Made by a program: the position numbers and the translations under genes. From contig NZ_JACHOB010000001.1 of the NCBI RefSeq assembly GCF_014199615.1, forward strand, positions 558,001 through 622,000: 64,000 nt of DNA, written 5' to 3'. Source of the stretch: Parvularcula dongshanensis. GTDB taxonomy: Bacteria; Pseudomonadota; Alphaproteobacteria; Caulobacterales; Parvularculaceae. Within the stretch, counting starts at the first letter, position 1. Each line of letters begins with the position of its first letter. The notes beneath the pieces are model-generated. The model saw only the letters and a list, made by a program, of their open reading frames with translations, did no database searches and had not been told where the DNA came from. Positions 1-64,000 of this stretch are shown here, one piece after another.

Positions 1-1351
1 ATCGAGACGCCGCCGGCATCGTAGAAGGCGGGACTCGTCTTGATCGCGTCGGGGTCGCCCTTCGCGGGCTTGTAGTAGAGCGTCTCCGGCGTGACCGGGT
101 CCTCGTGCATGAGGAGCATCTCGCCCGTCGCCTCGTCGACCGAGACGACGTCCGCGACGCCCTTGGGCGGCAGGTCGACGGCGCCTTGGGTCCAGCCGTC
201 CTCGCCCGGCGTGAAGCTCAGCACACGGCCGTTGATGTCGTCGAGGAGCGAGACGTAGATCCGGCCCGGGCCGGAGGAGACGCCCTGGACAGCCTGCGTC
301 TTCGACGGCGAGAAGACGAGCTCTGCCGTCTCTGCGGCCGGGTCGTAGGCGACGACCGCGCCGAGGGGGAAGTCCTGGCCGTCATGGGACCAGGGCTCGT
401 TCAGGCTGACGATGATCTGGCCGTCGAGGTACCCCGCGAGGTCGACCTTGGAGGGGAAGGGAAGCTTCACGAAGCGGCCGTCCGGCCCTCGCAGGTGGTG
501 CTCGGAATCGTAGAACGTCACCGCCCGGACGATGCCGCCCAGGTGCTCGCCGCGCTCGTGGTCGTAGATCGAGAAGGGCCAGACGCCGACATCAGTGCTC
601 TCGCCCTCGAAGACGACCGGCGCGTCGGCGATGGGCGTGCCGCGCTTCCAAAGGCGGGTCTTCACCGGGTAGCCGGACTCGGTCGCGCCGTCCGTGCTGG
701 TGCCGACGAGGAGCGTGTCGGCGTCGAGCCAAGCCGTGGACGCCTTCGCCTCTTCGAGCGTGAAGCCGTCCTGCACGAAGCTGCGGCTCTTCACGTCGAA
801 CTCGCGCCGCACTGCCGCGTCCGAGCCGCCGCGGGAGAGGGTGAGGAGGCAACGGTCGTAATCGGGCGCGAGGCAGTCCGTACCCTTGTAGACCCAGTTC
901 TCGCCCTCGTCCTCGGACAGCTTGTCGACGTCCAGGATAACGTCCCAGTCCCCGGCCCCCGCGACGTAAGCCTCGGTCGGCATGCGGCGCCACAGGCCGC
1001 GAACATGCGCCTGGTCCTGCCAGAAGTTATAGGCGTAGTTCCCGCGCAGCGCGGCGGCGGGGATGCGTTCCTCGGAGGTCAGGATCGCCGCGGCCTCGTC
1101 CAGCATGGGCTGGTAGAAGGGGCTCGACTGCAGCTCTTCGAGGCTGCGGTCGTTCTGTCCGCGCACCCAGTCGAGGGCGCGTTCGCCTTCGACCTCTTCG
1201 AGCCAGAGGTAGGGGTCGTCGGAAGTCGTCTCTTGCGTCGTCTCGTTCGTCACGGAGTCCTCGCTCGTCTGAGCCTCGCCCGCGCCGATGGCGGACAAGG
1301 AAAGGGCGGCACCTCCGGTCAGGAGCGCCGCCCTCAGCGTGTTTCGTTTCA
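1..1351 (-). CDS. Prolyl oligopeptidase family (S9) serine peptidase, C-terminus beyond window
   Basis: The minus-strand frame opens with ATG at 1351 and stays open to the window edge, so about 450 N-terminal residues are present. The first ~28 residues form a signal peptide (MKRN, then an Ala/Leu-rich core), suggesting export to the periplasm. It is followed by DDPYLWLEEVEGERALDWVR, the usual entry of the S9A propeller domain (DPYxWLE, then ALxWVRxQN). The rest matches the beta-propeller part of prolyl oligopeptidases, which cleave short peptides after proline. The catalytic Ser/Asp/His domain would lie off the left edge and cannot be checked. Family assignment is from the N-terminal motif and overall pattern. 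Confidence 0.88.
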
Positions 1352-1412
1352 TTCGAAGGCCCCTCGCATGGTTCGCGAAGAGCCTAAAGGCGCAATGCGC
1401 GGCCTGCCAAGC

Positions 1413-1961
1413 TCAGCGCTCGGCGACCTGGACGACAGGCGCGAGGTTCGCCTCGACCTGAGCCGCGTCGTAAGCCGCGATGGTGTCAGCGGGCTTCTCG
1501 CCGCGGCCGAACTTCACATAGGCGATGGCCGTGTAGCGGTTGCGCTCGCGCAGGTCGAAGTCGTTCGACGGACCCCAGGGGTAGCCGAAACCGTAATAGG
1601 GGAAGGGCCGCCCGAAGCCGTAATAGCTGTACGCGCCCGGCCCGTAAGCACCCGTGCCGACCGAGGTGTAGTTGGTCTGCTTCTCGGTGTCGTCCTTGAC
1701 CACGACGAAGTAGTCGTAGCCGTTCTGGAGCGTCAGCTCCGCCGCACGGTAGAGAAGGTAGTTCTCGACCGTGTCGCGCCCCGTCAGCGAGTTGCCGCGG
1801 AAGGTGATGCGGTAGCGGTCGTCTTCGATCTTCTGGTCGGTGAAGCCGTAGCCCGAGCGGCTGCCCTCGGCGGAGGTGTAGGGGGTGGAGGTCGCGCAGC
1901 CCGCGAGCGTCAGCAGTCCGGCCGCGATCAGCGCGGCTTTCTGTCCTGTGGTCTTGATCAT
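1413..1961 (-). CDS. CC0125/CC1285-family lipoprotein
   Basis: This 182-residue protein begins with a lipoprotein signal peptide whose lipobox LAGC places the acylated cysteine at residue 22. The mature part has the pattern of the alphaproteobacterial CC0125/CC1285 lipoprotein family: YRITFRGNSLTGRDTVENYL, then AAELTLQNGYDYFVVV, a Gly/Tyr-rich stretch (about residues 103-128) and a C-terminal AIAYVKFG strand. Its function is unknown; an outer-membrane or periplasmic location is inferred. It is divergent from hemH across an 84-base AT-containing intergenic region. Confidence 0.85.
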   Translation of the reverse strand: MIKTTGQKAALIAAGLLTLAGCATSTPYTSAEGSRSGYGFTDQKIEDDRYRITFRGNSLTGRDTVENYLLYRAAELTLQNGYDYFVVVKDDTEKQTNYTSVGTGAYGPGAYSYYGFGRPFPYYGFGYPWGPSNDFDLRERNRYTAIAYVKFGRGEKPADTIAAYDAAQVEANLAPVVQVAER

Positions 1962-1984
1962 CTCGGTCCTCTCCGTTCTGTCTA

Positions 1985-1996
1985 GCTATATATAGC
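1985..1996. promoter_or_regulatory. AT-rich palindrome in the lipoprotein/hemH divergent region
   Basis: GCTATATATAGC is a perfect 12-base palindrome in an otherwise GC-rich segment. It lies 23 bases upstream of the lipoprotein start and about 50 bases upstream of hemH. It could act as a -10 element or an operator; no regulator is assigned. Confidence 0.3.
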
Positions 1997-2045
1997 AGGA
2001 GCGCCCCGTGTTCGCCGCATTCCCTAGTCAGTTAGCGAAATCATA

Positions 2046-3110
2046 ATGTTACGAAGTATGACGCAAGGCCGTTCGGCCCCCCTGCCCCCCGCCCGCCTTC
2101 CCGAGAACCACCCCCGGATCGCGCAAGGCAAGGTCGGCGTGCTGCTCGTCAACCTCGGTACGCCCGAAGGCACCGACGCGGCATCGGTCCGCCGTTACCT
2201 GCGCGAGTTCCTGTCGGACCGCCGGGTCGTCGACTATCCGCGCGCTTTGTGGCTGCCGGTCCTCGAGGGGATCATCCTTCGTACGAGGCCGAAGAAGTCG
2301 GGCGAGGCCTACGCCAAGATCTGGAACCACGAGGCGGACGAGAGCCCGCTTCGCACCTACACGCGCGAGCAGGCGAACGGCGTCCGCGGGCGGCTGGAGG
2401 CGGAGGGCGTCATCGTCGACTGGGCCATGCGATACGGCGTGCCCGGCATCGCCGCGAAGCTGTCCGAGCTTCAGTCGCAGGGATGCGATCGCATCCTCCT
2501 GGTCCCGCTCTACCCCCAGTACTCCGCGACGACGACCGCGACCGTGGTGGACGCGGCCTTCGCGCACTTGGCCACCCTTCCCTGGCAGCCATCGATCCGT
2601 ACCCTGCCGCCCTTTCACGACGAGGCCGCCTACATCGACGCGCTGGCCGAGAGCGCGAGACGTCATGTCGGCCCGGAGGTCGAGAGGGTCATCCTGTCCT
2701 ATCACGGCCTGCCGCAGCGCTACTTCGCGGCGGGTGACCCCTATCACTGCCACTGCCAGAAGACTTCGCGCTTGCTGCGAGAGGCGATGGGGTGGGACCC
2801 GGACTTCGCGCCCGTCGCCTTCCAATCCAAGTTCGGCCCCGAGAAGTGGCTCGAGCCGAGCACGGAAAGCCTGGTCGTCAAGGCCGCCGAGGAGGGCAAG
2901 AAGCGCATCGCGGTGATGGCGCCCGCCTTCGTCTCGGACTGCGTCGAGACGCTTGAGGAGATCGGGATCGGCCTCGCGGAGACCTATCATGAGGCCGGGG
3001 GCGAGCACCTCTCGGTCGTTCCCTGCCTGAACACGGACGAGGCCTTCCTCGAAGCGCTGACGGACCTCGTCCGGCGGGAGCTTTCCGGTTGGATTCCCGC
3101 CGCGCCGTGA
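2046..3110 (+). CDS. hemH: Ferrochelatase
   Basis: Ferrochelatase inserts Fe2+ into protoporphyrin IX to make protoheme, the last step of heme synthesis. The 354 residues carry KVGVLLVNLGTPEG near residue 29, the ILSYHGLPQRYF signature with the conserved metal-binding His at about 220, FQSKFGPEKWLEPST, and the C-terminal PAFVSDCVETLEEI motif. Length is typical. The start could be the ATG at 2046 or the in-frame ATG at 2058; neither has a strong Shine-Dalgarno sequence. hemJ and hemE, two other heme genes, lie 11-13 kb away in the same window. The 3' end overlaps the next gene. Confidence 0.96.
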   Translation: MLRSMTQGRSAPLPPARLPENHPRIAQGKVGVLLVNLGTPEGTDAASVRRYLREFLSDRRVVDYPRALWLPVLEGIILRTRPKKSGEAYAKIWNHEADESPLRTYTREQANGVRGRLEAEGVIVDWAMRYGVPGIAAKLSELQSQGCDRILLVPLYPQYSATTTATVVDAAFAHLATLPWQPSIRTLPPFHDEAAYIDALAESARRHVGPEVERVILSYHGLPQRYFAAGDPYHCHCQKTSRLLREAMGWDPDFAPVAFQSKFGPEKWLEPSTESLVVKAAEEGKKRIAVMAPAFVSDCVETLEEIGIGLAETYHEAGGEHLSVVPCLNTDEAFLEALTDLVRRELSGWIPAAP

Positions 3111-4006
3111 TCTTCTTCGCCTCGGACGACTTCGACCTGAAGCTGCCCGACGGGCACCGCTTTCCCGGGCAGAAGTACGGCATGTTGCGGCGGGCGCTCC
3201 TCCGTGAGGGCGTTCTGCGCGAGGAGCAGGTCGCCTTCTCTCCCCTCGCCGAGCGCGAGGACGTACTGCGCGCGCACGACGCGGCTTACGTCGACGCCTT
3301 GGAAGACGGCAGCATCGACGCTCGCGCGATGCGCCGGATCGGGTTTCCGTGGTCCGAGCAGATCGCGCGGCGGGGACGCCGCACGGTAGGCGGGCAGCTC
3401 GCCGCGGCGCGGGCGGCGCTGGCCCACGGTCTGTCCGGGCAGATGGCCGGCGGCACGCATCACGCCCATCGCGGCTTCGGCGCAGGGTTCTGCATCTACA
3501 ACGATCAGGCCGCGACCGCTCTTGCCCTTCTCGCCGAAGAGGCCGTGGACCGGATCGCGATCGTCGACCTCGACGTGCATCAAGGCGACGGCAACGCCTC
3601 TATCCTCGGCGAGGAAGCGGCGGTCTTCATCCTCGACGTCTATGGCGAGAAGAACTTCCCCTTCCGCAAGGTTCCCGCGACGGTGAACGTTCCGCTCGCT
3701 GACGGCCTCGAGGACGAAGCGTACCTTCGCGCCGTCGAGGCGCGCTTGGACGAGGTCTGGTCGTTCAGGCCGGACATGGTGCTCTATCAGGCCGGCGTGG
3801 ATCCGCTCGCCTCCGACAAGCTTGGCAGGCTGAACGTCAGCTTCGATGGCCTCGCACGGCGGGACCGCCTGGTCCTCGAGGGGTGCTGGCGGCGGGGCAT
3901 TCCCTGCTCCATGGCGATCGGCGGGGGCTACGCGGTGCCGATCGAGGACAGCGTCCGCGCTTACGCCAACACCTACCGCGTCGCGTCCGAAGTCTACCGG
4001 TTCTGA
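3089..4006 (+). CDS. Histone deacetylase-like (HDAC/AcuC/AphA superfamily) amidohydrolase
   Basis: Zinc-dependent deacetylase fold. The twin histidines GGTHHAHRGFG lie near residues 121-131, and DLDVHQGDGN (160-169) gives Asp and His metal ligands. AGVDPLASDKLG supplies the third ligand region, and GGGYAV sits near the C-terminus. Substrates of the bacterial members include acetylated small molecules or protein lysines; which one applies here is unknown. A TTG start at 3089 sits 8 bases after GGGAG inside the hemH end. A GTG at 3107 overlapping the hemH stop (GTGA) is the alternative. Translational coupling with hemH is likely. It converges with, and overlaps by 13 bases, the next gene. Confidence 0.92.
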   Translation: MDSRRAVIFFASDDFDLKLPDGHRFPGQKYGMLRRALLREGVLREEQVAFSPLAEREDVLRAHDAAYVDALEDGSIDARAMRRIGFPWSEQIARRGRRTVGGQLAAARAALAHGLSGQMAGGTHHAHRGFGAGFCIYNDQAATALALLAEEAVDRIAIVDLDVHQGDGNASILGEEAAVFILDVYGEKNFPFRKVPATVNVPLADGLEDEAYLRAVEARLDEVWSFRPDMVLYQAGVDPLASDKLGRLNVSFDGLARRDRLVLEGCWRRGIPCSMAIGGGYAVPIEDSVRAYANTYRVASEVYRF

Positions 4007-5037
4007 TCGAGGACGCTTCCGAGCGCGTCGATATCCGCGTCCTCCGTGACGTAGCTCGTCACGAAGCGGCGGGCCTTGCGGTCGTACCGGTCGCCGGGCT
4101 GCACCCAGTCGTAGAAGCGGACGCCCGCGGCTCGCAACCGATCGGCGAGCGCATCGGGCATGGTGACGAAGACCTCGTTGATCGTCGGCTCCTCGATCAG
4201 GCGGACTTCGGGATGATCCTTCAAGCTGACCGCCGCCCGCTTGGCCATTCGGTTGGCCTGCCCGGCGAGGTCGAGCCAGAGGCCGTCTTTCAGATAGGCG
4301 GACCACTGAACGGATAAGAAGCGGTGCTTCGACCAGGAGAGGCCCGCGCGCTTCTGCCGCCACGGCAACTGATCCGCCCCCTCATCGCCGAAGAAGATGA
4401 CGGCCTCGGCCGCCATGCAGCCGTTCTTTGTGCCCCCTAGGCAGAGGACGTCCACACCGGCGCGCCAGGTGAGGTCGGCGGGGCTTCCCGCGCCGCTCGC
4501 CACCGCGCCCGCGAAACGCGCACCGTCCATGTGCACCTTGAGGCCGTACCGTCGCGCGACGCCGGATAACGCCGAGACCTCGTCCGGCGAGTAGACGCTT
4601 CCCCACTCGGTCGCCTGGGTGAGGTTGAGGACGGCGGGCCTGACCCGGTGGTATTGCGGCGGGTCGTAGACGGACAAGGCCGCCTCGAGGGCGTCCGGCG
4701 TCATCTTCCCCGTGGGGCCCGGAACCGTCAGGACCTTCGCGCCGCCTGTATAGAACTCGGGCGCTCCGCACTCGTCGATGTGGACGTGGGCGTGCTCGTG
4801 CGCGAGGACCGCGCCCCAGGGCGGTGTCAGGCAGGCGAGCGCGAGCCCGTTCGCCGCCGAACCGGTGGTCACGTAAGCGACGGTCACCTCGCGTTCGAAG
4901 ACCTCGGAAAGCGCGCGGGTCGCGGCCTCCGTCGCGTCGTCGTTGCCATAAGCCGGTACGCTGCCCTGGTTGGCGGACGACAAGGCCGCCATGACCGCCG
5001 GGTGAACCGGCGCCCAGTTGTCGGAGGTGAAGAGCAT
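3994..5037 (-). CDS. ltaE: Low-specificity L-threonine aldolase (beta-eliminating lyase family)
   Basis: PLP enzyme that cleaves threonine or allo-threonine to glycine and acetaldehyde. At 347 residues it has the expected length. The N-terminus MLFTSDNWAPVHPAVMAAL and the segment YGNDDATEAA are typical of the family. LKVHMDGARFAGAV (about 166-179) holds the PLP-nitrogen Asp, and GGTKNG (201-206) supplies the Schiff-base lysine, about K204. The related phenylserine aldolase cannot be excluded, hence the low-specificity call. It is transcribed toward the HDAC-like gene and away from parB. Confidence 0.9.
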   Translation of the reverse strand: MLFTSDNWAPVHPAVMAALSSANQGSVPAYGNDDATEAATRALSEVFEREVTVAYVTTGSAANGLALACLTPPWGAVLAHEHAHVHIDECGAPEFYTGGAKVLTVPGPTGKMTPDALEAALSVYDPPQYHRVRPAVLNLTQATEWGSVYSPDEVSALSGVARRYGLKVHMDGARFAGAVASGAGSPADLTWRAGVDVLCLGGTKNGCMAAEAVIFFGDEGADQLPWRQKRAGLSWSKHRFLSVQWSAYLKDGLWLDLAGQANRMAKRAAVSLKDHPEVRLIEEPTINEVFVTMPDALADRLRAAGVRFYDWVQPGDRYDRKARRFVTSYVTEDADIDALGSVLDQNR

Positions 5038-5082
5038 TCCGGGGCCTCGGCTACGCGTACAGAAACTCAGGGTAAGGATCGA

Positions 5083-5982
5083 TTAGATGTAGGTCCGCAT
5101 CAGGCGCGAGCAGATGTCGTCCAACTGATCGAGCGTTTCGTAGTCGATCCTGATCTCGCCGCCCGCCTTGCCCTGGTGATCGATAGCGACGGTCAGGCCG
5201 AGGGCGGCTTCGAGGTCGCGCTCGAGCGCCTTGGTATCGGCGTCTTTGGAACCCGAAGAGGCCCGCGGCTTCTTGCCCGCCGTCGGGGCCGATTCCTTCT
5301 CGGCGGTCGCACTCGCGTCGCGCCCTGCGGCCAGTCGCTCCGTCTCGCGAACCGAGAGGTCCTTCTTGACGACACGGGCCGCCAGCTTCTCGGGCTCCTT
5401 CGCGGACAGGAGCGCTCGGGCATGGCCCATGCTCAACCTGCCGTCGGTGACCATGCTGCGGACGGAGTCCGGAAGGGAAGTCAGGCGCATCATGTTGGCG
5501 ACGTGACTTCGGCTCTTACCGACCGCATCGGCGATCTCTTGCGGCTTTCGGCCGAAGGCGTCGCGCATTCGTGCGTAGGCGTCGGCTTCTTCGATCGGGT
5601 TGAGGTCGACCCGCTGGATGTTCTCGATGAGCGCGAGTTCCGCCGCGCTGTCCGCCGTGCCTTCGCGGATGAGAACGGGAACCTCGTGGATCCCCGCTCG
5701 CTGGGCGGCCCGCCAGCGACGTTCACCAGCGATGATGATGTAGGCCCCGTTGCGTTTGGGTTGGACGAGGATGGGCTGGAGGATGCCCTGTCGTTTGATC
5801 GAGTCCGAGAGCGACGAGAGTTCGGTGTCGTCGAAACGTTTGCGCGGCTGATCGGGGTCGGCGGACAGTTCGGCGATCGGGATCATCGCGACGCTCGGCC
5901 CCTGCCCTTCGTCCCCGCTGCGCAGTGCCTGCGTATCGCCGAGTATGGCCTCGAGGCCCCTGCCCAGTCCCTTCTTCGCCAT
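5083..5982 (-). CDS. parB: Chromosome-partitioning protein ParB
   Basis: ParB is the parS-binding CTP-dependent clamp that nucleates the partition complex near the origin. Starting at ATG 5982 gives 299 residues beginning MAKKGLGRGLEAILGD, the classical ParB N-terminus. The CTP-binding GERRWRAAQ motif is at 86-94, ENIQRVDLNPIEEA at 120-133 and the DNA-binding helix-turn-helix at about 147-170. A basic/Ser-rich linker precedes the C-terminal dimerisation domain. The open frame extends upstream to 6306 but those residues are parA antisense-frame noise. It overlaps parA by one base (TGATG), so the two are translationally coupled. Confidence 0.97.
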   Translation of the reverse strand: MAKKGLGRGLEAILGDTQALRSGDEGQGPSVAMIPIAELSADPDQPRKRFDDTELSSLSDSIKRQGILQPILVQPKRNGAYIIIAGERRWRAAQRAGIHEVPVLIREGTADSAAELALIENIQRVDLNPIEEADAYARMRDAFGRKPQEIADAVGKSRSHVANMMRLTSLPDSVRSMVTDGRLSMGHARALLSAKEPEKLAARVVKKDLSVRETERLAAGRDASATAEKESAPTAGKKPRASSGSKDADTKALERDLEAALGLTVAIDHQGKAGGEIRIDYETLDQLDDICSRLMRTYI

Positions 5983-6806
5983 CACCGCGCCCTTTCGCGT
6001 TGAATTACTTCCGACGCCAAGCGGACATAGGCTTGGCTTCCGACGCATTTGAGATCGTAGAGAAGCGCCGGCTTGCCGTGCGACGGCGCCTCCGAGATAC
6101 GGACATTGCGCGGTATGGCCGTCTTGTAGACCTTCTCGCCGAGGTGTTCCCGCACGTTTGCCTCGACCTCTCGGCTGAGATTGTTCCGCTTGTCGTACAT
6201 GGTGAGAATGACGCCCTGCAGCTCGAGCTTCTCGTTGATCCTCTCCTTGACCGTCGTGATCGTCCGCATGATCTGACCCAAGCCTTCGAGCGCGAAGAAT
6301 TCGCACTGCAAGGGAACGATCATCGCATCGGCGGCGGCCATGGCGTTGACCGTCAGGAGACCGAGCGATGGCGGACAGTCGATCATCACATAAGTCAGGT
6401 CAGGCCGAGCTCGCTTGTAGGCGTCGATCGCGTCTCGGAGCTTGTAGTGCCGGTTCGGCTCTTCGAGCAGTTCGATCTCGGCACCTGCGAGTTCGACGCC
6501 TGCCGGGGCCACCATCAGGCGGGGCACCGCCGTCGGATGTTCGATGTCCGTCAGCGCGACTTCTTCTTGAAGCACGTCGTAGGTCGTCCCCGTCCGCTGG
6601 CTAGGCGGTACGCCGAGTCCGGTCGACGCATTGCCCTGGGGATCGAGGTCGATGATGAGAACCTGTTCGCCGACAGCGGCCAGTGCCGTGCCGAGGTTTA
6701 TCGCCGTCGTCGTCTTCCCGACGCCGCCCTTCTGGTTGGCGATGGCGAGGATCCGTGGGTCACGGCCAGGCCCCGAAACGGAGGAATCTGTGTTTCTCAA
6801 CGGCAC
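5982..6806 (-). CDS. parA: Chromosome-partitioning ATPase ParA
   Basis: ParA is the nucleoid-bound Walker ATPase that moves the ParB-parS complex. The deviant Walker motif KGGVGKTT lies about 26 residues from the proposed start, followed by VLIIDLDPQGNASTGLG and the switch motif YVMIDCPPSLGLLT. The protein continues to a typical length of about 274 residues. The start is chosen at GTG 6806, which overlaps the end of rsmG by 10 bases. A TTG at 6800 overlapping the rsmG stop as TTGA, or a longer form from 6884, are alternatives. Gene order mnmG-rsmG-parA-parB is conserved near alphaproteobacterial origins. Confidence 0.96.
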   Translation of the reverse strand: MPLRNTDSSVSGPGRDPRILAIANQKGGVGKTTTAINLGTALAAVGEQVLIIDLDPQGNASTGLGVPPSQRTGTTYDVLQEEVALTDIEHPTAVPRLMVAPAGVELAGAEIELLEEPNRHYKLRDAIDAYKRARPDLTYVMIDCPPSLGLLTVNAMAAADAMIVPLQCEFFALEGLGQIMRTITTVKERINEKLELQGVILTMYDKRNNLSREVEANVREHLGEKVYKTAIPRNVRISEAPSHGKPALLYDLKCVGSQAYVRLASEVIQRERAR

Positions 6807-7426
6807 AACTCGAGGTTTCGGATGAGGAAGATCGTGGCGTTCGGATCGGTATGGCTTGTGACACGTTCGACGTTCATCCGCCACTCCTTCTTGGCTTCCT
6901 CGAGCTCTAGTTCCGCGCGTTGGCCTTTCGGCAAGATAGCCAATCCCCCCTTCGTCAGTCGCCTGCGGACGATAGGGAGTAGCTTCGTCAGCGAGGCAAC
7001 TGCGCGAGCGCTGACGACGTCGAAACGCCGTTCGATGCTCTCCGCTCGCCGGTTCTCGACGCTGACATTGGTGAGACCGAGCTCACCGATGGCTGTGCGG
7101 AGGAAGTTGGCCTTCTTTCCTATGCTTTCGCAAAGCGTGAGCTGGAGGTCGGGCCGTCGGGCAGAAGCGACGATCGCTAGCGGAATGCCAGGAAGACCGC
7201 CGCCCGAACCAATGTCGAGAAGAGTCCGGGCATCGTCCGGAATGAGGGGGAGCAGCTGCAAGGAATCCGAATAGTGCCGTGAAAAGCGATCCGCGATCGT
7301 GGAGTTCGCGATGAGGTTCGTATGCGCCGTCGTCTCGACAAGTAATTCATCGAAGCGGCTTAGTAGGCTGCGCTCTTGGTCCGAAAGGTCGGGGAAAGGT
7401 TGCCCGCTGACATGATCCGCGATCAT
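6797..7426 (-). CDS. rsmG: 16S rRNA (guanine-N7) methyltransferase RsmG (GidB)
   Basis: RsmG methylates N7 of G527 in 16S rRNA using S-adenosylmethionine; its loss gives low-level streptomycin resistance in other bacteria. The 209-residue protein has HTNLIANST and the SAM-binding loop [17 protein letters not shown] around 69-85. [12 protein letters not shown] and [10 protein letters not shown] follow further on. Its ATG overlaps the mnmG stop by four bases (ATGA) and its own stop overlaps the parA start, so mnmG-rsmG-parA-parB read as one coupled operon. Confidence 0.96.
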
Positions 7427-9300
7427 GCCGCACTGCTCGCACTGCGGCGGTGGGCATCCTTCTTTCTTAGAGCAATCAGGAGGATGGCGAGGGCCGAAGG
7501 TGTCATGCCCTCCATCCGGCGTGCTTGACCAAGCGTTTCAGGGCGCGTAGCGACGAGACGATTTCTCACCTCGTTCGAGAGGCCGGAGACGGCATTGAAG
7601 TCGAACTCGGCAGGGATGGCCAACCCTTCGTTTCGGGCGACGTCTGCTATCTCTTCCTCCTGGCGGTCTAAGTAGCCAGCATAAAGAGCGTCCGCTTCAA
7701 GGAGCGTACGGATGTTCGGGTCGAGGTCGTTTAATTCGGGCCACATACGGGAGAGTTGAGAGACCGATTGACCGGGAAGTCCCAGCAGATCCAGAATGTT
7801 GCGGCGGCGGCCGTCCTGATTGACCTGAATACCGGCTTCGACCGCTTCCTGCGGGGTGAGATTGGTTCGCGTTGCCCAGGCACGGGCGTCGGCGATCTTA
7901 TCTTGTTTCACGTGAAACGCTTGAAGGCGTTCCTTCGAAAGCAAGCCAATCTCCGCCCCCAAGGGTGACAGCCGTTGGTCGGCATTATCAGCGCGGAGGG
8001 ACAGACGGTACTCGGCCCTCGATGTGAACATCCGATAGGGTTCCGTTACGCCCTGCGTCACGAGATCATCGATCATCACCCCTAGGTAGGCTTCGTGTCG
8101 ACCCAGGGTGAACGCTTCTCGACCGAGGGCCGAGAGGGCAGCATTTGTACCGGCAAGAAGCCCCTGCCCGGCCGCTTCCTCATAGCCCGTCGTTCCGTTG
8201 ATCTGCCCTGCGAGATAGAGACCCGGCGCGGACCGGACCTCAAGCGTACGCGCCAAGGCTCTCGGATCGATATAATCGTACTCGATCGCGTATCCGTACT
8301 GAACGATCTTGACCCACTCGAGGCCCGATATCGTTCGGATGAAGCTGTCCTGCACGTCAGCCGGTAGAGAGGTCGAGATGCCGTTCGGGTACACGACCGG
8401 ACTATCGAGGCCCTCGGGTTCCAGGAAGACTTGGTGCGCGGTCTTGTCCGCGAAGCGTACGACCTTGTCTTCGATCGACGGGCAATAGCGGGGCCCGCGG
8501 CCCGTGATCGCACCGCCATAAACGGCCGAACGAGCGAGATTTTCCGAAATGATCTTGTGGGTCGTACCGCTGGTGTACGTTATTCCACATGAAACCTGCG
8601 GGACCGCTATTTCGCGGGTCAGGAAGGAGAAAGGAACGAGCTGATCGTCGGCAGCTTGCTTCTCTATTCGGTCCCAAGCGATCGTGTTGCCATCTAGACG
8701 GGCCGGGGTGCCTGTCTTCAGGCGACCGAGAGGAAGCGAGAGCCTATCCAAGGCATCCCCTAAGGCGTTCGCTGGCTTATCGCCGACCCGGCCCGCAGGT
8801 ACCCGTTCATCGCCGCGATGAATCATTCCGCGCAGGAACGTACCAGCAGTCAGAACGACGCACTCTGCCTGGACTGTCGTGCCGTCGGCAAGAACTACGC
8901 CCTGGCAACGGCCGTTCAGCATCTGAAGATCGACTACTTCCGCTTCAATGGTGGTGAGACCTTCGATCGAGGCGATCTCGCGCTGCATCGCCGCCCTGTA
9001 GAGTTTGCGGTCCGCCTGTGCCCTGGGACCCCGCACCGCAGGCCCTTTTGACTGGTTGAGCATACGGAATTGAATGCCGGCCTGGTCGATGACCCTCGCC
9101 ATCAAACCGTCCAGTGCATCGATTTCGCGAACGAGGTGCCCCTTGCCAATCCCACCAATTGCGGGGTTGCACGACATCTCGCCCAAAGCAGATATGCGAT
9201 GGGTGATGAGCAGGGTGTTTGCACCGACGCGGGCAGAGGCCGCGGCGGCTTCGGTTCCGGCATGGCCGCCGCCGATTACGATAACGTCTACGTTCGACAT
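7423..9300 (-). CDS. mnmG: tRNA uridine-5-carboxymethylaminomethyl modification enzyme MnmG (GidA)
   Basis: MnmG is the FAD/NADH-dependent partner of MnmE, making cmnm5U at the tRNA wobble position. The FAD Rossmann motif [20 protein letters not shown] is at the extreme N-terminus, [20 protein letters not shown] near 44-63 and [12 protein letters not shown] later. The length of 625 residues is standard. A perfect-core parS site lies inside the coding sequence at 7904-7919. The upstream gap to mnmE (9301-9393) holds two more parS sites. Codons are visibly less GC-rich than in most of the window. Confidence 0.97.
7904..7919. promoter_or_regulatory. parS site 1 (inside mnmG)
   Basis: TGTTTCACGTGAAACG matches the canonical ParB target TGTTTCACGTGAAACA at 15 of 16 bases and contains the full GTTTCACGTGAAAC palindrome. 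It lies within mnmG, about 1.9 kb from parB and 8 kb from the proposed origin. Confidence 0.93.
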
Positions 9301-9342
9301 ACAGGCTTCTCGCGAAAACGTCGTCGGGGTGCAAGCTACAGG

Positions 9343-9358
9343 TGTTTCACGTGGAACA
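9343..9358. promoter_or_regulatory. parS site 2 (mnmE-mnmG intergenic)
   Basis: TGTTTCACGTGGAACA matches consensus parS at 15 of 16 positions (one G for A in the right arm). It lies in the 93-base gap between mnmE and mnmG, with its centre 35 bases from the next parS copy. Confidence 0.9.
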
Positions 9359-9377
9359 AGCAGCGACAGCGACGCCC

Positions 9378-9393
9378 TGTTTCACGTGAAACA
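9378..9393. promoter_or_regulatory. parS site 3 (adjacent to mnmE stop codon)
   Basis: TGTTTCACGTGAAACA is a perfect 16-base match to the bacterial parS consensus. It directly abuts the mnmE TAG stop codon at 9394-9396. Together with the other two copies it marks the partition locus. Confidence 0.95.
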
Positions 9394-10695
9394 CTACTTC
9401 CCGATGCAAAAGGAAGAGAATATCTCCCCCAACACCTCGTCGGGCGTGACCAACCCAACGAGTTCATCGAGTCGTCTAAGCGTTCGGGAAACTTCGTTCG
9501 CCAAGATCTCTGGCTCGACATGAGCATGCGCAACGCAACGCTCAAGAACGGCCACCGCCCCGCGAACGAGTTCGACGTGGCGATCACGGGTCAAAACGGA
9601 CGCTCCGCCTTCGCCTTGCAGCAACGCTTCCAGACAGTGCTCGAACTGTGCCCAGCCCGCGCCCGTCGTCGCGGAGACGCCGACCCAACCTTCAGGAAGA
9701 CGTTCTTTCCTTCCGTCGATCTTGTTCGCAACGAAGAGGGTCATCGGAGCTTGTGTGATACGAGCCAGGCTAGGGTTCGTCGCGTCGGCTACGACGATAC
9801 GCAGATCCGCTTGGTTGGCGGCCGTCTTGGCCCGTGCTATCCCGATCTGCTCGATCTCGTCTTCCGTCTCGTGGATACCGGCCGTGTCGAGCAGCGTCAC
9901 CAAACGATCGGCGATCGACAATCGGACGGCCACGACGTCACGCGTCGTTCCTGCGCGCTCGGATACGATCGCGCGGTCTTCACCCGCTAGCCGATTGAGT
10001 ATGCTCGACTTCCCAACATTGGGGGGGCCAGTTATAGCAACCGTCGTCCCCTCCCTGATCGCCCGACCGGCGCTCGAGGCAGCCACGGCTCTCTGCATAG
10101 CATCGAGGACATTCTCGAGAGTCGGCATCGCCCTCTCAGCGATTTCCTGGGGGATGTCCTCTTCGTCCGGAAAGTCGATTGCGGCCTCCAAGAAGGCTAG
10201 CGCCTTGATGAGTTCCGCCCGCCAGTCGTTCGCCTGCTTTGACAGGCGTCCTCCCAACTGACCCAAAGCTTGACGCCGTTGCGCCTCCGTCTCCGCCTCG
10301 AGGAGGTCGGCCAGACCCTCCGCTTGGGCGAGGTCGAGCTTACCGGCTTCGAACGCGCGCAAGGTGAACTCCCCTGCCGCCGCAGCCACGAGTCCCGCCT
10401 CGGTCAGGGCTTCGAACAGCCGCCTTTCGACGGCAGGCGATCCATGAAGGTGAAGCTCGACGACGTCTTCGCCCGTGAAACTCGCCGGCGACGGAAACCA
10501 AATCGCGAGGCCCTGATCCAGCAAACTGCCGTCGTCCAGCCGTACCGAGACGAGCCTTGCCTGACGCGGCTCACCACGGCCGCCGCAAAACCGGTCCAGC
10601 ACCTCTCCGGCCGACGGCCCGCTGATCCGGAACAGGGCAACGCCTGCCCGGCCGCCCCCGGAGGAGCGCGCGAATATCGTCGTCCTGTGGCTCAC
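9394..10695 (-). CDS. mnmE: tRNA modification GTPase MnmE (TrmE)
   Basis: MnmE is the GTPase that works with MnmG in wobble-uridine modification. The 433-residue protein has the tetrahydrofolate-binding N-terminal domain (ALFRISGPSAG near 20-29, FTGEDVVELHLHGSPAV near 73-89). Its G domain carries G1 GPPNVGKSS at 223-231 and the DTAG G3 motif, and FVANKID fits G4. The invariant C-terminal CIGK is present. The start is GTG at 10695 (GTG AGC CAC). The small DUF6489 gene ends nine bases upstream, so the two are probably co-transcribed. Confidence 0.97.
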   Translation of the reverse strand: MSHRTTIFARSSGGGRAGVALFRISGPSAGEVLDRFCGGRGEPRQARLVSVRLDDGSLLDQGLAIWFPSPASFTGEDVVELHLHGSPAVERRLFEALTEAGLVAAAAGEFTLRAFEAGKLDLAQAEGLADLLEAETEAQRRQALGQLGGRLSKQANDWRAELIKALAFLEAAIDFPDEEDIPQEIAERAMPTLENVLDAMQRAVAASSAGRAIREGTTVAITGPPNVGKSSILNRLAGEDRAIVSERAGTTRDVVAVRLSIADRLVTLLDTAGIHETEDEIEQIGIARAKTAANQADLRIVVADATNPSLARITQAPMTLFVANKIDGRKERLPEGWVGVSATTGAGWAQFEHCLEALLQGEGGASVLTRDRHVELVRGAVAVLERCVAHAHVEPEILANEVSRTLRRLDELVGLVTPDEVLGEIFSSFCIGK

Positions 10696-10704
10696 GTGAA
10701 CCGA

Positions 10705-10947
10705 TCAGTCCTGCCCAGACGTCTTGGAAGCCCGTGCGAAGAGAGTCGCGAAGGCATCCATGCTTCCCACCCCTGCACTCAACGCCTTGTCCCAAAACGC
10801 CTTCGGGTCTGCCAACGTATCGACGTTCTCCCGCGTACGCCGCTCCAGCTCGGAGACGAGGACGGCGTTGACACCGCTCAAATCCGGAAGACCAAGAAAC
10901 GCCCTCGCCTCTTCCGGCGTGCAGTCCACGTTCAAGGTGATCTTCAT
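10705..10947 (-). CDS. DUF6489 family protein
   Basis: An 80-residue protein beginning MKITLNVDCTPEEARAFLGL, the signature start of DUF6489, a small alphaproteobacterial family usually found beside mnmE. The remainder is predicted helical (ELERRTRENVDTLADPKAFW). No function is known. Its position immediately upstream of mnmE with a nine-base gap, and conservation of that neighbourhood, suggest a role linked to tRNA modification or to the same transcription unit. It is divergent from the GDPD lipoprotein gene. Confidence 0.85.
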   Translation of the reverse strand: MKITLNVDCTPEEARAFLGLPDLSGVNAVLVSELERRTRENVDTLADPKAFWDKALSAGVGSMDAFATLFARASKTSGQD

Positions 10948-10991
10948 AACAGCTTCCGATCCGGGACGAAGTCAGGCAGGGGCAGGAACTA

Positions 10992-11936
10992 ATGATCGCG
11001 GCTCAAAGGCGCAAGATTATGAACCGTCCGACTACCGCTGCCGTTACCGTCCTCTTCCTTCTTTGTTTCGGGTGTAGTGACCGCGCCGCCTCCCCTGCGC
11101 CGGTATCGTCAACGGGATCGCTATCGGCCTACTTCGATTGCATGGATCGTGAGGAGCGAACGCTCGTGGCCGCCCATCGGGGAACGGATGGCCGAATGCC
11201 GGAGAACGGACTGGAGTCGATACGGCAGGTCACGGCAACGACGAACGGTCTCGTCGAGCTCGACGTCGCGACCAGCAGCGACGGAGTCTTGTTCCTTCAC
11301 CACGACGACACGCTCGACCGGACGACGACGGGCACCGGGCCGGCCGACATTCCGTGGTCTGAACTTCGTGAACTCTCGCTGAGAGACGCTGCCGGGCGCG
11401 TGACGGCGCAACGCATCGCGAGGCTGGACGAGGTTCTGGATTGGGCCGAAGGGCGCGCCATCCTGGAACTCGATATCAAGCAGGGGACCCGCTACGACGA
11501 CGTCGCGGCGATCCTGGCAGAAAAGTCAGCAGGCGGACGAGTGGTCGTCATCGCCTATACCCTGGCGCAGGCCCGCCTGATGGCGTCGAAGTTTCCGGAC
11601 AGCATGATATCGGCGACGATCCGCAGCACGGACGACCTCGAAGCGCTCGTCGCGGCGGGCGTGCCGAAGTCCCGCCTTCTCGCGTGGACCGGGAACGATG
11701 CGCCCGACCCCGATCTCTATCGAGCGTTGGACGAGGCGGGGGTCGAGGTGATCTTCGGTACGCTTGGCGGGCGGGACTCCTTCGACGAAAGGATCGCGCG
11801 GAGCGGCGAGGACGAGACCTACGCAGCGCTCGGCCGGGACGGGGTCGACATCCTCGCGACCGACCGGCCGGTCGAAGCGTCCGAAGCGCTGCGGGCGGGC
11901 GGGCGGTCCGGGGACGGCGCCTGCCCCCTTCCCTAG
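10992..11936 (+). CDS. Glycerophosphodiester phosphodiesterase family lipoprotein
   Basis: GDPD enzymes hydrolyse glycerophosphodiesters to glycerol-3-phosphate and an alcohol. After a signal peptide with a lipobox-like LLCFGC (Cys about 28), the GDPD core begins with [19 protein letters not shown] (catalytic HRG and ENxL). It continues with [27 protein letters not shown] (metal-binding E-D and the second catalytic His) and [19 protein letters not shown] and a C-terminal [11 protein letters not shown] complete the barrel. ATG 10992 has AGGA five bases upstream; ATG 11019 is an alternative. It overlaps the convergent rho gene by four bases. Confidence 0.9.
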
Positions 11937-13246
11937 GTGTTCATCGAGTCGAAGAAGTCTTTGTTCGTTCGGACCTGACGCAGCTTGTCGATCAGGAACT
12001 CGACCGCATCCTGCGCGTTCATCGGCGAGAGGATTCGGCGCAGGACGAAGATCTTCGAAAGCTCGCCCTTCTCGACCAGCAGGTCTTCTTTGCGCGTGCC
12101 GGACTTGGCGACGTCGATCGCGGGGAAGATGCGCTTGTCGGCGACCTTCCGATCGAGGACGATCTCGGAGTTGCCGGTACCCTTGAACTCTTCGAAGACG
12201 ACCTCGTCCATACGCGAACCCGTATCGATGAGAGCGGTCGCGATGATCGTCAGCGAGCCGCCTTCTTCGATGTTCCGTGCCGCGCCGAAGAAGCGTTTGG
12301 GCCGTTGGAGCGCGTTCGCGTCGACGCCGCCCGTCAGCACCTTGCCGGAGGACGGCACGGTCGCGTTGTAGGCCCGGCCAAGGCGGGTGATGGAATCGAG
12401 GAGGATGACCACGTCGCGGCCGTGCTCGACCAGGCGCTTCGCCTTTTCGATCACCATCTCGGAGACCTGCACGTGACGCGTCGCCGGCTCGTCGAAGGTC
12501 GAGGAGACGACCTCGCCCTTCACCGAGCGCTGCATGTCGGTGACCTCTTCGGGCCGCTCGTCGATGAGGAGCACGATGAGGTAGCACTCAGGGTGGTTGC
12601 TCGTGATCGCATGCGCGATGTTCTGAAGGAGGACGGTCTTACCGGTCCGCGGCGGCGCGACGATCAAGGAGCGCTGACCCTTCCCGATCGGCGCGACGAT
12701 GTCGATGACGCGGGTGGAGAGGTCCTTGTTGGTGTTCTTGACCTTGCCGTTCGGTCCGCGCTCGAGCGCCTCTTCCGGCGTGATGACCTCCATCTGGAGG
12801 CGCTGGTCGGGGTAGAGCGGCGTGAGGTTGTCGAAGTGGACCTTGAGGCGGGCCTTGGCCGGGTCCTCGAAGTTGATCGTGTCGAGCGAGGTCAGGGCGA
12901 AGTAGCGCTCATCGGCCTGAGGCGACCGGATCTCGCCGGAGACCGTGTCGCCGGTCTTGAGCGTGTACTTCCGGATCATCTTCGGGCTGACGTAGATGTC
13001 GTCGGGCCCAGCGAGGTAGTTCGCATCGGCCGAACGCAAGAAGCCGAACCCGTCGGGCAGGATCTCGAGCACGCCCGAACCCTTGATGTCGACGTCCTCG
13101 TCGGCGAGCTCGCGGAGGGTCGCGAAGAGGAGGTCCTGCTTGCGCAGGGCAGAGGCGTTGTCGACGCCGCACTCCTCGGCGAAGCTGACGAGCTCCTGCG
13201 GGGTCTTCTCCTTCAGCTCGTCGAGCGTGATGCGGTCAGGCAGCAT
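11933..13246 (-). CDS. rho: Transcription termination factor Rho
   Basis: Rho is the hexameric RNA-dependent ATPase that ends transcription at Rho-dependent sites. The N-terminal helical domain is followed by the cold-shock-like RNA-binding region [20 protein letters not shown] (about 58-77). The P-loop [12 protein letters not shown] is at about 197-208, [13 protein letters not shown] follows, and the Q-loop/R-loop segment [20 protein letters not shown] is intact. Length (437) is slightly above E. coli Rho. Few intrinsic terminators are visible in the window, consistent with reliance on Rho. Confidence 0.98.
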
Positions 13247-13416
13247 AGGGGGATGTCCTAGGAAAACGCGCGCGGTGAGGGTCGCTGCAGCGAATAGGAG
13301 TTGGGGAGACGCATGGGCGGACGCCCTGCGATGCCGTAGCTACGTAGTCGCAGGCGGATGCGGCGTCAATCATCGGGCCACTTTCTTCGCGACGCGCCAT
13401 CTGCGATGGTGAGGGC

Positions 13417-14385
13417 GTGGCGCCCGATCCCGAGACGCAACTCAAGCAGTTCCTCATCCGCGGTGACGACTTCGCGGCGCGCGGCGACGACAAGGCGGCG
13501 AGTTCCTTCTATACGGCCGCTCTGCGCCTCGCAGGCACGTTGGGGGTCGTGCCGCCTTCCCTCCACGCGCCCTTGCGCGCCGCCCGGGCGCGTTGCGCCG
13601 AGTATGCCGAGCGGTATGAGCGCTTCCTGACCGAGTACCTCGACGCCGAAAGCGCGACGCCGGCGCCGGGCTCCCGTTTCGCTCAAGCGTTGGACGTGCT
13701 TACGGGGCGCAGGCGCCTCTACCCCCAGGAACCCCGCGTCTTCTACTACCCCGAGATGCCCGCCCGGCAGTTCTACGACGCCGCGGCGTTCCCCTGGGCC
13801 CAAGCCCTCGAAGCGCGGACGGACGCGATCCGGCGCGAAGCCTTGGCGGCGCTGTCGCGAAGAGGAAGCTTCGAGCCCTACCTCAACGCGACGGCGGAGC
13901 GGGCGCAGAACGAGCACCACGCGATGGCGGGGAACGAGGATTGGGGCGCGTTCTACCTTTGGCGTGACGGCGAGCTCGTCGAGGAGAACGCGGCCCGCTG
14001 TCCCGAGACGATGGCGGCGCTTGGGGACGTCCCGCTGACGCGGGTCCCTGGTCGCCTGCCCAGCGTCCTGTTCTCGCTCCTTCGGCCCGGCGCGCACATC
14101 CCGCCTCACACAGGCTTCGTGAACACGCGGCTGATCTGCCACCTACCGCTCGTCGTCCCGGCCGGATGCGCGTTCCGCGTCGGCAACGAGGTCAGGGAGT
14201 GGCGCGAAGGCGAGCTGATGATCTTCGACGACACGATCGAGCACGAAGCCTGGAACCGGAGCGCTTCTGACCGGCTGGTCCTTCTCTTCGACGTCTGGCA
14301 GCCCGCCTTGTCGGAGACCGAACGCAGGCAGGTGAGCGCGCTCCTCGCGGCCATCAGCGCGTATGGAACGAGCCGTTCGTCCTAG
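13417..14385 (+). CDS. Aspartyl/asparaginyl beta-hydroxylase-like dioxygenase
   Basis: The C-terminal half belongs to the Fe(II)/2-oxoglutarate AspH/LpxO-type family. The metal-binding stretch PPHTGFVNTRLICHLPLVVP (about 229-248) has the conserved His and Arg, and IFDDTIEHEAWN gives the second His. The N-terminal ~90 residues are helical with a TPR-like look (ASSFYTAALRLAG). The natural substrate is unknown: protein Asp/Asn or lipid A acyl chains are the known options in the family. The GTG start at 13417 follows a GAGGG stretch. It overlaps the convergent hemJ by four bases. Confidence 0.87.
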   Translation: MAPDPETQLKQFLIRGDDFAARGDDKAASSFYTAALRLAGTLGVVPPSLHAPLRAARARCAEYAERYERFLTEYLDAESATPAPGSRFAQALDVLTGRRRLYPQEPRVFYYPEMPARQFYDAAAFPWAQALEARTDAIRREALAALSRRGSFEPYLNATAERAQNEHHAMAGNEDWGAFYLWRDGELVEENAARCPETMAALGDVPLTRVPGRLPSVLFSLLRPGAHIPPHTGFVNTRLICHLPLVVPAGCAFRVGNEVREWREGELMIFDDTIEHEAWNRSASDRLVLLFDVWQPALSETERRQVSALLAAISAYGTSRSS

Positions 14386-14822
14386 TTCATCCACGGCTTC
14401 AGGATGACCAGGAAGACGATTCCGATCAGCAGGACGAAGGGCGCTTCGTTGATCAGGCGCCAGAAGCGCTCCGTTCTCGGCCGCTCGCCCCGCTCGAACT
14501 TCTTCCGGCTGGCCGCGTAGAAGCCGTGCAGGCCCGACATCAGGATGACGAGCAGGATCTTGGCGTGCAGCCATCCATCGTTCAGCCAGCCCCGCCCTTC
14601 GGGCAGCGCAAGCAGAACGAGGGCGAAGACCCAGGTCGCGATCATCGCCGGGGTCATGATGCCCTTGAGGAGGCGGCGCTCCATCACGGCGAACGTCCCT
14701 TCGGCCTCGCCGCCGGGCGCCGCCTGCATGTGGTAGATAAAGAGGCGGGGCAGGTAGAGCATGGCGGCCATCCACGCGATCAGCGAGAGGACGTGCAGCG
14801 CCTTGACGGTCAGGTAGAGCAT
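14382..14822 (-). CDS. hemJ: Protoporphyrinogen IX oxidase HemJ
   Basis: HemJ is the membrane protein that oxidises protoporphyrinogen IX in many alphaproteobacteria lacking HemG or HemY. The 146-residue protein has four predicted membrane segments. The conserved His near residue 10 lies in LTVKALHVLSLIAWMAAMLY, followed by LPRLFIYH, RRLLKGIMTPAMI and WLHAKILLVILMSGLHGFYA. It ends KPWMN. It lies nine bases downstream of hemE in the same direction, forming a hemE-hemJ unit beside the origin. Confidence 0.94.
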   Translation of the reverse strand: MLYLTVKALHVLSLIAWMAAMLYLPRLFIYHMQAAPGGEAEGTFAVMERRLLKGIMTPAMIATWVFALVLLALPEGRGWLNDGWLHAKILLVILMSGLHGFYAASRKKFERGERPRTERFWRLINEAPFVLLIGIVFLVILKPWMN

Positions 14823-14831
14823 GCCCCCGCC

Positions 14832-15887
14832 CTACCCCCGTTCGCGGATATGCGCCACGAGTTCGGCGACATGTTCCGGCGGCGTCTGGGGCACGAAGCC
14901 GTGGCCGAGGTTGAAGACGTGCGGCTTGCCCTCGAAGGCGTCCAGGATCGCGTCCGCCGCCCGCAGCATCGGCGCGCCGCCCCGCACGACGAGAAGCGGG
15001 TCGAGGTTGCCCTGGACGACGGCCTGGGGACTGAGGCGCTCGGCCGCCCAGAGCGGCGGGACGCCCGTGTCGATGCCGACGGCGTCGAAGAGCGGGCTTC
15101 GCGCCGCCGCCTCGTAAAGCGGGCCGGCCCCGCGGGGGAAGGCGATGACCGGCAGGCCCGGCAGTGCCGCCTTCACCCGCTCGGCGATCGCCTCGCATGG
15201 CGCCAGGCACCAGCGGCGGAAGAAGTCCTCCGGTAAGCCCGACGCCCAGGAGTCGAAGAGCTGAACGGCGTCGACCCCCGCCCTGCCCTGCTCGATCAGG
15301 TAGTCCGCGGTCGCGCTGGTGAGGCGCTCCATCAGCCGCGCGAAGTCATCCTCGTTCTCGTAGGCGAAGAGGCGCAGCGCCGACGGATCCTTCACCCCCC
15401 TGCCCGCCAGCATGTAGGTCGCGACGGTCCAAGGGGCGCCCGCGAAGCCGATCAGCGCCTTGTCTCGCGCCAGGCCCGCCCGGACGAGGCGCACGGTCTC
15501 GTAGACCGGGGACAGGGTCCGTGAGAGGTCCGCCTTCGCGGCCGCGTCGAGGAAGCGCGGTAGCGCTTCCGGCGCGGTGGCGAAGGCAGGAGACAGGCGG
15601 GGCCCCTCGCCCTTCTCGAAGCGGACGTCCTGACCCAGGGCCTGCGGGATGAGAAGGATGTCCGCGAAGAGGATGGCGGCATCCAGATCGTAGCGCCTGA
15701 TCGGCTGAAGCGTGACCTCGGCCGCGAGTTCGGGCGCGTAGCAGAGGTCCAGGAAGCTGCCTGCCTTCGCCCGGACGGCCCGGTACTCCGGCAGGTAGCG
15801 CCCTGCCTGCCGCATGAACCAGATGGGTGGCGTCTTCACCGCCCGCCCGGACAGCGTCTCCAGGAACCGCCCTTGGCCGTCTGCCAT
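14832..15887 (-). CDS. hemE: Uroporphyrinogen decarboxylase
   Basis: HemE decarboxylates the four acetate groups of uroporphyrinogen III to give coproporphyrinogen III. The 351 residues start with the family signature PIWFMRQAGRYLPEYRAVRA (catalytic Arg) near 21-40. YDLDAAILFADIL (catalytic Asp), GFAGAPWTVATYMLAGRG and FNLGHGFVPQTPPEHV follow. hemE reading away from the origin is a hallmark of the Caulobacter and Rickettsia ori neighbourhood. Its promoter must lie in the adjoining origin region, so replication initiation and hemE expression could interfere. Confidence 0.98.
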   Translation of the reverse strand: MADGQGRFLETLSGRAVKTPPIWFMRQAGRYLPEYRAVRAKAGSFLDLCYAPELAAEVTLQPIRRYDLDAAILFADILLIPQALGQDVRFEKGEGPRLSPAFATAPEALPRFLDAAAKADLSRTLSPVYETVRLVRAGLARDKALIGFAGAPWTVATYMLAGRGVKDPSALRLFAYENEDDFARLMERLTSATADYLIEQGRAGVDAVQLFDSWASGLPEDFFRRWCLAPCEAIAERVKAALPGLPVIAFPRGAGPLYEAAARSPLFDAVGIDTGVPPLWAAERLSPQAVVQGNLDPLLVVRGGAPMLRAADAILDAFEGKPHVFNLGHGFVPQTPPEHVAELVAHIRERG

Positions 15888-15901
15888 CTCTTAATCCTTT
15901 A

Positions 15902-16011
15902 GAATCAAAATCTGAGTCCGAGTCCTAAGCCGGGGGGGTGTGGGGGAAACCGACGGCATCGTCGCCCTCCCCGCCGGTCCAGGGACTCTTCCCCATATCG
16001 GGGGCGGACTC
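15902..16011. promoter_or_regulatory. Cluster of five GANTC (CcrM methylation) sites
   Basis: GAATC at 15902, GAGTC at 15914 and 15920, and GACTC at 15984 and 16007 give five GANTC sites in 110 bases. Four sit in the extended hexamer GAGTCC/GGACTC. CcrM methylates GANTC in Caulobacter-type bacteria and such sites are enriched at origins there. Confidence 0.75.
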
Positions 16012-16064
16012 GAAAGGCGAGACGAAGCCGGTAGGACCTATGGTCCGACCGACGGTACTCCTAC

Positions 16065-16085
16065 CTCTCCACAGGATGTGGAGAG
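16065..16085. promoter_or_regulatory. Inverted pair of DnaA-box-like nonamers
   Basis: CTCTCCACA (16065-16073) and its exact reverse complement TGTGGAGAG (16077-16085) flank three bases. Each matches the DnaA box TTATCCACA at seven of nine positions including the TCCACA core. No T-run follows, so a terminator reading is less likely. Confidence 0.6.
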
Positions 16086-16094
16086 CGGTTAGGA

Positions 16095-16109
16095 TTAACG
16101 TCTTGGTAA
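16095..16109. promoter_or_regulatory. CtrA-like motif in the putative origin
   Basis: TTAACGTCTTGGTAA fits the CtrA full site TTAA-N7-TTAA with one mismatch (GTAA). It lies ten bases from the DnaA-box-like pair. CtrA represses initiation at Cori in Caulobacter; a role here is inferred. Confidence 0.45.
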
Positions 16110-16199
16110 GGTTTTACAGAACGGCGTTGGGGAGCGCGTCCGCATAATGGGGGCTCGGACGCATAGGCGCCTTCAGGGTTCTCATTAGTCCCCCAAGGG

Positions 16200-16214
16200 T
16201 GAATAACCTCTTAA
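16200..16214. promoter_or_regulatory. CtrA-like motif upstream of the kinase/pyrophosphorylase gene
   Basis: TGAATAACCTCTTAA fits TTAA-N7-TTAA with one mismatch (TGAA). It is 30 bases before the start codon of the next gene, so it could act on that promoter or on the origin. Confidence 0.4.
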
Positions 16215-16244
16215 CGCACCGATCCCGAGGAGGACGAGCCGCTC

Positions 16245-17084
16245 TTGCCCCCGACCAGCCACGCGACCTGGTTTCACGTCCACCTCGTCTCCGACTCCAC
16301 CGGCGAGACGCTGAACACGCTGCTCAAGGCGACGACGGCGCGGTTCGAGACGGCGAAGCCGCTCGAACACGTTGCTTCCCTCGTCCGCAGCCACGTCCAG
16401 CTCGACAAGGTGCTTTCCAGGATCGAGCAGGCGCCGGGCCTCGTCATGTACACGATCGTCGACGCCGGCATGCGGCGGCGGCTCGAGGTGAAGTGCGCGG
16501 AGCTGCAGGTGCCGGCGATCTCGGTACTCGATCCGCTGCTCAACGCCTTCGCGGACTATCTCGGCCTGGAGCAGACCATGCGGGCGGGGGGGCAGTACGA
16601 ACTCGACGAGGACTACTTCCGCAGGATCGCGGCGATCGACTACACGCTCGCTCATGACGACGGCCAGATGACCTGGGACCTCGAGAGCGCGGACGTCGTG
16701 CTGGTCGGGGTCAGCCGGACCTCGAAGACGCCGACCTGCATGTACCTCGCGAACAGGGGCATCAAGGCGGCGAACGTTCCGCTCGTGCCGACAAGCGAAC
16801 CGCCGGGCGAACTCTTCACGGTACGCCACCCGCTCGTCATCGGCCTGAGCGCCAGTCCCGACCGGCTCGCCTCGATCCGGGCGAAGCGTCTCATGGGGCT
16901 CGCCGCGCACCAAGACGCGGAGAGCTATACGGACGAAGCGAGCGTGCGGGACGAGGTCACCCGGGCGAAGCGGCTCTTCACGCAGAACGGCTGGCCAGTG
17001 ATCGACGTCACGCGGCGGTCGGTCGAGGAGACCGCGGCGCGGATCCTCACGCTACTCTCGGCGCGGCGGGGCGGGACCGCATGA
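16245..17084 (+). CDS. ppsR: Kinase/pyrophosphorylase (PEP synthase / PPDK regulatory protein, DUF299; RP001/CC0001-type)
   Basis: Bifunctional regulators of this family phosphorylate a threonine of pyruvate,phosphate dikinase or PEP synthase using ADP, and remove it with phosphate. The 279-residue protein begins FHVHLVSDSTGETLNTLLKA, the family N-terminus, and has the nucleotide loop GVSRTSKTPTCMYLANRG (155-172). The start is TTG at 16245, ten bases after a GAGGAGGA ribosome site at 16227-16234. Which dikinase it controls cannot be told here. It opens a run of overlapping genes (maf, aroE, coaE) leading away from the origin. Confidence 0.94.
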   Translation: MPPTSHATWFHVHLVSDSTGETLNTLLKATTARFETAKPLEHVASLVRSHVQLDKVLSRIEQAPGLVMYTIVDAGMRRRLEVKCAELQVPAISVLDPLLNAFADYLGLEQTMRAGGQYELDEDYFRRIAAIDYTLAHDDGQMTWDLESADVVLVGVSRTSKTPTCMYLANRGIKAANVPLVPTSEPPGELFTVRHPLVIGLSASPDRLASIRAKRLMGLAAHQDAESYTDEASVRDEVTRAKRLFTQNGWPVIDVTRRSVEETAARILTLLSARRGGTA

Positions 17085-17659
17085 AGATCCTGCTCGCGTC
17101 CCAAAGCGCCTCGCGCCGCGCCATCCTGACGAGTGCCGGCATTCCCTTCGAAGCCCGCGCCGCGCACGTGGACGAAGCCGCGGTGAAGGCGAGGCACGAG
17201 GGCGACCCCGCGAGCCTGGCTCTGCGGCTCGCCGAGATGAAGGCGTTGGCCCTACCGGCGCCGGGCGCGCTCGTCGTCGGCGGCGATCAGGTGCTCGAGT
17301 TCGAGGGCCGCGCCTACGACAAGCCCGCTTCGCGCGAAGAGGCGGCCGACAGGCTTTGCGCCATGGCGGGGCGGACGCACTATCTGAGGTCCGGCCTCTG
17401 CCTGGCGCTGGACGGCGCGGTCGTATGGCGCCACGCGTCGTCATCCATGCTGACGATGCGGCCGATGACCCGCCGCGAGGTCGAGGACTACCTGACCGAG
17501 GCGGGCGAGGGGGTTCTGCGCACCGTCGGCGCCTACGAACTCGAGGCGCTCGGGGCGCGCCTCTTCGCGCGGGTCGAGGGCGACTACTTCGCGATCCTGG
17601 GCCTCGACCTCCTGCCGCTGCTCGCCGAACTTCGCCGGCGGGAGGCGCTGCCATGGTGA
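17081..17659 (+). CDS. maf: Maf-family nucleoside triphosphate pyrophosphatase
   Basis: Maf proteins hydrolyse non-canonical or modified nucleotides and have been linked to septum control. The 192 residues open with ILLASQSASRRAILTSAGIP, containing the conserved SxSxxR. PGALVVGGDQVLEF follows with the catalytic Asp, then KPASREEAADRL and the later VGAYELEALGARLF. Sub-specificity (dTTP/UTP, m7GTP or other) is not assigned. It overlaps the upstream gene by four bases (ATGA) and aroE by seven, so translation is probably coupled. Confidence 0.93.
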   Translation: MKILLASQSASRRAILTSAGIPFEARAAHVDEAAVKARHEGDPASLALRLAEMKALALPAPGALVVGGDQVLEFEGRAYDKPASREEAADRLCAMAGRTHYLRSGLCLALDGAVVWRHASSSMLTMRPMTRREVEDYLTEAGEGVLRTVGAYELEALGARLFARVEGDYFAILGLDLLPLLAELRRREALPW

Positions 17660-18456
17660 TCCGCGCCGGCGTCGTCGGTCATCCCATCGCCCACAGCCTG
17701 TCGCCGCGGCTTCACGGCCGATGGCTCGAAAACTACGGCATCGACGGTTCCTACGAGGCGATCGACGGTGGGACCGACTTCGGCGCCGTGATCGAACGGC
17801 TCCGGGAGGCCGGCTTCGCGGGCTGCAACGTCACGCTGCCGTTCAAGGCGGAGGCCGTGCGCCTCGCCGACGAGGTGACGCCGCTCGCAGCGCGCCTCGG
17901 CACGGGGAACACGCTGGTGTTCGCGGGGGGGCGCATCCTCGCCGATAACACCGACGTGTACGGTATGGAACGAGCGCTTCGCCCCCATATGGACGCCCGC
18001 CACCGCACGGCGCTCGTCCTCGGGGCAGGGGGCGTGGCACCGGCTGCCGTCGCCGCGCTTCAGGCGCTCGGCATCGAGAAACTGCGGATCGCGAACCGGA
18101 CCCCTGAGACCGCAGCGGCGCTGGCGGAGCGCTTCGGGCTCGAACCCGTGCTCTGGGCGGCGCGAGACGCGGCGGCGGACACAGACATCCTCGTCAACGC
18201 GACCGCGCTCGGACTGCCCGGCAAGCCGCCGCTGGATGTCTCCCTCGGCCGACTACCCGCGCATGCGGTGGTCATGGACGCCGTCTACACGCCGCAGGGC
18301 ACGGCGCTGATCGATCGGGCGCGGGGCAGGGGGCTGACCGGCGTGGACGGTCTGACCATGCTCGTCCATCAGGCCATACCGGGCTTCGCCCGCTGGTTCG
18401 GCGTCGAGCCGGACGATCCGGATGCGGCCGAAGCGCAGTTGAGGAGCGCGGCATGA
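17653..18456 (+). CDS. aroE: Shikimate dehydrogenase
   Basis: AroE reduces 3-dehydroshikimate with NADPH in aromatic amino acid synthesis. From ATG 17653 the protein has 267 residues: GVVGHPIAHSLSPRLHGRWL (shikimate binding), GCNVTLPFKAEAV with the catalytic Lys, and GNTLVF. The dinucleotide loop VLGAGGVAPAAVAAL and the C-terminal MLVHQAIPGFARWFG follow. The open frame extends upstream to 17356, but that is an out-of-frame part of maf. Overlaps with maf and coaE (ATGA) indicate an operon. Confidence 0.96.
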   Translation: MVIRAGVVGHPIAHSLSPRLHGRWLENYGIDGSYEAIDGGTDFGAVIERLREAGFAGCNVTLPFKAEAVRLADEVTPLAARLGTGNTLVFAGGRILADNTDVYGMERALRPHMDARHRTALVLGAGGVAPAAVAALQALGIEKLRIANRTPETAAALAERFGLEPVLWAARDAAADTDILVNATALGLPGKPPLDVSLGRLPAHAVVMDAVYTPQGTALIDRARGRGLTGVDGLTMLVHQAIPGFARWFGVEPDDPDAAEAQLRSAA

Positions 18457-19079
18457 TCACGATCGGGCTGACCGGATCCATCGGCATGGGCAAGTCGACG
18501 ACGCTCCGCCTGTTCGCGGAGGCGGGCTGTGCGACCTGGGACGCGGACGCCGCCGTCCACCGGCTCTACGCGCCCGGCGGGTCCGGCACCAAGGCGGTGG
18601 CGGCGCTCTTTCCCGAAGCGATCGGGGAGGGCGGATCGGTCGACCGGGCCGTCCTCTCTCGGCTCGTACTCAGCGAACCGGATGAGTTGCGGCGGCTCGA
18701 GGCGGCGATCCATCCGCTCGTCGCGGCGGACAGAGCGGCGTTCCTCGCGGCGGCGGTGGCGAGCGGCGAAGCGGTCGCGGTTCTGGACGTGCCGCTCCTG
18801 TTCGAGATCGGCGGCGAGACCGCCTTCGACGCGGTCGTCGTCGTGACCGCTGACGCAGCCACGCGCCGCGCCCGTGTCCTCGCGCGTCCCGGCATGTCGG
18901 ACGAGAAGCTCGACGCGATCCTCGCCCGCCAGCTGCCCGAGAGGGAGAGGACGAGAAGGGCCGACTTCGTCATCGAGACGGATGAGGGGATAGAGGCGGC
19001 CCGCGACCTGGTGGCTCGGATCCTGCGGACCCTTGCGGAAAACTCGCCCGTCCCGGACGGACAGGCTGAGGCAGAATGA
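18453..19079 (+). CDS. coaE: Dephospho-CoA kinase
   Basis: CoaE phosphorylates the 3'-hydroxyl of dephospho-CoA, the last step of CoA synthesis. The 208-residue protein has the P-loop GLTGSIGMGKSTTLRLFAE at 5-23, and WDADAAVHRLY and HPLV follow. LDVPLLFEIGGE gives the substrate-binding segment, with the lid RQLPERERTRRADFVIETD near the C-terminus. Its ATG overlaps the aroE stop by four bases. maf-aroE-coaE-dnaQ is the conserved order on this side of alphaproteobacterial origins. Confidence 0.96.
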   Translation: MITIGLTGSIGMGKSTTLRLFAEAGCATWDADAAVHRLYAPGGSGTKAVAALFPEAIGEGGSVDRAVLSRLVLSEPDELRRLEAAIHPLVAADRAAFLAAAVASGEAVAVLDVPLLFEIGGETAFDAVVVVTADAATRRARVLARPGMSDEKLDAILARQLPERERTRRADFVIETDEGIEAARDLVARILRTLAENSPVPDGQAEAE

Positions 19080-19104
19080 GGCCTCGACGCCCGGGGAGAC
19101 GCGA

Positions 19105-19797
19105 ATGCGCCATGTGATCTTCGACACCGAGACCACCGGCCTCAGTCCGAAGGACGGGCACCGGGTGATCGAGATCGGCGCCGTCGAGATGGCGCATGGC
19201 GGCCTCACCGGCCGGACCTTTCACGTCTACATCGATCCCGAACGCGACGTTCCGGCCGAAGCGACGCGGGTCCACAACATCACCGAAGCGATGCTGCGCG
19301 GAAAGCCGAAGTTCGCGCACCCTTCGGTCGGCCGGGCCTTCGCCGAGTTCGTCGGCGACGCGGTTCTGGTCGCCCACAACGCGCCCTTCGACATGGGCTT
19401 CTTGAACCACGAGTTCGAACTTGCGGGCCTGCCGCGCCTTTCGGGCGAGGTGATCGACACCGTCCAGATGGCCCGCCGCCGCTTTCCGGGCTCGCCGGCG
19501 TCGCTCGATGCGCTCTGCGCGCGATTCGGGATCGATACGGCGCAGCGCGAGCGGGACGGGCACGGCGCGCTGCTCGACTCCCGCCTCCTCGCCGAGGTCT
19601 GGATCGAGCTGACCGGCGGCCGCCAGGGCGGGCTCGACCTCGCCGCGCAGTCCTCGCGAAGAAGCGCGGGCGGCGCCCGTCGCAGCGTCGAGACGCCGCA
19701 GCGTCCCGGCCCGCGTCCCGTCCTTCTGACCGAAGAGGAGAAAGCGGCGCACGCCGCCTTCGTCGCCGAGATGAAGGCTCCCGTCTGGGCGGAGTGA
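19105..19797 (+). CDS. dnaQ: DNA polymerase III epsilon subunit (proofreading 3'-5' exonuclease)
   Basis: DnaQ proofreads for the replicative polymerase. From ATG 19105, preceded by GGGGAGAC, the protein is 230 residues. Exo I is IFDTETTGLSP with catalytic Asp and Glu, Exo II lies in AHNAPFDMGFLNHEFEL, and Exo III is GHGALLDSRLLAEVW with catalytic His and Asp. The C-terminal tail would contact the alpha subunit. In related genomes secB and dnaA lie just beyond; here the next genes are an exopolysaccharide-type cluster on the other strand. Confidence 0.95.
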   Translation: MRHVIFDTETTGLSPKDGHRVIEIGAVEMAHGGLTGRTFHVYIDPERDVPAEATRVHNITEAMLRGKPKFAHPSVGRAFAEFVGDAVLVAHNAPFDMGFLNHEFELAGLPRLSGEVIDTVQMARRRFPGSPASLDALCARFGIDTAQRERDGHGALLDSRLLAEVWIELTGGRQGGLDLAAQSSRRSAGGARRSVETPQRPGPRPVLLTEEEKAAHAAFVAEMKAPVWAE

Positions 19798-19816
19798 CCG
19801 CCGACGGAACGAGCCC

Positions 19817-20638
19817 TCAGTTGATGTCGAGAAGGCCGTGGTCGCTGCGGTCCGAGACGACCTTGTCCAGAACCTCCTTGGAGATCCGGTCCATCCCCTG
19901 CGCGTAGGCGTAGACGAAGGCGGTGTCGCAGAGCTTGTTGATGCGCCGCGGGATGCCGTCGGTGCGCGCGTGAATGCCTTCCATCGCCTCGGGCGTGAAG
20001 AGCGACTCCGTACCACCGGCCTTGTGGAGGCGGCTGATCACGTACTCCCGCGTCTCGCTCGGCGCGAAGGCCTTGAGGTGGTAGTGGCTGACGATCCGTT
20101 GGCGGAACTGGAGAAGGTTCGGCGAGTTCAGCTTGTTGGCGAGCTCGGGCTGGCCGAGCAGGACGAGCTGGAGGACGGGCTGCATCCCGATCTGCATGTC
20201 GGAGAGGAGCCGCAGCTCCTCGATCACGTGCTCCGGCAGGAGCTGCGCCTCGTCGATGAAGAGGACGGCCTTCCGTCCGCGGGCTTGGACCTGCCGCAGG
20301 AAGTCTTGAAGCCGTCCCATCGAGGTCGTCGCGGACACCGTGCCCGTGTCCATGCCGAAGCCGTAGAGGACCCAGGCGGCGACGTCGTTGCCGAGGCCGA
20401 TGGCCCCGTTCAGGCGACCGAGGATGTGGCCGCTCTCGTTGCGCTCGATGATGTCGGAGAGGAGGGTCGTCTTGCCGGACCCGATCTCGCCCGTGATGAC
20501 GACGATCCCGTTGGTCGCGGTCAGGCCGTAGACGAGCATCGTCCGCGCCATCTTGTGCCCCTCGGCCCAGTACATCATGTCGGGCTCGGGGTAGGTGGCG
20601 AACGGCTTACGGCCCAGATTGAAGTGGGCTTCGTACAT
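19817..20638 (-). CDS. AAA ATPase of the exosortase/EPS (XrtA-associated, ExeA-like) type
   Basis: The N-terminus MYEAHFNLGRKPFATYPEPD is typical of the ExeA/GspA-like ATPases encoded in exosortase and exopolysaccharide loci. Walker A GEIGSGKTT is at 50-58 and Walker B VLFIDEAQLLP near 124-134. The sensor region QLVLLGQPEL and a C-terminal winged-helix segment (GIPRRINKLCDTAFVYAY) follow; at 273 residues it lacks the long C-terminal extension of GspA. It is the last gene of a leftward cluster with the TPR lipoprotein and two WecG enzymes. No exosortase is present in the window, so the association rests on family resemblance. Confidence 0.85.
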   Translation of the reverse strand: MYEAHFNLGRKPFATYPEPDMMYWAEGHKMARTMLVYGLTATNGIVVITGEIGSGKTTLLSDIIERNESGHILGRLNGAIGLGNDVAAWVLYGFGMDTGTVSATTSMGRLQDFLRQVQARGRKAVLFIDEAQLLPEHVIEELRLLSDMQIGMQPVLQLVLLGQPELANKLNSPNLLQFRQRIVSHYHLKAFAPSETREYVISRLHKAGGTESLFTPEAMEGIHARTDGIPRRINKLCDTAFVYAYAQGMDRISKEVLDKVVSDRSDHGLLDIN

Positions 20639-20739
20639 AAGGTCCCTTGGGTCGCGCCCGCGCCGGGAAGCTGGCGCGCACTGAGTTGAGTCCGGCGCGC
20701 ATCAGCAAGACGCGCGCCATCATTGATCTGCCGATCTTC

Positions 20740-23142
20740 CTATAGCTCTTCCAGGGCGGCGTCGATGTCGGCCATCGAGACCTGGGCGCCCTGCGCGTGG
20801 GCGCGCTTGGCCGCGAGAAGCGCGGACTCGGCGCTCGGCCGGTCGCCTTCCGCCGCCGCGATCACGCCGCGGTGGTAGAGGATGTCCGCGCTGTTCGGTG
20901 CGCCGTCGGCCGCCTGACGGCTGAGTCGCGAGGCGTCCGGGATCCGGTCGTTCTTGTAGTAGGCCCAGGCGAGCGTGTCCGCGAAGTAGGGATTGTCCGT
21001 CCCGCGGAACCGCTCGGCGATGCGCAGCGCCTCGGCTTCGTTGCCCGGCCGCTCCAGGAGGAGCGAGGCGAGGTTGTTCGCCGTGAGGGGCTCGAGCATG
21101 TTGTCGGCCTCGAGCGTGCGCAGAACCGCCACGGCTTCGTCCATCCGCCCCTGCACGATCAGGTCGTTGGACAGGAGGGTGCGAGCGCGGCGCGACTGGC
21201 TCGCCTTCTCGGCGGCCTCGTAGAGGATGTCGGCGGAGCCCGCCTCGTCGCCGCCGCGCTTCGTCGCGAGGTAGGCGATGATGTAGAGGTCTTCGCTCGC
21301 GGCGTCCTGCGCCAGGCCGCGCTCGGCGACCTCGCGGGCCCGGTCGTAATCCTCGTTCCGCAACAGCGCCTCGCCGAAGAGAACGAAGTCCGCGGTCTCG
21401 GTGTCCTCGCCCCGCGTGCGCGCGTCGAGGAGTTCCATCGCCTCGTCTTCGCTACCGGTGTTGGAGAGGACGCGGGCGCGCGCCGAGAGGAGGCGGCGGT
21501 CGGCCGGGTTCGCCGTCACCAGTTCCTCCGAGAGGGGGAGCGCATCCTGCCACTGCTCCGCGCCGACAAGGGCGGCGAGCTTGAGGCGCTTCGCACGTTC
21601 GTTCTGGGGGTCACGGGCGAGGATGCGATCGGCCGTTTCGAGCGCGGTGCGGAAGTCCTGCGCCTGAACGTCGCCCTGCGCCTTGGCGATCACCGCGTCG
21701 AGGTCGCTCGGGTTGGCGGCGAGGTAGCGCTCGAGCACGTCCTGCGCTCGGCCGTTCTCGCCGCGGCGAAGGAGGAAGGCGCGGTACTGCTCGACGATGG
21801 GCTTGGTGTAGCCGACCTCGTCGACGGCACGCGCGAACTGGCTGTCCGCGAACTGGATCTGGTCGGTCTGCTCGTAGGCGAGGGCCAGGAAGACCAGGGC
21901 TTCGGCATTGTCCGGGTCGCCGTTGAGCGCAGTCCGCAGGAGGGGGATCGCAGCCTCGGACTCGCCGCGGGCCATCATGATCTGCGCCTTGTTGGTCAAG
22001 GCGGCGACGTTGGCGTCGTCCTCGGCCAGGATCTGATCCGTGATCTGCTCGGCGCGATCGAGCTCTCCTTGCGCGATCGCCGTGTCCGCCATGCCGGTCC
22101 GGGCGCGCAGGCGGTCCTCGTCGGTGAGCGCCTCGTCCTCGGCGAGCGATTTGTACGCGGCGTCGCACTTCGCGCGCTGACCGGTCTGGCAGTAGAAGAC
22201 GGGGACGGAGAAGCGCAGGTCGAGGTCTTCGGGGTTCTGCTCGACGAAACCGAGAAGCGTCTGCTCCGCCGCGGCGTCGCCTTGGGTCTGGCGGTCTATC
22301 GAGACGATGCGGGTGTAGGCCTGCGTCTTCTCGGTCAGGTGGGGAAGGGCATCGGCGTAAAGCTGGCGGGCCTTGGCGTAGTCGCGCTGCTTGAGGAGCA
22401 CGTAGTCGGCGTAGCGCTGGCGGTAGAGGCCGTTCTCCGGCGCCGCCTCGATGAGGTCCTCGAAGGTCTGGATGACCTCGTCCTCGCCGAGCACCTGTTC
22501 GGCGAGGACCAGCTTCACGATCAGCAGCGTCTCGGGGTTCTCGGCCTGCGCGATGCCTTCGTTCACGGTCGCGAGGGCTTCTTCGTAGTTGTCGGAGCGG
22601 ATCTCGCCGGCGGCGAGGAGGTTGAAGATCTCCGCGTTGTCGGGATCCTGCTCGAGCGCCTGGTTCAGCACCTCGGTCGCCTCGTCGAGCCGGTTCGAGA
22701 CGACCAGCGCGGCGCCCTTGATGGTCAAAGCCTCGGAATTGCTGGGGTCCTGCTCGAGGACGCGCTCGGCGTGTTCGAGCGCCTGGTCCTGCGCCCCGCC
22801 GAGGATCGAGAGGCGGGCATAGGCGAGGTTGGCGGTGACGTCGTCCGGCACCTCGTTCAGCAGACGGGCGAGGAAGCGCGACTGCCGCGTCGGCTCGTCC
22901 TTCTGCTTGGCGACCTCGGCCGCGCCGCGAAGCGCGTCGAGGTTGATCGGGTCCTTGTAGAGCGCGTTGTTGAACTGAAGCTCGGCGCGATCGAGGTCGC
23001 CGTCGGCGAGGTACTCCTGGCCGCTCTGCGCGAACTTGATCGCCTGCTCTTCCTTGCTCTCGCACGCGGTGAGGAGGACGAGGGCAGCGACGCCCGAGAG
23101 AAGGCTTCGCCCGAGAGTTGTTCGGTTCATCATTGTCTTCAC
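20740..23142 (-). CDS. Large TPR-repeat lipoprotein (PrsT-like, exosortase/EPS system)
   Basis: An 800-residue lipoprotein: the signal peptide ends with the lipobox LLTAC (Cys 27). The remainder is built almost entirely of tetratricopeptide-type helical repeats (ALEHAERVLEQDPSNSEALT, ATEVLNQALEQDPDNAEIFN and others). Size, lipobox and repeat content match the PrsT TPR lipoproteins of PEP-CTERM/exosortase loci, thought to work at the outer membrane in polysaccharide or protein export. ATG 23142 is used; ATG 23130 is possible. The 101-base gap to the ATPase gene contains no clear terminator. Confidence 0.85.
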   Translation of the reverse strand: MKTMMNRTTLGRSLLSGVAALVLLTACESKEEQAIKFAQSGQEYLADGDLDRAELQFNNALYKDPINLDALRGAAEVAKQKDEPTRQSRFLARLLNEVPDDVTANLAYARLSILGGAQDQALEHAERVLEQDPSNSEALTIKGAALVVSNRLDEATEVLNQALEQDPDNAEIFNLLAAGEIRSDNYEEALATVNEGIAQAENPETLLIVKLVLAEQVLGEDEVIQTFEDLIEAAPENGLYRQRYADYVLLKQRDYAKARQLYADALPHLTEKTQAYTRIVSIDRQTQGDAAAEQTLLGFVEQNPEDLDLRFSVPVFYCQTGQRAKCDAAYKSLAEDEALTDEDRLRARTGMADTAIAQGELDRAEQITDQILAEDDANVAALTNKAQIMMARGESEAAIPLLRTALNGDPDNAEALVFLALAYEQTDQIQFADSQFARAVDEVGYTKPIVEQYRAFLLRRGENGRAQDVLERYLAANPSDLDAVIAKAQGDVQAQDFRTALETADRILARDPQNERAKRLKLAALVGAEQWQDALPLSEELVTANPADRRLLSARARVLSNTGSEDEAMELLDARTRGEDTETADFVLFGEALLRNEDYDRAREVAERGLAQDAASEDLYIIAYLATKRGGDEAGSADILYEAAEKASQSRRARTLLSNDLIVQGRMDEAVAVLRTLEADNMLEPLTANNLASLLLERPGNEAEALRIAERFRGTDNPYFADTLAWAYYKNDRIPDASRLSRQAADGAPNSADILYHRGVIAAAEGDRPSAESALLAAKRAHAQGAQVSMADIDAALEEL

Positions 23143-23251
23143 CCGTTGCGTGCCGTTTTGAGCAACTTCGTGTAGCTCTTCGGCGCTGCCTTACAAACCC
23201 ATCCCATAACATCGGCTGAAGGGAGCGGACGGCGCCGCCCCCTTCCGATGC

Positions 23252-24049
23252 TCAGGCGGTCTGCAGCGGATGCAAGGGCCGAGCCGCCCCCTGGCGCTGC
23301 CGCCAAATGCCCAAGGCGAACCGCCCGACGTCCAGAGTGTAGCGTTTGCCGAGGCGGCGGGGTTCGCGAGCGAGCCGCCAGAGGAACTCTGCCCTCACGC
23401 GCCGCACGAAGCCGGGTGCTCGCGGCACCGATCCGCTGGCAAAGTCAAAGAGCGCGCCGACACCGAGGAGAAGCCGGGCGCCAGACGCCTCGGCGATCGC
23501 CGCGATGACCTGTTCTTGTCGCGGGTTGCCCATGCCGACCAGGACGACGTCCGCCCGCGTTCCTCGGATGAGGGACGCGACCTTCGCGTAGCCCTCGCGT
23601 GTCTGCGCGAAGTAGCCGTCGCGTTCGCCGACGAAGCTGAGTTGGGGAAAGCGCGAGCGCCACACCTCGCATGCCTCGCTCGCGACGCCCGGTTGCGCCC
23701 CCAGGAGGAAGACGCGCGTTCCCGCCGGCAACGCCTCGAGAAGGGCAGGCGTGAAGTCGGTACCGTTCAGGTTCTCCTGGAACGGGCGTCCGTAAACGGC
23801 CTTCGCGGCGAGGTCGACGCCCAGCCCGTCGGGCAAGACGAGGAAGGACCGCAATAGCGCCGCGTAGGAATCGTCCCGCATCGCGGTCGTGACCGTGTTC
23901 GCGTTGGCGAACGCGACCCGGCAGGTCATCCCCCCGACGACCGAAGCGAGCAGGTTGTCGATCGCGTCCCCCCGGCGGACGTTCTCGACACGAACAGGAC
24001 CGAGGGTCATCGCCCGCGATCCGCTCTCGATCTTAAGTTCCTTATCCAT
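23252..24049 (-). CDS. WecG/TagA/CpsF-family glycosyltransferase
   Basis: GT26-family enzymes add N-acetyl-mannosamine-type or related sugars to undecaprenyl-linked intermediates in surface-polysaccharide synthesis. The 265-residue protein has VAFANANTVTTA near 45-56, LVLPDGLGVDLAAKAVYG with the catalytic Asp near 74, and NGTDFTPALLEALP. VLVGMGNPRQEQVI and GVGALFDFASGSVPRAPGF complete the conserved core. A basic C-terminus (RRVRAEFLWRLAREPRR) is typical for membrane attachment. ATG 24049 follows GAGGAGAGGGG. It sits between a paralogue and the TPR lipoprotein in one orientation. Confidence 0.93.
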   Translation of the reverse strand: MDKELKIESGSRAMTLGPVRVENVRRGDAIDNLLASVVGGMTCRVAFANANTVTTAMRDDSYAALLRSFLVLPDGLGVDLAAKAVYGRPFQENLNGTDFTPALLEALPAGTRVFLLGAQPGVASEACEVWRSRFPQLSFVGERDGYFAQTREGYAKVASLIRGTRADVVLVGMGNPRQEQVIAAIAEASGARLLLGVGALFDFASGSVPRAPGFVRRVRAEFLWRLAREPRRLGKRYTLDVGRFALGIWRQRQGAARPLHPLQTA

Positions 24050-24174
24050 GTCCCCTCTCCTCGCATTGTGAACGAGTCGAGGCTGGCATGATGGACGATT
24101 GGAAATCTACACAATTCGGCCACAATACGACCGGAAATTGCAGATTCTTTGTTCCTGCTTCGAAACGGATGCGC

Positions 24175-25251
24175 CTAAGTGCGAAGCGTCAGGGAAACAA
24201 GGTTAACGATATCAGGGGCTTCGGGCTCGATCGAGAAGGGGGTTCCTCGTCTCTCGCGGATCGATTCTGCAATCATGAGTTGTCCTAGGGCGCGCAGGTC
24301 GGGTGCCGCGCCCCTTTCTAGAACGATCCGGCACTGATCCGCCTCGGCGACGGCCCGCCGAAGGATCGGCCGGAGCGCCTCGGCCGTCAGCCGCCCGCGA
24401 AGGCGAAGAGTCGTTCGCGTCCCGTTCCGCTCGACATCGACCGTCCCCTCGGCAGCATCGGCTGCGAGCTTGCCGACGAGGCGGCGCAGAGTGACGGCGC
24501 CCCTGACGAGGGCGGGCAAGGCGCCGAAGTCGTCCTTGTAGCGGCGCCAAAGCGCGGGATCCTGGCCGATCCGCCACGCCCACTCGAACCCGCCGACCTG
24601 CATGAAGCGGGGCGCACGAGAGACCGTGCCGGCGGTGAAGTCGACCACCGCGCCGAGGTGAGAGACGACGGGCACGGCAAGCTCGCCTGCGTTCGTCATC
24701 AGCCAGGCCTGACCCTTCCGCGCGCCGAGCGAGACGACGAGGAGGTCGGGGGCGGCCGCCCTGATCGGGCTCAAATGCGCCTCGGTGCTCATCGACGCGA
24801 CGTCGCCATGACCCGGGTCTTGCCAGCCTACCGCATGCATGGGTCCGCCCGCGGCGTTCAGCGCGGCGGCGGCGGCCTCTGCGGCCCCCGTCCGTCCGCC
24901 GAAGAAGAAGACTCCGAGCCGTTCCGACTTGAGCCGGTCGAAGAGGTCCGAGCCCGCGACCTTCTCGGGTCCTTCGACGCCTGCGAGCCGTGCGAGCTCG
25001 ACGACGGGGACGCCGTCCATCGTCACCCAGTCGCTGGCGAGCGCGCTCGCGCGGAAGTCCGCATCGCGCCGCGCCTGAACCAACCAGTCGAGGTTCACCG
25101 TCGACAAGAAGAGACGTTCCTGCGCGGCGACCGCCGCGGTAACGCGGGCCGCCGCCGCCTCGATGCCGCCGAGGTCGAAGGGCAAGCCGAAGAGCGCGAT
25201 CACGTCGCGGTCGAAGGGGTCGTGACGGGCGGGGGGGGCTGTGCGTGTCAT
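24175..25251 (-). CDS. WecG/TagA-type glycosyltransferase with C-terminal STAS-like domain
   Basis: Starting at ATG 25251 gives 358 residues. Residues 15-260 follow the WecG/TagA pattern: FLSTVNLDWLVQAR (49-62), WVTMDGVPVVELARL with the DG pair at 79-80, KVAGSDLFDRL, VVSLGARKGQAW and GAVVDFTAGTVSRAPRFMQ. Residues 270-358 are an extra domain read here as STAS-like: RTTLRLRGRLTAEALRPIL, then QCRIVLERGAAPDLRALGQL and a final beta/alpha segment. It lacks the phosphorylatable Ser of classical antagonists. The open frame extends to 25923 but overlaps the divergent GT2 gene and is not used. The fusion is inference from pattern only. Confidence 0.8.
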   Translation of the reverse strand: MTRTAPPARHDPFDRDVIALFGLPFDLGGIEAAAARVTAAVAAQERLFLSTVNLDWLVQARRDADFRASALASDWVTMDGVPVVELARLAGVEGPEKVAGSDLFDRLKSERLGVFFFGGRTGAAEAAAAALNAAGGPMHAVGWQDPGHGDVASMSTEAHLSPIRAAAPDLLVVSLGARKGQAWLMTNAGELAVPVVSHLGAVVDFTAGTVSRAPRFMQVGGFEWAWRIGQDPALWRRYKDDFGALPALVRGAVTLRRLVGKLAADAAEGTVDVERNGTRTTLRLRGRLTAEALRPILRRAVAEADQCRIVLERGAAPDLRALGQLMIAESIRERRGTPFSIEPEAPDIVNLVSLTLRT

Positions 25252-25353
25252 TCTGGTGAGGCCTCTGGGCGACGCTTGCCCTAGCGGCAGCCTCCTTGCA
25301 AAGCGTTCGCCTCCGTCCCGCGCTTTCCGCGACGCTGCCCTGAGAGGCTTCGA

Positions 25354-26214
25354 ATGATCTCCGTGATCATGCCCGCCCACAACGAGGCCGCCGTGATCGG
25401 CGCGGCGCTCGACCGTTTCGCCGCGCAGACGACGCGCCGAACCTTCGAGGTCGTCGTCGTGCCGAACGGCTGCTCGGACGACACCGCGGCGATCGCGCGC
25501 AGCCGATCGGAGGCCTTCACCGCCCGGGGCGTGCGCCTGCACGTCGAGGAGCGGGCGGAGCCCGGCAAGATCGGCGCGCTCAACGCGGGCGACGCCCGGG
25601 CGCGTTTCGGAAGGCGGCTCTACTGCGACTCGGACCTGCTCGTCTCGGACGGCCTGATCGACGCGTCGCTTCGGGCCCTCGACACGCCGACGCCGCGTTT
25701 CGTCTCCTTCGACCTGAAGGTCAGGCCTCCGAGGAGCGCGGTGACCCGCGCCTATGCCCGCATGTGGGCGCAGCTGCCGCTGCTGAAGGACCGCGCGCAC
25801 GGCATCGCGCTCTACGCAGTGAACGAGGCCGGGCGCGCCCGCTGGGGGGCCTATCCCCAGATCGTGGCCGACGATCACTTCGCGCGGCTGAACTTCGCGC
25901 CGCACGAGCGCGTGCGCAGCCACGAGGCGTCCTACGAGTTCGCCATGCCCGAAGGTCTTTCGGAACTTCTGGCCGTCAGGACGCGCTGGGCTCGCGGGAA
26001 CGAGGAGCTAGCGGCGAAGTTTCCACACCTCCTGGCCAATGAGGACGGCGGCAACCGCTATGAAGGGTTCGGCGCGGTCGCGCTGCGCGATCCTGTCGGC
26101 TTCGCGGTCTTCGCGGGCGTCTACGCCGTCGGAAAGGTCCAGGGCGTGCGAAAGGCCAAGCTCGGCAACGCGTCTTGGGAACGGGCAGCGACCTCGCGTC
26201 AGCTGAAGTCGTAG
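25354..26214 (+). CDS. Family 2 glycosyltransferase
   Basis: The GT-A fold starts at the N-terminus with ISVIMPAHNEAAVIGAALDR. EVVVVPNGCSDDTAAIAR, EPGKIGALNAGD and the DxD metal motif in YCDSDLLVSDG follow; no hydrophobic transmembrane segment is obvious. IVADDHFARL resembles the ED/xD acceptor region. Donor and acceptor sugars are unknown. It is divergent from the WecG-STAS gene with 102 bases between, and its 3' end overlaps the convergent SDHAF4-like gene by 16 bases. It probably serves the same surface-polysaccharide pathway. Confidence 0.88.
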   Translation: MISVIMPAHNEAAVIGAALDRFAAQTTRRTFEVVVVPNGCSDDTAAIARSRSEAFTARGVRLHVEERAEPGKIGALNAGDARARFGRRLYCDSDLLVSDGLIDASLRALDTPTPRFVSFDLKVRPPRSAVTRAYARMWAQLPLLKDRAHGIALYAVNEAGRARWGAYPQIVADDHFARLNFAPHERVRSHEASYEFAMPEGLSELLAVRTRWARGNEELAAKFPHLLANEDGGNRYEGFGAVALRDPVGFAVFAGVYAVGKVQGVRKAKLGNASWERAATSRQLKS

Positions 26215-26438
26215 GCCCGGCCGGACTTCTCCCAGTCGCCGTAGCGCGTGGGTTCTTCCTTCCGGTTCGGCCCGCCGCGCTCGGGCGGCAGGTCCGAAGC
26301 CGCGTCGATCGCGGCCCGGCGCTCGCGCGCCTCGCGCAGCGCTTGGATCTGCGCGTCGCTCAGGCGCTGACCGTTGGCGAAGAGGGGGATGCCGTCCTCG
26401 GTCGTGAGCGCGGCGTCGTCTGGCGTGTCCTGTTCCAT
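26199..26438 (-). CDS. Succinate dehydrogenase assembly factor 4-like protein (DUF1674)
   Basis: A 79-residue protein whose C-terminus carries ERGGPNRKEEPTRYGDWEKS followed by GRAYDF. This is the diagnostic SDHAF4/DUF1674 motif (GGP, EPTRYGDWE, G-DF). In eukaryotes SDHAF4 binds flavinylated SdhA and protects it during complex II assembly; bacterial homologues are presumed similar. No sdh gene is nearby. The N-terminal half is a variable acidic and helical segment. Confidence 0.87.
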   Translation of the reverse strand: MEQDTPDDAALTTEDGIPLFANGQRLSDAQIQALREARERRAAIDAASDLPPERGGPNRKEEPTRYGDWEKSGRAYDFS

Positions 26439-26513
26439 CGGTAAGAGCTAGGCCGAAGCAGCGCCTGGCGCACCCCGCCGCGACGCTTTCGCCTCTGCGC
26501 TTCGGTCGTCCCG

Positions 26514-27179
26514 TCAGTCCGTCTTGGGTTCGTCCGTTGCGGGGCGCGCCGTGCTCTCCCCGGCAGGCGTCCCGTTTCGGGACGACGCCTCGGTCGCGCC
26601 GCTCGCGTCGGCGCGGGCGGAACCGGCGCTGGCGTTGGCGGCGTCGACGGTCTCTCGGGTCGCATCGCTCGAAGAGGATGCCGGCCCGCTCGGCGCCGTC
26701 TTCTTGGCGGCCTTCTTCTTGGTCCGCTTCTTCGTCGCCTTCTTCGCCGGAGAGACGACCTCGTTCGGCGCGCCGGTCGCCGCGTGGGCCGCGCTGGAGG
26801 AGGACGCCGTCGCAGCGCTCGCGGGCGGCGGGGGCGTCACGCCTGCGCGGGTGCCGCTCTCGCTGACGCCCGGCAGGCGGGCAGGCATCCGGCCGTCGAT
26901 GCGGGCGCCGTGTGTCAGGTTGTCGTCGATCGACAGGACGGCGTTGACGACTTCCGCCCCGATCCGAAGCAGGATCACGGCGATGAGGAACCAGAAGGGC
27001 GCGGCGATGAACTGCCAGAAGCCCGCGCCGAAGTCCTCGAACATCAGGACGACGCCGCCGATCATGGTGACGATCGTGCCGATCGCGCCGACGATGAGGA
27101 GGACGAAGTAGGCGAACTTGACGAGCCCGCGCCCGAGCGTCTCCTCGAAGGTCAGAAAGCGGCCGATGATGTCGGACAT
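26514..27179 (-). CDS. DUF4282 membrane protein with Ala/Lys-rich tail
   Basis: Residues 1-90 match DUF4282: FLTFEETLGRGLVKFAYFVL then two hydrophobic segments (VLLIVGAIGTIVTMIGGVVL and FIAAPFWFLIAVILLRIG). From about residue 100 the protein becomes a low-complexity tail with a basic patch (AKKATKKRTKKKAAKKTAP) followed by Ser/Ala/Asp-rich sequence. Function is unknown. The tail looks disordered and cytoplasmic. The gene lies alone between the SDHAF4-like gene and polA, all on the minus strand. Confidence 0.82.
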   Translation of the reverse strand: MSDIIGRFLTFEETLGRGLVKFAYFVLLIVGAIGTIVTMIGGVVLMFEDFGAGFWQFIAAPFWFLIAVILLRIGAEVVNAVLSIDDNLTHGARIDGRMPARLPGVSESGTRAGVTPPPPASAATASSSSAAHAATGAPNEVVSPAKKATKKRTKKKAAKKTAPSGPASSSSDATRETVDAANASAGSARADASGATEASSRNGTPAGESTARPATDEPKTD

Positions 27180-27289
27180 GCACGAATCTCCGTGGTTCTT
27201 TCGCCGAGACTAGCGCGCCCGCGCCCCGTCCCGGAAGGAATGGTGTCAGTCAGTCCACTTTGAGCCCGGGGCGGGGAAGTCCAATCGGC

Positions 27290-30100
27290 TCAGTGCGCCG
27301 CCTCCCAATTGTCCGCCGCGTTCGCCTCGACGAGGAGCGGGACGGCGAGCTGCATGACGGGCAGGGGGGCGCCCTCCATCACCTGGCGCACGATCTCGGC
27401 GGTCCTGTCGGCCTCCTCGGCCGGGCACTCGAAGACGAGCTCGTCATGGACCTGAAGCAGCATCTTGGCGCGAAGGCCCTCCTTGCGCAGCGCTTCCGGC
27501 ATCCGGATCATGGCGCGCTTAACGACGTCGGCCGCGGTGCCCTGGATCGGCGCGTTGATCGCCTGGCGTTCGGCGAAGGCGCGGAAGTTCTGCTGCTTGG
27601 AGTTGATGTTGGGCATGTGGCTGCGCCGGCCGAACAGGGTCGTAACGTAGCCCTTCTCGCGCGCGCCCCGCAGCGTCTCGTCCATGTAGGCGCGGATGCC
27701 GGGGAACTTCGCGAAGTAGCCCTTGATGTACTCGGCCGCGCGCTCCCGTTCGATGCCGAGGCGGTTCGACAGGCCGAAGGCCGAGATGCCGTAGATGATG
27801 CCGAAGTTGATCATCTTGGCCGAGCGCCGCTGATCGCCCGAGACCTGGTCGATCGGCGTCTCGAACATCTCGGACGCGGTCAGGGCATGGACGTCCGTTC
27901 CCTCCTTGAACGCTCGTTTCAGCTCCGGAATGTCCGCGATGTGCGCCAGCAGCCGCAGCTCGATCTGGGAGTAGTCGGCCGCGAGGATGACGTTGCCTTC
28001 CTCCGCGACGAAGGCGTTCCTGATCTTGCGGCCCTCCTCGGTCCTGATCGGGATGTTCTGAAGGTTGGGGTCGGAGGAAGAGAGCCGGCCGGTCAGCGTC
28101 TGGGCGAGCGAGAAGCTCGTATGGACGCGTCCCGTGTCAGGATGGATCGCGGCGACGAGGGCGTCGGTGTAGGTCGATTTGAGCTTGGAGAGCTGCCGCC
28201 AGGTCAGGATCTCGGCCGCGACGGTGACCCCTTGCGCGGCGAGTTCATCCAATAGGTCCGCGCCCGTCTGCCACGCGCCGGTCTTGGTCTTCTTGCCGCC
28301 GGGCAGGCCCATCTTGCCGAAGAGGATGTCGCCGATCTGCTTCGGCGAGCCGATGTTGAAGCGCTCCCCCGCCGCCTCGTAGGCGGCCTCCTCGTGTTGG
28401 GCCATGCGCTGGGCGAAGTCGCCCGACAGGCGGGAGAGGGCGGCTCTGTCCACCTTCACGCCCGCCGTCTCCATGTCGCGGATGACGGGGACGAGCGGCC
28501 GCTCGATCGTCTCGTAGACGGTGACGAGGCCGTCCTGGACGAGGCGCCTCTTGAGGTTCTGATGGAGGCGCAGCGTCACGTCGGCGTCTTCGGCCGCGTA
28601 GGCCGTCGCCTCCTTGATCGGTACCTCGTCGAAGGTGCGCTTGTTCCGGCCGGTGCCCGCGACTTCGGAGAAGGGGATCGTCTTGTGACCGAGGTGACGC
28701 TCGGACAGCTCGTCCATGCCGTGCCCGCCGAGGCCGCACTCGGCCACGTAGGACATCAACATGGTGTCGTCGTAGGGGGTGACCTCGACGTCGTGGGCGG
28801 AGAGGACGACGAGGTCGTATTTGAGGTTCTGCCCGATCTTCAGGACCGAAGGGTCGGTCAGGACCGGGCGCAGCGCGTCCAGCACGTCGTCCGTCTTCAG
28901 CTGCGTCACCTCCGCCTCGCCCGCGAGGTCGAGGCCGCCCCCGCCGTGAAGGAGCGGCACGTAGGCGGCGCGCCCGGGGCGCGGGGAGAGGCAGACGCCG
29001 ACGAGGCGGGCGCGCATGGCGTTGAGGCTGTCGGTCTCGGTGTCGACGGCGAGGACGCCGGACTCGACGGCCTCCGCGATGATCGCTTCGAGCGCCGCCA
29101 TCGTCGTGATGGTCTCGTAGGCGTCGGTCTTGATCTCGGTGTCTTCGGCAGTGGCCGCCTTGGGCGCAGGCGCGGCGAGCCCGCCCTTGTCCCGCACGCG
29201 GCGGGTCAGGGTGTTGAACTCCATCTCTTCGAGGAAGGCGACGAGCTTCGAATGGTCGAAGGGTTCGAGGCCGAACTCGTCGGGATGCTCGGGGACGGGG
29301 ACGTCGCGCTTGAGAGTGACGAGGTCGCGGCTGAGGCGCGCGTCGCTCGCATGGGTCTCGAGCGTCTCGCGACGCTTGTTCTGCTTGATCTCCGAGGTGC
29401 GCTCCAAGAGCGCGTCGAGCGTGCCGAACTCGGCCAAGAGCTGCGCCGCGGTCTTGGGTCCGATGCCGGGCACGCCGGGCACGTTGTCCGACGTGTCGCC
29501 CATCAGCGCCTGAAGCTCGATCATCTGCGAGGGCTCGACGCCGTAGCGCTCACGGACCTCGGCCTCGCCGATCAGCTTGTCCTTCATCGGGTCGTACATG
29601 ACCGTCAGGGGCGTGACGAGCTGGGTCAGGTCCTTGTCGGAGGAGACGATGATCGTCTCCGCCCCGCGCTCCTCCGCCAGCCGCGAATGCGTCGCCATGA
29701 TGTCGTCCGCCTCGTAGCCCTCTTGCTCCAGGCAGGGCAGCCCGAAGGCGCGGGTCGCCTCCTTGATGTAGGGGACCTGAAGAAGGAGGTCGGACGGGGT
29801 CTCGGACCTGTTCGCCTTGTAGTCGGGGTAGAGGTCGTTGCGGAACGTGTAGGACGACTTGTCGAAGACGACCGCGAAGTGGGTCGGCGTCCCCATATGC
29901 TCGACCGCCTCGTTCTGCGCGTCGGCGAGCAGCTTCCACAGCATGTTGCAGAAGACCGAGATCGCGCCGACGGGCAGGCCGTCGGACTTGCGGGTCAAGG
30001 TCTGCGCGGCGCTCATGCCGTGATAGGCGCGGAAGATGTAGGCCGAGCCGTCGACGAGGTAGAGGCGGCTTTCGGGACCGAGGGGAGAGGTCTGAGGCAT
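27290..30100 (-). CDS. polA: DNA polymerase I
   Basis: PolA fills gaps and removes RNA primers. The 936-residue protein has the 5'-3' exonuclease domain (LYLVDGSAYIFRAYHGM near 13-29, YEADDIMATHSR, GDTSDNVPGVPGIGPKTA near 201-218). The proofreading domain retains the catalytic DTETD at 353-357. The polymerase domain has ILAADYSQIELRLLAHIA (motif A), INFGIIYGISAFGLSNRLG (motif B) and LLQVHDELVFECP (motif C). All three activities are therefore expected to be functional. Confidence 0.98.
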   Translation of the reverse strand: MPQTSPLGPESRLYLVDGSAYIFRAYHGMSAAQTLTRKSDGLPVGAISVFCNMLWKLLADAQNEAVEHMGTPTHFAVVFDKSSYTFRNDLYPDYKANRSETPSDLLLQVPYIKEATRAFGLPCLEQEGYEADDIMATHSRLAEERGAETIIVSSDKDLTQLVTPLTVMYDPMKDKLIGEAEVRERYGVEPSQMIELQALMGDTSDNVPGVPGIGPKTAAQLLAEFGTLDALLERTSEIKQNKRRETLETHASDARLSRDLVTLKRDVPVPEHPDEFGLEPFDHSKLVAFLEEMEFNTLTRRVRDKGGLAAPAPKAATAEDTEIKTDAYETITTMAALEAIIAEAVESGVLAVDTETDSLNAMRARLVGVCLSPRPGRAAYVPLLHGGGGLDLAGEAEVTQLKTDDVLDALRPVLTDPSVLKIGQNLKYDLVVLSAHDVEVTPYDDTMLMSYVAECGLGGHGMDELSERHLGHKTIPFSEVAGTGRNKRTFDEVPIKEATAYAAEDADVTLRLHQNLKRRLVQDGLVTVYETIERPLVPVIRDMETAGVKVDRAALSRLSGDFAQRMAQHEEAAYEAAGERFNIGSPKQIGDILFGKMGLPGGKKTKTGAWQTGADLLDELAAQGVTVAAEILTWRQLSKLKSTYTDALVAAIHPDTGRVHTSFSLAQTLTGRLSSSDPNLQNIPIRTEEGRKIRNAFVAEEGNVILAADYSQIELRLLAHIADIPELKRAFKEGTDVHALTASEMFETPIDQVSGDQRRSAKMINFGIIYGISAFGLSNRLGIERERAAEYIKGYFAKFPGIRAYMDETLRGAREKGYVTTLFGRRSHMPNINSKQQNFRAFAERQAINAPIQGTAADVVKRAMIRMPEALRKEGLRAKMLLQVHDELVFECPAEEADRTAEIVRQVMEGAPLPVMQLAVPLLVEANAADNWEAAH

Positions 30101-30137
30101 GGTGGGCAGGTAGCGCCCCCGCCGCCGCGCGCCTAGG

Positions 30138-31430
30138 TCATTCCGCCGCCAGGCTCATTCCCGACAGGAAGCCGCGCTCCTCGTCGACGTCGAAACGCTC
30201 GCGGATGAAGGCCGCGATCTTCGGCTGGATCTCGGTGCGCCACTTCGAGCCGTTGAAGACGCCGTAGTGCCCGGCGCCCTTCTGGACGTAGTCGATCTTG
30301 TCGGCCGCCTTGAGGCCCGAGCAGAGGTCGTGCGCGGCGACGGTCTGGCCGATGCCGGAGATGTCGTCGAGCTCGCCCTCGACCGTCATCAGGCCGCAAT
30401 CGGTGATCAGGCCCGGGTCCACGACCTCGCCCCTATGGGTGAGGAGGCCGCGCGGCAGGAGGTACTCCTGGAACACGTCGCGGATCGTCTGCAGGTAGAA
30501 CTCCGCCGTCATGTCGCAGACCGACAGGTACTCGTCGTAGAAGCGCACGTGCTTCTCGGCCGCGTCCTCGTCGCCGTGGATCAGGTTCTCGAAGTAGTCC
30601 CACTGCGCCTCGGCGTGACGCTCGGCGTTCATCGACATGAAGCTCGCGAGCTGCAGGAAGCCCGGATAGACGCGCCGGCCCGCGCCCGCATGGGGCAGGG
30701 GGACGGTCTGGATCATGTTGCGCTCGAACCATTCGAAGCTGCGCTGCTCGGCGAGCAGGTTCGTCACCGTCGGGCTCTGCCGCGCGTCGATCGGGCTGCC
30801 CATGATGGTCATCGAGCGGGGGCCGCACGGGTCGCTCTTCCGCGCCATGACGGCCGCGGCCGCGACGAGAGCGGGGCCGGGCTGGCAGACCGCGACCGTG
30901 TGCGCGCCGGGACCGATCGCCTGAAGGAACGAGATCAGGTAGTCGACGTAGTCGTTGAAGTCGAAGCCGCCTTGAAGGACCGGCACCTTCCGCGCGTCCG
31001 CCCAGTCGGTGATGAAGACCTCGTGGTCCGGCAGCATGGCCTGGACCGTACCGCGCAGGAGGGTGGCGTAGTGGCCGGACATCGGCGCGACGATCAGGAC
31101 GCGGGGGTCCGGCGCCGTGCGGCCCGCCGCGCGCAGCGCGACCTCGCTGCGGCGGAAGCGGATCAGGCTGCCGAAGGGCCGCTCCACCACCCTCTCGACG
31201 CTGACCGGCACGCGGTTCCCGTTCACTTCGGTCTCGGGCAGGTTCCAGGTGGGCTTGCGGTAGCGGCGCGTCGCCTGCTCGAAGACGCTGTAGCTCGCCT
31301 GAGCGGCCCGGGCGCCGACGCTGTCGCGATAGGGGTTGGCGGGGCTTTCGATCACCTCGCTCGCCGCCCGGCCGAAGGCGCGCAGCGGCACCAGAGCCTG
31401 ATGGGCGAGTTCGTAGGCGGCGTAGAGCAT
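30138..31430 (-). CDS. phaZ: Intracellular polyhydroxyalkanoate depolymerase
   Basis: PhaZ releases hydroxybutyrate units from native intracellular PHB granules. The 430 residues follow the PHB_depo family: MLYAAYELAHQALVPLRAF at the start, LIVAPMSGHYATLLRGTV, and the lipase-box-like VCQPGPALVAAAAV. Its Cys at about 182 corresponds to the catalytic cysteine of the Ralstonia enzyme. SGIGQTVAAHDLC and a C-terminal GAGHYGVFNGSKW give the candidate Asp/His region. A PhaR-type dyad lies 28 bases upstream of the start codon. No phaC or phaP is in the window. Confidence 0.93.
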   Translation of the reverse strand: MLYAAYELAHQALVPLRAFGRAASEVIESPANPYRDSVGARAAQASYSVFEQATRRYRKPTWNLPETEVNGNRVPVSVERVVERPFGSLIRFRRSEVALRAAGRTAPDPRVLIVAPMSGHYATLLRGTVQAMLPDHEVFITDWADARKVPVLQGGFDFNDYVDYLISFLQAIGPGAHTVAVCQPGPALVAAAAVMARKSDPCGPRSMTIMGSPIDARQSPTVTNLLAEQRSFEWFERNMIQTVPLPHAGAGRRVYPGFLQLASFMSMNAERHAEAQWDYFENLIHGDEDAAEKHVRFYDEYLSVCDMTAEFYLQTIRDVFQEYLLPRGLLTHRGEVVDPGLITDCGLMTVEGELDDISGIGQTVAAHDLCSGLKAADKIDYVQKGAGHYGVFNGSKWRTEIQPKIAAFIRERFDVDEERGFLSGMSLAAE

Positions 31431-31457
31431 GGAAGGCCTTTCGGACGATGCTGAGGC

Positions 31458-31472
31458 TGCTGCGATGCAGCA
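31458..31472. promoter_or_regulatory. PhaR-type operator upstream of phaZ
   Basis: TGCTGCGATGCAGCA is a perfect dyad containing CTGC-N3-GCAG, the target reported for alphaproteobacterial PhaR repressors. It lies between the senC stop and the phaZ start, where a phaZ promoter is expected. Confidence 0.55.
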
Positions 31473-31523
31473 ACGAGGCCAAGATAAGGCGGAAATCCTT
31501 CCGCGGCGAGCGTTAACGGGCGA

Positions 31524-32123
31524 TTAGCCGCGTCCGCTCGCCCGCAGCGCCCGTTCGATCACCCGCGCGATCGACTCGGGCGGCATGCCGTCGTCGAGGG
31601 CGTAGAGCGGCTTCCCGGCCGCGTCGGTGACGTAGAACATGGACTGGTGGTCCATCGTATAGACCATCGCGCTGTCCTCGAGCGGCACCTTGGCGGCGAA
31701 GACCTTGAGGCTCTCCCGCGCGGCGTCGACCGCCTCGGGGGTCCCCGTCAGCCCGAGGATACGGTCGTCGAAGGCCAAGTAGGCGGAGAGCTTCTCGGCC
31801 GTGTCCCGCTCGGGATCGACGGTGATGAAGAGCGGCTGGATGCGGCCGGCGTCCCGGCCGAGCGCGTCGAGGCTCGCGGACATGGTGGCGAGCGCCGTGG
31901 GGCAGACCTCGGGACAGGTGGTGAACCCATAGTAGATGAACATAGGTTCGCCCTCGAAACGTTCGTCCGTCGCAGGCTCGCCCGTCATGTCCGTCAATGC
32001 GAAGTCGGCGGTGAAGAGGTCGGTCAGCGCGATCTCGCCGGGTTCCGGCCGATCGCTGCCGCCGCATGCGCTAAGCGCCGTCAGGAGTAGGATCGAGAGG
32101 ATTGTGGGTCTGCTCGCTGCCAT
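31524..32123 (-). CDS. senC: SCO1/SenC/PrrC-family copper-binding lipoprotein
   Basis: SCO proteins deliver copper to the CuA site of cytochrome c oxidase and have thioredoxin-like folds. From ATG 32123 the protein is 199 residues, with a lipobox LSACG giving an N-terminal lipid anchor. The metal motif TTCPEVCPTAL (CxxxC) is present, and the distal copper His lies in YTMDHQSMFYVTD. The location next to regB and regA is the classic regB/senC/regA arrangement of phototrophic and aerobic alphaproteobacteria. It is divergent from regB with only 43 bases between them. Confidence 0.93.
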   Translation of the reverse strand: MAASRPTILSILLLTALSACGGSDRPEPGEIALTDLFTADFALTDMTGEPATDERFEGEPMFIYYGFTTCPEVCPTALATMSASLDALGRDAGRIQPLFITVDPERDTAEKLSAYLAFDDRILGLTGTPEAVDAARESLKVFAAKVPLEDSAMVYTMDHQSMFYVTDAAGKPLYALDDGMPPESIARVIERALRASGRG

Positions 32124-32166
32124 CCGTCGCGCCTTCTTGCTGGGTTCCTTGCTATAGGAAGAGCCG

Positions 32167-33537
32167 ATGTTCTTCACCCTCTTCCCCGAAGCCGCGACGA
32201 TGCGCCCATTGCCGGCCTTCCGGCTGCGCACCCTGATCGGCATGCGCTGGTTCGCGTCGATCGGGCAGGTACTCGTCGTCGCGCTCGTCGCCTTCGGCTT
32301 CGGCTATCCGCTGCCGCTCGGTCCTCTGCTCGCGGTGATCGCGGTCGGGGTGTGGGTGAACCTCTACACGCAGTTCACGCGCAAGCCCGGCACGCCGCTG
32401 ACCGAGGGGGGCATCCTCCTCCACCTTGGCATCGACACCTTGCAGATCTCGTCCGTCCTGTTCCTCACGGGCGGCATCCAGAACCCCTTCGCGGTCTGGC
32501 TGATCATGCCGGCCATGCTGGCGGCGAGCTCGCTGCCCCGCGCGCGCGCGGCGGTGACGGTCGGGCTCGTGATCGCCTGCCTCACCGTCCTCGCGCTGTT
32601 GCACTACCCGTTGCCCTGGCGGACGGCGGAGGGCTTCGCCCTGCCGCCCGTCTACCGGCTCGGGCTATGGTTCGCGCTGACGATGGCGGTTGGCTTCACC
32701 GCCTCCTATGCCCACGGCGTCGCGCGCGAGCAGGCCAAGCTCGCGGCGGCCCTCGCCACCATGCAGACCTCCCTTGCCCGCGAAGAGCGCCTCGCCGCCC
32801 TCGACGGGCTCGCCGCGGCCGCGGCGCACGAGCTCGGCACGCCGCTCGGCACGATCCAGGTCACCGCGCGCGAGATGGAGCGCGAACTCGAAGGCGACCT
32901 CAAGGAGGACGCGGCGCTCCTCATCTCCCAGACCCAGCGGTGCCAGACGATCCTGCGCCGCCTGTCGAGCGCCGGGACGACGGGGGACGCCGTCCACAGC
33001 GTCCTGTCGCTCGACGCGCTGCTGCGGGAGGCGGCGGCGCCCTTCCTCGACGCGCCGGGCCCGCGCATCGACTTCCGCCTCGATCCGGACTCGGGCGCGC
33101 CCTTGCCGGAGCGCCTGCGGCGGCGGCCCGAGGTGATCTACGGGCTGCGCAACATCCTGGAGAACGCGGTCAAGTTCGCGCGCGGGACGGTGACGGTCGA
33201 GGCGTCCTGGTCGGACCGCTTCCTGACCGTCACGGTGACCGATGACGGGCCGGGCTTTCCGGACGGCATGCTCTCGCGCCTCGGCGAACCCTACCCCCGC
33301 GCCGACGCGCCCCGCCTGCGCACGGAGCGGGCGGGCGCGGACAAGGCCGGCCTCGGCCTCGGCTTCTTCATCGCCAAGACCCTGCTCGAGCGGACCGGGG
33401 CGAGCCTCACGCACGACAACAGGCCAGCGGGCGAGGGCGGCGGCGCGCGGGTGCGTGTGGTCTGGCCGCTGGCGAACCTCGTCATGCGTCCTACGTCCCG
33501 GGGCGAGACGCGGCCGATCGAGGCCGCCCAGTTCTAG
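32167..33537 (+). CDS. regB: Redox-sensing histidine kinase RegB/PrrB/ActS
   Basis: RegB senses quinone redox state and phosphorylates RegA, controlling respiration, carbon and nitrogen fixation genes. The 456-residue protein has about six N-terminal membrane segments and the quinone-binding heptad GGIQNPF at 102-108. The H-box HELGTPLGTI has the phosphoacceptor His at about 221. The redox-active Cys at about 259 lies in QTQRCQTILRRLS, and NILENAVKFA and DDGPGFPDG form the ATPase domain. All residues known to matter in RegB are present. regA starts 36 bases downstream. Confidence 0.96.
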   Translation: MFFTLFPEAATMRPLPAFRLRTLIGMRWFASIGQVLVVALVAFGFGYPLPLGPLLAVIAVGVWVNLYTQFTRKPGTPLTEGGILLHLGIDTLQISSVLFLTGGIQNPFAVWLIMPAMLAASSLPRARAAVTVGLVIACLTVLALLHYPLPWRTAEGFALPPVYRLGLWFALTMAVGFTASYAHGVAREQAKLAAALATMQTSLAREERLAALDGLAAAAAHELGTPLGTIQVTAREMERELEGDLKEDAALLISQTQRCQTILRRLSSAGTTGDAVHSVLSLDALLREAAAPFLDAPGPRIDFRLDPDSGAPLPERLRRRPEVIYGLRNILENAVKFARGTVTVEASWSDRFLTVTVTDDGPGFPDGMLSRLGEPYPRADAPRLRTERAGADKAGLGLGFFIAKTLLERTGASLTHDNRPAGEGGGARVRVVWPLANLVMRPTSRGETRPIEAAQF

Positions 33538-33573
33538 GACCCCGGCGACGGGGCGACGCTGAGGAGAGACGGG

Positions 33574-34125
33574 ATGAGCGAGACCGAGACCGACCTGCCA
33601 GAGGACGCGAGCTGCTTGATCCTCGACGACGACATGCCCTTCCGCACGCGGCTTGGCCGCGCGATGGAGAAGCGGGGCTTCACGCCCGTCCTGGCCGAGA
33701 CCGTTTTGGAAGCGAAGCGACTGATCTCGCAAGACCCCCCCGCCTTCGCGGTGGTCGATCTGCGGTTGGACGACGGCGACGGGATCGAGGTCGTCGACGC
33801 CCTGCACGCGCGTAGGCCCGACGCCAAGGCGGTGATCCTGACGGGCTACGGCAACATCACGACGGCCGTCGCCGCCGTGAAGGCGGGCGCGATCGACTAC
33901 CTCGCCAAGCCGGCCGACGCGGACGACGTGCAGAAGGCGCTGCTCGCCAAGGGCGGCCAGCTACCCGAGCCGCCGGACAACCCGATGTCGGCCGACCGCG
34001 TCCGGTGGGAGCACATCCAGCGGGTCTACGAGCTGTGTGGACACAACGTCTCGGAGACGGCCCGCCGCCTGGGCATGCACCGCCGGACGTTGCAGCGCAT
34101 CCTCGCCAAGCGCGCGCCGATGTGA
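33574..34125 (+). CDS. regA: Redox response regulator RegA/PrrA/ActR
   Basis: RegA is the DNA-binding partner of RegB. The 183-residue protein has the acidic pocket LILDDDMPF, the phosphoacceptor Asp at about 62 in VVDLRLDDGDGIEV, TGYGNITTAVAAVKAG and the conserved Lys in YLAKPAD. A short proline-containing linker (PEPPDNPMSADRVRWEHIQR) precedes the Fis-type helix-turn-helix VSETARRLGMHRRTLQRIL. The length and near-invariant HTH are diagnostic. It is cotranscribed with regB, and its stop is two bases from the convergent GT2 gene. Confidence 0.97.
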   Translation: MSETETDLPEDASCLILDDDMPFRTRLGRAMEKRGFTPVLAETVLEAKRLISQDPPAFAVVDLRLDDGDGIEVVDALHARRPDAKAVILTGYGNITTAVAAVKAGAIDYLAKPADADDVQKALLAKGGQLPEPPDNPMSADRVRWEHIQRVYELCGHNVSETARRLGMHRRTLQRILAKRAPM

Positions 34126-34127
34126 GG

Positions 34128-35057
34128 TCAGTGCCCGCGCAGGGCGCAGGCGAGCAGCTTGACGTTGTCCGGGGCGAAGGGTTCGGCGCGCAACGCCCTG
34201 AACGCATGCTTGCGGGCCGACGCGACGTGGCCGTCGCCGAGCGCCCACCAGGCCCACTTGCGATGGGTCTGCCCCCGGCTGCGGACGGCCAGGTTCAAAG
34301 GCGGCGGGGCGCCCCCTTCGCCGGGCGCCGCGCCACGCCTGGCGCGGGCATCGCCGAGGCACGCGGCGACCGCCGCCGCCTGGGTCTCGGCCTTGGTGTA
34401 GCCGGTCGAGGCGAAGTGGTGCCGGTAGCGCAAGAGGACGTCGCCGAGCTGACCGATCCGTCCGGCCTCGCCGAGGCGGAGGAACAGGTCGAGATCCTCG
34501 ACGTAAGGGTACTCGTCCGAGTAGCCGCCGACCGCGCGTAGCGCGTCGGCGCGCATCATCACGCTCGGATGGAAGACGAGCTGCTTTCCGCCCGCGAGGA
34601 GCGCGGCGTCGAGCTCTTCGTGGCCGAGCGGAAGGTCCGGCGCGTAGAGCGGCGCGCCCTCGGGATCGACGATGAGGACGCGCGTGCCGAGAAGGACGAG
34701 GTCCGGATCGGACGCCATCGCCGCGAGCTGGCGCTCGAAGCGCTCGGGCTCGCAGACGTCGTCCGCATCCATCCGCGCGATGAAGCCGCCGGTCGCAAGA
34801 TCGAGGCCCTGGTTGAGGCGGGCGACGATGCCGAGGTTCTTCCCGTCCCTGACGATCCGGAGCGCCGGGTGCCGCGCGGCGTAGGCGTCGAGGACCTCGG
34901 CCGTGCCGTCCGTCGAGCCGTCGTCGAGGGCGACGATCTCGTCGGCGGGGCGGGTCTGCGCGAAGAGGCTGTCGAGGGCTTCGGCGAGGTAGGCGCCCGC
35001 ATTGTAGCAAGGCAGAAGGACGCTCAGCGTCGGGCGGTCTTTCGGTCCTGCCGTCAT
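34128..35057 (-). CDS. Family 2 glycosyltransferase
   Basis: A 309-residue soluble GT2 enzyme. LSVLLPCYNAGAYLAEALDS opens the GT-A fold and VALDDGSTDGTAEVL gives the nucleotide-binding Asp. The DxD motif is in FIARMDADDVCEPERFERQL, and YPYVEDLDLFLRLGE holds the acceptor-side ED. The C-terminal ~80 residues are basic and Ala-rich. Sugar specificity is unknown. It starts 13 bases after the sulfotransferase gene, so the pair probably act on the same surface glycan or glycolipid. Confidence 0.9.
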   Translation of the reverse strand: MTAGPKDRPTLSVLLPCYNAGAYLAEALDSLFAQTRPADEIVALDDGSTDGTAEVLDAYAARHPALRIVRDGKNLGIVARLNQGLDLATGGFIARMDADDVCEPERFERQLAAMASDPDLVLLGTRVLIVDPEGAPLYAPDLPLGHEELDAALLAGGKQLVFHPSVMMRADALRAVGGYSDEYPYVEDLDLFLRLGEAGRIGQLGDVLLRYRHHFASTGYTKAETQAAAVAACLGDARARRGAAPGEGGAPPPLNLAVRSRGQTHRKWAWWALGDGHVASARKHAFRALRAEPFAPDNVKLLACALRGH

Positions 35058-35070
35058 CGTCCGTCGTCCG

Positions 35071-36126
35071 TCAGCGCTCGAACTTCATGTCGTCCTCGCG
35101 GACCGGGTTCAAGAAGAGGCCGAACCGGTCGATAGCCTGCGCGACCAGCCGCCCCGCGGCCCGCTGCGCGGCGGAGGTCGTGCGTTCGTAGCCCGACGCG
35201 GCGAGGGACGCTCCGCACACCCCTTCGATCACCGCGACCTCGAGCTTGGTGAGCTGCTTGCGCCACTTGGCGAGCGACGCCTCGTTCACCGCCCCCTGGC
35301 TCTTCTCGAAGTGCTGGGTGCGCCAGCGGTTCCACTTCGGGTTGCCGAGCTCGACGACGTCCTCGTTGTAGGCGGCGTCGTCCCGGGCGGGCGGAATGCC
35401 GTCCTCGCCCAAGAACCGCCAGACCCGCTCCATCGTCTCCGCCTCGCGCGCGACGAGGTCTTCGTAGCGCAGAACGGTGAGGTAGGGCGCGCCCGCCTTC
35501 GCCTCGGCGAGCTTGCTGAACTGCCGCCAGATCATGGCGTAGCGGGCGACCTTGCCGAGACGGCCCCCGGGCGAGGGCGTCCCGTCGGCATGGCGCACGA
35601 AGACGTCGTTCCAAGGCGCCTTGAGCTGGGAGGCGATGGCGGCGCGGGGGTCGCGCTCGACCAGGATGAACCGCGCGTCGGGGAAGGCGCCGAGGAGCGT
35701 GTCGACGTGAGCGGCGTCGTCGGTCGTCTTCTCGCCGACCCGCGCCGCGCCGGTCCGGTCCGCGTGCTCGGCCAGCATGGCGCGGAAGAGGCCGGTCAGG
35801 GTGACGTCGTCCGCCGCGACCGCACGGGCGTAGCAGGCGCTCGCATCGACGCCCGCGTCGGCGAAGCGCACGGAGCGGGTGTAGTCGCGCCAGAACGCCC
35901 CGACGTCGAGCGTGCCGTTCGCGTTCGACGGATGGCGCTCGGCCATGGCGAAGAAGTGCCGCTCCTCCGGCATGAGGTCCAGCGCGGCCGTGCCCGACAG
36001 AAGCCTCGCGAGCAACGTCGTGCCCGAGCGGCCCATGCCGAGGACGAAGACGGGGGAGGCCAGCGGGTCTGTCTGCGCGCCCGCCGCCGCGTCGCGGTCG
36101 TCGAGGGCGCCTCTCGTGTCAGCCAT
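35071..36126 (-). CDS. PAPS-dependent sulfotransferase family protein
   Basis: Sulfotransferases transfer sulfate from PAPS to carbohydrates, lipids or proteins. From ATG 36126 the protein is 351 residues with the 5'-phosphosulfate loop FVLGMGRSGTTLLARLLSG near the N-terminus. The 3'-phosphate segment RFILVERDPRAAIASQ and LTVLRYEDLVAREAETMERV follow, with the late WRTQHFEKSQG. The open frame continues to 36207, but the extension is unlike the family. The substrate is unknown. It heads a probable operon with the GT2 enzyme. Confidence 0.87.
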   Translation of the reverse strand: MADTRGALDDRDAAAGAQTDPLASPVFVLGMGRSGTTLLARLLSGTAALDLMPEERHFFAMAERHPSNANGTLDVGAFWRDYTRSVRFADAGVDASACYARAVAADDVTLTGLFRAMLAEHADRTGAARVGEKTTDDAAHVDTLLGAFPDARFILVERDPRAAIASQLKAPWNDVFVRHADGTPSPGGRLGKVARYAMIWRQFSKLAEAKAGAPYLTVLRYEDLVAREAETMERVWRFLGEDGIPPARDDAAYNEDVVELGNPKWNRWRTQHFEKSQGAVNEASLAKWRKQLTKLEVAVIEGVCGASLAASGYERTTSAAQRAAGRLVAQAIDRFGLFLNPVREDDMKFER

Positions 36127-36213
36127 GCGTACTCTTTCCTTCGCGGGGGCCCTCGGCCGGAGCCCGTCCTTGGAACGGCCGCCGCCCCGCTGCAAGGCGG
36201 GGGCCACACGGCC

Positions 36214-36549
36214 TTAGGAGAGCCAGTCGACCCGCCGGCGGAGCTTGGCGAGGCGCCGCTCGACCTTGCCGACCCGGACCGCGAGTTCGGACGGGGCGGG
36301 CGCCTGGGGTTCGGCCCGGGTTGGCGCCTGCGCGCCGAGGCGGGCCACGTCCTGACGGAGCGCGGCGACCTCTCTCACCAGGCTCTCCACCGTACCGGTC
36401 AAGGCGAGCATGTCTTCGCGTAGCGCCCGTACGTGCCGCGCGGCCATCGCCGCCGTGCCGGCGGGGGCGGGCTTCTCCGACCGCTCGGGCGCGGCGAGGC
36501 GGCCGGGGCCGGGCGGGGTCAGGACGGTCGGTCGCGAAGGGCCGGACAT
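36214..36549 (-). CDS. Small coiled-coil protein of unknown function
   Basis: A 111-residue protein without signal peptide or membrane segment. The first ~30 residues are Pro/Ala-rich. Residues 38-72 form a heptad-like helix (HVRALREDMLALTGTVESLV, then REVAALRQDVARLGAQ), and a second basic helix runs from about 88 to the end (LAVRVGKVERRLAKLRRRVD). No family is recognised. It precedes the sulfotransferase gene by 87 bases on the same strand and may belong to the same unit. Confidence 0.6.
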   Translation of the reverse strand: MSGPSRPTVLTPPGPGRLAAPERSEKPAPAGTAAMAARHVRALREDMLALTGTVESLVREVAALRQDVARLGAQAPTRAEPQAPAPSELAVRVGKVERRLAKLRRRVDWLS

Positions 36550-36615
36550 GGGCGCGTTCCTGCTTTTGCGGGACGCAAGCTAGGCGATGCCGCCCGCCCG
36601 CTCCACCCTTCCCGC

Positions 36616-38922
36616 TCAGCGGCGGCCGTCGGCCCAGTCGCGGTGCTCGCGGTCGAGGTCGTAGGCGGCCATCGCCGCGAGCGTCAGGACGTCGCCTGCG
36701 CTCGGGCCGGTCTGCACGATCTGCACGGGCTTCGAGGGCCCGAGGAGAACGGGGCCGATCACCGTCGCGCCGCCGATCTCGGCGAGGAGCTTCGTCGAGA
36801 TGCCGCCCGAATGGAGACCGGGCGTGATCAGCACGTTCGCCGGGCCGGTCAGCCGCGCGAAGGGGTAGATCGCGCGGACCTTCTCGTTGAGCGCCATGCG
36901 CGGCGTCATCTCGCCTTCGTACTCGAAGTCGACGTCGGCCCGTGCGTCGAGCGCCTTCACCGCGCCCGAGACGCGGTGCATGTGCGGGCTGTCGGGGTTG
37001 CCGAAGTTCGAATGGCTGACGAAGGCGACGCGAGGCGTGAAGCCGAGCGCCTTGACCGCGTGGGCGGTCTGGACCGCGATGTCGGCGAGCTCTTCGGAGG
37101 AGGGCAGCTCCGCGATGGTCGTGTCGGCCATGAAGACCGTCCGCCCACGCGCCAAGATGGCCGACATGCCGATCGTCCGCTCGCCCGGCCGGGGGTCGAG
37201 GGCCAGCTGGATCATCGAGAGCGCGGCGTTGTAGTGCCGGGTCACCCCCGTCACCATGCCGTCGGCGTCGTCATGCGCCAGCATGCAGGCGGCGAAGACG
37301 TTCCTGTCCCGGTTGACGAGGCGCCGGCAGTCCCGCTCGAGGTAGCCGCGCCGCTGGAGGCGTCCGTAGAGGTAGTCTGTGTACGCTTCGTTCTTGGTGC
37401 TCTCGCGCGCGTTCCAGATCTCGATGCCGTGCTCCCGCTCGAGGCCGAGGCGCTCGACCGTGCCGCGCACCGTATCCTCGCGCCCGATGAGGATCGCCTG
37501 ACCGAGGCCCTGGTTCTGGAACTGGTAGGCGGCCCGGACCACGACCTCCTCCTCCCCCTCGGCGAAGACGATGCGCTTCTTCGGATCGTTCGAACGCACG
37601 GACGCGTAGATCGTCTGAAGGAAGCCCGCGGAGGGATCGAGCCGGGTGGCGAGCTTCTCGGCGTAGGCCGGCATCTCGGCCTCGACGATCGGCTTGCGCG
37701 CGACGCCGGTCTCGCAGGCCGCCCGGGCGACGGCCGGAGGGATGGCGCTGATCAGGCGGGGATCGAACGGGGTCGGAATGATGTAGCCGGGGCCGTATTG
37801 AAGCCGCTTGCCGTAGGCGACGGCGACCTCGTCGGGGACGTCTTCGCGGGCGAGGCCTGCGAGGGCGCGCGCGCAGGCGGCCTTCATCTCCTCGTTGATC
37901 GTCCGGGCCCTGACGTCGAGCGCGCCGCGGAAGATGTAGGGGAAGCCGAGGACGTTGTTGACCTGGTTTGGATAGTCCGAGCGCCCCGTCGCCATGATCG
38001 CGTCGGACCGCACGGCGGCGACGGCTTCGGGCGTGATCTCCGGCATCGGGTTCGCCATGGCGAAGATGATCGGGCTCTTCGCCATCGACCGGACCATCTC
38101 CTGGGTGAACGCGCCGCCCGCCGACAGGCCGATCGCGACGTCCGCGCCGTCCATCGCCTCCGCGAGCGTGCGCTTGTCCGTGTCCACGGCGTGGGCGGAC
38201 TGCCACTGGTTGAGGTCCTGGCGTCCCCGGTGGAGGACGCCCGTCCTGTCCGAGACGAGGACGTTCTCGGGACGCACGCCGAGCGATTTGATCAGGCTGA
38301 CGACGGAGAGCGCGGACGAGCCGGCGCCGGAGACCGCGACCCGCACGTCCCTTATCGGCTTGCCCGCGATGTCGAGGGCGTTGAGGAGCCCCGCGGCGGC
38401 GATGATGGCGGTCCCGTGCTGGTCGTCGTGGAAGACCGGGATGTCCATCAGCTCCTTGAGGCGTTCCTCGATGTAGAAGCTGTCGGGCGCCTGGATGTCC
38501 TCGAGGTTGATGCCGCCGAAGGAGGGGCCGAGGTAGCGCACGGCGTCGATGAAGGCGTCGGGGTCGGACGTGTCCACCTCGAGGTCGATCGAGTCGATGT
38601 CCGCGAAGCGCTTGAAGAGGACGGACTTGCCTTCCATCACGGGCTTCGAGGCGAGGGCGCCCAGATTGCCGAGCCCCAAGATCGCGGTGCCGTTCGAGAT
38701 CACCGCGACCATGTTGCCCTTGGTCGTAAGATCGTAGGCGGCGTTCGGGTCCTCGGCGATCTTCAGGACGGGAACGGCGACCCCGGGCGAGTAGGCGAGC
38801 GACAGGTCGCGCTGCGTCGCCATCGGCTTGGTCGGCGTGACCTCGAGCTTGCCGGGCTTGCCCCGGCTGTGAAAGCTCAAGGCTTCCTGATCGGTGAAGC
38901 GGGTCGTCGTGTCCTCGGCCAT
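36616..38922 (-). CDS. maeB: NADP-dependent malic enzyme with C-terminal phosphotransacetylase-like domain
   Basis: MaeB decarboxylates malate to pyruvate with NADP+. The 768-residue, two-domain architecture is typical of alphaproteobacteria. The N-terminal malic-enzyme part has SLAYSPGVAVPVLKIAEDP, FGGINLEDIQAPDSFYIEER, VFHDDQHGTAIIAAAGLLNA and VAVSGAGSSALSVVSLI. A phosphotransacetylase-like part from about residue 430 contains PKKRIVFAEGEEEVVVRAA and ITPGLHSGGISTKLL. The second domain is regulatory and normally inactive in acetyl transfer in studied enzymes. A very long open frame on the opposite strand is a GC-bias shadow. Confidence 0.96.
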   Translation of the reverse strand: MAEDTTTRFTDQEALSFHSRGKPGKLEVTPTKPMATQRDLSLAYSPGVAVPVLKIAEDPNAAYDLTTKGNMVAVISNGTAILGLGNLGALASKPVMEGKSVLFKRFADIDSIDLEVDTSDPDAFIDAVRYLGPSFGGINLEDIQAPDSFYIEERLKELMDIPVFHDDQHGTAIIAAAGLLNALDIAGKPIRDVRVAVSGAGSSALSVVSLIKSLGVRPENVLVSDRTGVLHRGRQDLNQWQSAHAVDTDKRTLAEAMDGADVAIGLSAGGAFTQEMVRSMAKSPIIFAMANPMPEITPEAVAAVRSDAIMATGRSDYPNQVNNVLGFPYIFRGALDVRARTINEEMKAACARALAGLAREDVPDEVAVAYGKRLQYGPGYIIPTPFDPRLISAIPPAVARAACETGVARKPIVEAEMPAYAEKLATRLDPSAGFLQTIYASVRSNDPKKRIVFAEGEEEVVVRAAYQFQNQGLGQAILIGREDTVRGTVERLGLEREHGIEIWNARESTKNEAYTDYLYGRLQRRGYLERDCRRLVNRDRNVFAACMLAHDDADGMVTGVTRHYNAALSMIQLALDPRPGERTIGMSAILARGRTVFMADTTIAELPSSEELADIAVQTAHAVKALGFTPRVAFVSHSNFGNPDSPHMHRVSGAVKALDARADVDFEYEGEMTPRMALNEKVRAIYPFARLTGPANVLITPGLHSGGISTKLLAEIGGATVIGPVLLGPSKPVQIVQTGPSAGDVLTLAAMAAYDLDREHRDWADGRR

Positions 38923-38986
38923 AAGAGGGCATAACCGGCCCGGCGTCAGGCGGCTAGCCGCGGCGGCATTCGCGTCACGCGTCCCT

Positions 38987-39511
38987 TCATGCGGACCTGA
39001 TCTCCATCACCGTCGCCGGGTCGCACCGCGCGAGGAGCGTCCGCATCGCGTCCGGCGCGACGGCCACGCAGCCCTCGGTCTGGGTCATCGCCGCGTCGGA
39101 CTTCGTCAGGTGCCAGAACACGGCCGAGCCGCCGCCCGGGCGGGCGGGTTCGATGTTCTGGTCGAGGACGACGACGAGGTCGTAGGCCCGATCTTCACGC
39201 CACATCCGTTCGTGCCGGCCGGCGAAGGGCAGGCGGACCGGGCGGTTGTAGAGAGCGGAGTCCGGGTCGTCGCACCAGCCGAGATCCTTGCGGATGGGGA
39301 TCGTCGGCAGCCCGGTGGACGGCCGGGCCCCCCGATCGGGCCGCCAGTAGCAGCTTCGGAGGCGGAAGCGGCCGAGCGGCGTCGCGCCGTCGCCTTCGCG
39401 CTTTCGATCGGTGACGCCGGCACGACCGAAAGCACACGGAAACGTGGCATTCCCGCCACGTAGGAAGCCGAATGTCCCATCTTCGTGAGTTGTCGTCAGA
39501 ACGAAGCCCAT
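38987..39511 (-). CDS. YkuD-type L,D-transpeptidase family protein
   Basis: A 174-residue protein with the YkuD catalytic motif: His at about 134 in VFWHLTKSDAAMTQTEGCVA and the nucleophilic Cys at about 148 (TEGC, in place of SxGC). The fold region CAFGRAGVTDRKREGDGATP and a C-terminal VMEIR strand also fit. No clear signal peptide is seen, unusual for a peptidoglycan enzyme. The family subset annotated as L,D-transpeptidase catalytic-domain protein often lacks one. It is divergent from the CenR-like regulator. Confidence 0.85.
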   Translation of the reverse strand: MGFVLTTTHEDGTFGFLRGGNATFPCAFGRAGVTDRKREGDGATPLGRFRLRSCYWRPDRGARPSTGLPTIPIRKDLGWCDDPDSALYNRPVRLPFAGRHERMWREDRAYDLVVVLDQNIEPARPGGGSAVFWHLTKSDAAMTQTEGCVAVAPDAMRTLLARCDPATVMEIRSA

Positions 39512-39594
39512 TTCGTGGTGTTGCCTCCTCGCAAGGTTTGATAAACCCGGTCCAGGGATACGGCCGGGTCGGGTGGCACAGGGAAAGTAAAGTT

Positions 39595-40290
39595 ATGGCA
39601 CGCGCTGCGCGGGTTCTCCTGGTGGAAGACGACGAACTGTTGGCAGCGACGCTGACCGACCAGTTCGCCGAGCACCGGGAGTTCGACGTCGAGACCGTCT
39701 CGACCGGCGGCGAGGCGCTCAAGAAGCTCCGCGCCGAGGGGCATATCGACCTCGTTCTCCTCGATGTCGGCCTGCCCGACATGGACGGCCGCGACGCCTG
39801 CAAACGCCTGCGCGAGAGCGGCTTCAAGTCGCCGATCATCATGCTGACCGGCGCCGACGACGAGAAGGACGTGGTCACCGGCCTCGACGCGGGCGCCAAC
39901 GACTACGTCACCAAGCCCTTCAAGTTCGCCGTCCTCCTCGCGCGGCTCCGCGCCCACCTGCGCAGCCACGAGCAGTCCGAGGACGCGGTCTTCAAGATCG
40001 GCCCTTACGAGTTCAAGCCCGCGGTGAAGATGCTCGTCGCGGCCGGCGACCGGCGGATCAAGCTGACCGAGAAGGAGGCTTCGATCCTGAAGTACCTCTA
40101 CCGCGCGGGCGGCCAGCCGGTCAGCCGCGATACGCTGCTCGACGAGGTCTGGGGCTACAACTCGGGTGTCACGACCCACACGCTGGAAACCCACGTCTAC
40201 CGCCTGCGTCAGAAGATCGAGCCGGAGGCCGGCAAGACCACGCTTCTGATGACGGATTCGGGCGGCTACCGGCTGAACTTCGAGGCCTGA
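39595..40290 (+). CDS. OmpR-family response regulator, CenR-like
   Basis: A 231-residue regulator. The receiver has VLLVEDDELLAATLTDQFAE, the phosphoacceptor Asp at about 57 in LVLLDVGLPDMDGRDACKRL, MLTGADDE and DYVTKPFKFAVLLARLRAHL. The winged helix has LTEKEASILKYLYRAGGQPV and GVTTHTLETHVYRLRQKIEP. This combination resembles the essential alphaproteobacterial envelope regulator CenR, but no CenK kinase is adjacent, so the name is tentative. The start is ATG 39595; the open frame extends upstream into the divergent YkuD gene. Confidence 0.9.
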   Translation: MARAARVLLVEDDELLAATLTDQFAEHREFDVETVSTGGEALKKLRAEGHIDLVLLDVGLPDMDGRDACKRLRESGFKSPIIMLTGADDEKDVVTGLDAGANDYVTKPFKFAVLLARLRAHLRSHEQSEDAVFKIGPYEFKPAVKMLVAAGDRRIKLTEKEASILKYLYRAGGQPVSRDTLLDEVWGYNSGVTTHTLETHVYRLRQKIEPEAGKTTLLMTDSGGYRLNFEA

Positions 40291-40355
40291 GGCTGCGGCC
40301 CGGCATCGTACCGGGCCCGGCTTCGGCCTAGCCTCCTGCCAAAACGGGAGGCCCC

Positions 40356-41825
<1,470 letters not shown>

Positions 41826-41877
41826 CAGGGCGGACGGGTCCCGCTACAGTGCCGGTTGGCATCGCGAGGGCAGGGGC

Positions 41878-43221
41878 ATGACGGGAAGCTTGGCGGGAAC
41901 GCTCGCCTTCTGGGTTCTGACGCTGGCCGCCTTCGCGGGGCTCTTCGTCCTCGGCCGCCGAGGCCTGCCGCTCTGGGCGCGCGTGCTGATCGGCCTCGTC
42001 GGCGGCGGCGTTCTCGGCCTTCTCTTCGGAGAGGCGGCGGCGAGCGCGAAGCCGATCGGCGACGCCTTCGTCCAGCTGATCCGGATGCTCATCGTGCCGC
42101 TCGTCTTCACGACGCTGACGACGGGCGTCATCGCGATGGGCGACCCCAAGAAGCTCGGTTCGCTCGGCGCGAAGACCCTCGGCCTCTACATGCTGACGAC
42201 GATCGTCGCGGTCGTGCTCGGCCTCCTCATGGCGGCGATCTTCCGCCCGGGCGTCGGCCTCGACCTCGCCTCGGTCCAGGCGGGCGCGGCCTCCGACGTG
42301 ACGGACCGGCTGCGGGATGCGGCCGCCGCCGAGCGCACCGTCGTCCAGCAACTCCTCGACATCATCCCCGCGAACCCCGTGGCGGCGATGGTCGAGGGCG
42401 ACATCCTCGCCATCATCTTCTTCTCGATCCTCTTCGGCGTCGCGATCCTGACGGCGGGGGAGGCGGGCCGGCCCATCGGCCGCGGCATGGAGAGCGCGGC
42501 GGAGGCGATCTTGAAGCTCACGGGCTTCGTCATGGCGCTCGCCCCCTACGGCGTCTTCGCGCTCATGGCCTGGGTGATGGGAACGCAGGGACTGTCGGTG
42601 CTCCTCAGCCTCGGCAAGCTGACGATCGCGCTCTACCTCGCCTGCGCGCTGCAGATCGCGCTCGTCTACGGCTTCTTGATCAAGGGCGTGCTGCGTCTGC
42701 CCTTCGTGCACTTCCTGCGCGGCATCCTCGATGCGATGAGCACGGCCTACTCGACGGCGTCGAGCTCCGCGACGCTGCCGGTGACGATCGCCAATGTCAG
42801 CAAGAACCTCGGCGTGCACAGATCGGTGGCGGGCTCGGTCCTGCCGCTCGGGGCGACCATCAACATGGACGGCACCTCGATCTATCTGGGCCTCGTCGCG
42901 GTCTTCGCGGCGCAGATGCTGGGGATCGACCTCTCCTTGGGTCAGTACGTCGCGATCGCGGTGACCGCGACCGCGACCTCGGTCGGCGCGGCGGGCATCC
43001 CCTCGGCCAGCCTCTTCCTCGCGGTCGCCGTCCTTCAGACCTTCGGCGTGACGACCGAGCAGGCCGTCGCCGTGATCGCGCTCGTCTTTCCCTTCGACCG
43101 CCTTCTCGACATGATGCGGACCATGACCAACGTCACCGGAGACGCCGCCGTCGCCTGCACCGTCGGCAAGTGGGAGGGCGAGCTCGACGAGGACGTGTTC
43201 CGCTCGGGCCACGCGCAGTGA
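41878..43221 (+). CDS. Dicarboxylate/amino acid:cation symporter (DAACS family)
   Basis: These trimeric secondary transporters import glutamate, aspartate or C4-dicarboxylates with Na+ or H+. The 447-residue protein has about eight membrane helices with FVQLIRMLIVPLVFTTLTTG early. The HP1 motif TASSSATLPVTIANV, GATINMDGTSIYLGLVAVF and AGIPSASLFLAVAVL (HP2) follow. SSATLP resembles the serine-rich HP1 of glutamate/aspartate carriers. Its stop overlaps the next gene's GTG (GTGA). Coupling to an asparaginase-like protein suggests an amino-acid substrate such as aspartate or glutamate; that is inference. Confidence 0.92.
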   Translation: MTGSLAGTLAFWVLTLAAFAGLFVLGRRGLPLWARVLIGLVGGGVLGLLFGEAAASAKPIGDAFVQLIRMLIVPLVFTTLTTGVIAMGDPKKLGSLGAKTLGLYMLTTIVAVVLGLLMAAIFRPGVGLDLASVQAGAASDVTDRLRDAAAAERTVVQQLLDIIPANPVAAMVEGDILAIIFFSILFGVAILTAGEAGRPIGRGMESAAEAILKLTGFVMALAPYGVFALMAWVMGTQGLSVLLSLGKLTIALYLACALQIALVYGFLIKGVLRLPFVHFLRGILDAMSTAYSTASSSATLPVTIANVSKNLGVHRSVAGSVLPLGATINMDGTSIYLGLVAVFAAQMLGIDLSLGQYVAIAVTATATSVGAAGIPSASLFLAVAVLQTFGVTTEQAVAVIALVFPFDRLLDMMRTMTNVTGDAAVACTVGKWEGELDEDVFRSGHAQ

Positions 43222-43709
43222 AGGCGGTAAGGATCCTCACCACGGGCGGGACCTTCGACAAGGTCCATGACTGGCGCACCGAGGGGCTGGCCTTCGCGGG
43301 CGCCGGGCGAAGCCAGGTGCCCGAAGTGCTCGAGCACGGCCGCTGCACGCACCCCGTCACCGAGCAGCTCTTCCAGATCGACAGCCTGGAGATGACGGAC
43401 ACGCACCGCGCCCTCCTCGCGCAGCACGTCGCGTCCGCGCCCGAGGACGCGATCGTCGTGACGCACGGAACGAGCACCATGGACGTGACCGCGCGCTTCC
43501 TGGACGGGAAGGCGCCGGAGAAGACCGTCGTCCTGACGGGCGCCATGCGGCCCTACTCCCTCTTCGTCTCGGACGCGGCCTTCAACCTCGGCGGCGCGGT
43601 GATCGCGGCCCAGACCCTGCCGCCGGGCGTCTTCGCCGTGATGAACGGCCGCGTCTTCGCCGCGAAGGACGTCCAGAAGGACGAGAAGCTCGGAAGGTTC
43701 GACGCATGA
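43218..43709 (+). CDS. Half-size asparaginase-domain protein (N-terminal domain only)
   Basis: The GTG start at 43218 overlaps the symporter stop by four bases and gives 163 residues. It carries both catalytic motifs of bacterial L-asparaginases: ILTTGGTFDKVHD with the first nucleophilic Thr at about 12, and IVVTHGTSTMDVTARFL with the second Thr-Asp pair. VLTGAMRPYSLFVSDAAFNL also matches. It stops where the second domain (~150 more residues in full-length enzymes) would begin. No frameshifted remainder follows, because the next gene overlaps directly. Short asparaginase-domain proteins of this size are known, but their activity is unclear. Confidence 0.85.
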   Translation: MKAVRILTTGGTFDKVHDWRTEGLAFAGAGRSQVPEVLEHGRCTHPVTEQLFQIDSLEMTDTHRALLAQHVASAPEDAIVVTHGTSTMDVTARFLDGKAPEKTVVLTGAMRPYSLFVSDAAFNLGGAVIAAQTLPPGVFAVMNGRVFAAKDVQKDEKLGRFDA

Positions 43710-44155
43710 GGCTCCGCGTCCCCCCGCTCGTCTGGTTCGTTCTCTTCGGCGGCCTGATCGCCGTCTCCGCCCTCGTGCCGGGCCTGCAACTCGCCCCGCT
43801 GCCCTGGTTCGGGCTCACCTTCGCGATCCTCGGGCTCGGCCTCGCTGGCGGCGCGGTCGCGGACTTCCAGCGCCGCAAGACCACGGTCGATCCGAGGGCG
43901 CCGGGGCGGGCGACGGCGCTCCTGACGCGCGGCGTCTTCCGCCTGACGCGCAACCCGATCTACGTCGGCATGGCGCTCTGCCTCTTCGGCTTGGCGCTGG
44001 CGCTCGGCACGGTGCTCGGCCTCTTCCTGACGCTCGGCTTCATCGCCGCGCTGACCGCCTGGCAGATCCGGCCCGAAGAGAAGGCGCTCCGTTCGCTCTT
44101 CGGGCCCGACTATGACGACTACGCGGCGAAGGTGCCGCGCTGGCTCCTCGTCTGA
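43706..44155 (+). CDS. Isoprenylcysteine carboxyl methyltransferase (ICMT/PEMT)-family membrane protein
   Basis: A 149-residue protein with about four hydrophobic segments (VWFVLFGGLIAVSALVPGL, WFGLTFAILGLGLAGGAV and two more). The family SAM-binding signature LTRGVFRLTRNPIYVGMALC is followed by a C-terminal EEKALRSLFGPDYDDYAAKV, as in ICMT/PEMT-like methyltransferases. The substrate is unknown. Its ATG overlaps the asparaginase-domain stop by four bases, so symporter, asparaginase-like protein and methyltransferase form a fully coupled three-gene operon. Confidence 0.87.
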   Translation: MRLRVPPLVWFVLFGGLIAVSALVPGLQLAPLPWFGLTFAILGLGLAGGAVADFQRRKTTVDPRAPGRATALLTRGVFRLTRNPIYVGMALCLFGLALALGTVLGLFLTLGFIAALTAWQIRPEEKALRSLFGPDYDDYAAKVPRWLLV

Positions 44156-44338
44156 GGGCACGTTGACGGGGGGCGGCCCCTCGGCTAACGCCCGCGGCCA
44201 CATCGGACCAAGCGTGAACACGCGCGTCTACCGGCACGACCCTTCGCACCCCAAGTGGGAAGACGGGGCCGGGGATGTCCCGCCGCCGGGGTAACGCCCT
44301 CGCGGCGGTGCTTCGCGTTTGGCGAGAAGGAGACCTAA

Positions 44339-45841
44339 ATGTTCGACAGCCTGTCCGAACGACTGAGCGCCACCTTCGAACAGCTGACGGGCAGAGGCGC
44401 CCTCAGCGAGAAGGATGTGGACGCCGCCATGCGCGAGGTGCGCGTCGCCCTCCTCGGGGCCGACGTCGCGCTGCCCGTCGCCCGCGGCTTCGTCGCGAAG
44501 GTGAGGGAGCGGGCGGTCGGCCAGGAGGTCCTCCGCTCGATCAAGCCGGGCCAGCAGGTCGTCAAGATCGTCCACGACGTCCTCGTCGAGACGCTGGGCG
44601 GCGCCGAGGGCGACCATGCGCTCAACCTCGCAAAGGCGCCGCCCGTCCCCATCCTGATGGTCGGCCTTCAAGGGTCGGGCAAGACGACGACGACGGCGAA
44701 GATCGCCAAGCGTCTGCAGGAGCGCGACAAGAAGCGCGTCCTCATGGCCTCGCTCGACACGCGGCGCCCGGCCGCGATGGAGCAGCTCGCCGTGCTCGGC
44801 GAGCAGGCGAAGGTGAAGACCCTGCCGATCATGCAGGGCCAGACGCCGGTCCAGATCGCCAAGCGCGCGATGGAGGCGGCCCGGCTCGGCGGCTTCGACG
44901 TCGTGATCCTCGACACGGCGGGCCGCCTGTCGATCGACGAGCAGCTGATGGCCGAGGTCGCGGACGTGCACGGCGCGTCGAACCCGGCCGAGACCCTCTT
45001 GGTCCTCGACGCGCTGACCGGTCAGGACGCGGTCGAGACCGCTTCGCGCTTCAAGGCGCGCGTGCCGGTCAGCGGCGTCGTCCTCACCCGCCTCGACGGC
45101 GATGCGCGCGGCGGCGCCGCGCTCTCCATGCGCGAAGTCACGGGCGCGCCGATCAAGTTCGCGGGCATGGGCGAGAAGCTCGACGCCCTCGACGCCTTCG
45201 ACCCCGAACGCATGGCGGGCCGCATCCTCGGCATGGGCGACATCGTCGGCCTCGTCGAGCGGGCGAGCCAGGAGATCGACGAGAAGAAGGCGCGCCAGCA
45301 GGCCAAGAAGATGGCCAAGGGCGAGTTCGACCTCGACGACCTCGCCGAGCAGTTCGCGCAGATGCGAAAGCTCGGCGGCATGAACTCGATCCTCGGCATG
45401 ATGCCGGGCATGGGCAAGCTCAAGGGCGCGGTCGACCAGGCGGGCGGCTTCGGCGACGGCGAGATCCGGCGGCAGGAAGCGATCATCAGCTCCATGACGA
45501 GCAAGGAGCGCAAGAACCCCAAGGTCATGAACGCGAGCCGCAAGAAGCGCGTCGCGGCGGGCTCCGGCACCTCCGTCCAGGACGTGAACAAGCTTCTCAA
45601 GGCGCATCAGGGCATGTCCACCCTGATGAAGAAGATGGGCAAGGGCGGAAAGCGCGGCATGGCCCAGCAGATGGCGCAGGCCCTGGGCGCGATGGGCGGC
45701 CCCGGTGGGATGCCCGGCGGCGGCATGGGGGGTCTTGGCGGAGGCGGGGGGCTTCCGGGCCTCGGCGGCCCCGGCGGGGGACAGGCGCCCGACCTCTCCT
45801 CGCTCGGTCTGCCCGGCCTTGGCGGGCCGAAGAAGAAGTGA
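44339..45841 (+). CDS. ffh: Signal recognition particle protein Ffh
   Basis: Ffh is the SRP GTPase that binds signal sequences with 4.5S RNA and docks on FtsY (also in this window). The 500-residue protein has the N domain, G1 GLQGSGKTTTTAKIAKRL at 109-126, and VLMASLDTRRPAAMEQL. DVVILDTAGRLSIDE and VLTRLDGDARGGAALSM follow. The M domain holds NSILGMMPGMGKL and SMTSKERKNPKVMNASRKKR. It ends in a Gly/Met-rich tail (from about residue 445), longer than in E. coli. The stop overlaps the next gene as GTGA. Confidence 0.97.
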   Translation: MFDSLSERLSATFEQLTGRGALSEKDVDAAMREVRVALLGADVALPVARGFVAKVRERAVGQEVLRSIKPGQQVVKIVHDVLVETLGGAEGDHALNLAKAPPVPILMVGLQGSGKTTTTAKIAKRLQERDKKRVLMASLDTRRPAAMEQLAVLGEQAKVKTLPIMQGQTPVQIAKRAMEAARLGGFDVVILDTAGRLSIDEQLMAEVADVHGASNPAETLLVLDALTGQDAVETASRFKARVPVSGVVLTRLDGDARGGAALSMREVTGAPIKFAGMGEKLDALDAFDPERMAGRILGMGDIVGLVERASQEIDEKKARQQAKKMAKGEFDLDDLAEQFAQMRKLGGMNSILGMMPGMGKLKGAVDQAGGFGDGEIRRQEAIISSMTSKERKNPKVMNASRKKRVAAGSGTSVQDVNKLLKAHQGMSTLMKKMGKGGKRGMAQQMAQALGAMGGPGGMPGGGMGGLGGGGGLPGLGGPGGGQAPDLSSLGLPGLGGPKKK

Positions 45842-46251
45842 TCCGCTGCGTGCCCCTCCTCGCCGCGCTGATCGGCTGTTCGGGTTCCGACGACGACACC
45901 GTCAGCGCCATGAACTACCTCCTGGCGCCGATCGAGGCGTCCTGCGCCCGCGACGCGGTGCTGGCTGCGGAGGGCTTCGCGGTTCGCGGCGGCTTGCGGC
46001 GCGACGGCGACGCCGAGCGCTTCACCGCGCTCTTCAACGACGACCTGCCGGTTGACGTGATCATCCGAACGAACCGGGACGGCACGGGGGAGGTCAGCGC
46101 CTTCACCCGCCTGTCTGAAGACCCATCCCCCTTGGAGCGGCGAGAGGCCCAGTTCGCGGTCGAGACCGCGGACGAGGCCATCTACCGGGCCTGCACCGAG
46201 GACGGACGAACCTACGGTGACGACGCAGGCGTCGTCATCGAAGCCGAGTGA
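45838..46251 (+). CDS. Small putative lipoprotein of unknown function between ffh and rpsP
   Basis: A GTG at 45838 overlaps the ffh stop (GTGA) and starts a 137-residue frame: [20 protein letters not shown] is a short lipoprotein signal with lipobox LIGC (Cys about 14). The mature part has [40 protein letters not shown] and a C-terminal [13 protein letters not shown]-rich third positions and exact coupling to ffh support a real gene. No family is recognised, and a lipoprotein in this ribosome/SRP neighbourhood is unexpected. Two cysteines in the mature part could form a disulfide. Confidence 0.68.
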
Positions 46252-46295
46252 ACCCCGAACCGAAAACCGAACCTTTAGAACGAAGGAACCAAACC

Positions 46296-46691
46296 ATGTC
46301 CCTCAAGATCAGGCTCTCCCGCGGCGGCTCCAAGAAGCGCCCCTTCTACTCCGTAGTCGTCGCTGACGCCCGCATGCCGCGTGACGGCCGCTTCATCGAG
46401 AAGCTCGGCACCTACAACCCGCTCCTCGCCAAGGACGACGAGAACCGGATCAAGATCGACACCGACCGCGCCAAGCACTGGCTCGAGCGCGGCGCGCAGC
46501 CGACCGAGCGGGTCGCCCGCTTCCTCGGCACCGCCGGTCTCATGAACTGGAAGCACGGCGAGAACCCGAACAAGGGCAAGCCGGGCAAGAAGGCGCAGGA
46601 ACGCGCCGAGGAACGGGCCGAGCGCGCCCGTGCCGCGGAAGAAGCCGCGAACGCCCCGGCCGAAGAAGCCGCCGAAGAGACGGCGGAGTAA
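46296..46691 (+). CDS. rpsP: 30S ribosomal protein S16
   Basis: S16 helps assemble the 30S body. From ATG 46296 the protein is 131 residues: [52 protein letters not shown] and [11 protein letters not shown] are the standard core. A C-terminal Ala/Glu/Lys-rich extension ([20 protein letters not shown] onward) is typical for alphaproteobacteria. The open frame begins at 46248 overlapping the lipoprotein stop, but the extra 16 residues are not S16-like. rimM follows six bases later. Confidence 0.97.
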
Positions 46692-46697
46692 ACGGGC

Positions 46698-47285
46698 TTG
46701 CCTGCGAACGGTAAGGCGGACGGCAAACGCATCGTCCTCGGACAGTTCGCAGGCGCCCACGGCGTGCGCGGCGAGTTCAAGTTGCGCAGCTTCACGTCCG
46801 ATCCCGCGGACGTCGCGGCCTACGGCTCCTTGCGCACCGGCGATGGACGGACCCTGACCGTTCGCCTCCTGCGCGAGGTGAAGCCCGGCCTCTTCGTCGC
46901 CAAGGCGAAGGAGATCGCCGCCCGTGAGGACTGCGAGGCGTTCTCGGGCGCCGAGCTGACGGTCCTCCGCTCGGCGCTGCCCGCGCCGGAGGACGAGGAC
47001 GAGTTCTACCTCGAAGACCTCGAGGGGCTCGAGGCGCGCACGCCCGAGGGCGCGCCCGCCGGCCGTGTCCGTGCCGTGACGGACTTCGGGGCCGGCGACG
47101 TCGTCGAGCTGACCGGCGTGCCTGGACGGCGCGGGTCCGTGCTTCTGCCGTTCACCAAGGAAGACGTGCCCGAACTGCACGTCGCAGAAGGCTACCTCGT
47201 CGTCGTGCTGCCCGAAGAAGCGCCCGATCCCGACCCCGAAGAGGACGGCGCGCCCGCGTCCGTCCGTCGGAACGTCGCGGACTGA
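46698..47285 (+). CDS. rimM: Ribosome maturation factor RimM
   Basis: RimM binds S19 and assists 30S head maturation. The 195-residue protein has VLGQFAGAHGVRGEFKLRSF, the S19-facing PRC-barrel region DEFYLEDLEGLEARTPEG, VTDFGAGDVVEL and VLLPFTKEDVPEL. The start is taken as TTG 46698, six bases after the rpsP stop. The last 94 bases overlap the 3' end of the convergent SDR gene. trmD and rplS, which usually follow rimM, are absent here. Confidence 0.94.
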   Translation: MPANGKADGKRIVLGQFAGAHGVRGEFKLRSFTSDPADVAAYGSLRTGDGRTLTVRLLREVKPGLFVAKAKEIAAREDCEAFSGAELTVLRSALPAPEDEDEFYLEDLEGLEARTPEGAPAGRVRAVTDFGAGDVVELTGVPGRRGSVLLPFTKEDVPELHVAEGYLVVVLPEEAPDPDPEEDGAPASVRRNVAD

Positions 47286-48055
47286 CGGTTCATCAGGCGC
47301 TCCGCCGCCGCCCTCGGAATGAGCCGGGAGAAGCGGGCGAGCGCCTTGTTGACGCCGCCGGGGACGTAGACGACCGGCCCGTCCTCAAGGGCGTCCAGCG
47401 AGCCTTCGACCACGTCGGCCGCCTCCATCCACATCCATCCGGGCAGGGCGTTCATCCGCTCGCGCGTCCCGTTCGCATCGTGAAACTCCGTATGGGTGAA
47501 GCCGGGGCAGCAGGCCTGCGCGCGGACGCCCGCGGCCGCTCCCTCCGCCGCCAGCGACTGGCTGAAGCCGACGAGGAAGGCCTTGGACGCGCCGTAGAGC
47601 GTGTGGCCGGCGCTGCCGGGAACGAGGCCGGCGACGCTCGCCACGTTGACGATCCGCCCCCACCCCCGCTCGTGCATGCTCGCATTCGCGATGTGGGCGA
47701 GCTGCGCGTAGGCGGTGACCATCAGCTGGATGAAGTCCCGCTGCGCCTCCCAGGGCGTGGCGGCGTAGGCGCCCGGCAGGCCGAAGCCCGCATTGTTGAC
47801 GAGGATGTCCGGCGGCGCGTCGAGCGTCGCCATCACGCCCTTTGCCGCGTCCGGCTGCGCGAGGTCGGCAGTCACGACTTCGGCCTTGCCGCCGCGCGCG
47901 CGAAGCGCCTCGGCGAGGGCGTCGAGCCGTTCCTGACGCCGCGCGACGAGGACGAGGTCGGCGCCTCGCGCCGCGAGCCCCCGGGCATAAGCCGCGCCGA
48001 GCCCGGAGGACGCTCCTGTGACGAGGGCGGTCCGCCCCTCGTAGATACCGGCCAT
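47192..48055 (-). CDS. SDR-family NAD(P)-dependent oxidoreductase
   Basis: A classical short-chain dehydrogenase of 287 residues. The cofactor loop is ALVTGASSGLGAAYARGLAA near 11-30, and NNAG lies in DILVNNAGFGLPGAYAATPW. A catalytic Ser occurs around NVASVAGLVPGSAGHTLYGA, with YxxxK as YGASK, and PGFTHTEFH follows. The C-terminus is low-complexity Ser/Gly/Thr and overlaps rimM antisense by 94 bases. The substrate is unknown; DltE-like members of this subgroup act on diverse alcohols and ketones. Confidence 0.92.
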   Translation of the reverse strand: MAGIYEGRTALVTGASSGLGAAYARGLAARGADLVLVARRQERLDALAEALRARGGKAEVVTADLAQPDAAKGVMATLDAPPDILVNNAGFGLPGAYAATPWEAQRDFIQLMVTAYAQLAHIANASMHERGWGRIVNVASVAGLVPGSAGHTLYGASKAFLVGFSQSLAAEGAAAGVRAQACCPGFTHTEFHDANGTRERMNALPGWMWMEAADVVEGSLDALEDGPVVYVPGGVNKALARFSRLIPRAAAERLMNRQSATFRRTDAGAPSSSGSGSGASSGSTTTR

Positions 48056-48110
48056 CTCCGTCCCTCCGTCCCGCGGACCGTCAGTCTAGCCTCGTTCGGA
48101 CCAGCCGAGG

Positions 48111-48794
48111 CTAGCCCTCGCCTGTCGGGCGCGCGCCGAAGAGGCCGGAGCCGACACGGACCGAGGTCGCGCCGAGGCTGACCGCCGCTTCGTAGTCGCC
48201 GGACATGCCCATCGAGACCTCGCGTAGGCGCGCTTCCTGCGCGAGCTCCCACAGAAGCGCGAAGTGCGGGGCGGGCGGCTGGTCCTGCGGCGGGATGCAC
48301 ATCAGGCCGACGACGTCCAAACCGTGCTCGTCCCGCGCGCGGGCGGCGAAGGCGACGGCGTCCTCGGGCGCGACGCCCGCCTTCTGCGGCTCCTCACCGG
48401 TGTTGACCTGGACGTAGACGGGCAGGCGACGGGCCTGCTTCTCCATCTCCGCGCCCAGGACGCGGGCGATCTTCTCGCGGTCGACGCTCTCGATCACGTC
48501 GAACAGCGCAACGGCGTCGGACGCCTTGTTCGATTGAAGCGGACCGATGAGGCGCAGCGTCACGCCCGCGAACCGCTCGCGCAGGGCGGGCCACTTTGCC
48601 TGCGCCTCCTGCACGCGGTTCTCGCCGAAGTCGCGATGGCCCGCTTCGAGCAGCGGCAGGATCGCCGCCCCCTCGTGCGTCTTCGTCACCGCCGTCAGCG
48701 TCACGTCCTCGGGCCGGCGTCCGGCTTCGGTCGCCGCGCGCGCGATGCGGCGAAGCACGTCCTCGTAGTTCTCGGTCACGTCGGTCTGTGTCAT
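48111..48794 (-). CDS. PLP homeostasis protein, YggS/PROSC family
   Basis: YggS proteins bind pyridoxal phosphate and buffer it and amino-acid pools; no enzyme reaction is established. From ATG 48794 the protein is 227 residues. LTAVTKTHEGAAILPLLEAG has the PLP Lys, and DFGENRVQEAQAKWPALRE is diagnostic. LIGPLQSNKASDAVALFDVI, VYVQVNTGEEPQKAGV and a C-terminal SMGMSGDYEAAVSLGATSVR with phosphate-binding Ser/Gly residues follow. The open frame runs on to 49595, antisense to the ThiE-like gene. It is divergent from that gene by nine bases. Confidence 0.94.
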   Translation of the reverse strand: MTQTDVTENYEDVLRRIARAATEAGRRPEDVTLTAVTKTHEGAAILPLLEAGHRDFGENRVQEAQAKWPALRERFAGVTLRLIGPLQSNKASDAVALFDVIESVDREKIARVLGAEMEKQARRLPVYVQVNTGEEPQKAGVAPEDAVAFAARARDEHGLDVVGLMCIPPQDQPPAPHFALLWELAQEARLREVSMGMSGDYEAAVSLGATSVRVGSGLFGARPTGEG

Positions 48795-48803
48795 GCCGCC
48801 CGC

Positions 48804-49382
48804 ATGGACGATCTTTCCGCCCGTGTCATGCGGCTGCAGCGGGCCGCCTGGGCGGTGCGCCGCGCGAGCGGGGTGCCTTGCGCCTTGCCGTTCGCGCTCG
48901 TCATGATGACGGATGAGCGCGCGCACCCGGATCTCGTTTCGCTCCTCGAACGTCTGCCGAAGGCGCCGCCGATCCTGATCGTGTTCCGCCACTACGGGCT
49001 CGGGGCGGAGCGGCGTGCTTGCCTGCTCGCCCGAGCCTACGATGCCGCTAGGCAGCAGGGACACCTTCTGGTCGCAGCCGGAGGCGGGGGTCATGGCGGG
49101 CACAACGCGTTCGCGCCCGGCCTGCGAAGCGTGTCGGTGCACAGTGTCCGGGAGGGCGTCGTCAAGCGGTCGCTCCGTCCGCATCTCGGCTTGGTCTCGC
49201 CGGTCTTCGCGACGCGCAGCCATCCGGACGCCTCGTCGCTCGAACCCGCCCGCGCCGCAGCGATCGCGAGGACGCTGTCCTATCCGGGCTTCGCGCTCGG
49301 CGGAGTCGACGCGGCCTCGGCCCGGCGTCTGATCGGCACGCCGTTCCAAGGCATCGCCGCGCTCGGCGCCTTTAGAACTTGA
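48804..49382 (+). CDS. Thiamine-phosphate synthase-like (ThiE/TenI) protein
   Basis: From ATG 48804 the protein has 192 residues of a TIM-barrel pattern. SVSVHSVREGVVK, LGLVSPVFATRSHPDASSLE (the phosphate-binding SPVFxTxSHP) and FALGGVDAASARRL with GIAALGA match the C-terminal half of ThiE and TenI proteins. The N-terminal half, where ThiE binds HMP pyrophosphate with an Asp-rich HLGQxD motif, is degenerate (AAGGGGHGGHNA). True thiamine-phosphate synthase activity is therefore uncertain. It overlaps the convergent porin gene by 11 bases. Confidence 0.82.
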   Translation: MDDLSARVMRLQRAAWAVRRASGVPCALPFALVMMTDERAHPDLVSLLERLPKAPPILIVFRHYGLGAERRACLLARAYDAARQQGHLLVAAGGGGHGGHNAFAPGLRSVSVHSVREGVVKRSLRPHLGLVSPVFATRSHPDASSLEPARAAAIARTLSYPGFALGGVDAASARRLIGTPFQGIAALGAFRT

Positions 49383-50637
49383 TCGAGGATTCCAGCACGA
49401 TCGCGGCGGCGTTCTCCGGGCCGCCCAGCGCGTCGGGCTTGTCGGCGTCCACATACTGCGCCGCGACGCCGAGCGAGACGCCCTGGCCGAGCACCTTGGA
49501 GACCCCGGCTTGGGCGGTCTGGGTCCGGCGGTCGAGCGCGTAGGGGATGGGGTTCTGGACGGGGCCGACGAGGAGGCCGGCGTCGCGGCCGGCATCGGCC
49601 GCGCCGTAGCCCAGCATGAAGTTCCAGTCGCCGGCCTCGTAGGTCACGCCCGCGTCGAAGGCGAGGTAGTCCTCGTCGTCCGTGTCGCGAAGGCCCGCAT
49701 TGGTCGACTTGACCGAGCCGCCCACGGTCAGCCCGCCATAGGCGACGTTCATGCCGAAGGCGTAGGCGCGGTAGTCGCCGAGGAGGTCGAGCCCGGGGAA
49801 GACGAGCGCCTCGTCCTCCTGCGCGCTGACGTAGGACGCCCCGAGGCCGAGCTGCAGCGGCTCACCCGAGACCTCGATCCCCTTCTGGTAGTAGATCGCC
49901 GCCTCGACCACGTCGCGCCAGGACTGCTCCGGCGAGACGAGGACGCTGCCCTCGCCGGTCTCCAGCGGGACGTATCCGTTCACTGGGGCGCAGGCGTCGC
50001 TGCCGCAATCGCCGAGGCGCGGCGCGTAGGAGACGCCCATCTGCACCTGACCGATGATGCCGCCGAGGAGGCCCGGCGGCGGCATGTAGGTGAGCTTGGT
50101 CGCGGACCCCGAAAAGTCGTTGAGGACGTGCACGTCGTTGAGGCCGGTCAGGTCCGAGCGCCAGTCGCCGACGCGCACGGCGCGGAAGATGCTGGGCGAG
50201 GTCACGGCCAAGCGCGAGGCGACGCCGTCGTCACGGCCGACATAGAGAGAGCCGAAGCCCCCGCGCGCGAAGAGGTAGGCCCCTTCGACGAAGACGTCGC
50301 CGGAGGAGAGGCCGAGCCCGCGCGGACCGCCCGCCGTCAAAGAGGAGTAGCGGCCGCCCGCGTAGCGATGCTCGGGCATGTCGCTGTCGGCCCGCAGCGC
50401 CGCGCCCGCGCCCAGTTCGAGCCCGGAGCCCGTCACGGTCGTCCCCTCCGCCCGGATCAGCGCGTCGGCGTCCGCCTTGACGTCACCGTCCACGACGCCG
50501 GGCGCCGCGCTTACTTCACCGGTCACCTCGATGCGGCTGTCCTGCGCCTGCACGCCGAGTCCTGCGAACAAAGCGAGGGTGCCCGCGGCGAGGCGAAGCA
50601 AAGCGGAGCGCGATGTGACTGGCGCGGCGTGGCGCAC
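49372..50637 (-). CDS. Gram-negative porin-like outer-membrane beta-barrel protein
   Basis: A GTG start at 50637, with GGAAGGAC about eight bases upstream, gives 421 residues. A signal peptide (LLRLAAGTLALFAGLGVQAQ) is followed by alternating beta-strand sequence with Gly/Tyr-rich turns (VFVEGAYLFARGGFGSLYVG, NFMLGYGAADAGRD). It ends in the barrel signature Ile-Lys-Phe. The porin_4 type barrels of alphaproteobacteria have this length and look. An open frame from 50703 adds residues unlike a signal peptide. The pore substrate is unknown. Confidence 0.87.
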   Translation of the reverse strand: MRHAAPVTSRSALLRLAAGTLALFAGLGVQAQDSRIEVTGEVSAAPGVVDGDVKADADALIRAEGTTVTGSGLELGAGAALRADSDMPEHRYAGGRYSSLTAGGPRGLGLSSGDVFVEGAYLFARGGFGSLYVGRDDGVASRLAVTSPSIFRAVRVGDWRSDLTGLNDVHVLNDFSGSATKLTYMPPPGLLGGIIGQVQMGVSYAPRLGDCGSDACAPVNGYVPLETGEGSVLVSPEQSWRDVVEAAIYYQKGIEVSGEPLQLGLGASYVSAQEDEALVFPGLDLLGDYRAYAFGMNVAYGGLTVGGSVKSTNAGLRDTDDEDYLAFDAGVTYEAGDWNFMLGYGAADAGRDAGLLVGPVQNPIPYALDRRTQTAQAGVSKVLGQGVSLGVAAQYVDADKPDALGGPENAAAIVLESSIKF

Positions 50638-50769
50638 GACGAATGTCCTTCCCGAAGCGGCCTTTACGGCTCTCTCAGTGCGATATTGCGCGCATAGCCG
50701 CATCGTTCAAAGGTTCCGTGACGAGAACGGCCCTGAAAAGCGTGATCGTGACGGGAAAGACACGGGGCT

Positions 50770-50795
50770 AGGTTAACGGGCTCGTTCGTTAACCT
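50770..50795. promoter_or_regulatory. Inverted repeat with GTTAAC arms, porin/DUF3576 divergent region
   Basis: AGGTTAACG and CGTTAACCT are perfect 9-base arms separated by eight bases, in the 263-base region between the porin and DUF3576 starts. TTAA half-sites recall CtrA targets but the spacing is 12, not 7. It could be an operator for either gene. Nothing else notable was seen in 50638-50900. Confidence 0.4.
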
Positions 50796-50900
50796 CCTGG
50801 AACCCGTTTCCCGCTCCCATTGACCGCTTCGGCGCGCGCCTTAGTGTGCGCCCGCCCTCGCCCGTCGTCGCGCGGGACGCCCGCAACTCAGGATGCCTGC

Positions 50901-51377
50901 ATGTCGCCTCAGACCCTTCGCCGCTTCAAGCTTCTTGCGGTCGCGCTCAGCGCCGCGGTCCTGGCGGCCTGTGCCTCCGGCGGCTCGGGCACGGCCTCCC
51001 GCGCGGACGGCGGCACGACGGGCGGGGTCAACCGCTACTTGTGGACCGCCAGCCTCGAGACGATGGACTTCATGCCGCTCTTCAGCGTCGATCCCGTCGC
51101 CGGCGTGATCCTCACCGACTGGTACGCGAACCCGCAGGTGCCGACCGAACGGTTCAAGGCCAACGTCTTCATTCTCGACACGGCGTTGCGTGCCGACGCG
51201 CTGCGGGTCTCGGTCTTCCGCCAACAGCTCCTCCTCGACGAGACCGGCCAGCCCCTTCGCGACGATCAGGGCCGCCTCAGCTGGACCGACGCCCCGGTGA
51301 ACCCGGCGACCGCCGCCGAGCTCGAGAACGCGATCCTGACGCGGGCCCGCGAGCTGCGGCTGAACAGTCTCTCTTAG
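50901..51377 (+). CDS. DUF3576 lipoprotein
   Basis: From ATG 50901 the protein is 158 residues with a lipobox VLAACASG (Cys about 24). The mature part has the DUF3576 signature VNRYLWTASLETMDFMPLF, then GVILTDWYANPQVPTERFKA, VFILDTALRADALRVSVFRQ and a helical end ENAILTRARELRLNSL. DUF3576 is widespread in alphaproteobacteria as an outer-membrane-associated lipoprotein of unknown role. It is divergent from the porin and convergent with the unknown membrane-protein gene. Confidence 0.9.
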   Translation: MSPQTLRRFKLLAVALSAAVLAACASGGSGTASRADGGTTGGVNRYLWTASLETMDFMPLFSVDPVAGVILTDWYANPQVPTERFKANVFILDTALRADALRVSVFRQQLLLDETGQPLRDDQGRLSWTDAPVNPATAAELENAILTRARELRLNSLS

Positions 51378-51412
51378 TGGCGCTACCGGCCTGCGGGCCT
51401 ACTTGAGCGCGG

Positions 51413-51446
51413 GCTGACGGCACGGGCCTTCGGCCTCTGCGTCAGC
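51413..51446. terminator. Possible hairpin terminator between convergent genes
   Basis: GCTGACG (51413-51419) pairs with CGTCAGC (51440-51446), with an inner GGCC-TTC-GGCC. The hairpin lies in the convergent space between the DUF3576 gene and the membrane-protein gene. There is no U-run, so termination activity is doubtful. Confidence 0.35.
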
Positions 51447-51547
51447 GCGGGCGTGGCCGACAACCCTTAGGCACGTCGAAGCGTCCGCTAAGCGACGATC
51501 TTACGGGCCGGGCGTCCGGGGTAGGAGAAATCGCGGCTGTGCCTGCA

Positions 51548-51940
51548 TCACTGAAGCGATCCAGCGTCCTCTAGCCAAGCTCGAAGCGGGGCTGCCGTGA
51601 TGAGGGCGAGGAAGGCCAAGGCTGCCAGGCAGGTCAGGCCGCCGAAGAAGAAGGGGCGGCCGACATCGTCCTCCTCATCGTCCATGCCGATCAAGGCGCC
51701 GGTGGCGATGACCATGCCGGCGCCCATGCCGGCGAAGGCTGCGAAACGGACGGCAGCGAGTACCACGAGCGCTTCGGTCAGGCCGCGACCCATCACGTTG
51801 AAGACCGCTACGACGCCTCCAAAAACACCACACATGAAGATGCAGGTCGCCCCGGCTCGAAACGCGCCTTCGACGAAGAAGTCGGGCAGGGGCCCTAGGT
51901 TCGAGACGGCATCGATCAGAGATTTCTCCTTGATCGTCAC
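51548..51940 (-). CDS. Unknown multi-pass membrane protein downstream of btuB
   Basis: GTG at 51940, preceded by GAGAGGAA, gives 130 residues with three hydrophobic segments: AGATCIFMCGVFGGVVAVFN, a middle stretch from LVVLAAVRFAAFAGMGAGMV, and FFFGGLTCLAALAFLALITA. An acidic loop (MDDEEDDVGR) separates the last two. No family is recognised. It begins 53 bases after the btuB stop on the same strand and may be co-transcribed from the riboswitch-controlled promoter. An earlier ATG at 52000 would overlap btuB. Confidence 0.6.
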   Translation of the reverse strand: MTIKEKSLIDAVSNLGPLPDFFVEGAFRAGATCIFMCGVFGGVVAVFNVMGRGLTEALVVLAAVRFAAFAGMGAGMVIATGALIGMDDEEDDVGRPFFFGGLTCLAALAFLALITAAPLRAWLEDAGSLQ

Positions 51941-51993
51941 CGTCCATTCCTCTCCCAGCTTACAGATGAGATAGGAAGCGTCGCGGCAGACCG

Positions 51994-53853
51994 CTACCAA
52001 CCCGCCCGCAGGCCCGCCTTCACCAGCCTCGGCGCGCTGCCGAAGCCCGAAGGTTGCTCGTAGGTTTCGGAGAGGAGGTTCGTGACCGAGACGAACCCGG
52101 TCAGCGTCTCCGTCAACGCGTAGCGCCCCGTCAGCGCGACCTCGTCGAAGCCTGCGACCTCGTCATTGCCGAGGTAGAAGCCGAAATCGTCATAGGTGAC
52201 GTCCGGCCGTTCCCCTGTCCGCACGTAGCGCGCCGCGATCGAGAGGCGGCTCGTGACGGCGAAGTCGGCGATCGCGCTCAGCGCGTGCTCGGGCCGCCTG
52301 AGGAGCGCTTCGGCCGTGTCCCGGTTCTCCGCGTCAGTGTAGGTATAGGCCACGCGCGCGCTCAGACGTGGTCCCGCCCAACGGGCGGAAAGCTCCGCGC
52401 CCTGCGCCCGCGCATCGCCGACGTTGACGTTCTGCAGCGTCAGGAAGTCGTACTCGATCAGGTCGTCCGTGTCCGTGCGGAAGAGGACCGCCTCCAAGCT
52501 CAGCCGACCGGTTCCCAAGGTTTGCTCGCGGACGATCCCGGCTTCCGCGCTGAACGCCGTCTCCTCCTGAAGGGCCGGGTTCGGCGCGGCGAAGGCGCTC
52601 GTCGCGTAGCGCTCGGACAGCGAGGGAATGTTGTAGGCGGTTCCGACGCTGCCGCGCACCCGCCACCCTTCGGCGAGCGTGAAGAGCGCGCCCGCGTTCC
52701 ACGTCACGGGCACGCCGAAGCCTTCGTAGTCGTCGGCGCGGATGGCGCCCGACAGGACGAGCCGATCCGTCGGTCTGCCTTGGGCGAACAGGAAGGCGCC
52801 GAGATGGTCTTCCTTCCGGCTCAAAGGATCGGAGAAGCTGACGGGTACCTCGGCGCGCTCGCGCTCGAAGGTGACGCCCCCGCTGAGCGTGAGAGGGTCG
52901 GTCTCGTAGCGCGCGAGCCCTTCTACGAAGCGCCGCTCGCCATGCACCGCCCCGGTGACGGCGTCGCCGTCGCGCTCCTCGAAGTCCGCATCGACGCCGC
53001 CCCCCTGAAGTGTCAGGGACAGCGCGTCCGCCGGGCGGTGCGTGACGCCGATCCTCAGGACGCGAAGCTCGTCGGTCGAACGCAGGTCGCCGTCCTCGGC
53101 CCGCTGAAAGCCGCTGGGTCCGCCCGAGAACGTGTCGAACTCGGCCCTCGCTTCGCGGGCGAGGGCGGTGAGGCCCACGGACCAGTCCGCCGCGAGCGCG
53201 TAGGACAGATCCGCGTTCAGCGCGTAGGCGTCCGAACCGTCGCGCTCGCCGTTCCTCTCCTCGGCCACGATCCGGCCGGGCAGGGCGTCCCAGCCCGCCG
53301 TCTCGGCGTAGGCACCGCCGAAATTGTAGGTGAGCGCGCCCACCTGGCCCGCCGTCCAGCCTGTTCCCTCATAGGTGCCGAGCTCGCCGATCGCGCCCGC
53401 GACCTCGCCGCCTTCCCGCGCGAGGGGAACGACGTTCACGACGCCGCCGATCGCGTCCGAGCCGTAGGTGGCGGAGGCGGGCCCGCGCAGGACCTCGACG
53501 CTCGTTCCGCCCGACAGGAGGTCGCTTCCGAAGGCGTAGGCCCCGTTCGGCGTCGCGGGGCTGTTCAGGCGGATGCCGTCATAGGCGGAGAGCACGTGGT
53601 CGGAATCGGTGCCGCGGACGAAGACGCTCGCCTGCGCGCCCAAGGGGCCGGTGCGGACGATCTGAACGCCGGGGACGAGGCTCAGCGCCTCGCCGAGGCT
53701 GAGGATCGCCTGCTCCTTGGCGAGGGCGGCCGCGTCGAGACGGTCGACCGAGGCGGGCGCCTCCGCGACGGGCACGCGGCCGGTCACGGTGATGACGTCC
53801 TCCGGGGGGAGGGCGGCGGATTGAAGGGCGAAGGCCAGAAGGCTCGTAAGCAT
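51994..53853 (-). CDS. btuB: TonB-dependent vitamin B12 receptor, BtuB-like
   Basis: From ATG 53853 the protein is 619 residues with a short signal peptide. The plug domain has SLGEALSLVPGVQIVRTGPL, ASVFVRGTDSDHVLSAYDGI and EVLRGPASATYGSDAIGGVV. A 22-strand-type barrel follows, ending LVKAGLRAGW with a terminal aromatic residue. This plug pattern is characteristic of BtuB. The cobalamin riboswitch directly upstream supports B12 or a related corrinoid as ligand. No btuCDF or cob genes are in the window. Confidence 0.93.
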   Translation of the reverse strand: MLTSLLAFALQSAALPPEDVITVTGRVPVAEAPASVDRLDAAALAKEQAILSLGEALSLVPGVQIVRTGPLGAQASVFVRGTDSDHVLSAYDGIRLNSPATPNGAYAFGSDLLSGGTSVEVLRGPASATYGSDAIGGVVNVVPLAREGGEVAGAIGELGTYEGTGWTAGQVGALTYNFGGAYAETAGWDALPGRIVAEERNGERDGSDAYALNADLSYALAADWSVGLTALAREARAEFDTFSGGPSGFQRAEDGDLRSTDELRVLRIGVTHRPADALSLTLQGGGVDADFEERDGDAVTGAVHGERRFVEGLARYETDPLTLSGGVTFERERAEVPVSFSDPLSRKEDHLGAFLFAQGRPTDRLVLSGAIRADDYEGFGVPVTWNAGALFTLAEGWRVRGSVGTAYNIPSLSERYATSAFAAPNPALQEETAFSAEAGIVREQTLGTGRLSLEAVLFRTDTDDLIEYDFLTLQNVNVGDARAQGAELSARWAGPRLSARVAYTYTDAENRDTAEALLRRPEHALSAIADFAVTSRLSIAARYVRTGERPDVTYDDFGFYLGNDEVAGFDEVALTGRYALTETLTGFVSVTNLLSETYEQPSGFGSAPRLVKAGLRAGW

Positions 53854-53974
53854 GGGCGTGTTCCGTCCCCGCGCGGGCCCCGCGCGCGAGCATGAGCGAT
53901 CGCCCCCGGGGCCGGGGCCGCATCGGCTGCTCGAACGGAGAACCCGCGCCTCCGCCTGACCCCGGACGGACGCT

Positions 53975-54166
53975 TCGCACGCCTCGCTCACGGCAGGTCT
54001 CCCGGCTCACGGCTCAGATGGCCGCCCCGCCTTCCCAGCTCTCGCCAGTGGCAATGAGGCGTCCTCGCCGCTCACGGTCGCGGGCACGGCCCCGGACTCG
54101 CCGCCAGCAGGCGGCTCACCGGACTTCCCTCTTCGCCGCATCGCTGCGGCACCGTAGGCGCCGCGC
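53975..54166 (-). promoter_or_regulatory. Cobalamin (adenosylcobalamin) riboswitch
   Basis: Read on the minus strand the leader shows GAGGGAAGTCCGGTGAGCC, GAGTCCGGGGCCGTGCCCGC and GCCACTG, then GGGAAGGC. The B12 box AGCCGGGAGACCTGCC covers 53992-54007. This order matches the cobalamin riboswitch consensus. GCGCCT near 54160 and AGGCGT near 53980 could close helix P1. It lies about 120 bases upstream of the btuB start and should lower btuB expression when cobalamin is plentiful. Confidence 0.92.
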
Positions 54167-54271
54167 CTTTGGCAGCGCTCGCGCCCCGGGGCAAGCGCCC
54201 TCCAAACGGTAACCTCGCGTGACTACCGGGCGTGCCTCCCGCCCCTTAGGTTCGAGGATGGAGGAACGCGC

Positions 54272-54949
54272 ATGATCATTCCGCTTCTCGTCCTGCTCGC
54301 GAGCCAGGCCGCCTCGCCCGCCCCGTCCGAGCCCGAACTCGCATCGGCAGAGGCCGCGCCCTTGGATCTGCCCGAGGCGCCCCTCGCGCTGGGCGGCCTG
54401 TCCGACGAGGAGGTCTACGCCCGTGCCGCGGCCGCGCTCGAGGCGGTCGATACGCTTCAGGCCCGCTTCGTCCAGACCGCGCCATCGGGCAGCGTCTCCT
54501 CGGGCGAGGTCTACCTCGATCGGCCGGGCCGCTTGCGCTTCGACTACGACGAGCCGAGCGCGCAGGAGGTCGTGGCGACCGGCGGGCTCGTCTACGTCCA
54601 CGACGCGGACCTAGAGACGACGGACAGCTACCCCGTCTCGAAGACCCCGCTGCGCTTTCTTCTGTCCAAGCGGATCGACACCGAAGGCGCGCAGCTCCTC
54701 GCCGTGCGCCGGACGCCGGACGAGGTCAGCCTGACCTTGGAGGCGGCGGACGACGAGCTGACGGGCGAGGTCGCCCTCGTCTTCGCCGTGGACGGCGACG
54801 ACCTGACCCTGTCGCGCTGGGCCGTCTTCGATCCTCGCGGCGGCGTCACCGTCGTCTCGCTCGAGGGCGTCGAGACCGGCGGCAAGCTCTCGCGAAACCT
54901 CTTCCGCATTCCCGAGGCCGGCGGCGCCTTCGTCCGCGACCGCCGCTGA
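54272..54949 (+). CDS. lolA: Outer-membrane lipoprotein carrier protein LolA-like
   Basis: LolA shuttles lipoproteins across the periplasm to the outer membrane. The 225 residues begin with a signal peptide (MIIPLLVLLASQAASPA). DTLQARFVQTAPSGSVSSGE, YLDRPGRLRFDYDEPSAQEV and the C-terminal FDPRGGVTVVSLEGVETGGK with NLFRIP are typical of the family. A GGAGG site precedes the ATG. The window encodes many lipoproteins that would need this pathway. It is followed by a structured non-coding stretch and a strong terminator. Confidence 0.93.
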   Translation: MIIPLLVLLASQAASPAPSEPELASAEAAPLDLPEAPLALGGLSDEEVYARAAAALEAVDTLQARFVQTAPSGSVSSGEVYLDRPGRLRFDYDEPSAQEVVATGGLVYVHDADLETTDSYPVSKTPLRFLLSKRIDTEGAQLLAVRRTPDEVSLTLEAADDELTGEVALVFAVDGDDLTLSRWAVFDPRGGVTVVSLEGVETGGKLSRNLFRIPEAGGAFVRDRR

Positions 54950-55035
54950 ATGGGCGTTGCTCTCACGCAACTGTCAACGCGCTGAACGCCATGTAACTAT
55001 CATCGATCGAAACCGTGGCGTTAGGATTTCACCGT

Positions 55036-55183
55036 GGCTTCGGCGGACCTCGCGTTGCCCCCCGCTCAAAGGTCCGCCCGCAAGAAGCCGCAACCAAGGC
55101 CGGGCCTGCCCCGCTTGGCCGAGACTGCCCAAAACAACCCCCCGGCGCCCGACAGGGATCAACGCCGGGGGGCTTTTCGTTTT
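55036..55183 (+). ncRNA. Candidate structured non-coding RNA (or leader) ending in a strong terminator
   Basis: The 259-base gap after lolA holds no convincing gene but strong dyads on the plus strand. Hairpin 1: GGCTTC (55036-55041) with GAAGCC (55084-55089), plus GGCGGACCT (55042-55050) with AGGTCCGCC (55070-55078). Hairpin 2: CCAAG (55094-55098) with CTTGG (55114-55118), and inner CGGG with CCCG. Hairpin 3 is the terminator at 55138-55183. The 5' end is unknown. No 4.5S or tmRNA signature was seen. It could be an sRNA, a 6S-like RNA, or only the lolA 3' untranslated region. Confidence 0.45.
55138..55183 (+). terminator. Strong intrinsic terminator, possibly bidirectional
   Basis: CCCCCCGGCG (55138-55147) pairs perfectly with CGCCGGGGGG (55163-55172), a 10-base GC stem with a 15-base loop followed by CTTTTCGTTTT. 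On the other strand the stem is followed by TTGTTTT, so it may work both ways. Confidence 0.85.
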
Positions 55184-55208
55184 GCCTGCGGCACGCCATC
55201 TGGCAGCC

Positions 55209-55835
55209 ATGCTAGACGATGACGATCTGCCCGAGATCGGCGGGCCCGAGTTCGCCGCCCTCGAACGAGAAGCGCCGGTCCTCTCCCGGCTGCGCCGGTT
55301 CGCCGAGGGGCTCGACCGCATCCCCTGGTTCTCCCGCCTTGGAGAGGCGCCGACGCCGAGCCTCCGGGAGAGCGCTCAGGGCTACCTCGACCGCCTCGGC
55401 TTTCCAGACGCGGAGGTCGCGATCCTCCCCACTTGGGAGGACGCCGCCGACGCCGCCGAGACGACCGACTGGTCGAGCCCGGCCTGGGAGGCGGAGGAGC
55501 TCGCCCGCGCCGACCTGACGGCGCGGGCGCTCGGGGTCATCTCCGAGGAGGCGCTCGAGATCGGGCTGCGCCTCGTCGCGGCGCGCGCCGGAGAGGCGGC
55601 GCAGGCGGCGATGGAGGAGGAGGCGGCCTATTGGGACATGGAGTCCGAGGACGCGCGCAACCTCGCCGTCGGCGCCGCGGCGCAGGCGAGCCACCTCGCC
55701 GCCCTCGCCCTCGTCGCCGCGGCGGCGGAGCCCGACGAGGATGCGGGCGACAGCATCTTCGCCTGGAAGCTTCGCCTCTTCATGGAGGGCCGCTGGCCGG
55801 TCGCGGTCCTGGGGTCGAGCTTCAACATCTTCTAA
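55209..55835 (+). CDS. Conserved-looking Ala/Glu-rich protein of unknown function
   Basis: From ATG 55209 the protein is 208 residues. The start MLDDDDLPEIGGPEFAALER is followed by FAEGLDRIPWFSRLGEAPTP and a long Ala/Glu-rich helical region (about 95-185), with no signal peptide or membrane helix. A distinctive C-terminus, IFAWKLRLFMEGRWPVAVLG followed by SSFNIF, is rich in aromatics and is the likeliest conserved element. No family is recognised. The open frame extends upstream through the terminator region, which is unlikely to be coding. It converges with the TauE gene five bases away. Confidence 0.7.
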   Translation: MLDDDDLPEIGGPEFAALEREAPVLSRLRRFAEGLDRIPWFSRLGEAPTPSLRESAQGYLDRLGFPDAEVAILPTWEDAADAAETTDWSSPAWEAEELARADLTARALGVISEEALEIGLRLVAARAGEAAQAAMEEEAAYWDMESEDARNLAVGAAAQASHLAALALVAAAAEPDEDAGDSIFAWKLRLFMEGRWPVAVLGSSFNIF

Positions 55836-55839
55836 GGCG

Positions 55840-56595
55840 TCAGAAGAGCGTCTCCGCGGCCAGGTAGAGCGCGAGGGCGGTCAGCAGCCATCGAAGGACG
55901 AGGCGGAACACGCGCTCATCGAGCCGCACCAGGAGCCGTGTGCCGAGCACCGTGCCGACGACGCCAGCCGCGATGCATCCGACCGTGAACGGCACCCAAG
56001 GCGCGTAGGCGAAGCCCGCAAGGGTGAAGACCAGGACCTTGAGCGCGTGCTGAAGCGAAACGCAGCCGCCTGCAGTCGCGATCAGGCGGCGACGATCCCA
56101 ACCCGGCAGCTTCGACAGGGCGGCGGTGACGAAGGGGCCCGATACGCCGACGAAGAGGGTAAGGACGGCCGAAAGGCCGCCCGCCAGGACGAACGCACCG
56201 CGTCCGTCCGGCATCCGAACCTTCGGCCCCCACTGCGTGAAGAGGATGAACCCGGCGATCGACAGGCGGAGCACCGTCCCCGGGAGGGTCAGGACCAGCT
56301 GGCTTCCCGCCGCGGCACCGATCAACGCGCCGAGGGCGAACCAGGTGAGGGTCCCCCAAGCGACGTGGCGCCAGAGGATCGCGAAGCGAGCCAGATTGCT
56401 GCCGGCCATGACGACGCCGTGGACGGGCACGACGGCAGTGATCGGCATGACCGCCGTCATGACCGCGACGAGGAGGAGACCGCCTCCGGCCGAGAACGCC
56501 GCCGTCAGCGCCGAGCCGATCAGGCTGACCGCGAGCACGAGGACCGCGGCGCCCTGGTCGAGGTCGGGCGGGAGGAAGGCAGCGACGAGCGACAC
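55840..56595 (-). CDS. Sulfite exporter TauE/SafE-family membrane protein
   Basis: A GTG start at 56595 gives 251 residues with about seven or eight hydrophobic segments. The family pattern is seen in LIGSALTAAFSAGGGLLLVA, VVPVHGVVMAGSNLARFAIL and LFVGVSGPFVTAALSKL. GGCVSLQHALKVLVFTLAGF and a C-terminal helix RLVLRWLLTALALYLA complete it. TauE/SafE proteins export sulfite, sulfoacetate or other organic anions; the substrate here is unknown. The open frame to 56685 overlaps the divergent GST gene and is not used. Confidence 0.86.
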   Translation of the reverse strand: MSLVAAFLPPDLDQGAAVLVLAVSLIGSALTAAFSAGGGLLLVAVMTAVMPITAVVPVHGVVMAGSNLARFAILWRHVAWGTLTWFALGALIGAAAGSQLVLTLPGTVLRLSIAGFILFTQWGPKVRMPDGRGAFVLAGGLSAVLTLFVGVSGPFVTAALSKLPGWDRRRLIATAGGCVSLQHALKVLVFTLAGFAYAPWVPFTVGCIAAGVVGTVLGTRLLVRLDERVFRLVLRWLLTALALYLAAETLF

Positions 56596-56683
56596 GGAGG
56601 AAGGGCTACCGGCGTTCCGCCCGGTGGGCGAGGGCGCCTCGCCGCGTTGATCGGACGCCGCGAGGCGTCCATACCCTCGCCTC

Positions 56684-57283
56684 ATGAAGCTCTACGGTTC
56701 CAAGACCAGCCCCTATGTCCGGCTCTGCCGCCTCGTCGCCGAGCGGCGCGGCCTTTCGGGCGAGGTCGAGTTCACGCCCGTCGACCCCTATGCGGACGAG
56801 GCGTTCCGCAAGGTGAACCCGCTGGGCCGGGTGCCGGCGCTGCTGCTCGCCGACGGGACGGCCCTTTGCGACAGCGGCGTGATCGTCCGATACCTCGACA
56901 CGCTGGGCGGCGCGCCGTCCCTCTTCGAGCCCGAAGGCCTGACGCGGACCGAGGTCGACGCGCACGCCACCCTCGCCATGGGCGTTCTGGAGCTCGGCGT
57001 CGCGAACTTCCTCGAGGGGCGCAGGCCGGAAGACGAGCGCTCCGCCCACTGGCTCGCGCGCAGGCGGACCGGGATCGAGGCGGGCCTCGAAGAGATGGAC
57101 CGCATCGCGAGGGGCCTGCCGGAGTCAGCAGGGCTCGCCGACATCGCCTTCGCGGTGGCCTGCGACTGGCTCGCCTTCCGGATGCCGGACATCGGCTGGC
57201 GGCAGCACGGCGCCTTGTCCGAACGCGTCCTTCGCTCCCTCGCCGCCGCGCCCTTCGAGGCGACCGACCCCCGCAAGGCTTGA
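56684..57283 (+). CDS. Glutathione S-transferase family protein
   Basis: The 199 residues have a thioredoxin-like N-terminal domain MKLYGSKTSPYVRLCRLVAE, the cis-proline segment NPLGRVPALLLADGTALCDS with the glutathione-contacting DS pair, and VIVRYLDTLG. A helical C-terminal domain has the N-capping Asp in SAGLADIAFAVACDWLAFRM. The likely catalytic Ser/Thr lies near residues 6-9. The physiological substrate is unknown. The gene ends five bases before xthA and is probably co-transcribed with it. Confidence 0.92.
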   Translation: MKLYGSKTSPYVRLCRLVAERRGLSGEVEFTPVDPYADEAFRKVNPLGRVPALLLADGTALCDSGVIVRYLDTLGGAPSLFEPEGLTRTEVDAHATLAMGVLELGVANFLEGRRPEDERSAHWLARRRTGIEAGLEEMDRIARGLPESAGLADIAFAVACDWLAFRMPDIGWRQHGALSERVLRSLAAAPFEATDPRKA

Positions 57284-57288
57284 AGCCG

Positions 57289-58080
57289 ATGCGGATCGCG
57301 ACCTGGAACATCAACTCCGTTCGCCTGCGCATCGACCAGGTGACCCGCTTCCTGACCGAGGAGGCGCCGGACGTCCTGTGCCTCCAAGAGATCAAGTGCA
57401 CGAACGACCAGTTCCCGAGGAAGGCGTTCGAACGCGCGGGCTACCCCCACATGGCCGTGCACGGACAGAAGGGTTATCACGGCGTCGCCACCGTCTCGCG
57501 CGCGCCCCTCGTCGAGGTGGGCCCGCGTCAGTTCTGCGGCAAGGACGACTGCCGGCACATCGCGACGGAACATGACGGCTTCGAGCTTCACAACTTCTAC
57601 GTCCCCGCGGGCGGCGACGTGCCGGACCCGGACGTCAACGAGAAGTTCGCGCACAAGCTTAGCTTCCTGGAAGAGATGACGCAGATGCTCGCCGAGATGG
57701 CCGGGCGTCCCGCGGTCATCGTCGGCGACCTCAACGTCGCCCCGCACGAGCACGACGTCTGGTCGCACAAGCAGCTGAGAGGCGTGGTCAGCCACACGCC
57801 GGTCGAGACCGAGGCCATGCTGGCGATGATCGAGGGGGCGGGGCTCTGCGACGTCGCCCGCCGCCTCGTGCCGATGGAGGAGAAGCTCTACACCTGGTGG
57901 TCGTACCGCGCGAAGGACTGGGAAGCGTCGAACCGGGGCCGGCGCCTCGACCACGTATGGGTGACGGCGCCGCTCGAAGAACGGGCGCTCGCCGGGGGGC
58001 GAGGCAGCTTCCGGGTGCACAGGCAGGCGCGCAGCTGGGAGAAGCCGTCCGACCACGCGCCGCTGACGCTCGACCTCTGA
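57289..58080 (+). CDS. xthA: Exodeoxyribonuclease III (AP endonuclease)
   Basis: XthA cleaves abasic sites and removes 3' blocks in base excision repair. From ATG 57289 the protein has 263 residues: RIATWNINSVRLRIDQVTRF with the metal Asn, LCLQEIKCTNDQFP with the metal Glu, and GYHGVATVSR. VIVGDLNVAPHEHDVW (catalytic Asp/Asn), WWSYRAKDWEASNRGRRLDH and the final KPSDHAPLTLDL with the catalytic Asp-His follow. The frame is open much further upstream but that part is antisense or out of frame to TauE and GST. Confidence 0.97.
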   Translation: MRIATWNINSVRLRIDQVTRFLTEEAPDVLCLQEIKCTNDQFPRKAFERAGYPHMAVHGQKGYHGVATVSRAPLVEVGPRQFCGKDDCRHIATEHDGFELHNFYVPAGGDVPDPDVNEKFAHKLSFLEEMTQMLAEMAGRPAVIVGDLNVAPHEHDVWSHKQLRGVVSHTPVETEAMLAMIEGAGLCDVARRLVPMEEKLYTWWSYRAKDWEASNRGRRLDHVWVTAPLEERALAGGRGSFRVHRQARSWEKPSDHAPLTLDL

Positions 58081-58146
58081 GGAAGCTTCGCGCGAGTCCG
58101 GGTCCGCGGCGATAGTAGGGGCGGTCTGGAAACGCGCGACGCGTCC

Positions 58147-59235
58147 TTATTCGAGCAACTCGTCGGTCGGGACGATCTCCACGTCGGACATCATCCCCAG
58201 ATAGGCTTCGAGCCAGACCTTGTGGGCGGCCCCCACGATCACCAGCAGCCGTCCGCCCGGTGCCCGCGCGCTCGCCTCTCGGATGTTCGCTGCCATCCTC
58301 ATGTTGCGGACCTCCCAGCCTGCCATGCGCTTGCGGCCGACGTCCCTCTCGGTCGGGTGGTCGATGGCTCCGAGCCACTCGACTTCGGCAGAGCGGAGGT
58401 TGATCCTATCCGAATTGAGCTTTCGGTACTCCGCGAGCGTTGCAACGGGATCCGTCATGCGCGCCGTGCTGCCTAACTCCTGCAAGACAGGATCGGCGTC
58501 GAACCGCTCTCCGATGGCAGGGAAGACCGACTCGAAGAACAGCTCTGCCTCGTCATGGGTGAAGACGTCTTCGTCCTGAGAGTCGACTTGCCAGAGGCGG
58601 TCCAGATCGAGGCGGACCGCGAGCCGTGCTGCCAGGCTCACTCCTTCCTCACGCTCTCGGCCAAGTTCGTTCAGATGGCTCGCGAGCCTACGCGACACGC
58701 CGTCTTCCGCGACGCGTTCGGCCTCCGGCAGTCGCCACCACTGCACCAAGGCGGAGTACGGCTCGCCCGCAGCCGCGAAGGTCGCGGCGAGGTGCCGACG
58801 ATCCGCAGGTGACGGATCGCTTGGCCAGTTCGAGAGCCGCTTCTTCGCTGCGGCCATCGCCTGCGGCATGTCCATCTCGAGGCTGACGCCCGCCTCTGTC
58901 GCCATCCGCAATGCTCTGCCCCCGAAAGTCGCTGCGGCTTCCGGATAGACCTCGCGATAGGCCCAGAGCTTGTGAAGCGTCGGCCCGGGTTGGTTCTCGA
59001 TCGCGATGACGTCCGGGGCGAAGGCGGCGAGGCGCTCGAGTAGCGGCTCCAGCACCTCGGCATCCCAATCGTTGGGCGTCCGGCTGAGATGCGCCGTGCC
59101 GAGGACCATCACCTGCGTCGGGTCGCCGTCTAGCTTGGCTCGATAGTCACGCGGGTCGAAGGTTTGGGACCGAGCGAGCCCCGATAGACCGAGTACGATC
59201 AAGCTCAGCGCCGCAGCGATACGGGGATAGTGCAT
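58147..59235 (-). CDS. DUF5694 exported protein (TraB/TIKI-like)
   Basis: ATG 59235, six bases after GGAG, gives 362 residues with a signal peptide (PRIAAALSLIVLGLSGLARS). Near the N-terminus VMVLGTAHLSRTPNDWD and VIAIENQPGP, and near the C-terminus LLVIVGAAHKVWLEAYLG, provide two GxxH motifs and a Glu. These are typical of DUF5694 and the distantly related TraB/TIKI putative metalloproteases. Activity is unproven in this family. The open frame to 59268 lacks a better ribosome site. Confidence 0.87.
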   Translation of the reverse strand: MHYPRIAAALSLIVLGLSGLARSQTFDPRDYRAKLDGDPTQVMVLGTAHLSRTPNDWDAEVLEPLLERLAAFAPDVIAIENQPGPTLHKLWAYREVYPEAAATFGGRALRMATEAGVSLEMDMPQAMAAAKKRLSNWPSDPSPADRRHLAATFAAAGEPYSALVQWWRLPEAERVAEDGVSRRLASHLNELGREREEGVSLAARLAVRLDLDRLWQVDSQDEDVFTHDEAELFFESVFPAIGERFDADPVLQELGSTARMTDPVATLAEYRKLNSDRINLRSAEVEWLGAIDHPTERDVGRKRMAGWEVRNMRMAANIREASARAPGGRLLVIVGAAHKVWLEAYLGMMSDVEIVPTDELLE

Positions 59236-59287
59236 CCTACTCCTGGCGAAGGCTCGAAAGGTCAGCATAGAGGACTGGCGCCGAAAT

Positions 59288-59320
59288 CAAAGAAAAGGGG
59301 CGCCCGTAGGCGCCCCTTTC
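59288..59320 (-). terminator. Intrinsic terminator after the MarR gene
   Basis: AAAGGGGCGCC (59294-59304) pairs with GGCGCCCCTTT (59309-59319) around a CGTA loop. On the minus strand the stem is followed by TTTTCTTTGATTT, placing a strong intrinsic terminator just after the MarR-type gene. Confidence 0.85.
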
Positions 59321-59342
59321 CGTCGTCGAACCTTGCGTGACC

Positions 59343-60140
59343 TCAGGCCGTCGCGGCGGGGGTCGCCTTCTTGCGCGGAGTCTTGCGGGCGACCTTGCGG
59401 GCCGTGGCTTGCTTCGTCGCGCCCTTCTTTGCGGGGGCCTTCTTGGCGGGCGCCTTCTTGGCAGCGGCCTTGGTGGTCTTCTTCGCGGGCGCCTTCTTGG
59501 CGGCCGTCTTCTTGGCCGGCGCCTTCTTCGTGCGGGCCTTCTTGGCCGGCGCCGCCGAGGCCGCTGCGCTCGTCTCGGTCGCCGTCGTGGCCGTTTGCGT
59601 CGCAGCCGCACCCTTCTTGGTGCGCGCTTTCTTGGCCGTGGTCTTCTTGGTCGTCTTCGCTGCCTTCTTCGCGGCGGGCTGGCGCTTCGGCGCCATCATC
59701 TCGGCTTCGATCTTGTCGAGCGCTTCGGCGTAGGCGCGAAGGTTCTTCATGAAGCTCGACTGCTGCGTCTTCGGCAGCATGGCGAGGGCGTCCTCTTCGG
59801 CCTTCATGACCTTGGTCTCGGCCGACTTCATGATCTTGCGGCCCTGCGCGGTCAGCTTGACCGCGTTGGCGCGGGCATCGTCCTTCGTGCGCTGACGGGC
59901 GAGGTAACCCTTCTTGGTCAGACGGGCGATCATGTCGGCGAGGGTCGACCGGTCGATGCCGGTGCGGCGAACGAGGTCCGTCTGGGACAGGCCTTCTTCC
60001 ATGGAGACGGTGTGCAGCACCGTGAACTGGCGCGGCGTCGGTCCGGTGGCGCCGACCTCCTTCTTGTAGAGGTCGTCCGCATATTGCTGCGCGCGGCGCA
60101 GCAGGTGGCCGGGAGATTGTTGAAGAGCGAAGTCAGCCAT
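59343..60140 (-). CDS. MarR-family regulator with histone-H1-like Lys/Ala/Pro-rich C-terminal tail
   Basis: Residues 1-150 are a MarR winged-helix regulator: GPTPRQFTVLHTVSMEEGLS, TDLVRRTGIDRSTLADMIAR (recognition helix region) and RLTKKGYLARQRTKDDARAN with the wing basic residues. From about residue 152 to 265 the protein is a Lys/Ala/Pro/Thr-rich tail with repeated KKAPAKK-type units, resembling histone H1 or AlgP tails. Ligand and targets are unknown; the tail should add non-specific DNA binding. The divergent 248-base region to the NUDIX gene is the obvious place for autoregulation. Confidence 0.9.
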   Translation of the reverse strand: MADFALQQSPGHLLRRAQQYADDLYKKEVGATGPTPRQFTVLHTVSMEEGLSQTDLVRRTGIDRSTLADMIARLTKKGYLARQRTKDDARANAVKLTAQGRKIMKSAETKVMKAEEDALAMLPKTQQSSFMKNLRAYAEALDKIEAEMMAPKRQPAAKKAAKTTKKTTAKKARTKKGAAATQTATTATETSAAASAAPAKKARTKKAPAKKTAAKKAPAKKTTKAAAKKAPAKKAPAKKGATKQATARKVARKTPRKKATPAATA

Positions 60141-60273
60141 TTGGTTCTCGTTCCGTGTTCAGCTTTGCATGGGCCTCATCATTTCGGGCCCCCTCGTTGA
60201 CAAGCGAAGCGGCTCGAATCCGCCCCATCTGTTCCCTCGTGATACGCATCAAGCCGAACAGACGGGGTGTCGC

Positions 60274-60295
60274 TTGACATGTTTCCCTTAAGGAA
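60274..60295. promoter_or_regulatory. Candidate promoter/operator between the MarR and NUDIX genes
   Basis: TTGACA at 60274-60279 is a consensus -35 hexamer and is followed by TTCCCTTAAGGAA (60283-60295), an imperfect dyad around CTTAAG. CTTGCA and TGCAAG arms occur further right, near 60300 and 60330. The remainder of 60141-60388 holds no gene. Binding by the MarR protein is inference from position. Confidence 0.35.
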
Positions 60296-60388
60296 CGCTT
60301 GCAAACTTCAGTGCTTCGGATACGGATGCAAGACTTTTCGGGAGCGGAATGATCAGCGCCCCCGATTCTCACAGGATTGCGAGGGGCA

Positions 60389-60943
60389 ATGCCGGGGTCC
60401 GACGATCAGCAGACGCCTTCCGTCCCCCCCGCTTTCGTCAGGACGCGGCCGCCGGGCGACGAGCATGAGCGGGACGTCTGCACCCGGTGCGGCTACGTCG
60501 CCTACCAGAACCCGAAGGTCGTCGCGGGCTCGGTTGCGAGCAGTCCGGACGGCCTGATCCTTCTTTGCAGGCGCGCGATCGAACCGGCGGCCGGGCTCTG
60601 GACGCTGCCCGCGGGCTACATGGAGATGGGCGAGACGGTGGAGGAGGCGGCGCGGCGCGAAGCGCGCGAGGAGGCCGGCGCGGAGCTCGAGCTGGAACGC
60701 GTGCTCGCCGTCTACTCCGTCCCCCACATAGGACAGGTCCAAGTGATGTTCCGGGCGCGCCTGTCGAACCCGGAGGACATCGTGCCGGGTCCGGAGAGCC
60801 TGGCGCTGCAGCTGGTGAAGTGGGAGGACGTACCGTGGCCGGAGCTCGCCTTCCCGAGCGTCGTCTGGGCTTTGAGGGCGTGGCACGAGGTGCGGGGCAG
60901 ATCGGACTTCGCGCCCTTCGCCAATCCGCCCGAAGGCCTTTGA
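60389..60943 (+). CDS. NUDIX hydrolase with N-terminal zinc-ribbon-like segment
   Basis: From ATG 60389 the protein is 184 residues. An N-terminal CTRCGYVAYQNPKVVAGSVA has a CxxC pair like the zinc ribbon of NUDIX family members acting on ADP-ribose or NADH-type substrates. The NUDIX box GYMEMGETVEEAARREAREE with the following AG matches Gx5Ex7REUxEEx(G). The C-terminus is a helical ALRAWHEVRG segment. The substrate is unknown. The in-frame TTG at 60377 is less likely than the ATG. Its 3' end is three bases from the convergent yciB. Confidence 0.9.
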   Translation: MPGSDDQQTPSVPPAFVRTRPPGDEHERDVCTRCGYVAYQNPKVVAGSVASSPDGLILLCRRAIEPAAGLWTLPAGYMEMGETVEEAARREAREEAGAELELERVLAVYSVPHIGQVQVMFRARLSNPEDIVPGPESLALQLVKWEDVPWPELAFPSVVWALRAWHEVRGRSDFAPFANPPEGL

Positions 60944-60946
60944 GGC

Positions 60947-61639
60947 CTACTTCTCGGCCTCGACGTGCCGCATCAGGAACGGCGCGTTCAACGCGACGAA
61001 GAGGAAGTAGGCGGCGGTGAAGCCGAAGATCTTGATCTTCACCCACGTCGCCTCGCCCGCGCACTCCGCGCCCTCGACGCATCCCGAGGTCAGCGTTCGC
61101 CAGAGGACTTCGTTGGCGAGCGCCGCGAGGACGTTGAACCCCACGAACCGCCAGGTCAGCGTACGCCACGCCGCCTCGGGCAGCTCGAAGGCGCCGTCGA
61201 AGAGCAGCCTGAGGAAGTTCCGTCCGGTGAGAAGCCCGCCCGCCAGCGCGACGGCCGTGGCGCCGTAGACCAGGGTCGGCTTCATGTAGAAGAACGTCTT
61301 GTCGTGTAGGACGAAGGTCAGCACGCCCAGTACGGTGACGATGCCGCCGGTGATCAGCAGCATGGGCGCCACGCGCCGCGCCCTGACCGCCGACCAGGCG
61401 AAGGCGACCGCGAAGGCGGGCATGAAGAGCGCGAGGCCGAGGTAGAGCTCGTTGCCCGGGCCGGAGAAGAAGGTCCGCCCGAGAAGCTCGTCCGCGCGCG
61501 GCGCAAGGCGGTCGTTCAGGAAGTAGCCGGCGAGGAAGAAGGCGAGGGGGCCGAGCTCGACGGCCATCTTCTCTCCGCCCGAGAGCTTGCGGGCGCCGCC
61601 CGGGACGGGCGGCTCTGCCGAGGTGATCTCTTCTGTCAT
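60947..61639 (-). CDS. yciB: Inner-membrane septation protein A family (YciB/IspZ)
   Basis: YciB proteins are polytopic membrane proteins linked to septation and envelope integrity. The 230-residue protein has the family motif LGPLAFFLAGYFLNDRLA, further helices including VAPMLLITGGIVTVLGVLTF, and DKTFFYMKPTLVYGATAVAL. NEVLWRTLTSGCVEGAECAG and WVKIKIFGFTAAYFLFVALN follow. It begins three bases after ftsY on the same strand; mtaB-ftsY-yciB is a conserved alphaproteobacterial order. Confidence 0.92.
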   Translation of the reverse strand: MTEEITSAEPPVPGGARKLSGGEKMAVELGPLAFFLAGYFLNDRLAPRADELLGRTFFSGPGNELYLGLALFMPAFAVAFAWSAVRARRVAPMLLITGGIVTVLGVLTFVLHDKTFFYMKPTLVYGATAVALAGGLLTGRNFLRLLFDGAFELPEAAWRTLTWRFVGFNVLAALANEVLWRTLTSGCVEGAECAGEATWVKIKIFGFTAAYFLFVALNAPFLMRHVEAEK

Positions 61640-61642
61640 TCT

Positions 61643-63079
61643 TTAAGCTGCGGTCTTCTCTGAGGCGGTCAGGGCACGCGCGAAGGCGTCGGCGTCGAAG
61701 GGTTGCAAGTCCTGGACCTGCTCGCCGACGCCCACATAGTGAATGGGCAGGCCGAAGCGGTCGCCGAGCGCCACCAGCACGCCGCCGCGCGCCGTCCCGT
61801 CGAGCTTGGTCATGACGAGGCCGGTGGTCCCTGCCGTCTGCAGGAAGGCTTCGGCCTGACGCAGCGCGTTCTGACCGACCGTCGCGTCGAGGACGAGGAG
61901 GCTGTCATGCGGGGCGGACGGATCGAGCTTTCGGATGACGCGGACGAGCTTCGAGAGCTCGTCCATCAGCTCGGTCCGGTTCTGAAGCCGGCCCGCCGTG
62001 TCGATGATGACGACGTCGATGCCGTCGCGCCGGGCCTGTTCGATGGCGTCGTAGGCGAGGCCGGCGGAGTCGGCGCCCTGGGGCCGGGTGACGACCGGGC
62101 AGCCGGTCCGCTCGCCCCAGACCTGAAGCTGTTCGATCGCGGCGGCGCGGAAGGTGTCGCCCGCTGCGAGGAGGACGCTGCGCCCCTCGGCGGTGATCTT
62201 CGCGGCGAGCTTGCCGATCGTGGTCGTCTTGCCCGCACCGTTGACCCCGGCGACTAGGATGACGTGCGGCTTGTGCGAAGGGTCGATGGTCAGGGGCGCT
62301 TCGAGCGGGGTCAGCGTCGAGGCGACTTCGCCTGCGAGGACGCGGCGGACTTCGCCCATGGTGATGTCCTGCTTGTAGCGGGACTCGGACAGCGTCCGGA
62401 TGATGCGCCCGGTCGCGGGCAGCCCCAGGTCGGCCGCAAGGAGGTGGTCCTCCAGCGTCTCGAGCGCCTCGTCCGTCAGGGCACGGCGCTGAACGAAGGC
62501 ATCGGCCAGCCCCTCGCCGAGGCGGGCCGAGGACTTCGCCATGCCCGCGGCCAGGCGGCCGAACAGCCCCCCCTTCGGTTGAGGGCCCCCCTTCGGCTGA
62601 GGGGTGGGCTCGGGCCGCGCCTTGGGTGGCGCGGGTTCGGGAGGCGCGGGAACCGCTTCGGGGTCGGGACCGGGATTGATGACGACCGGCGGCTCCGGCA
62701 GCGGGTCGTCGGTCTCGGGAAGGTCGATCTCTGGGTCGCCGGTCACCGGGACTTCGGCAGGCGATTCCTCGCCCCCGGCGGCGACCGGCTCGGTACTCGC
62801 AGGCTTGTCTTCGTCCTCGCCGACGTCGTCCTTGCCGTCGCCGAAGTCTTCCTTCTGGTTCAAGAAGCCGGTCTCGCCCGCCTCCGAATCCTCCTCGACG
62901 GTCGCCGCGTGCGGCTCCCGGTTGGTGCCGGGCTGGAGCGAGGCGGCGCCGCCGGCGGGCACGCTCGGCGAGGGGGTCTCGTCGGGACGGCGGTGGACGC
63001 CTTCGTCCGGCGCCTTCTTGTCGTGCTGGTTCTCGCCGCCGAACAGACGGCCGAAGAACCCCTTCTTCTTCTCAGGCAT
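61643..63079 (-). CDS. ftsY: Signal recognition particle receptor FtsY
   Basis: FtsY is the membrane-associated GTPase receptor for SRP (Ffh is also in this window). The 478-residue protein has a long acidic, Pro-rich N-terminal A domain with a tandem PQPKGG repeat at about 163-174. The N domain is followed by G1 VAGVNGAGKTTTIGKLAAKI, VLLAAGDTFRAAAIEQLQVW and VVIIDTAGRLQNRTELMDEL. LVMTKLDGTARGGVLVALGD and GVGEQVQDLQPFDADAFARA at the C-terminus complete the receptor signature. It starts 18 bases after mtaB. Confidence 0.97.
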   Translation of the reverse strand: MPEKKKGFFGRLFGGENQHDKKAPDEGVHRRPDETPSPSVPAGGAASLQPGTNREPHAATVEEDSEAGETGFLNQKEDFGDGKDDVGEDEDKPASTEPVAAGGEESPAEVPVTGDPEIDLPETDDPLPEPPVVINPGPDPEAVPAPPEPAPPKARPEPTPQPKGGPQPKGGLFGRLAAGMAKSSARLGEGLADAFVQRRALTDEALETLEDHLLAADLGLPATGRIIRTLSESRYKQDITMGEVRRVLAGEVASTLTPLEAPLTIDPSHKPHVILVAGVNGAGKTTTIGKLAAKITAEGRSVLLAAGDTFRAAAIEQLQVWGERTGCPVVTRPQGADSAGLAYDAIEQARRDGIDVVIIDTAGRLQNRTELMDELSKLVRVIRKLDPSAPHDSLLVLDATVGQNALRQAEAFLQTAGTTGLVMTKLDGTARGGVLVALGDRFGLPIHYVGVGEQVQDLQPFDADAFARALTASEKTAA

Positions 63080-63097
63080 GGTTTTTCCTTCTCGGTC

Positions 63098-64000
63098 TCA
63101 AGCCCGAACAGCCAGGAGGCGCCGTCCGTCTCGCCTCTGCGGCAGAACGCTCAGTCGGGTTCCGGGCGCTGCCGCCCCCTCGCACACGATGTCGGTGAAG
63201 TCGGGCGTCTTGCCCGTCGCTCGGCCCGCCGCCGTCTGCTCGACCAGCAGGGTCTGCGGACGGTTCAGCTTCGCGTCCAGATGCGCTTGCAGCGCCGCCT
63301 CGGCGGCCGCCCGCAGAGCGGCCGCACGCGCCTTGACCACGGCCCGCGCCACCTGCGGCATGCGGGCGGCGGGCGTGCCGGTGCGCGGACTGAAGGGGAA
63401 GACGTGGACGTAGGAAAGACCGCAGTCGCGCACGAGCGCCCGCGTCTCGGCCGCCATCTCCTCTGTCTCGGTCGGGAAGCCCGCGATGAGGTCCGCGCCG
63501 AGCGCGATGTTCGGCCGCGCGGCGCGCAGGCGCTCTGACAGCCGCACGGCGTCCGCGCGGCTGTGGCGGCGCTTCATCCGCTTGAGGATCATGTCGGCGC
63601 CCGACTGCAAGGAGAGGTGCGCGTAGGGCGCGACCCGCTCCTCCTGCGTCAGAAGGGCGAAGAGACGGTCGTCGACCTCCGCGCCGTCGATCGAGGAGAG
63701 ACGGATGGCGACGTCCCCCGGCAGGGCGGCGAGGAGCGCCTCAACGAGGTGGCCGAGGCGTTCCTCGCCCAGGTCCGGGCCCCAGGAGGTGAGGTCGACG
63801 CCCGTCAGCACGACCTCCTTCGCCCCGAGGGCGGCAAGGTCGCGCGCTTCGGCGACGACCTCCTCGATCCGCTTCGAGCGGGCCTGCCCGCGGCCGTAGG
63901 GAATGATGCAGAAGGTGCAGCGGTGATCGCAGCCGTTCTGCACCTCGAGGTGCGCACGGATCGCGACGGCCGCCGGCGAAGGGGCGCGGGGCAGGGCCGT
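63098..64000 (-). CDS. mtaB: tRNA t6A37 methylthiotransferase MtaB, N-terminus beyond window
   Basis: MtaB converts t6A to ms2t6A at tRNA position 37 using radical SAM chemistry. The frame is open at the right edge, leaving the C-terminal ~300 residues. The radical-SAM cluster motif CDHRCTFCIIPYGRGQARSK is complete. EVVLTGVDLTSWG, LSLQSGADMILKRMKRRHSR, DLIAGFPTETEE and YVHVFPFSPRTGTPAARMPQ identify MtaB rather than MiaB. A C-terminal TRAM-like segment is present. The N-terminal MTTase domain is off the window. Confidence 0.94.
   Translation of the reverse strand, partial: TALPRAPSPAAVAIRAHLEVQNGCDHRCTFCIIPYGRGQARSKRIEEVVAEARDLAALGAKEVVLTGVDLTSWGPDLGEERLGHLVEALLAALPGDVAIRLSSIDGAEVDDRLFALLTQEERVAPYAHLSLQSGADMILKRMKRRHSRADAVRLSERLRAARPNIALGADLIAGFPTETEEMAAETRALVRDCGLSYVHVFPFSPRTGTPAARMPQVARAVVKARAAALRAAAEAALQAHLDAKLNRPQTLLVEQTAAGRATGKTPDFTDIVCEGAAAPGTRLSVLPQRRDGRRLLAVRA

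Follow-up and report, generated by a model that had tools for sequence, protein, structure and literature searches.

The 357-bp gap between the divergent genes hemE and ppsR is very probably the oriC of this Parvularcula, the one site at which its chromosome starts to replicate. We assign the location with high confidence; the binding of proteins there is predicted from site patterns, and the putative control signals in the gap appear weak and partly rearranged. The stretch analysed, hereafter the window, is 64 kb long (C1:558001–622000) and belongs to the 3.13-Mb, 16-contig genome of Parvularcula dongshanensis, a marine relative of Caulobacter, hereafter the home genome; coordinates without a contig or genome label are window positions. 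An origin between hemE and RP001 is a known kind in Alphaproteobacteria, here at the expected address and now placed by independent evidence, in a family for which we found no origin paper among the matches listed from the open-licence literature. The excerpts available from PMC2877005 and PMC12700997 contained nothing on Parvularcula origins. The interest of the case lies in the mapping resolution, the turnover of CtrA sites and an unexplained 9-mer.

Family matches confirmed the gene arrangement described in the sequence-only reading, a gene-free divergent region with hemE on one side and an RP001-type kinase gene, maf, aroE, coaE and dnaQ on the other. The right-hand gene matches the PPDK/PEP-synthase regulator family and corresponds to RP001/COG1806 of the literature. 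To the left of the gap lie rho, mnmE, gidA, rsmG, parA and parB (the names mnmE, parA and parB were assigned from translations). The gap was AT-richer than its surroundings, with 59% GC versus 71% in the flanking genes, and the parS sequence placed about 8 kb away proved to be three sites, 6.5–8.0 kb from the gap. The main features of the locus are:

7904–7919: third parS site (0–1 mismatch)
9343–9393, plus strand: parS, two sites (9343 and 9378; 0–1 mismatch), with parA- and parB-like genes to the left
14832–15887, minus strand: hemE, left boundary gene (TIGR01464, 387 bits)
15888–16244, no strand: hemE-ppsR divergent gap, predicted chromosomal origin (polarity switch, relatives and gene order)
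16245–17084, plus strand: ppsR (RP001/COG1806/DUF299), right boundary gene (PRK05339, 331 bits)

The same arrangement is widespread in relatives. We found ppsR in 99 of 99 genomes searched (home counted), with the closest named match in Parvularcula oceani JLT2013 (best segment 89% identical). hemE and ppsR were divergent in 108 of the 110 loci examined (home counted), the remaining two being cut by contig ends.

Strand polarity diverges at the gap. The octamer GGGNAGGG is KOPS, which guides FtsK in E. coli. We sampled 20 stretches of 20 kb from contig C1 plus the window, together 464 kb of this 1.17-Mb contig, so that the home polarity results describe C1, one of the 16 contigs. Copies of the octamer, which was also counted in PMC2680272 according to the part of that paper available, were strongly polar in this sample (11 plus and 66 minus left of the gap, 60 plus and 16 minus right of it). 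They pointed leftward on the left and rightward on the right, and 127 of 154 fit one switch, the gap's own site included. The best switch point ran from C1:573965, inside the gap, to C1:576023 (window 15965–18023), with a score of 100 compared with a maximum of 52 in 2000 permutations; adjacent switch points, out to 573398 and 576324, were 1.5 log units worse. Since the rest of this interval is ppsR, maf and the start of aroE, the hemE-ppsR gap is its only non-coding stretch. Control patterns, comprising five letter rearrangements of the octamer and one similar pattern, switched elsewhere and weakly (59%–69% agreement). Polarity of a KOPS-like octamer can resolve an origin to the kilobase scale in a high-GC genome with nearly flat skew. 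As a separate observation, of the 8-mers with 25 or more leading copies in the C1 sample, GGGCAGGG was the most strand-polar (67 leading, 11 lagging) and is a candidate for the motif that guides FtsK in Parvularcula.

GC skew in the home genome was weak and irregular. A minimum of cumulative GC skew at the gap had been suggested as a check, and the sampled minimum lay near C1:380000, about 190 kb away, so in the home genome this test counts against the call. Stretch skews around that minimum were near zero, and the lowest cumulative point in the window's first 36 kb was C1:569001, 5 kb left of the gap. We rejected GC skew alone as an origin locator for the home genome, as it was too weak and had its minimum elsewhere.

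Both signals switch at the hemE-ppsR gap in two same-genus, single-contig genomes that we sampled like the home genome (G003 and G005). In G003, each of the 11 regularly spaced stretches between 1 and 1.56 Mb had positive GC skew, and each of the nine between 1.69 and 2.95 Mb had negative skew. The octamer (GGGYAGGG) switched there at 3003842–3005796, with 57 of 61 sites in agreement, and the gap lies at about 3004290–3004663. In G005, skew stayed below zero over the arc that starts at 2.32 Mb and ends at 0.745 Mb; it was above zero between 0.87 and 2.195 Mb, apart from stretch 1160001. The octamer was less polar in this genome (47 of 61 sites agreeing) and bracketed the gap, at about 808187–808580, only loosely, with a switch at 801841–876172 that widened to 740242–880518 when near-best fits were included. 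The skew-minimum check succeeded in both relatives, where the lowest 1-kb points within the 20-kb stretches around the gaps were 3005001 (G003) and 808001 (G005), no more than about 0.4 kb from the gap. In G019 and G029, the 20 kb surrounding the gap contained no GGGYAGGG, and all three octamer sites around the gap of G028 pointed one way, so these three genomes add no support by the octamer test. Overall, the polarity switch in the home genome and two relatives supports the probable origin that the sequence-only reading had placed between hemE and the RP001 gene.

Site counts support the origin call, would not make it alone and do not mark the gap as a clear outlier. The pre-set count combined DnaA-like (at most two mismatches), CtrA-like (at most one) and GANTC sites in 370-bp windows, a length quoted for like-for-like comparison, as true gap lengths were 357–394 bp. 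The home gap had the highest count in the sampled part of the contig by a narrow margin, ranking first of 2484 windows with nine sites. The G005 gap was first of 2310 windows (eight sites, next seven) and the G003 gap joint first of 2310 (seven, equalled at 941946). With the 9-bp motif GGTATGRCC (at most two mismatches) added, the top windows had 12 sites in the home genome (next 9), 14 in G005 (next outside the gap 11) and 13 in G003 (joint with 1551286), but the motif itself had been discovered in these gaps.

The origin might instead lie beside dnaA (C1:308883), as in many bacteria. The region upstream of dnaA, where a better cluster would have spoken against the gap, came second in the pre-set count, with eight sites to the gap's nine. 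Six of these are GANTC, the highest number in any of the 2484 sampled 370-bp windows (C1:309991–310545), and a CtrA-like palindrome lies at C1:310224; the home sampled minimum of cumulative GC skew is also nearer dnaA than the gap. However, the GANTC count and the palindrome suggest CcrM/CtrA control of dnaA, and a dnaA promoter under such control would account for the sites. The octamer, moreover, shows no polarity switch around dnaA, where it is one-directional (0 plus and 8 minus, 1 and 8, and 0 and 3 in the stretches from 240001, 300001 and 360001). The distance from dnaA to the gap is 265 kb in the home genome, about 660 kb in G003 and about 594 kb in G005, and in both relatives it is at the gap that the polarity switches. 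We therefore regard an origin at dnaA as extremely improbable.

The gap could instead be no more than the divergent promoter region of hemE and ppsR, under CtrA/CcrM-type control, with the origin elsewhere. It must hold two promoters, its hemE-side AT-rich sequence and TTAA sites would suit one, and conserved gene order does not in itself prove an origin. This reading is nonetheless very unlikely given that polarity switches within about 2 kb, in an interval without any other non-coding stretch, and does so at the same gap in two relatives. A milder departure is that the origin lies within the right few kilobases and its functional core reaches into, or lies within, hemE or ppsR. The polarity interval also spans ppsR, maf and the start of aroE, as this would allow, but across relatives the flanking genes are much poorer in DnaA-, CtrA- and W-box-like sites, and we consider an extended core unlikely.

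For the gap itself, the preferred origin, the putative functional sites in the home genome are:

15888–15930, no strand: AT-rich patch of lowest stability, a candidate unwinding element (an alternative starts at 16082)
15902–15924: GANTC cluster (15902, 15914 and 15920; further sites at 15984 and 16007), candidate CcrM methylation sites
15939–15949, minus strand: degenerate DnaA/W-box-like site TTTCCCCCACA (profile hit, genus alignment)
15990–15995, plus strand: W-box-like hexamer TCCCCA (second copy at 16128–16133, minus strand)
16030–16065, no strand: GGTATGACC-like array, with GGTAGGACC at 16030, GGTCGGACC at 16042 on the minus strand and a third degenerate copy, recognised by eye, from 16054
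16065–16085, no strand: perfect inverted pair of weak DnaA-box-like 9-mers CTCTCCACA with a 3-bp spacer
16095–16109, plus strand: CtrA-like site TTAACGTCTTGGTAA, one mismatch, 9 bp from the box pair and in the same place in L004
16198, minus strand: DnaA-like site TTATTCACC, overlapping the CtrA-like site at 16200
16200–16214, plus strand: CtrA-like site TGAATAACCTCTTAA, one mismatch, overlapping TTATTCACC

The inverted pair of DnaA-box-like sequences reported earlier is present, with CTCTCCACA at 16065 (plus) and 16077 (minus), each matching TTATCCACA at seven of nine positions. The home gap contained three DnaA-like sites with at most two mismatches, compared with 0.44 in shuffled sequence, and 0.5% of 200 shuffles reached three. 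These putative boxes are weak (7/9). No TTATCCACA site with one mismatch or fewer occurred in the gap or in the 64-kb window, and TTATTCACC alone reached 8/9 to the looser TTATNCACA. Among nine aligned genus loci, only that of the nearest relative, L004, had a recognisable counterpart of the inverted pair. The hexamer TCCCCA is the W-box consensus of the Caulobacter crescentus origin (Cori) in the available part of PMC4285127. The CtrA-like motifs were also borne out, as TTAA-N7-TTAA with one mismatch at 16095 and 16200 (two sites versus 0.09 shuffled); the only other such site in the window was at 31513, and L004 carries both gap sites at the same 105-bp distance. The clustering of GANTC stood in part: five sites lie in the hemE-side half of the gap, versus 2.1 in shuffles, and are borderline from the home genome alone because 5.5% of shuffles reach five. 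Within the gap, stability was lowest for the 40-mer starting at 15890, and no 40-mer in the window, sampled every 10 bases, was as unstable. The IHF consensus WATCAN5WTR, taken from the portion of PMC1914354 available, had no match in the home gap and six matches over 30 gaps, versus 2.8 shuffled.

Comparison with relatives yielded a testable map of the gap: an AT-rich block on the hemE side, usually marked by GANTC, CtrA sites that shift between genera, and a family-enriched 9-bp element. From the 110 loci entered, two without hemE (contig ends) and 14 identical gaps were removed, leaving 94 distinct gaps, 46 from Parvularculaceae and 48 others (mostly Caulobacteraceae, including Euryhalocaulis), with families classed by record titles and search rank, not by a tree. 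Gap ends were set by BLAST match ends, and L002, a repeat of the window, was excluded. We used dinucleotide shuffles for motif counts in the home gap (200 shuffles) and in the 30-gap set (15); single-base shuffles for position tests in the 46 and 48 gaps, for element pairs and the other-gap analysis and for counts in 370-bp windows; and two-base-block shuffles for the held-out element test.

CtrA-like, GANTC and W-box-like sites were enriched across relatives' gaps, and the flanking genes had far fewer DnaA-, CtrA- and W-box-like sites. Thirty Parvularculaceae gaps contained 24 DnaA-like sites with at most one mismatch (2.2 in dinucleotide shuffles), 62 CtrA-like sites with at most one mismatch (7.1) and 94 GANTC sites (55). 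In 41 of the 46 Parvularculaceae gaps and 45 of the 48 others, the least stable 40-mer fell within the third nearest hemE. GANTC occurred within 120 bp of hemE in 42 of the 46 (shuffle mean 17) and in 31 of the 48 (shuffle mean also 17). In several genus loci, a DnaA-like box that is degenerate in the home genome stands about 20 bp beyond a GAGTC; at the position of the home site at 15939, the sequence is TTATCCACA in L005 and TTACCCACA in L008, L010, L011 and L074. The place of the CtrA site shifts: it is on the ppsR side in the home genome and L004, and in many gaps of another genus, g2, the AT-rich patch near hemE carries two or three TTAA-N7-TTAA sites that overlap at a spacing of about 10 bp. 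The G003 gap had no CtrA site with one mismatch or fewer. In L016, L020 and L024–L026, among others, the overlapping TTAA-N7-TTAA sites are triple, a CtrA-type array denser than that of the home gap. Gaps of the same g2 genus (for example, L020 and L024) also carry a conserved CTGGGCGCC element beside a GGTATGAC site; CTGGGCGCC is frequent in other-family gaps too, with only mild enrichment over coding sequence.

These site patterns, read alongside Cori, suggest how DnaA opening, CtrA repression and CcrM timing may operate at the gap. DnaA would nucleate on the weak inverted pair at 16065–16085 and on the W-box-like sites (15939, 15990 and 16128), and would open an AT-rich patch, either on the hemE side (15888–15930) or from 16082. 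Binding of CtrA at 16095 and 16200 would keep DnaA off the boxes that adjoin or overlap these sites, and methylation by CcrM at the five GANTC sites would serve as a mark of the replicated state. ParABS, acting at parS 6.5–8 kb away, would move new origins apart, and the GGTATGACC-like array may be the site for a further origin regulator. The home genome encodes GcrA and a RAMA-domain protein (CcrM type).

We compared the gap with the origins of Caulobacter crescentus, Hyphomonas neptunium and Rickettsia prowazekii through their published descriptions. Cori shares the hemE-RP001/COG1806 flanks and, in the available parts of PMC4468827, PMC4285127 and PMC1914354, weak DnaA boxes that include TCCCCA W-box-like sites, CtrA-like sites beside or overlapping DnaA boxes, and parS within about 8 kb. 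The gaps of Caulobacteraceae relatives are likewise AT-rich in the hemE-side third. In contrast to Cori, the home gap lacks a TGATCCACA G-box at one mismatch or fewer and the IHF consensus, and its dnaA is 265 kb away. We make no claim that the home gap belongs to the CtrA/IHF-controlled subtype that Cori represents. Cori has five CtrA sites, as far as these excerpts describe it, and the home gap has two one-mismatch sites, both on the ppsR side. According to the part of PMC4468827 available, some marine Caulobacter origins probably came to use CtrA independently. A further difference from Cori is the enrichment of GGTATGACC-like elements in Parvularculaceae gaps. Hyphomonas neptunium has a measured copy-number (marker-frequency) peak close to hemE and parAB about 7 kb from it, and there, too, the origin could not be placed clearly from GC skew, dnaA or DnaA sites (PMC6650430, in the text available); its origin was measured experimentally, whereas the home origin is placed by computation. 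Rickettsia prowazekii shares the boundary genes, and its gap is comparable in length at 384 bp (excerpts of PMC1914354), but its genome is AT-rich.

The 9-bp element GGTAKGRCC (GGTATGACC) was enriched in Parvularculaceae gaps. With at most one mismatch, it occurred 72 times in 30 gaps, compared with 8.9 in shuffles and 14.9 in an equal length of flanking genes. A profile found 130 sites in 45 of 46 Parvularculaceae gaps; we note that profiles were scored on their own training gaps, except in a held-out test that trained on 36 other gaps and was applied to 10 Parvularcula gaps. Density in that test was 5.4 per kb in gaps versus 0.9 in flanks and 0.5 in shuffles, and five of the 10 gaps were singly beyond 5% of shuffles, the home gap not among them. 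The home copies are degenerate and, taken alone, do not exceed chance (one site, reached by 25% of shuffles). Among site pairs at most 40 bp apart, 20 of 42 were spaced 9 or 11 bp. The top cluster in the G005 sample was in that genome's gap, and the G003 gap had a joint top one in its own sample, with none such in the home gap. In the 48 other gaps the profile gave 1.8 versus 0.4 sites per kb, possibly via cross-matching to GGGGATGA-type W-boxes.

Several extensions of this pattern were rejected. The element did not behave as an abundant genome-wide one, since counts of CGGTATGRCYGG (at most one mismatch) in four genomes were not above those of the reversed pattern. Four clusters of GGTATGRCC-like sites outside the home gap, near C1:677, 755, 844 and 963 kb, overlap long open frames and were therefore set aside as probably coding. 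Autoregulation of a stand-alone DnaA_C gene by GGTATGACC was also discarded, as sites at the home locus did not exceed 9 and those at the loci of four relatives did not exceed 12.4. The element resembles a GntR/FadR-type operator (GGT-N3-ACC). We found no literature describing it, and among the papers listed for the 9-mer and its complement no title concerned a bacterial origin. We tentatively propose, as a possibility short of an even chance, that GGTAKGRCC is an undescribed Parvularculaceae origin element, with copies often 9 or 11 bp apart, that binds a regulator other than DnaA and CtrA, a changed DnaA or a stand-alone domain-IV protein, and that would, in this lineage, share initiation control with CtrA sites, which in the home genome and L004 lie on the gap's other side.

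Parvularcula DnaA (C1:308409–309356, and in relatives) has a diverged ATPase domain, scoring 97–100 bits to PF00308; scores in seven genomes from other families of the order were 114–223 bits. It keeps the RDHTTV motif in DNA-binding domain IV, in keeping with TTATCCACA-like boxes; two G086 rows, which were wrong-frame translations, were left out of the domain comparison. Within the home genome, the DnaA ATPase domain was found in dnaA only. A literature match for domain-IV-only DnaA concerned Epsilonproteobacteria. In the home genome, C1:1062768–1062953 marks a small protein (open frame of about 160 aa) with the DnaA domain-IV helix-turn-helix and RERTTV in place of RDHTTV. This protein was also present in seven of the other nine genomes searched, and it could compete with DnaA for boxes.
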